24,999 nt of DNA from a virus. Under the pieces are notes generated by a model that saw only the letters and a program-made list of their open reading frames with translations, searched no databases and was not told where the DNA came from. Below are positions 1-24,999 of this stretch, piece after piece (position 1 is the stretch's first letter; each line of letters opens with the position of its first letter). Location of the stretch: positions 1-24,999 of IMG/VR virus record IMGVR_UViG_3300028569_000162; one strand, 5' to 3'. The position numbers and the translations under genes are program-made.

Positions 1-2
1 GT

Positions 3-2123
3 GCTCAACAACAAATTGATACTGCTAAAAACAGAACGGAATTACTATCTCAAGCTGGTGTAAGTACTGCAAACGTTGCTCCTTGGACAGATCCAAACTG
101 GAGAAGTCAACAGCAGGCCAAGGAAGACGCTGAACGTGCCCGAATGGACAAGCAGACGGCTGACTGGATGAAAATTCCAGAGGCCCAGCGTCCTGTTGTT
201 GGAGGAGGGGGGTCATCAACCCCTCCTTCTGGTTATGGCAACTACCTCGACACGCCCATGTACACCGCGCCTACGGCGACTGGCGGCATCATGGATTTAC
301 CCACCGCGCCGTCTCCGGTTGTTAGCCCTGCCTCAGTTGCTACCGCTCCTGCCCCTGCGCCAGAACCTGACTACTATGCGGATCAACAAAGAGAAGAAAG
401 ATATACGCCTCCTTCGGCACCTGCCGCTACAACACCTACAACAACAGGCACAACAGGCACAACACCTACCCCCGGTGGCACTGGCACAACACCACTCACT
501 CCGGTTACAGGTGCTGTGCCTGACGCACCAGCCATAGCAACTGCTCCGAGCTACACAGCAGCACAAACCTCTACCACTGGTTTGGGAGCACAGGCTGTTT
601 TAGCTGGTCCAACCACTACTGCCACTGCTGCTGCTCCTGCTGAAGCGGCAGGTGTCACTGCCCTTGCACCAATTGTTGCACCAACCGTCACTGCTGCACA
701 ATCTGCTCCCGGTGTCCAGCAAGCCTTGACAGGTTTAACTGCTGAGCAAGGTACGTTGTCACAACAGGCGCAGGTAACAGCAGCCCAACAAGATCCACGT
801 ACAACTGCTGTTTCTGGCCTCACTGCTGCACAGGGCGAAGCTGCTCAAGTTGTTGCTCCTGCTGATCGTGTGCTTCAGGCTGGTGAGATGGTGTCTGGTT
901 CAGCCGTTGACATGGCTAAGGTTGATACAGAGCTTGCAAAGACTCAGGCTGCTCAGGGTGTTGTCACTGAAGAGATGACAGTGCAGGGCCAGTTGAACAA
1001 ACTCACTAAAGACTTTGACGCTGGCAATCCACCACCTTGGGCTGCTGCGTCCATGAGGGCTGCTACAGCACAGCTTGCTGCCCGTGGTCTTGGTGCTAGT
1101 AGCCTAGCTGGTCAAGCCATCATTCAGGCCACTCTAGAGGCTGCTACACCCATTGCTGCTGCTGACGCTAAAGTGTTTGAAACAATGGGGTTGCAGAACT
1201 TGTCCAACCGTCAGCAAATTGCTGTGCTTGTTGGTCAACAACGTGCTCAGTTTCTTGGTCAAGAATTTGATCAAAACTTTCAAGCTCGTGTTATCAATGC
1301 TGCAAAGATTAGTGACATTGCTAACAAGAACTTTGATGCTGCCACCACTATTGCTTTGGAGAATGCTCGGCTTGCTAACACAATGAACCTTGCCAATCTT
1401 TCGTCAAAGAATGCATTGATTTTGGAAGAAGCTGCTGCTATGTCTCGCTTGGAGACACAGAACCTTAACAACCGTCAACAGGCTGCTGTTCAGAATGCTC
1501 AGAACTTCTTACAGATTGACATGAAGAACTTGGAGAATCGTCAACAGACAGCCATCTTCAAATCGCAAGCCATTGTTAATTCATTAGTGAGTGATGCTGG
1601 TTTTGAGAATGCTACACGAGCAACCAACGCCAGCAATAAACTAGAAGCTGATAAAATCTCTGCAACATTGGCACTCACTGCTCAACAGTTTTCAGCATCT
1701 GAGAAGAACAAACTTGCTGTTGCCAACATGGATGCTGCTAATGAGTTGGCTAAATTCAATGCTCAAGAGCGTAATGATCGTGATGATTTTAATGCTAAAA
1801 TGTCTACAGAGATTAATGCAGCCAATGCTAGGATATTAGCTGAAGTGTCTACAGCCAACACCGCTGCTGTCAATGCAGCTAACGCTGTTAATGCTAAGAA
1901 CGCTACAGACTTGACGGCGGCTCAGTATGCACAACAGAGTCAAACCTATCGTGACTTGCTTGAGATGTCGTGGAAGACTGGTGAGTATGCTAAAGATCGT
2001 ATTGAGAAATTGGCAATTGCTATGATTACCAGAGACAGTGAGAAAATGAAACTTGATTCTGCGGAAAGTAAGTCTTGGGGTGAGGCTTTATTTAAACTAG
2101 GCATTGCCATTTGGGGAACATAA
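3..2123 (+). CDS. Large Ala/Gln/Asn-rich probable virion protein, 5' end outside window
   Basis: The frame is open from the left edge, so at least 706 codons are visible and the true start lies upstream. The ATG at 144 is internal, because in-frame sequence before it continues without a stop and has the same composition. The visible part has three zones: a Pro/Thr/Ala-rich low-complexity stretch (about 215-700), an Ala/Gln/Thr-rich linker, and a long Ala/Asn/Gln helix-prone half (about 1000-2100). That half repeats the motif N-L-x-N-R-Q-Q three times (near 1198, 1462 and 1528). This composition is typical of internal or tail-associated proteins of podovirus-like phages, but I recognise no catalytic domain. 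The stop overlaps the next ATG by one base (TAATG). The virion role is inferred from composition and from its place in a block with a gp16-sized protein. Scaffold or tail fibre roles are not excluded. Confidence 0.7.
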   Translation, partial: AQQQIDTAKNRTELLSQAGVSTANVAPWTDPNWRSQQQAKEDAERARMDKQTADWMKIPEAQRPVVGGGGSSTPPSGYGNYLDTPMYTAPTATGGIMDLPTAPSPVVSPASVATAPAPAPEPDYYADQQREERYTPPSAPAATTPTTTGTTGTTPTPGGTGTTPLTPVTGAVPDAPAIATAPSYTAAQTSTTGLGAQAVLAGPTTTATAAAPAEAAGVTALAPIVAPTVTAAQSAPGVQQALTGLTAEQGTLSQQAQVTAAQQDPRTTAVSGLTAAQGEAAQVVAPADRVLQAGEMVSGSAVDMAKVDTELAKTQAAQGVVTEEMTVQGQLNKLTKDFDAGNPPPWAAASMRAATAQLAARGLGASSLAGQAIIQATLEAATPIAAADAKVFETMGLQNLSNRQQIAVLVGQQRAQFLGQEFDQNFQARVINAAKISDIANKNFDAATTIALENARLANTMNLANLSSKNALILEEAAAMSRLETQNLNNRQQAAVQNAQNFLQIDMKNLENRQQTAIFKSQAIVNSLVSDAGFENATRATNASNKLEADKISATLALTAQQFSASEKNKLAVANMDAANELAKFNAQERNDRDDFNAKMSTEINAANARILAEVSTANTAAVNAANAVNAKNATDLTAAQYAQQSQTYRDLLEMSWKTGEYAKDRIEKLAIAMITRDSEKMKLDSAESKSWGEALFKLGIAIWGT
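428..510 (+). repeat. Low-complexity ACA/ACC-rich tract coding Thr/Pro/Gly
   Basis: Within the first gene the DNA repeats short ACAACAGGC and ACAACACC units and encodes a run of Thr, Pro and Gly residues. It looks like a flexible linker that can expand or contract by slippage. Confidence 0.6.
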
Positions 2124-2311
2124 TGAAACACATCAAAGACTATTACAACAAAGTTGACAATGCTATTGCATTAAAGAATAAGACTGCTCCTAAAAACAAA
2201 GGGTTGTTGTCGTCTTCAAAACCTAAAGAGCAACCACAAAACGAAATGAGTGTCATCGTAAGTTTTGTCGAGAACATTCGACAATCACGAGAGGAAATGA
2301 AGAATGGCTAA
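2123..2311 (+). CDS. Small basic hypothetical protein (62 aa)
   Basis: The ATG overlaps the stop of the preceding gene in TAATG, which favours this start over an in-frame TTG at 2111 inside that gene. The product is Lys/Asn-rich: a basic first half (KHIKDYYNK, then several KNK motifs), a Ser/Lys/Pro linker, and a C-terminal segment that should form a helix (MSVIVSFVENIRQSREEM). I see no transmembrane segment and recognise no domain. It lies inside the probable virion-protein block and is translationally coupled on both sides, with the next gene beginning 8 bases before its end. A minor virion or assembly role is possible, but that rests on position only. Confidence 0.7.
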   Translation: MKHIKDYYNKVDNAIALKNKTAPKNKGLLSSSKPKEQPQNEMSVIVSFVENIRQSREEMKNG

Positions 2312-2801
2312 GCAAAGTCCTTTTGATGTTATTCAACCTGTACCACCCGGTATCTCGTGGACAGCAGAACCACGTAGCCGTCCTTGGGCTACACCACCTA
2401 AGTTTGTTAATGTAGCTGAGATAGCACAGACCTATGTGGATAAGATGTCGTCACCTACTTCAATCAACAATATGTTGGAGCTTATTGAATCCGAAGTACC
2501 ACTGGCTGCAATTGCAAATGCATTGATGATTAATGGTGTTGCTCAGAATGCTCATACTATTGATGCTGGTATTTTAGTTATGCCTGTCATCATTGAAATG
2601 TTAGTTACGCTTGCCGAGCTACATGATGTTGAATATACACTGTTCCCTGAAGCTGAAGATGCTGGTGATATTCCTGCTCGTATTATAAATAAAGCGCTGA
2701 AGAAACTTAAATCACCTATTGCGGCTGAAGAAGAATCTGCACCTGTTGTTAAACTTTCTGGTTTGATGGCTCGTAAATCTAACGATATGGAGAACATGTA
2801 A
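2304..2801 (+). CDS. Hypothetical virion-block protein (165 aa)
   Basis: The ATG overlaps the previous stop (ATGGCTAA) and its own stop overlaps the next start (TAATG). The N-terminus is Pro/Trp-rich (about residues 1-30: several PP, SW and PW pairs). It is followed by a helical body with a hydrophobic stretch (about residues 75-105, LAAIANALMINGV then GILVMPVIIEMLVTLAEL), then an acidic loop and a Lys-rich helix. The hydrophobic segment is interrupted by polar residues and is more likely a buried helix than a clear membrane span. The last part (LSGLMARKSNDMENM) resembles the short basic tails of other phage structural proteins. I do not recognise the family. A small virion or assembly component is the likeliest role, judged by neighbours. 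Confidence 0.7.
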   Translation: MAKQSPFDVIQPVPPGISWTAEPRSRPWATPPKFVNVAEIAQTYVDKMSSPTSINNMLELIESEVPLAAIANALMINGVAQNAHTIDAGILVMPVIIEMLVTLAELHDVEYTLFPEAEDAGDIPARIINKALKKLKSPIAAEEESAPVVKLSGLMARKSNDMENM

Positions 2802-4216
2802 TGGGACTTAGACTTAGTTCGTTTCTTCTAGGGGCAACTACTGCTGCTGCCGATACTCTTGAAGAAGATAGAGTGTCAGCAGCCAAGAGTGCTTCATTGG
2901 GTGTCAAAGCTTTAAAAGAAAACTATGACAAGGTGATGCTTGAGAATCGTACACTTGAGAACAAGGTTACGAAGAACATGGAAGCTTTGAAAACCTTCGA
3001 TAGTACAGCCACTGACGCTCAGTTGTTTGCTGCTGCTACCAATGATACTTATATGAACATGGCTGTTGAAGCTGCTAAAGCCAACCCTGCCAGTTTCAAA
3101 GTTGGTGATGTTGTACATATCAAAGAAAATAATGCTTCTAAGTTGACTGCTACTGAGATGCTCAAAGCCTACACTACAATTCCTTCTGTTTCTAAAGCAG
3201 CACGGCAGGCTGAAGAAAGCTCTGGTAATTTTGTATCTGATATTCGTAAACGTGTTGCATCTAGTGCAGCCAGTAAAGCCGAAGAACAAACTGCAAGGGC
3301 TATGGGTGTTTCTATTGAGCAGCTTCGTGGTGCTAGTGAGTTTAAACGTCCTGCGTTTGATACTGGTGCTGAGTTTGATATGGCTAAGTTTCAGAAGCAA
3401 CCATCGAACAGCAAAGAAATACTTGATGCTCTTGATGTTAAGGAAATTCAAACAGCAAAGCAGTTTGGTAAGGACAGTCCTGAAGCTCGTGCTATTAAAG
3501 AGCAGAAAGATTTTGTTAAATCCTTTGAGCAAAAAGCTGATTCATCTGCAGAAGCCCGTGCTAATCGACTGATGGTTGAGGCACTAGACTCTAAAGACCC
3601 TGCTCGTATTAAAGAGATCAATAAAGACTTAGCTGCTACTCGTGCTTCCATTGTCAATCATAAAAAGCTTACAAGCATTGCCGACCCTAAAGAAAAAGAA
3701 GCAACCTACACAGCAATGAAGGGTGATGTTAGCGACTATGTAAATACACGGATGCGTGATGCTAAAGGCACGAAGTGGAGAAACATGGTTGACTTTAAAA
3801 CATATACCGATGATGCAACAGGTAAAACTATTGTTAGTAAAGTTACTAAAGTTGACATGAGCGTTGAACAACAACAAGAGATGTTTGCTTTTGAACGTAA
3901 GCTGACAGCACAGGCTTTGAAGGATAATGGTTATACGCTACCGGACGGTACACCACGTACACCTGTTGCTGAACGGTTGATGCGAAACTTCAACATTAGT
4001 GCTGCTGATTTAGCCGCCCCCTCAACGACACCAACTCAACCAGCGCCTGTAGCTGCACCAACAACAACTCCTGCACGTCCTGCTACTTCAGCGAAACCTG
4101 AACTTACTCGTGAAGATCAAGACGCTTTAGTGTGGGCCAACACACCAGCTAATGCTGGCCCCAAAGCTGATGCGATTAAGAAGAAAATTCAGAATAAAAT
4201 AAACGGTGTAAACTAA
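2801..4216 (+). CDS. Probable internal virion protein (471 aa, coiled-coil rich)
   Basis: The start is the ATG in TAATG at 2801. The protein opens with a short hydrophobic segment (about residues 5-18, Leu/Ala-rich), then a long helical region with heptad-like Leu/Lys/Glu patterns (about 30-65 and 150-300). It contains a small globular stretch with GDVVHI (near residue 105), and ends with a Pro/Thr/Ala linker (about 405-430) and a Lys-rich tail. There are almost no cysteines, as is common in ejection proteins. Its place directly before the 1192-aa protein matches the T7 order of gene 15 before gene 16, although it is shorter than T7 gp15. I see no enzymatic motif. The internal-protein assignment is an inference from order and composition. 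Confidence 0.65.
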   Translation: MGLRLSSFLLGATTAAADTLEEDRVSAAKSASLGVKALKENYDKVMLENRTLENKVTKNMEALKTFDSTATDAQLFAAATNDTYMNMAVEAAKANPASFKVGDVVHIKENNASKLTATEMLKAYTTIPSVSKAARQAEESSGNFVSDIRKRVASSAASKAEEQTARAMGVSIEQLRGASEFKRPAFDTGAEFDMAKFQKQPSNSKEILDALDVKEIQTAKQFGKDSPEARAIKEQKDFVKSFEQKADSSAEARANRLMVEALDSKDPARIKEINKDLAATRASIVNHKKLTSIADPKEKEATYTAMKGDVSDYVNTRMRDAKGTKWRNMVDFKTYTDDATGKTIVSKVTKVDMSVEQQQEMFAFERKLTAQALKDNGYTLPDGTPRTPVAERLMRNFNISAADLAAPSTTPTQPAPVAAPTTTPARPATSAKPELTREDQDALVWANTPANAGPKADAIKKKIQNKINGVN

Positions 4217-4217
4217 T

Positions 4218-7200
4218 ATGGCATTTGATCCAGACAAGTATTTGGCTGAAAAAGCTACACCTCAAACTGGTGGTTTCAACCCCGATGCTTACTTAGCTAA
4301 GGATGATGTACCAACACAGCCCTTAAAGCCCACACCACAGCAAATTGAACGCATGGCTGCACAGCCTGTATCAAGCGTCACAGCCCCCATCACTGGTGAG
4401 GGTGGTGCTGCTTTTGGTATGGTGCCTAAGCCGGGTGGTAAAGCCCCTGTTGTGCAGGCTAAGAAGCCTATTGAGGTTGCATCAGAACGAGACTTCACAG
4501 GCTTAGATGCTGCGTTGGAGAGGCTGACACCTAAACCACAAGTAAGCGTAACTGCACCAGTAGAGGGTGAGGGTGGTGCTGCTTTTGGTATGGTGCCTAA
4601 GCAGAAGTTTGGTGGTCGCAATGAAGGACTTACACCGAAGATTGCTGCACAGTCACCAGAGATTGTTTCGTTTGCTACAGAGTATCTGAAGACTCGTCGT
4701 CCAAACGTAGCAATTCCTAAAGAGCCTACACAGATTGTTGAAGCATTTCGTGATTCATTTGTTAAGAGCACGGGCGATGAAATAGGTGAACTCACTTGGT
4801 TGTCTAATGCTGGACCAAGACAGAAAGAGATTGCTCTGAAGGCTCGTGATGTTGCTGACAAGCTGTCGACAAACTATGCTGCTGAAATCATCAATGTACT
4901 CACAGACTCTGCTACGTTTATTGGTGCTGGTGCAGGTTTTCTGTACAAGCAAGCTGCTCTGCGTACAACACAATCGTTGGTGCGTACACAGCTTAAAACT
5001 GCTGGTGTCACTGCAGCCACTGAAGGTGCTGTTGCTGGTGCTACAAACATTGTCAAACAGAAACAAGACATTGAACTGGCTGTGAAGGATGAAGTTAGCT
5101 ACATAGAGACAGCGGTTGTTGCTGGCCTTAGTATGGTGATTGAAGGTGCTGTTGCTGCAAAGACTGTAGCGTCCGGTGGTAGGCGTGTTGCTGATCGCAT
5201 CACAGACCTGAGAGCTACAGCAAAGCCACAAGAGTCTGATGCAGCCACTGAAGCTTTCAAAGCTAAGTTTGCTGAGAAAGAAAAGCAAGTATTGGCTCCA
5301 TTGTTTGAGTCATCTACTGAGCGTCAAGCTGCACGTGAAGCTACGTTCGATGCAGTGTCACCACCCACAGATGCGATGCAGTCTGTGCTGAAGAAGCCCA
5401 TTGTCGATGACATCTTTAAGGTGGCTAGGCAACTCTTTACAGACAACCCTGACCTACGTCCCAACCTCGAAGAAGTTAGGACAGTGCAGGGTATTGTTGA
5501 TGCGTTGAACGTGGCAGACGAAGATGTCATTCAGCAAGCTGCATCACGTGCTGGTGTTAAGCCTGCCGACTTCCTTGAGATGTTTAAGGTGCAGGCTTCA
5601 GAGGCTGGTGCATTCTTGCAGCAAGCTAAGTCCACTGCTGATATGCTTCGTAAGATGACCAATGGTGATCCAGCTTTGGAAGACGCATTCAAGCGTATGC
5701 TGAACGCTGGCGCTGGTACAGAGTATTTATCAGGTAAGTCTTTAGGTGCTTTGAAGACCGTCACAGGCGCTTCAGTTGCTGCTTCCACTGCTGGCCTTAG
5801 CACGGCTGTTATGAACGCTATTGGCCTGACTGGTACGTTGGGTATCCAAGTTGCTGGCGATGTCATAGAAGCCACCATTAAGTCTGCTGGACGCATAGTT
5901 AATGACCTTCGTGGTGGTGGTGCCCCTATCAATACTGCACGTGTACAGGAAGAGATTGGTACCATCTTTGCTGACGGTGGTTTTGTATTGTCTAGGTTGA
6001 TGGATGCTGGCTACACTAAAGAGTTAATTGACATGGCATTAAAAAACAATCCACGCCTTAACAACCTCATCACAAACGTTGGTGCTGAAGTTGAGACACA
6101 AGGTGGTGGCGCAGTTAATGATGTACTGAGAACCATTAACATCTTCAACCGCGCAGTTGACGGTGTTGTTCGTGGTCCAATCTTTATTCAGAGTGTGAAG
6201 AACCGCATGAAAGATGTTGGTCTTGACTTTGAAGACTTCATGGCTAATGACAAGCCTGTACCAACATCACTGCTCAAAGCTGCTGCTGAAGATACGATGA
6301 AGATGACGTTCTCTTATTCGTTTAAAAATACTGATGAGAAAAGTATTGAAGGTTTGTTTGAAGACAGAGCATTTAGAGTATTACAGGCAATCAACACCAA
6401 TGCTGGCGCTGGTGTTATTAAAGACTTCGTTGCTCCCTTTATTCGCTTTCAACTTAATGCTATACGCTACACCTATCGTATGACCCCGATTAGCGGCATT
6501 GGTGGCTATCAAGAATTGAAACAAGCAGCAAAGCTTCGTGATGAAGGCAAGATACTTGAAGCTGCTGGTATGTCCTATGACGGTAAGCGTAAAGTGTTGG
6601 ACAGTGCTGTTGGTACAGCAGCCATTGTTGGAGCTATAGCATTCCGTGAAGACAATGCAGACGTTGCATTCTATCAATACAAAGACAAAGATGGTAATGT
6701 CAAAGACGGTAGCACATTGTTCCCTTATGTGAACATCATGGCATTGGCCGAAGCATCACTGATAATGAAGGACATCGGTAAAGAACTCTGGTACACCACA
6801 ACAATGACACCAGAACAACGGGCCACAGAAGCTACAAAGATTAAAGAACAAGCAGATGCATTGAGCGCTAACGATCCTCAAAAGCAAAGCCTCACTAACC
6901 AATATGAGTTGTTGCAGCTAGGACGTGTTCGTAACTTTGAAGGTGGCAAGTTTGCTCAAATCATTGCGGGTATGGGTCGCTCTGCTGGTGTGCAAAAGTC
7001 TGTGTTTAATACTTTTGCAGAAACAGTAGAGGATGGTATTAGCGAGAGCATGGAGAAGAAGGGTGGTCAGGTTGTCGGTGACTTCATCAGCCGTTTTGAT
7101 AACGTACTGAATCCAATATATGACGCTGTCAACTTATTACGTGACGATATGCGTGTGGTGGATGCCAAGGCTTCTACAACAATGGCTGGTCAAGTGTCAC

Positions 7201-7796
7201 CGGGTGTTGAAGCTGCTGTAGCTACAGTGGCTGCACCTATACCGGGTGCTCGTGACATGTTGCAGAGCCGTCCTAGCCTGTTCCAAGCGACAGAACAGAA
7301 GACCCCTGTTGTGGCCCGTCAGTTCACTGGAACACGGCCTACGCCCCCTACAACGGCTATTGAAAAGGAGTTGGTGCGCTTGAACATCCAGCCCTATTCT
7401 GTTGTTAAGACATTGGGTAACAGAGACTTGGACAACATGCGTATTCAATTGGCTGCACCAGAGTTTAGAGGTGCGGTGGCTGAGTTGATAGCTAGTCCAG
7501 ACTATAAAGCTAAGTCGGCTAACGAACAACAATCTGCTATCAAGAGCACGATGAACACTGTACTGTCTTCATACAAACAAGATGCTCAAGATTTGTTCTT
7601 AGAGAAGTATGGACAGTCTGCTATTAATGCGTTGTATGAGAAAGCTCCTGATAAGGCCGCACAAGAAGATGCATTTGTTCGAGCATTCAAACGTAAGCCG
7701 ACAACTAATGCTGATAAGTTTGCCATCATTGAAGGTGGATTTAAAGATGTTGGTGAAGTTGGTAAAGCAAAGGGTGGACTAGCAAGTCGTCGGTAA
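4218..7796 (+). CDS. Large probable internal/ejection virion protein (1192 aa, T7 gp16-like position)
   Basis: The ATG lies one base after the previous stop. The N-terminus carries two copies of an F-[DN]-P-D-x-Y-L-A motif (residues 3-10 and 20-27), a motif I associate with large phage virion proteins. Next come two copies of a Gly-rich segment, AAFGMVPK, encoded by a 36-bp perfect DNA repeat. The middle is helical, with Ala/Gly-rich hydrophobic stretches (about residues 230-250, 515-555 and 790-805) that could insert into membranes. The end is a basic KAKGGLASRR tail. The size is close to T7 gp16 (about 1318 aa), and the gene is last in its block just before a terminator. I do not see the lytic transglycosylase motif of T7 gp16. 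A DNA-ejection role is inferred. Confidence 0.7.
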   Translation: MAFDPDKYLAEKATPQTGGFNPDAYLAKDDVPTQPLKPTPQQIERMAAQPVSSVTAPITGEGGAAFGMVPKPGGKAPVVQAKKPIEVASERDFTGLDAALERLTPKPQVSVTAPVEGEGGAAFGMVPKQKFGGRNEGLTPKIAAQSPEIVSFATEYLKTRRPNVAIPKEPTQIVEAFRDSFVKSTGDEIGELTWLSNAGPRQKEIALKARDVADKLSTNYAAEIINVLTDSATFIGAGAGFLYKQAALRTTQSLVRTQLKTAGVTAATEGAVAGATNIVKQKQDIELAVKDEVSYIETAVVAGLSMVIEGAVAAKTVASGGRRVADRITDLRATAKPQESDAATEAFKAKFAEKEKQVLAPLFESSTERQAAREATFDAVSPPTDAMQSVLKKPIVDDIFKVARQLFTDNPDLRPNLEEVRTVQGIVDALNVADEDVIQQAASRAGVKPADFLEMFKVQASEAGAFLQQAKSTADMLRKMTNGDPALEDAFKRMLNAGAGTEYLSGKSLGALKTVTGASVAASTAGLSTAVMNAIGLTGTLGIQVAGDVIEATIKSAGRIVNDLRGGGAPINTARVQEEIGTIFADGGFVLSRLMDAGYTKELIDMALKNNPRLNNLITNVGAEVETQGGGAVNDVLRTINIFNRAVDGVVRGPIFIQSVKNRMKDVGLDFEDFMANDKPVPTSLLKAAAEDTMKMTFSYSFKNTDEKSIEGLFEDRAFRVLQAINTNAGAGVIKDFVAPFIRFQLNAIRYTYRMTPISGIGGYQELKQAAKLRDEGKILEAAGMSYDGKRKVLDSAVGTAAIVGAIAFREDNADVAFYQYKDKDGNVKDGSTLFPYVNIMALAEASLIMKDIGKELWYTTTMTPEQRATEATKIKEQADALSANDPQKQSLTNQYELLQLGRVRNFEGGKFAQIIAGMGRSAGVQKSVFNTFAETVEDGISESMEKKGGQVVGDFISRFDNVLNPIYDAVNLLRDDMRVVDAKASTTMAGQVSPGVEAAVATVAAPIPGARDMLQSRPSLFQATEQKTPVVARQFTGTRPTPPTTAIEKELVRLNIQPYSVVKTLGNRDLDNMRIQLAAPEFRGAVAELIASPDYKAKSANEQQSAIKSTMNTVLSSYKQDAQDLFLEKYGQSAINALYEKAPDKAAQEDAFVRAFKRKPTTNADKFAIIEGGFKDVGEVGKAKGGLASRR
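4395..4601 (+). repeat. 36-bp perfect direct repeat inside the gp16-like gene
   Basis: Positions 4395-4430 and 4566-4601 are identical over 36 bases, 171 bases (57 codons) apart and in the same frame. Both encode GEGGAAFGMVPK, preceded by the similar VTAP. The spacing suggests duplication of an N-terminal module of about 57 residues. Recombination between the copies would delete 57 codons without a frameshift. Confidence 0.85.
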
Positions 7797-7820
7797 TCGG
7801 TAATAAGCACCGACAATAAG

Positions 7821-7848
7821 AAAGGGGAGCCTATGTAGCTCCCCTTTT
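7821..7848. terminator. Bidirectional terminator between converging blocks
   Basis: A perfect 10-bp stem (7821-7830 with 7838-7847, AAAGGGGAGC) closes on a 7-base loop and reads into TTTT on the + strand and into TTTCTT on the - strand. It sits 24 bases after the last + strand gene and 4 bases beyond the 3' end of tRNA-His on the other strand. It can therefore end both convergent transcription units. Confidence 0.85.
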
Positions 7849-7852
7849 CATT

Positions 7853-7929
7853 TGGGCAGAAGGACGAGAATCGAACTCTGTCTACTTGTTTCACAGACAA
7901 GTGTGCTAAACCATTACACTATCCACTGC
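7853..7929 (-). tRNA. tRNA-His (GUG)
   Basis: On the - strand the cloverleaf has an encoded CCA, a C discriminator and an extra 5' G at position -1, the hallmark of tRNA-His. The anticodon loop CTGTGAA (anticodon GTG) is closed by the perfect stem CTTGT/ACAAG. The D-arm stem is GTGT/GCAC with GG in the loop. The T-loop is TTCGATT. The acceptor stem has non-pairs (U4-U69, A7-C66), and the T stem pairs best as GAC/GTC plus GAG/CTC with a bulged A. It is the last gene of the - strand tRNA cluster before the terminator. Identity is clear from anticodon and G-1, while functionality is less certain because of the imperfect stems. Confidence 0.85.
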
Positions 7930-7937
7930 ATATTGTT

Positions 7938-8013
7938 TGGCGAACCGAGTAGGAGTCGAACCCACAACCTACGGATTTGGAATCCGTTGCTCTGCCAGTT
8001 GAGCTACCGGAAC
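7938..8013 (-). tRNA. tRNA-Trp (CCA)
   Basis: The - strand folds into a 76-nt tRNA with encoded CCA and G discriminator. The D stem GCTC/GAGC is perfect, the anticodon stem ACGGA/TCCGT is perfect around TTCCAAA (anticodon CCA, tryptophan), and the T arm is GTGGG-TTCGACT-CCTAC with one G-U pair. The acceptor stem GTTCCGG against TCGGTTC leaves two adjacent U-U mismatches at 2-71 and 3-70. One base separates its 5' end from the CCA of the upstream tRNA-like element, and 8 bases separate it from tRNA-His, so all three are probably cut from one transcript. Confidence 0.9.
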
Positions 8014-8014
8014 G

Positions 8015-8085
8015 TGGAAGCGGGGGAAGTACTCGAAACTTCTGCGTAGAGCTTATGAGACTTACGGATGCCCTGAATCCCCGCT
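8015..8085 (-). tRNA. tRNA-Met-like element (CAU) with reduced D-arm
   Basis: The - strand gives a 71-nt element with a perfect 7-bp acceptor stem (AGCGGGG/CCCCGCT), a T discriminator and an encoded CCA. It has a perfect T arm (GAAGT-TTCGAGT-ACTTC). The middle loop reads CTCATAA, so the anticodon would be CAU (Met, or Ile if modified). The anticodon stem can be drawn as CGTAAGT against GCT-C-TACG with a bulged C. That leaves only about 12 bases for the D region and no convincing D stem. Acceptor, T arm and CCA are too good to be chance, so it is a tRNA or a tRNA-like RNA. The missing D arm makes the exact class uncertain. It begins 12 bases after the phosphatase-like gene ends. Confidence 0.6.
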
Positions 8086-8097
8086 GACAATGTTATA

Positions 8098-8481
8098 TCA
8101 CAACTTGAACGCTTCTTTCAACTGCTCTGTTGCAGCCTCTACAAGCTTTGGATGCTTGAACTGATACACGTCAGGAATCTTCAACACATGATGTTCCATA
8201 TTATCAATGAGTTCTTTGTGGTCGTAGCAGGCAACTTGGTAGTTGCCATCATCAACAAACACTACAGCGTCTGCCCATTGAAGCTGCACCTCATCTAGCA
8301 CAATCAAAGCATAGTCGCTGGCTGTACCAACTGCTCTGGTGTTGAAGTTGAACGGCTCGTTAGACAAGATCCATGCTAGTGTAGGACTACGCAGCAAACC
8401 TGCCGAACAGACACACAGCACCTTCTTTGCGTCCCCTTGATGGGGGTTACGCATGTTATGCAGACGATTGAATGTTGTCAT
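8098..8481 (-). CDS. Predicted low-molecular-weight-type protein tyrosine phosphatase
   Basis: The 127-aa product carries the phosphatase P-loop C-x5-R at residues 25-31 (CSAGLLR) followed by SPT. This is the signature of the predicted protein tyrosine phosphatase family like COG4551. The C-terminal PDVYQF (D103) matches the acid-base region of that family. Such enzymes hydrolyse phosphotyrosine through a cysteinyl-phosphate. The phage substrate is unknown, and a role in altering host regulation would be speculation. The ATG overlaps the upstream stop (ATGA at 8478-8481), so it is the last protein gene of the - strand operon, with the tRNA cluster right after it. The signature residues are seen directly; the activity is inferred. 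Confidence 0.75.
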   Translation of the reverse strand: MTTFNRLHNMRNPHQGDAKKVLCVCSAGLLRSPTLAWILSNEPFNFNTRAVGTASDYALIVLDEVQLQWADAVVFVDDGNYQVACYDHKELIDNMEHHVLKIPDVYQFKHPKLVEAATEQLKEAFKL

Positions 8482-8651
8482 TTAATCCTCGCAAGATTGT
8501 CGAAGTATGCAGCATTAAAGCCACGCTCCCATTCCATACCAGCCAAGCTAGATGGGTCATAGCTGTTAGTAAGCCAGCCACGACTGAAGGCGTAGTAGCC
8601 CTTCTCAAACTGGATACGTAACAAATGTTGTGGTCGTTTAAACTGTTGCAT
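8478..8651 (-). CDS. Small protein resembling ribosome modulation factor (RMF)
   Basis: The chosen ATG at 8651 gives 57 aa and has GGGGA five bases upstream. An ATG at 8672 would add seven residues but has no well-spaced ribosome binding site. The pattern is F-E-x-G-Y-x-A-F-x-x-G, then N-x-Y, then E-W-x-x-G-F-x-A-A. This follows the RMF pattern of GY, G, PY and W-x-x-G-W-x-x-A. RMF binds stationary-phase ribosomes and causes dimerisation. Phage members of this family are small and uncharacterised as far as I know. The start lies 14 bases inside the upstream gene and the stop overlaps the phosphatase start (ATGA). The family resemblance is a pattern-level inference, and ribosome binding is not shown by the sequence. 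Confidence 0.65.
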   Translation of the reverse strand: MQQFKRPQHLLRIQFEKGYYAFSRGWLTNSYDPSSLAGMEWERGFNAAYFDNLARIK

Positions 8652-8931
8652 GATTGTCCCCATAGAGTTCATTGCTGAGCAGGTATCCCTCTAGCTCCCA
8701 CATCTTGTTGATAGCATCCTCGTAGGCATACTTCTCACCAAGGGCTATGTTGAACTTAGCAGGGTCTACACAGGCACTCTTACCAATGATGAGAAAGCCA
8801 CAATACAGGTGCATAAAGCACAGCGTTGTAGTTGTGTCAGGCACAACATAGTATTCCACCTTCTTAGTCTTCTCAGCCATGTCTGTGGTGGTGACAGACG
8901 TGCGCTTGATAGGTTGTTCAGGCTGGTTCAT
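8638..8931 (-). CDS. N4 gp49 / Sf6 gp66-like conserved phage protein
   Basis: The 97-aa product (start ATG at 8931) has the conserved core of the phage N4 gp49/Sf6 gene 66 family. This is a V-x-P-x-T-T-T-L-C-F segment, then C-G-F, I-G-K-S-A-C-V-D-P-x-x-F, a G-x-K-x-A-Y-x-x-A-I segment and the ending M-W-x-L-E-G-Y-L-L. The function of the family is unknown; it is common in the early or middle regions of phages. A longer reading from 9057 is open but would run through the 59-aa gene at 8918-9097 in another frame, so the shorter start is preferred. Its ATG lies 14 bases inside that upstream gene. Confidence 0.8.
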   Translation of the reverse strand: MNQPEQPIKRTSVTTTDMAEKTKKVEYYVVPDTTTTLCFMHLYCGFLIIGKSACVDPAKFNIALGEKYAYEDAINKMWELEGYLLSNELYGDNHATV

Positions 8932-9097
8932 CTTCGTAAGCCTCATCAACTTTCTTGACAATGTACTGGTGGGCAAGGATGGCTGCAACGTGTGCGTTGC
9001 TTTCTTTGTCGGGTGTCTCAGGTTCAAACAAGATTTGGATACTGAGACTACCATCATTGTCGTCTGTGAAGACTAGGGTGGCTTTATTGGGTTGCAT
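8918..9097 (-). CDS. Small conserved-type hypothetical protein (59 aa)
   Basis: This short gene starts at ATG 9097, inside the last 14 bases of the nuclease gene, and ends 14 bases inside the gp49-like gene. The protein begins MQPNKATLVFTDDNDG, continues with a beta-strand-like SLSIQILFEP, then SNAHVAAILAHQYIVKKV and an acidic end. The layout of an N-terminal beta hairpin with DNDGS and a C-terminal helix is one I associate with small unannotated phage proteins. I assign no function. The overlaps on both sides and the protein-like composition support a real gene. Confidence 0.75.
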   Translation of the reverse strand: MQPNKATLVFTDDNDGSLSIQILFEPETPDKESNAHVAAILAHQYIVKKVDEAYEDEPA

Positions 9098-9572
9098 GAA
9101 TATGCTCCTTCAGTTGGTTAATTTTGAGGTTGTAGCAATCAGACTTCACAGTGTAGCCGTTGCTGGTATCGATTGTACCCTTTTTCATGAACACACTGTC
9201 AAGTGTATACTGTTGTTTTTCGTACACACCTAAGAACCAACCCACACTGAAGTCGTTCTTGACACGAACGAAAGCATAGTAGTCACACTCTTGGGTTGTA
9301 TTCAACGCAGCAATAGAACACTCGTAAGTATCTAAAGACTTAACAGATGTCTGCTTAGTTTTCACATCCACTGTCTTACCGTTGCACAGGATGAGGTCGT
9401 AGTCATAGGTGTTAGCAAGTACACCACCCATCACCTGCTGTGCAATGGCCTCACCAATGAAGCCAGCAATGTTACCAGCCCCATTGATGATGGAGTTGCG
9501 TAGCCTACCCATCTCTGCTGCTTTGTCTCTAGCAGTGACGAGCATGCCGCCAGTAACAACAACTTCAATCAC
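9084..9572 (-). CDS. Predicted PD-(D/E)XK-fold nuclease-like phage protein
   Basis: The 162-aa product begins with GTG in the junction GAGTGA, overlapping the upstream stop; an internal ATG nine codons later is an alternative. Residues 40-72 contain a Glu-bearing helix (G-E-A-I-A-Q, E41), then Y-D-Y-D-L (D59) and V-D-V-K-T-K (D69, K71). This is the order E, D, then x-x-K in the core of PD-(D/E)XK nucleases. A Y-Y-A-F-V-R strand follows near residue 120, as in restriction-endonuclease-like folds. The protein may act in DNA processing or host DNA breakdown. The motif order is seen in the sequence, while the superfamily placement is inferred and would need a profile search. It is coupled to the small membrane protein gene upstream. 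Confidence 0.6.
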   Translation of the reverse strand: MIEVVVTGGMLVTARDKAAEMGRLRNSIINGAGNIAGFIGEAIAQQVMGGVLANTYDYDLILCNGKTVDVKTKQTSVKSLDTYECSIAALNTTQECDYYAFVRVKNDFSVGWFLGVYEKQQYTLDSVFMKKGTIDTSNGYTVKSDCYNLKINQLKEHIHATQ

Positions 9573-9751
9573 TCTTTACCGCCAATCAAGTTCATTTCAC
9601 CAATGTAGATTTTGATGAATGGTAATAGGATGATGATGCCTACGAAGGCAAACAAACCATCTTCAACATCATCAGTGTCAGCAATGTGGCAGATGTCTTC
9701 ATTGAATTCAATGTCGAGGCCAATACCTTGTCGCGGTTCAATGATAAACAT
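9569..9751 (-). CDS. Small single-span membrane protein (60 aa)
   Basis: The ATG at 9751 is preceded by AAAGGA with good spacing, so a longer reading from 9820 that overlaps the neighbour is rejected. The N-terminal half is acidic (about residues 15-35, with many Asp and Glu). It is followed by a hydrophobic span of about 20 residues (GLFAFVGIIILLPFIKIYIG), then a short tail. One transmembrane helix is therefore likely. It does not look like a holin with a basic tail. The stop overlaps the GTG start of the nuclease-like gene. The family is not recognised. Confidence 0.7.
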   Translation of the reverse strand: MFIIEPRQGIGLDIEFNEDICHIADTDDVEDGLFAFVGIIILLPFIKIYIGEMNLIGGKE

Positions 9752-9764
9752 ATTTTCCTTTAGA

Positions 9765-9947
9765 TTACAGACTAGCACCAATCTCAACAAACTCAAAGCT
9801 GAGTTGCCATAGATGTGCATATGATGGTTGTTTGATGAGCCAGTTTAGAAACTTGTCTTGTGCTTCAGAAATAGTGGAAGCTTCAACATGCAACACACCT
9901 TTGAACACATTGTTTTGGCTGCTATAGCTGACAGTGAAGTGTCTCAT
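9765..9947 (-). CDS. Small hypothetical protein downstream of nrdB (60 aa)
   Basis: The ATG at 9947 overlaps the nrdB stop in ATGA, so translation is coupled to nrdB. The protein starts MRHFTVSYSS, has a beta-strand-rich first half (FKGVLHVEAS), then a helix (TISEAQDKFLNWLIKQ) and a final strand (LSFEFVEIG). This alpha/beta layout resembles small phage proteins of unknown function. No catalytic residues stand out. Its position after nrdB suggests co-expression with nucleotide metabolism but gives no specific role. Confidence 0.7.
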   Translation of the reverse strand: MRHFTVSYSSQNNVFKGVLHVEASTISEAQDKFLNWLIKQPSYAHLWQLSFEFVEIGASL

Positions 9948-10906
9948 GCTGCCCTGCCCCACACATCGTCCCATGTACCAGTCTGAGCACCCTTGCTGTA
10001 GTCTGTGACCTTCTGTTCAAAGAAGTTGGTGTGTGATGTACCGAGCATGCCATCAACCCAAGGTAGAGGATTCTTCTTGATCTTGTAGATTCCTTTCATA
10101 CCCATTGAAATGAGTCGACGATCTGCAATGTAGCGAATGTATTCTTTCACTTCTTCTTTGGTAATCTTCTCAACTTCCACCATACCAAAAGCAAGATCAA
10201 TGAACTGGTCCTCAAGAGCAACCATCTCCTTAGCAATCTCTTTAATCTGTTCAGGTGTTGTTTCATCTTGATGATGTTTAACATATTCACGATATACCTT
10301 TATCATTCCTTCAGCATGCATAGTCTCATCAAGGATGGACCAGCTAATGATTTGACCAAGCCCTTTCAGCTTACCGTTACGTGCAAAGTTGAGCAACATA
10401 ACAAAGCTTGAGAACAACTGCATACCTTCGCCGAAGGCAGAGATGACAGCAATCTTCTCAGCCACTGGTGCTGTGTTCAGGCGTTGCAGGTAGTCATGCT
10501 TCTCAACCATCTCACCATATTGCAGGAACTCGTTGTAGGTTGACTCAGGCAAACCCAATGTTTCAATCAAGTGTGCATAGGCTGCAACGTGCAAAGCTTC
10601 ACGGGCAGCAAACCCACTCATCATCATTCGCACTTCCGGTTGACGGAACAAAGGAATGTAATGGTCATGGTAGCCACTACCAATGTCCAAGTCACCTTGT
10701 ACAAAGAAGCGCAATATCTTTGTCAGAAACTCTTGTTCTTCTTTAGAAAGTCGCTCTTTGTAGTCTTTGATGTCCTCAGTCATAACAACTTCGCTATGTA
10801 ACCAGTGGCTTTGCTCATGTTGCAACCAAGCATCATACGCCCACGGGAACTTAAAAGGCTTAAACGTTGTACGCTCGTCTGTAATATCTGATTTAGTCTT
10901 TGTCAT
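9944..10906 (-). CDS. nrdB: Ribonucleoside-diphosphate reductase class I beta subunit
   Basis: The 320-aa protein has the di-iron ferritin-like core of class I R2. Likely metal ligands are D72 (VQGD), E103 and H106 (REALH), E160 (GEGM), and E194 and H197 (DETMH). The radical tyrosine is Y110, four residues after H106. The C-terminal FFEQKVTDYS and the final acidic/Trp tail match the segment that docks to NrdA and relays the radical. The enzyme generates the radical used by NrdA to reduce ribonucleotides. The start lies 14 bases inside a small GIY-YIG-like frame, and the site ahead of it (AAGAAAG) is a weak ribosome binding site, so coupling is likely. The length fits phage NrdB. The assignment is firm. 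Confidence 0.95.
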   Translation of the reverse strand: MTKTKSDITDERTTFKPFKFPWAYDAWLQHEQSHWLHSEVVMTEDIKDYKERLSKEEQEFLTKILRFFVQGDLDIGSGYHDHYIPLFRQPEVRMMMSGFAAREALHVAAYAHLIETLGLPESTYNEFLQYGEMVEKHDYLQRLNTAPVAEKIAVISAFGEGMQLFSSFVMLLNFARNGKLKGLGQIISWSILDETMHAEGMIKVYREYVKHHQDETTPEQIKEIAKEMVALEDQFIDLAFGMVEVEKITKEEVKEYIRYIADRRLISMGMKGIYKIKKNPLPWVDGMLGTSHTNFFEQKVTDYSKGAQTGTWDDVWGRAA

Positions 10907-11033
10907 TGTTTACTTTCTTTGATGAAGTAAAGTATGTTACGAGAAGTTCGGAGGATATGCAGTTGGCAGCATATCTACAACCTACGTACAATGAACCACT
11001 AGGTACGTGCTGTATTTTGTAGAAGTATGCCAT
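10893..11033 (-). CDS. Truncated GIY-YIG endonuclease-like small ORF between nrdA and nrdB
   Basis: A 46-codon frame starts 2 bases after the nrdA stop (AAGGG upstream of the ATG) and ends 14 bases inside nrdB. It reads A-Y-F-Y-K-I-Q-H-V-P-S-G-S-L-Y-V-G-C-R and later Y-F-T-S-S-K-K-V. The first part matches the GIY-to-YIG half of the GIY-YIG nuclease domain, and the Y-F-x-S-S-K-x-V part is the next block seen in phage homologues. The catalytic Glu-bearing C-terminal part is absent. It is therefore either a remnant of a homing endonuclease, which often sits beside RNR genes in phages, or a small protein kept for another role. The coding frame fills the whole intergenic gap. Confidence 0.65.
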   Translation of the reverse strand: MAYFYKIQHVPSGSLYVGCRYAANCISSELLVTYFTSSKKVNNDKD

Positions 11034-11035
11034 AG

Positions 11036-12814
11036 TCACCCTTCGCAAGCTAAGCAGGTGTCACCATCTGCAATTTGTTTTAAGTCAATCTCATCTTCAA
11101 TACGTTGACGCTTAATCTGAGCACCAACCTTGTCTGCCTTCTTAACCTTCTCACTGCGAAGATAGTACAGGCTCTTCAGTCCACTCTTCCAAGCAAGGAA
11201 GTGAACGCTGTGCAGATACTTCACAGACACGTTAGCAGGGAAGAACAGGTTCACACTCTGTCCCTGATCAATATACTTCTGACGGTCAGCAGCAAGCTCA
11301 ATGAGCCAGCGTTGATCAATCTCCATCGCTGTCTTGTACACTTCCTTCAGCTTCTCAGGCACGTCCAGATGCTGGATAGAGCCATCGTTGCTGATGATGG
11401 ACGCCCACACATCGTCATCGTCCATACCAAGCTGTGCAAGCTCTGCTTTGAGGAAACGATTCTTGTACACGAACGCACCAGACAATGTATCCTGACGGAA
11501 TACATTAGCTCGGTAAGGCTCGATTGATGGGGACGTATTACCCATGATTAGGCTGCTACTGGCGTTGGGAGCAATAGCAGTCCAATGACTAAAGCGACGA
11601 CGAATACCACTGAGATGTGCATCAGGGCATTCGCCACGTGACGTAACCAAGATAGCGTCACCAATCGTGCATTGGTTGTGGATGTGTTTGAAGATTTCAT
11701 TGTTGTAACTCTTAGATAGTACACCATCAATAGTAACACCTTTCTTCTGCAAGAAAGCATGAAAGCCTAGTGTGCCGATACCAATACTACGTTCCATCAA
11801 AGCGCTGGCACGAGCACGGGCAATAGTGTCTGGTGCATTGTCAATAAAATATTGCAACACGTTGTCCAACATCTCCATAACATCAAGGATAAACTGTTTG
11901 TCCTTTTTCCATTCGTCATAGTATTCCAAGTTCAGTGAAGACAAGCAGCACACGGCTGTGCGTTTCTCATTTGTTGGCAGGAAGATTTCAGTGCAGAGGT
12001 TACTACCATTGATGGTAAAGCCTTTGTCTTTCAACCACGATGGCATAGCTTTGTTGGCTGTGTCAATGAAGACGAGATAGGGTTCACCTGTTTGCATACG
12101 CAGGTCCAAGATCTTCTGCCACAAATACTTAGCTGACACTGTCTCAACCACTTCACCGTTGGCAGGATTGACTAGGTTGAAGCTGTCGTCTGTACTGTCA
12201 TCTTTCATGCATCGTTCGATGATGTTCATGAACTCGTCGGACATGTTGATGCCGTGATGCATGTTCAGGGTGCGAACGTTCTGATCACCAGTGGGCTTAC
12301 GCATCTCCAGAAACTGGATGATGTCAGGATGGTTGATGCTGAGGTAGGCGGCATAGCTTCCACGGCGTGTACGTCCTTGACGGTAGGCCAATGAACTAGC
12401 ATCATAGATTTTCAAGTGAGGCATAACACCAGTGGACTTGTCATCGCTGTTGCGAATACCAACGTGAATACCAACACCACCACCCATCATCGAAAGCCAA
12501 TTAGTTTCTGATAGATTGTCGACCAAACCTTCTGCGCTATCGTCCATATAGTTAAGAAAACAGCTAATAGGAAGCCCCCGCTTAGACCTACCAAAAGATA
12601 GGATAGGAGTAGAATAGCTGAGCCAGTGTTTACTAGAGTAGTCATACAGTCGCTGAGCATGTTCTTGATTGCTGGCGAATACTTCTGATACAAATGCGAA
12701 ACGTTCTTGTGGAGATACTTCATCATCCTTCATGTAGCTTTCTTTAAGACGTTGAAGACCTAGCTCATCAAACAATGCGTCACGGGATAGGTCAATGTCA
12801 ACCTTGAATGTCAT
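11036..12814 (-). CDS. nrdA: Ribonucleoside-diphosphate reductase class I alpha subunit
   Basis: The 592-aa catalytic subunit has the R1 barrel signatures. The redox pair is probably C85 (PISCFL) and C289 (AVCCLSSLNL). The active-site N272, C274 and E276 lie in NLCTEI. The PNASSS segment binds phosphate, the radical-relay tyrosines are Y550-Y551, and there is a C-terminal C-x2-C (C587, C590). The protein starts directly in the R1 N-terminal domain and has no ATP-cone, so feedback control by dATP through that domain is not expected. NrdA reduces ribonucleoside diphosphates with NrdB. An AAGG site precedes the ATG. A UUCG hairpin terminator-like element and an extended -10-like sequence lie between mazG and this gene. 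Confidence 0.95.
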   Translation of the reverse strand: MTFKVDIDLSRDALFDELGLQRLKESYMKDDEVSPQERFAFVSEVFASNQEHAQRLYDYSSKHWLSYSTPILSFGRSKRGLPISCFLNYMDDSAEGLVDNLSETNWLSMMGGGVGIHVGIRNSDDKSTGVMPHLKIYDASSLAYRQGRTRRGSYAAYLSINHPDIIQFLEMRKPTGDQNVRTLNMHHGINMSDEFMNIIERCMKDDSTDDSFNLVNPANGEVVETVSAKYLWQKILDLRMQTGEPYLVFIDTANKAMPSWLKDKGFTINGSNLCTEIFLPTNEKRTAVCCLSSLNLEYYDEWKKDKQFILDVMEMLDNVLQYFIDNAPDTIARARASALMERSIGIGTLGFHAFLQKKGVTIDGVLSKSYNNEIFKHIHNQCTIGDAILVTSRGECPDAHLSGIRRRFSHWTAIAPNASSSLIMGNTSPSIEPYRANVFRQDTLSGAFVYKNRFLKAELAQLGMDDDDVWASIISNDGSIQHLDVPEKLKEVYKTAMEIDQRWLIELAADRQKYIDQGQSVNLFFPANVSVKYLHSVHFLAWKSGLKSLYYLRSEKVKKADKVGAQIKRQRIEDEIDLKQIADGDTCLACEG

Positions 12815-12830
12815 GTAATACCTTGGTGTT

Positions 12831-12860
12831 AGAGGAAAAGAAAGCAGCCGAAGCTGCTTA
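12831..12860 (-). terminator. UUCG-loop hairpin with T-rich tail upstream of nrdA
   Basis: Read on the - strand, AAGCAGC-TTCG-GCTGCTT (12842-12859) forms a perfect 7-bp stem with the very stable UUCG tetraloop. It is followed by TTTCTTTTCC. It lies about 30 bases after mazG and about 16 bases before the nrdA start. It can act as an intrinsic terminator, attenuator or mRNA-stabilising processing point; the sequence does not decide between these. Confidence 0.75.
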
Positions 12861-12878
12861 GGTGTGGGAGGGACAGAA

Positions 12879-12887
12879 GTTATACCA
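12879..12887 (-). promoter_or_regulatory. Possible extended -10 promoter upstream of the nrdA hairpin
   Basis: Immediately after the mazG stop, the - strand reads TGGTATAAC, close to an extended -10 element (TGnTATAAT). No well-spaced -35 is visible. If active, transcription would start just before the UUCG hairpin and continue into nrdA. Confidence 0.3.
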
Positions 12888-12888
12888 T

Positions 12889-13203
12889 CTATCGATTGTC
12901 ACCGCTGCCCTGAAGTGTACCGTTGTCTTTTCTGCCCCACAGTTTTTGCAAATTGTGTATACAGATTTCGGACAAGGTAAACCCATGATCTTCAGCGACA
13001 GCAGCAACCTGCCACATCACATCACCAAGTTCTTTCTTAATGGCTGTGTTGTATTCTTCAACATTGCCACCATCGCGGCGAAGCTTTGCAGCCTTACCCG
13101 CCACTTCACCAGCCTCAGCTAGTAAATTCAATAGGGCATACGTTCGATCTGCTGTAGGTAGTCGAAGCTTCATTGCTTCTGTTTGGTATGTATCGATGTT
13201 CAT
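12889..13203 (-). CDS. mazG: MazG-like nucleotide pyrophosphohydrolase
   Basis: The 104-aa single-domain protein has the metal-binding pattern of all-alpha NTP pyrophosphohydrolases. This is E30-x-x-E33 in LAEAGEVAGK and E58-x-x-D61 in KKELGDVMW, on two helices. Such enzymes convert nucleoside triphosphates, or (p)ppGpp-type signals as proposed for phage MazG, to monophosphates and pyrophosphate. Its place just upstream of nrdA and nrdB suits control of the nucleotide pool. The ATG overlaps the upstream stop in ATGA. A terminator-like hairpin follows the gene. Family assignment is confident, but the substrate is not known from sequence. Confidence 0.88.
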   Translation of the reverse strand: MNIDTYQTEAMKLRLPTADRTYALLNLLAEAGEVAGKAAKLRRDGGNVEEYNTAIKKELGDVMWQVAAVAEDHGFTLSEICIHNLQKLWGRKDNGTLQGSGDNR

Positions 13204-13370
13204 TCTTCTCCTTCAGTTGGTGTAGCTTCTTTACCAGCCTCAATTGCATCTGTGATACATGCAATGAGAGCATAGCGAAGCAGAAACTCTTTAGCTTCTT
13301 CATCCATGTTGACATTGAAGTCGGCAGAACCGTCTTCGTTTTCTCTGTAGTTTTCAAGTTCGATTTTCAT
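13200..13370 (-). CDS. Small conserved-type phage protein (56 aa)
   Basis: The ATG at 13370 has GAGGA well placed upstream and overlaps the stop of the membrane-protein gene (ATGA). A longer frame from 13466 would run through that upstream gene and is rejected. The protein begins MKIELENYRENEDGSADF, a short beta-hairpin opening typical of small phage proteins. It continues with a helix (DEEAKEFLLRYALIACITDAI) and an acidic tail. The function is unknown. Coupling to mazG downstream places it in the nucleotide-metabolism section. Confidence 0.8.
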   Translation of the reverse strand: MKIELENYRENEDGSADFNVNMDEEAKEFLLRYALIACITDAIEAGKEATPTEGEE

Positions 13371-13528
13371 TTCTTCCTCACTGTAAAAATAATAAGACCA
13401 ACAATTATGATGAGCATTACACACGCATGAAACAGTGTTGGTGCCAGTACAAACCACCAAGACCAATCAATGAACTCTGTCAACTTCAACGTAATGAAGA
13501 TGAGGGTTAGTATACTTAGAAAGACCAT
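13367..13528 (-). CDS. Small two-span membrane protein (53 aa)
   Basis: This short gene starts in the TAATG junction after the RNA ligase stop and ends in an ATGA junction with the next gene. The product is almost entirely hydrophobic. One span covers about residues 1-17 (FLSILTLIFITLKL), then comes T-E-F-I-D-W-S-W-W, then a second span covers about residues 26-49 and a basic RKK end. The first span plus the WSWW turn is a pattern I associate with small phage membrane proteins sometimes annotated as transmembrane Fragile-X-F proteins. The role is unknown. It could be a holin-like or superinfection-related protein, but neither is shown. Confidence 0.8.
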   Translation of the reverse strand: MVFLSILTLIFITLKLTEFIDWSWWFVLAPTLFHACVMLIIIVGLIIFTVRKK

Positions 13529-14427
13529 TAGAACAACTCCTTATTCAGTTCTTTAATTTTTGCTGTCACACAATGCGACAACACTTTGAAGTCAACCTTT
13601 GGGTTCTTAAACTCCTTCACGAAGTTCCATGTTTCCTCAGTGACTAAGTCGTAGTATACAGTGTGGATGAGGCGAGGGATATACTTACTGGACCACCCCT
13701 CCATCTCATTAGTGATTTTCGCAACAACCTTGTCGACCAATGCTTGCGTCACATACTTAGCTGCGATCTTCTCTTCAACAATTTCACAACCAATGACTGG
13801 CGCACCCATAGCAATGTGATGCTTGGCTTTGAATTCGTTGGCGACAATCTTGGCCCATGTCTGACGACCATACTTGTTCGTGTAGTCATAGTTCTTCACC
13901 ACGACACCTTCACCACTGCCTTCACCATCCTTCACCAGATAGTGTGCCTTACTCAGACACTCAGTGAAGTGGTCGATGCTACCGTTCTTGATGATGGCAA
14001 TGGGGGCAATGACGTTGATGCCAGCAGCAACCAAGCCTTCAGAGTATTCGTCATAGCTTAGCAAGCGTTCTTTGTTGCGGTCATACACATCGAACACATA
14101 GAACTTGCGCCATGCATCGTCGTTGTAGGTCTTCAGCGTGTGCGGCACAAGCCATTCACCGTAGAGCACGTGCTCAGGGTTGGCATACATGTACGGTACT
14201 ACAGCATTGTCATCAACCATAGCTTTCATGAAGCCAGCATTGTCGTTATCGATTGACAACTCACGATTACGGCTACCGCAACTAAACGGTATAGTCTTAG
14301 TCTTGTCCATCCACACACTACCGTTAGTGCCATCCAGCTTAGGGAACACATAACATGTACCCACTTCAATGCCTTCAACTTCGGTGTTGCCGTAGCGTTC
14401 AAGGTGTTGATATTTGATGAAGCTCAT
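13528..14427 (-). CDS. RNA ligase (Rnl2-like nucleotidyltransferase)
   Basis: The 299-aa protein has the ordered motifs of ATP-dependent RNA ligases. Motif I is K30-L-D-G-T-N-G with the adenylated lysine. Motif III is Y-G-E-W (89-92), IIIa is F-Y-V-F-D-V-Y-D (109-116), motif IV is E-G-V-V-V-K-N (173-179) and motif V is W-A-K-I-V (191-195). The enzyme joins 5'-phosphate to 3'-hydroxyl RNA ends and would seal nicked RNA, for example cleaved tRNAs. No polynucleotide kinase/phosphatase partner is seen in the window. The start overlaps the HNH stop (ATGA), and the stop overlaps the membrane-protein start (TAATG). An additional helical C-terminal domain follows motif V. The family call is confident, but the natural substrate is unknown. 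Confidence 0.9.
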   Translation of the reverse strand: MSFIKYQHLERYGNTEVEGIEVGTCYVFPKLDGTNGSVWMDKTKTIPFSCGSRNRELSIDNDNAGFMKAMVDDNAVVPYMYANPEHVLYGEWLVPHTLKTYNDDAWRKFYVFDVYDRNKERLLSYDEYSEGLVAAGINVIAPIAIIKNGSIDHFTECLSKAHYLVKDGEGSGEGVVVKNYDYTNKYGRQTWAKIVANEFKAKHHIAMGAPVIGCEIVEEKIAAKYVTQALVDKVVAKITNEMEGWSSKYIPRLIHTVYYDLVTEETWNFVKEFKNPKVDFKVLSHCVTAKIKELNKELF

Positions 14428-14804
14428 TTCTTTTTCCTTTCTGCTTTCTCTTGATCAGTTTTGATTTTATGACAAGGCTTACACAGCACCTGCAGATTCT
14501 CTATCTCACAGAAGATGCGGTCAATGAAGTTGTCCCATGTAGTGAAGCCCTTCTTAGGATCTACAACTGGCTTGACATGATCGACCTGTACGTCAGAAGC
14601 GACATAGAGTTTCTGACAAGCAACACACTTGTAATGCATTGCCATCTTACCAGTCTTTGCATTCACTTGTTTGCCAACGAAAGCTTCCTTCAAAGCTTTG
14701 TACTTCGGAGGCCAGCGCCGTGATGCAGCACGTAGGGCAGAGGTCACGAAAGATTTGAATCGTGCCTCTGTCCACTCACCACCATTGCGTTTCTTATCTG
14801 TCAC
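14424..14804 (-). CDS. HNH endonuclease next to RNA ligase
   Basis: A GTG at 14804 gives 126 aa beginning MTDKKRNGG. This start is preferred because upstream TTG codons lie deeper inside the preceding gene, though no strong ribosome binding site is seen. The zinc ribbon is C60-x2-C63 with C108-x2-C111. The HNH catalytic parts are D75-H76, N103 (ENLQ) and H112 in CKPCH. The N-terminal part (W-T-E-A-R-F, R-W-P-P-K) is one I associate with phage HNH proteins. It nicks or cuts DNA and may be a homing or packaging-type enzyme. It is not inserted in a gene here, but lies coupled to the RNA ligase. Confidence 0.82.
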   Translation of the reverse strand: MTDKKRNGGEWTEARFKSFVTSALRAASRRWPPKYKALKEAFVGKQVNAKTGKMAMHYKCVACQKLYVASDVQVDHVKPVVDPKKGFTTWDNFIDRIFCEIENLQVLCKPCHKIKTDQEKAERKKK

Positions 14805-14985
14805 GTGGTACAGATTCAAAAGCAACGTTGGTCATGTCAAATACGTCAGATGGTTCAACTAAGATGTTTTGCACAATGGCACACACATCATCAACGTCCA
14901 ATGCAACGAAGTAGTAGGTGCTGTCTTCATTCTCTTGCACCGCTACAACAAAGCCGTTCTCAGCATTAGTGATTGTTATCTTCAT
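14794..14985 (-). CDS. Small acidic hypothetical protein (63 aa)
   Basis: The ATG at 14985 overlaps the upstream stop (ATGA). The protein begins with a beta-strand pair (MKITITNAENGFVVAVQ, then STYYFVALD), continues with a helix (DDVCAIVQNIL) and ends with an acidic and polar tail. This two-strand plus helix pattern is common in small early phage proteins. Its end overlaps the start of the HNH gene by 11 bases. The family is not recognised. Confidence 0.7.
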   Translation of the reverse strand: MKITITNAENGFVVAVQENEDSTYYFVALDVDDVCAIVQNILVEPSDVFDMTNVAFESVPRDR

Positions 14986-15155
14986 TCTAGTCCTTCGACA
15001 TCAACTTTGTTGAATGTTATCTCAGCATCGAGCCTACTCATGGCATAGACAATGTGTTCCTTAACTGTCTCGACAAGGTAGTCTTCGTTGGTGTACTCAG
15101 CACCTAAGTCATCAACATCAATCTCTGCTTCAAAGGTGACAGTCACTTTAGTCAT
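14982..15155 (-). CDS. Small hypothetical protein (57 aa)
   Basis: The ATG at 15155 has AAGGA about nine bases upstream, inside the end of the DUF3310 gene, with an 8-base overlap. A longer reading from 15176 is open but not favoured. The product begins MTKVTVTFEAEIDVDD, has an acidic helix (NEDYLVETVKEHIVYAMS), and ends with a strand (AEITFNKVDVEGLE). The strand-helix-strand layout suggests a compact fold. There are no catalytic residues and no known family. Confidence 0.72.
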   Translation of the reverse strand: MTKVTVTFEAEIDVDDLGAEYTNEDYLVETVKEHIVYAMSRLDAEITFNKVDVEGLE

Positions 15156-15495
15156 CAAGCTTTCCTTCAAGTTCAATCAATAAATCAATGTAGTGTTTAG
15201 CTTTCTCCAAGTCTTTAACACCGTTCTTGTTACGCCAGCGACTGACATACTTGATGACGTTGCCTTCAAAGTAGCCGATGTTATTGGCATGAATGTACTC
15301 AACTGGTTGAATGGCTAAGTCTTTGTAGTGATTGCCAGCAACTTGAACATCCAATGCTCGTTTGTTGAAGGCTACATCTTCTGGGTTGTATCGCAGCATG
15401 GGTGTCCAGTTGTTTGTAGGAGCACAACAAGTGGCACATGGTTCCTGATCACCCTCTACAGCACTGTATAGACAACTATCGCAAGTGTTCTTCAT
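15148..15495 (-). CDS. DUF3310 protein, T7 gp1.7-like, with Cys-rich N-terminus
   Basis: Residues 50-113 hold the DUF3310 signature. This is V-A-G-N-H-Y-K-D, then I-Q-P-V-E-Y-I, G-Y-F-E-G-N-V-I-K-Y-V-S-R-W-R-x-K-N-G, then D-L-x-K-A-K-H-Y-I-D-L-L-I. T7 gp1.7, a nucleotide kinase acting on dGMP and dTMP, contains this domain. The N-terminal 30 residues have five cysteines in C-x2-C, C-x2-C-C spacing, which suggests a zinc-binding module fused to the domain. The gene fits the nucleotide-supply section. The ATG overlaps the upstream stop (ATGA). The domain is clear; kinase activity here is an inference. Confidence 0.85.
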   Translation of the reverse strand: MKNTCDSCLYSAVEGDQEPCATCCAPTNNWTPMLRYNPEDVAFNKRALDVQVAGNHYKDLAIQPVEYIHANNIGYFEGNVIKYVSRWRNKNGVKDLEKAKHYIDLLIELEGKLDD

Positions 15496-15806
15496 TGCAC
15501 ACCCCCATCACACTTAGTGTTACGAGTAAGCAACGGAACCATGCTGTCACCAATGAGGACATTACCAGATAGTTGTTCAGCCCTGTCACGCAGCAACTCA
15601 GTGAAAGATTTGCTCTCTTCCATCAAAGGAACAGCAGCACACAGGTAACTGGCAACAGTGAGCAAGCTACGCATGTGTTCTTCATCAAGTTTTACAGGAC
15701 CAGCAACAGTCACCATCAACTGAAAGCTACCATCCCATTCAACATTGTCTTCAATGATGGGTCGTAGCACCACAGCTACGTCATTATTTTTAAGGGTGGA
15801 GTCCAT
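15492..15806 (-). CDS. Hypothetical early protein (104 aa)
   Basis: The ATG at 15806 has AAGGA upstream at good spacing and lies 31 bases inside the exonuclease gene. The product begins MDSTLKNNDVAVVLRPII. A strand-rich part (FQLMVTVAGPV) follows, then a helix with LTVASYLCAAVPLM (moderately hydrophobic but interrupted) and a Glu/Lys/Arg-rich helix. Its end overlaps the DUF3310 start. I do not recognise it, although its layout is similar to small proteins beside phage exonucleases. Confidence 0.72.
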   Translation of the reverse strand: MDSTLKNNDVAVVLRPIIEDNVEWDGSFQLMVTVAGPVKLDEEHMRSLLTVASYLCAAVPLMEESKSFTELLRDRAEQLSGNVLIGDSMVPLLTRNTKCDGGVQ

Positions 15807-16477
15807 GTTTGTCCTTCATGTCTACGTAAGAAAAGTAGATGGGCGTTCTCAACAACCCTATCTTCGTTGCCATCATAGGCTTCAACACAACGTTGAAACA
15901 TCTCTGTCTCATCTGCTGCATCTTCTAACATCTTCTTAGCCTTGACATTACCAATGCCACGAAGTCCTATGATGTTGTCAGCACTATCACCTGTCAAGAT
16001 TTGCATGTACAACCTGAGCAACCCTTCAGCTTCAGTGATGTAGTAGGCTTCTTTCTTGACGAAGTTGTAATGCCATCCTTGCACTTGGTCTAGGTCTTTG
16101 TCTAACGAAACAATGACCCCATCGTCACCAAGCTTTGTAGCTTCAATGGCAATGGTGTCATCGGCTTCTTGACCCTCAGACATATCAGCCTTCCACTCTT
16201 GCATCAGATGTTCACGCAGTGCTGCCAGATGTTTAGGCTTCACCTTGTCTGCTCTGTTGCCCTTGTAGGGGGCTGTGATGGCTATGTCGTTTCTGAAGTT
16301 ACCCTTGCCTGTGAGGAAGAGCTTCCATTGGTCGACGTAGCCACACTTGTCTACACCACACATGAGAGTGTTGATGATGAGAGAGTCTACAGACCGGATA
16401 GCCTGTAGCTCATCTTCATTCTCACATGCTGCTGCGGACCTGTAACAGTATATATCCGCATCAAGCATCGCTATCAT
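15776..16477 (-). CDS. 5'-3' exonuclease (FEN/T7 gp6-like)
   Basis: The 233-aa protein carries the flap-nuclease metal-binding acids. They are D6 and D8 (DADIY), E104, D106 and D107 (EADDTI), D126, D128 and D130 (LDKDLDQ), and D164 and D167 (GDSADN). A helix-hairpin-helix follows (GLRGIGNVKAKKML, 171-184). In T7 the equivalent gp6 removes RNA primers and feeds host DNA breakdown. A short linker and basic C-terminus follow. The start overlaps the stop of the 55-aa gene by one base (TAATG). The assignment to the 5'-3' exonuclease family is firm, but the exact role in this phage is inferred from T7. Confidence 0.92.
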   Translation of the reverse strand: MIAMLDADIYCYRSAAACENEDELQAIRSVDSLIINTLMCGVDKCGYVDQWKLFLTGKGNFRNDIAITAPYKGNRADKVKPKHLAALREHLMQEWKADMSEGQEADDTIAIEATKLGDDGVIVSLDKDLDQVQGWHYNFVKKEAYYITEAEGLLRLYMQILTGDSADNIIGLRGIGNVKAKKMLEDAADETEMFQRCVEAYDGNEDRVVENAHLLFLRRHEGQTWTPPLKIMT

Positions 16478-16644
16478 TAGTCGCTCAGACCTGCTGCTGG
16501 TACTTCAGTTTGCTCAGCAGTCTGTGCAGCTTGGAACTGTTGCACCAGCTTCTGATGCAGCGGGAATGCACCAGACTCTGTAGGCAGTTGTCCAAGTACA
16601 CGGACAATGAAGGCGGCTTCGTTTGTATCAATTGTAAAAGTCAT
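16477..16644 (-). CDS. Tiny hypothetical protein between SSB and exonuclease (55 aa)
   Basis: This gene fills the gap between the SSB-like gene and the exonuclease, overlapping each by one base (TGATG and TAATG). It begins MTFTIDTNEAAFIVRVLGQLP, then E-S-G-A-F-P-L-H-x-K-L-V-Q-Q-F, and ends in a Gln/Ala/Glu tail. The pattern of a short strand, a helix, GAFPL and another helix is a recurring small phage protein layout. The function is unknown. Operon position suggests a role in replication or in regulating its neighbours. Confidence 0.75.
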   Translation of the reverse strand: MTFTIDTNEAAFIVRVLGQLPTESGAFPLHQKLVQQFQAAQTAEQTEVPAAGLSD

Positions 16645-17057
16645 CACAGTACATCCTCATCATCGGCAGTGATGCGACCACCACCATCAGCATACTCAAC
16701 CAAGTCGGTGATGACCAGCTTAGCCAATGAAGGGCTAACACCTTTCTTGTTCTTGTACGTCCAAGCGTAGCTGCCAATCATACAGATGGACTGGCTACCG
16801 TTGCCAATGTCTTCAACGATTTCCTCGTTGTCAGAATCAAAAGCTTTGATGGGACGCTGGCTCTTGCAGGTGATGTACTTACCCTGCTCAGGCTTCCTCA
16901 CAAGGTTCTCTTGCACAGAGATGCCCATGTCTTCCAGTGCAGCCACTGCTTTGTCAGACAGGTTACACAGATCAACTGTGTAAGCATCAGCCATTTCATT
17001 CTTACGGTTCAGAGAAGCCCAGTAAACTGTAGCTTTGATTTTCAACTTGTCACTCAT
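16644..17057 (-). CDS. Probable single-stranded DNA-binding protein (gp2.5-like)
   Basis: The 137-aa product has beta-rich OB-fold-like segments. These are KATVYWASL, AYTVDLCNLS, GKYITCKSQRPIKAF, SICMIGSYAWTYK and LVITDLVEY. It ends with an acidic tail (ADDEDVL), the feature by which T7 gp2.5 and bacterial SSB contact partners. Its place between the DNA polymerase and the exonuclease supports this role: coating single strands and recruiting polymerase and helicase. A GTTTCC-rich segment with AAGGAAAC lies before the ATG. The call rests on composition, tail and neighbours, and a profile or structure comparison would settle it. Confidence 0.65.
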   Translation of the reverse strand: MSDKLKIKATVYWASLNRKNEMADAYTVDLCNLSDKAVAALEDMGISVQENLVRKPEQGKYITCKSQRPIKAFDSDNEEIVEDIGNGSQSICMIGSYAWTYKNKKGVSPSLAKLVITDLVEYADGGGRITADDEDVL

Positions 17058-17079
17058 TTGAGTTTCCTTTGATTTAAAT

Positions 17080-17104
17080 GCTGACCAATTCAGTAGGGGT
17101 CAGC
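17080..17104 (-). other. Intergenic hairpin between PolB and SSB genes
   Basis: GCTGACC (17098-17104 on the - strand) pairs perfectly with GGTCAGC (17080-17086) around an 11-base loop. This is in the only sizeable gap (59 bases) in this part of the operon. It is followed by ATTTAAAT rather than a T-run, so it is a weak terminator at best and could be an RNA-processing or stability element. Confidence 0.5.
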
Positions 17105-17116
17105 TTCCTACATGCT

Positions 17117-19183
17117 TCATTGTATCACTAGCTTTGCAGCAGCGTCAATGTAGTATTGGTAATCAATGTCTTTCCATGTAAAGTCATTGACATCATTACA
17201 TGTCCACATACCGTAGCCTTCGCCAACCGATATGCGTCTAGGTTCTGCTTCATCCTTGAGTGGCGGCATCACTTTGACGAGAGCACCACCAGCATTGCAT
17301 GCATAGAATCTGCACATGTTCTGTTGCTGTACATCAACACCATCCATCACCATCACAAGCTTACTACTGCGAGGCACCTTAACCCTGAGCATGAAGTCGT
17401 ACTTGTTCTTGTGACCTTTGATGTACACATCCAGAGGAATGCCATGCAACATAGCAGCTTCAGCAGCCTTTGGTATGACAAGCCCACCCTGATCTTGATG
17501 CCAGCCAAGTCCTTCATGCTGATACGCACCCTTGCGCTTCACCTTACCGTCTGTATATACAGCGATATAGTTGTTCACGTCACGAATAATCATCTTGGAA
17601 TAATGAGCATACTCAAGCTGCAAACCAACCTGCTTCTGCCATGCATCACAGACTCTGTCGTACTGGTCACGCTTACTGCGTGGTAGCTTCACAGTGATGC
17701 CGTCCGTATTGACTTGCACAATTGACAAGCCTTCAATGTCCATCAGCTTCTCAGCCAACAGGCACAGGCTAAGCTGACCATTGATAGTGATCGCCATCGT
17801 GTACTGAGGGTCGTAGAAGGGGCTGTACTTGTTGTTGCTATCACCGTACACACCGTTCAACGCAAGCTTCAACATGGCGTTCTCAGCGCTGCCCTTGGGG
17901 TAGCTCTTACGCTGCTCGTACACGTCTTGGTAGATGTCACAGAACTTCTCAGACAAATGCTCAGGATAGATGCGATTGGCAATGGCAATGTTAGGGTACA
18001 TGGACGCAACGTCAGCATCAACAATCATGTGAGTGTCGCTGTCACTGACGATGGTGCTCTCAACAGATCCGTGAATACCACCAGTGCCGAAGTCAAAACG
18101 AAAGCCACAGACTGTCACGTTCAAGTTGGTAGCAACTTTCCAGTTCTTCCAATAGCTATACTGTTTCTCACCCTTCTTCTTAGCCTTCAACTCTTCCTCT
18201 GACACCCACCCCATAGGATGCAATGCTTTGAAGCCAGCAACAACATCATCGCTTGGTTTGTTGAACCACTTCTGACGCTTCGTCACCATCTCAGCATAAG
18301 CAGCTAGGTCACCAAGGTCGCTCTCTTCAATATCAGACAACGCACCCTTTGTTTCTGTCAAAGACTGTGCAGCAAACCACTCCATCACAAGCTGAAACTC
18401 AGGACGCAGGAAGTCGTAGTAGTTGAACAGACAGTCTTTGATGTGAATGACTGGTCGCTTTGTCTGATTGATGTGACGCTCACCCTTCTTGCCAATGCGA
18501 TAGCAACTACCCGGCATGTTCTCTTCAAGCTTCATGATGAAGTAGTCTTTGCCAATCTTCGTATCGTTGTGGTTGAGGAAGTTGCGACCATACTTAGTAG
18601 ACAACTCTTCACGGAATGTAATCTGTGATAGGCATTCCTTGTAGAACAACAATGTCATCTTCACATCGTGCATGTTGTATTTTAACAACACATCTATCTG
18701 ATCATCGGTCAAGTCGGAGTGAGGGTCATAGGGCAAGTCAACAATACTGTCAGCCTTCATGTTGAACTCAAGCGCCTTCAACGATGTAGCCCTTGCGGGA
18801 TTGTCGAAGTGCATGATTTTGAATAGGTCAACTTGCTGTACATACTGTTGGTTGTCACGAACAAGATGACCAAACCTGTCGTCGCTACCGATGATGCCTT
18901 GTGCTTTCTTGTATGCACGTGTAGCTACAGCCTTACCTGACACTGTCACTGCCTTGTCTCGTACAGACAACAAGTCGTGCAGCACAGGGTAGTCAAATCC
19001 TATGTTGTTGTACCCCACCATCCTATGCTTCTTCTTCTTCAACTCGTCGAGGAAGCTGAACAAGGCAGGGGCTTCGTTCTTTCTGGTGGAGCATTCAAAC
19101 GCAACAGCATGCGACTCGTCAGCACTGATCGCTGAGAATGTGAACGCTGTCTTGTATGTCTCTATGTCCCATATGTAATCCAT
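17117..19183 (-). CDS. Family B DNA polymerase with 3'-5' exonuclease domain
   Basis: The 688-aa product (ATG at 19183, preceded by GAAGGAAAAG) begins with the Exo I motif W-D-I-E (D6, E8). It continues with Exo II N-N-I-G-F-D-Y-P (D64) and Exo III Y-x-x-x-D (Y169, D173). The polymerase part has a G-G-I-H-G loop (about 368-372), motif A D-A-D-V-A-S-M-Y-P (389-397), motif B K-x-A-L-N-G-V-Y-G (439-447) and motif C N-T-D-G (492-495). Motif C is therefore NTD, not the usual DTD. It replicates the phage genome with proofreading. No family A polymerase is present. A longer start at 19222 lies inside the upstream gene and lacks its own ribosome binding site. The 5' end overlaps the HExxH gene by 65 bases. 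Confidence 0.92.
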   Translation of the reverse strand: MDYIWDIETYKTAFTFSAISADESHAVAFECSTRKNEAPALFSFLDELKKKKHRMVGYNNIGFDYPVLHDLLSVRDKAVTVSGKAVATRAYKKAQGIIGSDDRFGHLVRDNQQYVQQVDLFKIMHFDNPARATSLKALEFNMKADSIVDLPYDPHSDLTDDQIDVLLKYNMHDVKMTLLFYKECLSQITFREELSTKYGRNFLNHNDTKIGKDYFIMKLEENMPGSCYRIGKKGERHINQTKRPVIHIKDCLFNYYDFLRPEFQLVMEWFAAQSLTETKGALSDIEESDLGDLAAYAEMVTKRQKWFNKPSDDVVAGFKALHPMGWVSEEELKAKKKGEKQYSYWKNWKVATNLNVTVCGFRFDFGTGGIHGSVESTIVSDSDTHMIVDADVASMYPNIAIANRIYPEHLSEKFCDIYQDVYEQRKSYPKGSAENAMLKLALNGVYGDSNNKYSPFYDPQYTMAITINGQLSLCLLAEKLMDIEGLSIVQVNTDGITVKLPRSKRDQYDRVCDAWQKQVGLQLEYAHYSKMIIRDVNNYIAVYTDGKVKRKGAYQHEGLGWHQDQGGLVIPKAAEAAMLHGIPLDVYIKGHKNKYDFMLRVKVPRSSKLVMVMDGVDVQQQNMCRFYACNAGGALVKVMPPLKDEAEPRRISVGEGYGMWTCNDVNDFTWKDIDYQYYIDAAAKLVIQ

Positions 19184-19586
19184 CTTTCTTTTCCTTCTTT
19201 GGTGGTGGAAACAGTTTAGCACGATAGGCTCTCATCAACGAAGCGCTGACGTTCTGTATCGCGTATGCCTGTATTTCATTACCGGGATTGTCTTCACAGA
19301 TATACCTGAAGTATTCCTGCACCACATGTACAGCCTCGTGTACTAACAATGTTGCAACGTCGATACCATCTTCTGCAGGCTTCACAGGTATGCAAACTAT
19401 GGTGACTCTATTGCCCTTTGGTGTGTTGAAATAATGTGTGGTAGCCAATGATTCAGCCATCAACCATCTATCCCAATCAGATATCGGCACCTTCAAATAT
19501 CTCAGTGTGCGATAGTAGTCTGCCTCAGTGGTGCAGAGTTTTAAGAAGTCACCTTCGATCAGGCAACGGTTCAACCATATCGTCAT
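19119..19586 (-). CDS. HExxH metallopeptidase-like phage protein
   Basis: The 155-aa protein (ATG at 19586 with AAAGGA upstream) starts MTIWLNRCLIEGDFLKLC. Residues 83-87 are H-E-A-V-H, followed 16 residues later by N-E-I-Q-A-Y-A-I-Q (E104). This is the arrangement of a zincin: HExxH plus a third Glu ligand on the next helix. I associate the overall layout with small phage proteins of unknown substrate. The C-terminus is Lys/Pro-rich and overlaps the polymerase start by 65 bases, longer than any other overlap in the operon. Zinc binding and peptidase activity are inferred from the motif only. Confidence 0.65.
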   Translation of the reverse strand: MTIWLNRCLIEGDFLKLCTTEADYYRTLRYLKVPISDWDRWLMAESLATTHYFNTPKGNRVTIVCIPVKPAEDGIDVATLLVHEAVHVVQEYFRYICEDNPGNEIQAYAIQNVSASLMRAYRAKLFPPPKKEKKDGLHMGHRDIQDSVHILSDQC

Positions 19587-19707
19587 CGTTGTCCTTTTTA
19601 GTTTCTTCAGGTTTGTCTCTGCCGAATATAGCATCCCATCGGCTGGCCCATTCTTCGTCAGCTACAGAACGTGGTCGTGGTGTGCTGCCCTTGCCTCCAT
19701 CACTCAT
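19549..19707 (-). CDS. Small basic/acidic phage protein with WDAIFG motif (52 aa)
   Basis: The ATG at 19707 overlaps the stop of the previous tiny gene by eight bases, and the end overlaps the HExxH gene by 38 bases. The protein reads K-G-S-T-P-R-P-R-S, then E-E-W-A-S-R-W-D-A-I-F-G-R, then an acidic KD-rich tail. The combination KGS-x-x-RP and W-D-x-I-F-G is one I associate with small phage proteins of unknown function. Conservation of such a short motif suggests a peptide that binds a partner, but that is an inference. Confidence 0.75.
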   Translation of the reverse strand: MSDGGKGSTPRPRSVADEEWASRWDAIFGRDKPEETKKDNDDDMVEPLPDRR

Positions 19708-19834
19708 TGTCGTCCCTCAGTTGTTCATACACATACAAGTTATGATCAACATCATCAAGCTCAGCATAAAGCTTAGCCAGTTCTGTGTTGCCTGCCATGT
19801 AAGCATCGCGCTCAAGTTCTGCATAGGTTTTCAT
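19700..19834 (-). CDS. Tiny hypothetical protein (44 aa)
   Basis: A 44-codon frame starts at ATG 19834, six bases after AGGAG; a tandem ATG one codon earlier is too close to that site. It is a mainly helical acidic peptide, MKTYAELERDAYMAGNTE, then LAKLYAELDDVDHNLYVYEQLR. It is coupled to the genes on both sides by overlaps. I assign no function. The good ribosome binding site and packed context support translation. Confidence 0.65.
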   Translation of the reverse strand: MKTYAELERDAYMAGNTELAKLYAELDDVDHNLYVYEQLRDDNE

Positions 19835-19989
19835 CATACTCTCCTGTTATTAAGTATCTGCAACAAGATGTTAATACTCTGCACCAACATCATCTGTTCC
19901 ATTGGGTCAAGCTGGTGATAGCTTGGTGTAGGGGTGGGCCATTTCTTTCTAATGGCTTCCCAATACTGTTCTACTTCGCTCATATTCAT
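19834..19989 (-). CDS. Tiny hypothetical protein with PMEQMM motif (51 aa)
   Basis: The ATG at 19989 overlaps the HNH stop in ATGA. The product has EQYWEAIRKKWPTPTPSYH, then L-D-P-M-E-Q-M-M-L-V-Q-S-I-N and a Leu-rich helical end. Helices around a W-P and a D-P-M-E-Q-M-M core resemble small conserved phage proteins of unknown role. It may originally have followed the primase-helicase directly, before the HNH gene entered. Confidence 0.7.
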   Translation of the reverse strand: MNMSEVEQYWEAIRKKWPTPTPSYHQLDPMEQMMLVQSINILLQILNNRRV

Positions 19990-20483
19990 TTTACCTTTTC
20001 ATATGCGGAGTGCAACTCAATTATCTTATTAGCAAAATACAGAAGTTCATCAATGCTTGCGTTGTACTTCATTGCGTTTGCCTTATGAGACATAAGTTGT
20101 ACATTTCCTTTAACGTATCCCTTTTCAGGAACGATCCTATCAATTGTTGGTGAGTTATGAGATGGACCTTTTGCGTCTAGGTTTTGTTTGAGTTCAATAC
20201 CTAGATACGGACAGAGCTTCACAACTTCTATGTCTTTAATGGTGATGTCAAACGGAACTCCTTTTTGTTTTGCACGGTTCTTTGCTTGTTGAACCAAGTG
20301 TTGAAGCCAGTTTTTTCTAAACCACTGCCTAGATTCCTTATCCCAACAACTTTTACAGATTGGTTTAAGATAGGTGTAGTACGAAATAGTTCCATCTTTC
20401 TTGGTGTGCTTACACTGCCTAGCGTAGTAGTCCTCAACAACCTTATTCTCACCGCACTCATTACAAACTTTATGTGTTCTCAT
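19986..20483 (-). CDS. HNH homing-type endonuclease
   Basis: The 165-aa product (ATG at 20483, with AGGAGG at optimal spacing, the strongest ribosome site seen in the window) has an N-terminal zinc ribbon C7-x2-C10 with C43-x2-C46. It then has a basic helix (QQAKNRAKQKGVPF), C-P-Y-L-G-I-E-L, and the nuclease core S-P-T-I-D-R-I-V-P with G-Y-V-x-G-N-V and S-H-K-A-N. This is the pattern of freestanding phage HNH homing endonucleases, which nick DNA and spread their own gene. The gene looks more AT-rich than its neighbours and has a possible own promoter. Insertion between primase-helicase and a small gene is likely. Confidence 0.85.
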   Translation of the reverse strand: MRTHKVCNECGENKVVEDYYARQCKHTKKDGTISYYTYLKPICKSCWDKESRQWFRKNWLQHLVQQAKNRAKQKGVPFDITIKDIEVVKLCPYLGIELKQNLDAKGPSHNSPTIDRIVPEKGYVKGNVQLMSHKANAMKYNASIDELLYFANKIIELHSAYEKVK

Positions 20484-20512
20484 ATTATACCTCCTAGTAT
20501 TTGAACATAGTA

Positions 20513-20540
20513 GGTATAACATATGTTCTAAATATTACAA
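20513..20540 (-). promoter_or_regulatory. Possible promoter for the HNH gene
   Basis: On the - strand TTGTAA (20540-20535) and TATACC (20518-20513) are 16 bases apart, near the sigma-70 pattern. They lie just before the strong AGGAGG site. The -35 overlaps the primase-helicase stop. The match is imperfect. Confidence 0.3.
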
Positions 20541-22160
20541 CACATCTTGATCGTCTGGTGTCGGATCATCAATCTCAATGAGTCGCTGCATGTCTTTGTT
20601 GAACAACAAGAAACCTGCTGGCCCTGTCTCACCTGTAAATCGTGACTTCAACAATCTGACACAGGTGGTGTTACGCACTCGCTCGTCATCATGTTGTTGG
20701 TCACGCTGCAATCCAATCACAGCGTCAGACAACTGAGCAATACCTGCTGTACCACGCAGCGAAGACAGCGTCATCTCTGCACCGTTCTCAGCACCCTTGC
20801 TACCAGACTCACGTCGAGTGTGTGACACACCGAACAAACCAACACCAGTCTCTTCAACGAACGTGCGAAGCTTTGTCAACAGCATGTCCAAACCTTTGCG
20901 TTCATCAGTATCCATACCAGACAAGATCATTTGGTAGTGGTCAAGAATGATCCAGCTACACCCCATGCCCTTTGCCATCCAGCGCAGTCGAGCAATGACG
21001 TTGTCAATGTCAAGGCTACCGAAGTGAGAGAACATTGTCACGCGACCAGTACCCATTGTCTTCTCAAAAGCATCACGTAATTCTTGCTCTGTGTAATCTG
21101 TTGTTGGTAGATGCAAAGCCTTCATTGCTTCAATGGACATTATGCCTTGTGCTGTGCGCGGTGGTGATTCTTCAAGGAAGGCGCAGCCAATCTTGTCGTC
21201 TGTCGTCATCAACAAGTGGTGAATGATCTGCCGCAAGAACGTACTCTTACCTTGACCTGTACCTGCTGCAACAGTGACAAGCTCACGCTTACGCAGGCCA
21301 CAAAGCATACCGTCAAGGGTGGCGTAGGGCCAGTGTGCGTCAGGCTTCTGACGTGGCTTCTTGAGTTCATCCCACAGGCTGTCACCATTGATCAAACCAT
21401 CAGGAGTATATTGTTCACTGGACCACCAGCGACTAATGAACAACTGCTCTTTACTTTCAGCAAGGTAATCACATGCGTCTTTAAAAGCTGGATCATGTTT
21501 GACAATCTTTGCTTTGCTACCGAAGATGTCAGCGACTTCTTTAGCTGCCTTACGTCCCGGTTCATCGTTATCAAAACAGATGACGATGGTTTCAAAACTG
21601 TCGAGGTATTCATACTGTGCTTTGACATCCTTGACAGCAGAGCCTGCACCATTACGAATAGAAACAACAGGGTACTTGCCAGCACCAATCATCTGGAACG
21701 CAGCAAGGGCATCGGCCTCGCCTTCAACGATAGTGATTGTCTTACCACCTTTGGAGAACAGGTGTTGACCAAACAAGGTGCCAGCTTTCCAGTCGCCTTC
21801 GGTGCTGAAAATCTTGTCCTTGACGTTGCGAATCTTAGCAGCCACCAACGATCCAGTGTCGTCGAAGTAAGGGAATAGATAACTGTCACCATCTCTAACT
21901 ACACCATACTTTTCGACAGTGGTCTTGGTTAGTCTACGCTCACTGATACTAACGGCTACTCCGTTGTTGTATCGTTTGATGAAGCTCATGTCTTTTGGTT
22001 TGACTACTTCAGTCATGTGTTGTCTTTCTATGGTGATGTTTTCAGTTGATGGTGTGTGTGTGCTACACACGAAGCAGTAGGTGGAGTGGTCGTCGTTGAT
22101 ACTGGCTCCATCGCTGGAGCCGCAGTGTTCACAGCTAACGTGAGTCTGTATGAATGCCAT
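20535..22160 (-). CDS. T7 gp4-like bifunctional primase-helicase
   Basis: The 541-aa protein has three parts. A zinc-binding domain has C10-x2-C13 and C29-x2-C32. A TOPRIM primase domain has I-V-E-G-E-A-D (Glu at 146) and C-F-D-N-D (D197, D199). A RecA-like helicase has Walker A A-G-T-G-Q-G-K-S-T (299-307), Walker B I-I-L-D-H-Y (D407) and a V-S-H-T-R-R segment. The acidic C-terminal end (PTPDDQDVL) resembles the T7 gp4 tail that contacts polymerase. It unwinds DNA at the fork and makes primers. The ATG at 22160 lies two bases after the previous stop. Readings from further upstream (22247) would overlap that gene and precede the zinc domain, so they are rejected. Confidence 0.95.
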   Translation of the reverse strand: MAFIQTHVSCEHCGSSDGASINDDHSTYCFVCSTHTPSTENITIERQHMTEVVKPKDMSFIKRYNNGVAVSISERRLTKTTVEKYGVVRDGDSYLFPYFDDTGSLVAAKIRNVKDKIFSTEGDWKAGTLFGQHLFSKGGKTITIVEGEADALAAFQMIGAGKYPVVSIRNGAGSAVKDVKAQYEYLDSFETIVICFDNDEPGRKAAKEVADIFGSKAKIVKHDPAFKDACDYLAESKEQLFISRWWSSEQYTPDGLINGDSLWDELKKPRQKPDAHWPYATLDGMLCGLRKRELVTVAAGTGQGKSTFLRQIIHHLLMTTDDKIGCAFLEESPPRTAQGIMSIEAMKALHLPTTDYTEQELRDAFEKTMGTGRVTMFSHFGSLDIDNVIARLRWMAKGMGCSWIILDHYQMILSGMDTDERKGLDMLLTKLRTFVEETGVGLFGVSHTRRESGSKGAENGAEMTLSSLRGTAGIAQLSDAVIGLQRDQQHDDERVRNTTCVRLLKSRFTGETGPAGFLLFNKDMQRLIEIDDPTPDDQDVL

Positions 22161-22162
22161 AG

Positions 22163-22312
22163 TTATTTGATGTTGAGCCACAGCCCAATCTGAGCGAAGG
22201 CATAGCCTGTCCAGATCATACCGTTGCTCATCTCGCCTTTGCTCCATTGCAACACACCGACGATGAGGTAGCCTATGCCTGTGGCGGCTACGATGCCTTG
22301 TTCAATGTTCAT
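22163..22312 (-). CDS. Small membrane protein (49 aa)
   Basis: The ATG at 22312 has AGGAG at good spacing and overlaps the previous stop (ATGA). The protein has a hydrophobic span near residues 6-19 (GIVAATGIGYLIVGVL), a short polar QWSKGEMSNG loop, and a second hydrophobic segment (MIWTGYAFAQIGLWLNI). The hairpin of two spans around a Gly-rich loop recurs in small phage membrane proteins. It is not clearly a holin. The stop is two bases before the primase-helicase start, which suggests coupling. Confidence 0.72.
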   Translation of the reverse strand: MNIEQGIVAATGIGYLIVGVLQWSKGEMSNGMIWTGYAFAQIGLWLNIK

Positions 22313-22506
22313 TTGTTGCTCCTGTTTCGGATGGCGGCGGCGCATTGTTCTGCCTCGTTGCATGAATCATCATCCATATCAAACAATGACTCACACACCT
22401 TTGCACATGCCTCACGCTCGGCCTTAACAGCAGCTTCAACACAGTGTTTGCACAATGCATTGAAAGCATCGCGCACTTCCTGTGTTGTTTGTTCATAGTT
22501 GTTCAT
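22309..22506 (-). CDS. Small Cys/Ala-rich phage protein with EREACAKVC motif (65 aa)
   Basis: The ATG at 22506 is two bases after the upstream stop. The protein is helical and contains A-E-R-E-A-C-A-K-V-C-E, then an acidic DMDDDS, then A-A-A-I-R-N-R. The EREACAKVC...AAAIR layout is very common among small phage proteins annotated as hypothetical. The six cysteines may be metal- or disulphide-linked, but this is not shown. The function is unknown. A longer reading from GTG at 22518 adds four residues and is less likely. Confidence 0.75.
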   Translation of the reverse strand: MNNYEQTTQEVRDAFNALCKHCVEAAVKAEREACAKVCESLFDMDDDSCNEAEQCAAAIRNRSNK

Positions 22507-22508
22507 TG

Positions 22509-22982
22509 TTAGGTCCACAAGTTCTGAAAGTATTTACCAAACAACACAAAGCCACGTTGCTTACATTTGTGGTAGGCATCCAAGCCTTCGTAGTCACACA
22601 TGATCTTCTCCACCTGTTCAAAGATGTCGGCCTCTTCATCGACCTCACTGTGGTCAAAGAACTTCTGCTCACCCATACCATCAGCATGTTCTGTCATAGC
22701 CCATATCATTTCATCCAACACCCAATCCCAACGCTTGTGCCAATTGTCATCAATGTCCCATTCGTTTTCCTTTGGCGGTGCTGACGTACTGCGTAGCTCT
22801 TCAGGTACGTCCTTGTCATCCACCCTACCTGAGCCATGCTTGGTTAGCTTCAGTTGTTGAAGCAGCGGTGCAGCAATGAGAGCAATGGTGTTGTCAGCAT
22901 TCCAGCTATCCCACTTGTCCAAGAATACATCCTCTTGTCGAGGGCTGTTGTCGTCTTGATAGTTTCCAATAAACACTTTCAT
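22509..22982 (-). CDS. Conserved-type phage protein of unknown function (157 aa)
   Basis: The ATG at 22982 overlaps the upstream stop in ATGA. The product has W-D-S-W-N-A-D-N-T-I-A, then A-A-P-L-L-Q-Q-L-K, a K-H-G segment, S-T-S-A-P-P-K-E-N-E-W-D-I, then H-K-R-W-D-W-V-L-D-E-M-I-W-A and a C-terminal helix with GFVLFGKYFQNLW. The Trp-rich D-E-M-I-W-A helix and the P-P-K-E-N-E-W motif form a pattern I associate with phages, with no known function. There are no transmembrane spans and no nuclease motif. It lies between thyX and the primase-helicase and belongs to the early section. Confidence 0.75.
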   Translation of the reverse strand: MKVFIGNYQDDNSPRQEDVFLDKWDSWNADNTIALIAAPLLQQLKLTKHGSGRVDDKDVPEELRSTSAPPKENEWDIDDNWHKRWDWVLDEMIWAMTEHADGMGEQKFFDHSEVDEEADIFEQVEKIMCDYEGLDAYHKCKQRGFVLFGKYFQNLWT

Positions 22983-23227
22983 TTTGTACCTGCCTTGCTG
23001 TAAATATTCATCAACTTGCTACGTATAATGGCTTGCTCTCTGTCATGTGCATTGCCATAGATTGTACCGGAGTTGTCTTTGCGCTTACGATCAACAACTT
23101 CACTTGCCAACTGAGAACCTGTCTTAGCAGACTGTTTAGTTTTGAAGGCTGTGTTGTCAACGAAGATGGATGGTTGAGGATGCTGCGCCCACAAGAAAGG
23201 GCTAGATGAATGGCAGGTGCAGGTCAT
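22979..23227 (-). CDS. Hypothetical protein downstream of thyX (82 aa)
   Basis: The ATG at 23227 overlaps the thyX stop (ATGA), and its own stop overlaps the next start (ATGA). The N-terminus holds C-T-C-H and aromatic/Pro residues (PFLWAQHPQPSIF). The rest is charged and helix-prone, with ASEVVDRKRKDNSGTIYGNAHDREQAI. I do not recognise the family and see no catalytic residues. Co-translation with thyX suggests co-expression but no specific role. Confidence 0.65.
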   Translation of the reverse strand: MTCTCHSSSPFLWAQHPQPSIFVDNTAFKTKQSAKTGSQLASEVVDRKRKDNSGTIYGNAHDREQAIIRSKLMNIYSKAGTK

Positions 23228-23865
23228 TGTTGTTCTCCAAAGAAAGCAGACACTGTCACCGGAGCAACATCACGCAACACAGCCAACACATCCTGTGCCA
23301 CCAACCTGTGTTCTTTCTGTGTGGATGGGTCGAGTCGTGCTTGCAAGAATGTAATCCAACTACGCATAGTGCCGTTGACGTACAGCTTAGATGGTGTCAA
23401 TCCTTCAGGCAACAAAGCACGTGCTTGTTCTTTGGCAATGCCACGATGCAATGCTTCGCTGTATAAATACTCAGCCTCACCAACCATCCTAGCCTGTGCT
23501 GCTGCCCACCATATGGTGAGGTCAAAGTTGTCTGTCTCTAAAGAGTTCTGTCTATTCTTGTTGTCCTGCATTCGGCATTCGCGAATAGCAAACTCACCAA
23601 GCTGTGTAGCATTAGCATATCTTTGCGAGAACTCTTGGAAGCTAAAGCTTCTGTGTCGCAATATTTGTCGTGCAATGTCGCGGGTGGTGGACACTTCGAT
23701 ACAAGCACTAGCCATTTCAAACACAGACCAATGAGCATTCTTTGCACAATATTTAAGCAGCCCTGCAACGTTGGGGTTGTCTTGGTTGCCGGGGTTGCTG
23801 ACACGGGCGCAATAGCCGATGTGCTTGTCAGCGTCTGGTGTTGCCCATATTAGATTGGCTGTCAT
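23224..23865 (-). CDS. thyX: Flavin-dependent thymidylate synthase
   Basis: The 213-aa protein contains the ThyX signature R-H-R-x-x-S-x-x-x-x-S-x-R at residues 70-82 (RHRSFSFQEFSQR), which binds dUMP and FAD. Further conserved parts are R-x-L-L-P-E-G-L-T and the helix N-G-T-M-R-S-W-I-T-F. It methylates dUMP to dTMP using methylenetetrahydrofolate and NADPH. A TAAGGA site overlapping the integrase stop precedes the ATG with good spacing. It belongs with NrdA, NrdB, MazG and the gp1.7-like gene in the nucleotide-supply set. The length is slightly short for ThyX but complete in its motifs. Confidence 0.94.
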   Translation of the reverse strand: MTANLIWATPDADKHIGYCARVSNPGNQDNPNVAGLLKYCAKNAHWSVFEMASACIEVSTTRDIARQILRHRSFSFQEFSQRYANATQLGEFAIRECRMQDNKNRQNSLETDNFDLTIWWAAAQARMVGEAEYLYSEALHRGIAKEQARALLPEGLTPSKLYVNGTMRSWITFLQARLDPSTQKEHRLVAQDVLAVLRDVAPVTVSAFFGEQQ

Positions 23866-23873
23866 TTGTTTCC

Positions 23874-24995
23874 TTAAAACATTGGTTGTAAATCTCTCAT
23901 GTCCTGTGCCACTGTCGCAGCCTTGAGAGTGTGTCTGACATATGGTGTCAAGCTTGATGGTGTAGCATGCCCTGTCAAGCTCATGATGTTAGTGGTTGCT
24001 ACACCAGCCATCACCATCTCTGTCACGGCAGTGCGGCGCAAGTCCATAAGCTGTAGCTCGGTAGACAATTGAGCGTCTTCCATTATAGCTCTGCCAGCCT
24101 TAGCCAAGCCCTGCAAACTGTACGGCTGTAGTATGCCAGCAACAGTGCGCTGTGTAGGGAATACATACTGTTGCCAGCCCATCTCAGTGTGTTGCTGCTT
24201 CAACATTTGTTGCAGGTCTTGAGGCAGCGGGATAGACACCTTAGCCCTGCGCTTGCTTTGTGTCAGCGACAACACACCAGTGTCAATGTTGTAGCTGTCC
24301 CATGTCAGCAGCCTCATGTCACCAAGACGTTGTGCTGCACAATAGGCTGTGTACACAATGAGTCCTAAGCTGCGTGTCTCATAGTTGCTGAACGCTGTAG
24401 TCATGAAAGCTTTGATGTCGTCACGCTCCCATGTCACACGCCTTGGCTTGCTTGTTTGCTTCTTCACTTCCTTGAATGGATTGAAGGTGGTGAAGCCATT
24501 ACGAATGGCAAAGCTAAACATCAACCTGTACACGGCCAACACATGACTAGCCAAGCTAACACTGTGTGCGGCATGCAAGTCATAGATGCGCTGCATAGCT
24601 GGTGTTGTCAGGTCAGCAATCCTGCTGGCATACAGCGTAGTGTGTGTTGCTTTGTCACCTGCCCAACGCCTGAGATAGTAGACATAGTCTTCCTTGCTCT
24701 TGCTTGACAGCTTGTTGTAGTCGATGGAGTTGGTGTAGCTCTTGACCAGATCCAACACTGTGCTCTTGGTGGTGAGGTGCTTAAGGTAGCGATGTTCCTT
24801 GCGCCAGTTATCAAGGATGTCGTTGTACTCGCTTGCTTTGTTGATGGCATTGACTAGGCTGGTGCCAAGGCTTTCACGCCTGACAACACCAGCTTCAACA
24901 GCATCAGTGGGTGGGTTGTAGCGGTAGCTGACTACCCCGTTGCGGTCAACGATGGTCATGTAACGTGCTAGGTTCATAGCTTTGCCTTCACCCAT
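23874..24995 (-). CDS. int: Tyrosine recombinase/phage integrase
   Basis: The frame gives 373 aa from ATG 24995. An ATG at 24977 has a better GAAGG site and would give 367 aa, and the frame is still open at the window edge. The N-terminal half is a SAM-like core-binding domain. The catalytic domain has R223 (AAQRLGDMR), K248 (QSKRRAK), R320 in M-D-L-R-R-T, H343 (TGHATP) and Tyr at 352 (PYVRHT). The HxxR histidine is replaced by Met (MDLR). Such enzymes integrate or excise phage DNA at att sites. No att core can be defined in the window. It is followed by thyX nine bases downstream. Confidence 0.9.
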   Translation of the reverse strand: MGEGKAMNLARYMTIVDRNGVVSYRYNPPTDAVEAGVVRRESLGTSLVNAINKASEYNDILDNWRKEHRYLKHLTTKSTVLDLVKSYTNSIDYNKLSSKSKEDYVYYLRRWAGDKATHTTLYASRIADLTTPAMQRIYDLHAAHSVSLASHVLAVYRLMFSFAIRNGFTTFNPFKEVKKQTSKPRRVTWERDDIKAFMTTAFSNYETRSLGLIVYTAYCAAQRLGDMRLLTWDSYNIDTGVLSLTQSKRRAKVSIPLPQDLQQMLKQQHTEMGWQQYVFPTQRTVAGILQPYSLQGLAKAGRAIMEDAQLSTELQLMDLRRTAVTEMVMAGVATTNIMSLTGHATPSSLTPYVRHTLKAATVAQDMRDLQPMF

Positions 24996-24999
24996 GTGC

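Follow-up and report, generated by a model that had tools for sequence, protein, structure and literature searches.

In an uncultured phage, a short open reading frame (ORF) fills the gap between nrdA and nrdB; judged by its sequence, it is a truncated GIY-YIG homing endonuclease without its catalytic part. It is very probably what remains of a free-standing, SegE-like enzyme that targeted the 5′ part of nrdB and entered by homing, and it would now bridge translation between the two ribonucleotide reductase genes. The features concerned are listed below by their positions in the window, by which we mean the whole 24,999-nt stretch of DNA that was analysed. L001 is a related viral contig with an intact copy of the gene, and empty relatives are those without one.

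11036..12814, minus strand: nrdA, the large subunit of class I ribonucleotide reductase, 592 aa (Pfam and PHROGs)
10893..11033, minus strand: 46-aa remnant ORF of a SegE-like GIY-YIG homing endonuclease (homology and comparison with L001)
10904..10926, minus strand: deletion junction region, TTCATC joined to AAAGAAAGTAAAC (comparison with L001)
10893..10912, minus strand: a stop codon in each of the three frames close to the nrdB ATG (reading of the sequence)
10715..10906, minus strand: divergent 5′ tract of nrdB, its first ∼192 nt, a putative co-conversion tract (L001 against empty relatives)
9944..10906, minus strand: nrdB, the ribonucleotide reductase small subunit, 320 aa (Pfam and PHROGs)

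The remnant ORF (11033..10893, minus strand) comprises 46 codons and a stop, and its predicted product is MAYFYKIQHVPSGSLYVGCRYAANCISSELLVTYFTSSKKVNNDKD. It begins 2 nt after the end of nrdA and its stop codon occupies positions +12..+14 of nrdB; an earlier sequence-only reading had placed a 46-codon frame in this gap, starting 2 nt after nrdA and ending inside nrdB, and its coordinates are exact. That reading had also taken the frame for what is left of a GIY-YIG endonuclease whose catalytic second half is gone. This is borne out both by the full-length homologue in L001 and by a tblastn comparison with 50,697 phage records, in which the first 41 residues are 54% identical to annotated GIY-YIG or homing endonucleases (E = 1e-5). 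The N-terminal half of the GIY-YIG domain is recognizable as FYKI and YVG, followed by a YFTSSK block, as expected of a descendant of this family, and the match is not due to chance. A profile search of the product, which the same reading had proposed, gave a more mixed outcome: Pfam and PHROG scans returned no match, because 46 aa are too short for family models, and the GIY-YIG similarity emerged from the direct tblastn comparison. A sequence search of solved structures returned nothing meaningful, and an AlphaFold model of the stub, a single long helix with a mean pLDDT of 60.7, is too weak for use. The patterns used found no other truncated copy in IMG/VR, and those tried on 84,980 bacterial and archaeal genomes found no relatives of the stub.

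Comparison of the junction in related phages identifies the state from which this arrangement departed. We surveyed 80 viral contigs fetched by NrdB and 80 fetched by NrdA; many are near duplicates, and the figures count contigs, not events. The two genes abut or overlap (gap of −9 to +6 nt) in 63 of the 80 NrdB-fetched contigs, the typical empty junction consisting of the nrdA stop, 1–2 bases and the nrdB ATG. In another 16 of these 80 the genes are 81–642 nt apart, and in the remaining one nrdA stops prematurely. The ancestral junction, on sequence grounds, is nrdA and nrdB abutting. L001, whose NrdB is 96% identical to that of the window, carries an intact 217-aa endonuclease frame (L001 836-1489) at the identical junction position. 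The L001 frame and the remnant share the start TGA-CT-ATGGC and the tail KKVNNDK, which runs into nrdB, and are 89% identical over the part of the protein that they have in common. A single site is therefore polymorphic for the element, being empty in L002, full in L001 and truncated in the window; absent, full-length and truncated copies were the very states that the sequence-only reading had suggested looking for among relatives.

Other genes occupy the same gap elsewhere. In L019, L020, L026, L029 and L044 they are of the Endonuclease VII (HNH) type (Pfam PF02945, E down to 2e-22). In L004-L007, L030, L045, L065, L120, L150, L152 and L154 they are small and show no similarity to nucleases; such non-nuclease genes at the junction include a 110-aa unknown, a ∼100-aa family starting MKFRKKPVVIEATQWF, a thioredoxin and others. 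A deletion appears to take out the nrdB start in L120, and the gap reaches 2,092 nt in L143 and L146. Two further possible homing genes lie in the window on the minus strand: an HNH protein adjoining an RNA ligase gene (14424-14825; PHROG 3106, 9e-27) and an Endonuclease VII-like protein below a helicase-primase-like gene (19986-20522; PHROG 3322, 5e-32). A tyrosine-recombinase integrase (23874-24995, minus strand; PHROG 1, 5e-37) sits by replication and nucleotide-metabolism genes.

The intact relatives define the family to which the stub belongs. In a single comparison, the L001 protein is 42% identical over 77 aa to Salmonella and Klebsiella phage homing endonucleases (E=2e-15), and it shares 48–52% identity with its viral relatives L160 and L161. 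It has no Pfam match above the cut-off. Three relatives match Pfam SegE_GIY-YIG (PF19835) weakly (at most 23.4 bits, where the cut-off is 25), and one matches PHROG 314, ‘homing endonuclease’, at 7.5e-32. A profile of the family matches T4 SegE across the GIY-YIG domain (E=1.3e-5), with the Glu and Asn positions aligned. The AlphaFold model of the L001 protein (mean pLDDT 43.5) is too weak for use. In L160, a more distant phage than the close relatives of the window, the endonuclease directly abuts nrdB, with its own stop overlapping the nrdB ATG, and other genes separate it from nrdA. Since it adjoins nrdB and not nrdA, this arrangement points to nrdB as the target. The L161 contig ends before the gene following the endonuclease; between nrdA and the endonuclease it has a frame (L161 2883-3269) that looks by eye like a SET domain, which is unusual in a phage.

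Relative to the L001 gene, the window frame lacks 513 bp (171 codons, in frame), so that the first 41 residues now run in frame straight into the 5 residues that once formed the C-terminal end. The aligned Glu and Asn belong to the active site in the GIY-YIG family. The full-length relatives L001 and L160 keep the Glu in YEARYL and the Asn in LNRN; both residues fall in the part deleted after residue 41 and have no counterpart in the remnant, and the window copy is therefore not a working nuclease. The C-terminal DNA-binding region is missing as well, having gone with the 171 codons between residue 41 and the last five. The missing stretch is flanked in L001 by imperfect A-rich direct repeats, TCATCAAAAAAAGTAAA and TCAACAAAAAAGAAAGTAAA, and slippage or recombination between such short repeats may have removed the endonuclease core after the gene arrived. 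The repeats are modest, as 100 of 12,561 pairs score equally high. With an imperfect repeat at the joint and an allele known from a single contig, the deletion could also be an artefact of an assembly that joined reads of two phage strains or collapsed the short A-rich repeat, the real gene being full length. We consider this highly improbable: the repeat has little length and is imperfect, no frame is closed, and the adjoining tract differs by 18% from any strain compared. Because the remnant allele was seen in one contig, a chimeric assembly keeps a slight probability, although all frames are open and the tract is only 82% identical to L001.

A trace of the element's arrival lies in nrdB itself. 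Window nrdA is 96.9% identical to that of the empty relative L002, and identity stays at ∼97% upstream of the insertion up to the last nrdA codons; nrdB after nt ∼190 is again ∼97% identical. Between these, identity to L002 falls to 70–77% in the first 180 nt of nrdB and is ∼75% over its first ∼192 nt; the tract is 82% identical to L001. From nt 96 to 192 almost all informative sites are L001-like, and past nt 192 nearly all are of the empty type (Fisher p=2.7e-7; max-chi break at 192/193, with 0 of 2000 permutations as high). Sites 1–90 are mixed and not purely L001-like. The empty alleles L002, L004, L008, L010 and L012 have one common native nrdB 5′ sequence (88–100%), which marks the window as the recombinant. 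At the same junction, control inserts without detectable nuclease similarity (L004, L030, L045 and L065) leave the adjacent nrdB unaltered, and Endonuclease VII-type inserts (L019, L020 and L029) adjoin divergent nrdB 5′ tracts of ∼300 nt. We infer that nt 1–192 of nrdB are a co-conversion tract, the footprint that a free-standing phage homing endonuclease leaves beside its gene. By comparison, these ∼192 nt derive from a donor akin to the allele that carries the endonuclease. Similar dS values between window and L001 in the stub (0.59) and in nrdA and nrdB (0.52–0.53), together with the 82% tract identity, make L001 a cousin of that donor and not the donor itself.

The likeness of dS across the stub, nrdA and the nrdB tail could also be read as vertical inheritance of the element from an ancestor shared with L001, followed by its precise loss through recombination in the empty relatives. 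This history seems improbable to us, as nrdA and the nrdB tail are ∼97% identical to the empty L002, divergence is confined to the tract from the insertion to nt 192, and the five empty alleles share the native nrdB 5′ type. The homing reading has the intact gene entering an L002-like phage: a cut in nrdB would have been repaired from an endonuclease-bearing donor, with asymmetric co-conversion on the downstream side. A tract confined to that side is consistent with repair following cleavage within the 5′ part of nrdB.

The insertion also changed how nrdB can be reached by ribosomes. Where the junction is empty, the final nrdA codons contain the ribosome-binding site of nrdB (GAAGGA or similar), which scores −4.7 to −6.2 kcal/mol against the anti-Shine-Dalgarno sequence. 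In the window, GAAGGG in the last nrdA codons now precedes the remnant ORF, at −8.2 kcal/mol, and no Shine-Dalgarno-like site is detectable upstream of nrdB (−0.9 kcal/mol). The insertion thus captured the site that serves nrdB in empty relatives. Stop codons flank the nrdB ATG in all three frames, with first bases at −6, +1 and +11 (A counted as 0), so that ribosomes leaving the remnant region in any frame would terminate at the nrdB start. An nrdB with no ribosome-binding site of its own and a start overlapping the upstream stop has the sequence hallmarks of a translationally coupled cistron, and coupled translation of remnant and nrdB is likely for these reasons. The suggestion of the sequence-only reading that nrdB translation could depend on the remnant thus agrees with what the arrangement predicts. 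Most other window genes score −4 or lower, but not all do, and random positions often score better than −0.9 kcal/mol; nrdB could therefore start without a strong Shine-Dalgarno site. Since the nrdA-end site now serves the insertion and nrdB has none, we propose a relay in which ribosomes would translate nrdA, then the remnant, and reinitiate at the nrdB ATG 11 nt before the remnant stop. Under this scheme the stub would be a bridging cistron, not an enzyme.

The stub might be selected as a small protein or as a regulatory leader tuning the NrdA:NrdB ratio, since its frame is open across the deletion, it has a strong ribosome-binding site where nrdB has none, and dN/dS against L001 is about 0.05 over 41 codons. 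We nevertheless think this unlikely. The searches found the truncated form in this window only and most relatives manage without one; an in-frame outcome arises by chance in one case in three, and any frame ends at the nrdB start. The constraint may also predate the truncation, so that the low dN/dS reflects the ancestor as much as the stub. An argument that the in-frame deletion had itself been selected was dropped, because translation would end at the nrdB start in any of the three frames. The data do not support a protein function for the stub; a recent decay product, retained passively, explains them equally well. The sequence-only reading had raised the possibility of survival as a regulatory spacer or small binding protein, a proposal that sits poorly with a form confined to this window and with half a GIY-YIG fold lacking the DNA-binding C-terminus. 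A further idea, possible but doubtful, is that, by capturing the nrdA-end ribosome-binding site, the endonuclease tied nrdB translation to its own frame and that the dead stump was thereby locked in as a required bridging cistron; through this dependence it could not simply fray away.

The remnant is clearly the fossil of a known kind of element and not a new system. The KARL-1 GIY-YIG-like gene of an Acinetobacter phage (L163 4004-4903) is 31% identical over 117 aa to the L001 protein and is likewise inserted at a ribonucleotide reductase locus, but it is full length and splits nrdA into two annotated frames (L163 3108-6827). In phage Aeh1, mobE likewise splits nrdA. T4 has a homing endonuclease gene, mobE, between nrdA and nrdB, and Hef replaces it elsewhere (PMC2988022; PMC3653736). 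T4 MobE and Hef of phage U5 resemble the present element in being free-standing homing endonucleases in the nrdA/nrdB gap that cut nrdB (PMC2988022; T4 record), and the mobE start overlaps the nrdA stop, following the same coupling logic (PMC2988022). MobE, however, is an active HNH enzyme of a T4-like phage, whereas here a dead GIY-YIG stub lies in an unrelated phage at another exact site. T4 SegE (PF19835) belongs, by profile comparison, to the same GIY-YIG subfamily as the full-length relatives, but it is intact, lies between inh and uvsW, targets uvsW and is only ∼26% identical to L160. T4 I-TevIII is also an nrdB-locus endonuclease made defective by deletion (‘deletion in proximal half’, T4 record), although it is an intron-borne HNH enzyme and not a free-standing GIY-YIG gene. 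An in-frame intragenic deletion in a phage homing endonuclease is also seen in ICP1 gp174, where 228 bp between internal repeats are gone (PMC10448857); that protein gave up DNA-binding repeats but retained its nuclease, whereas here the catalytic half went together with the remaining protein.

What is new is a dead member of this kind, accompanied by an unusually full series of junction states. One phage lineage presents the empty, invaded and degenerate states of a single homing endonuclease with the recombination footprint still visible. The nrdA/nrdB homing site of T4 is thereby extended to another class of nuclease and to uncultured phages that do not belong to the T4 group. Capture of a ribosome-binding site, finally, offers a testable explanation for how remnants of selfish genes might survive between essential ones.
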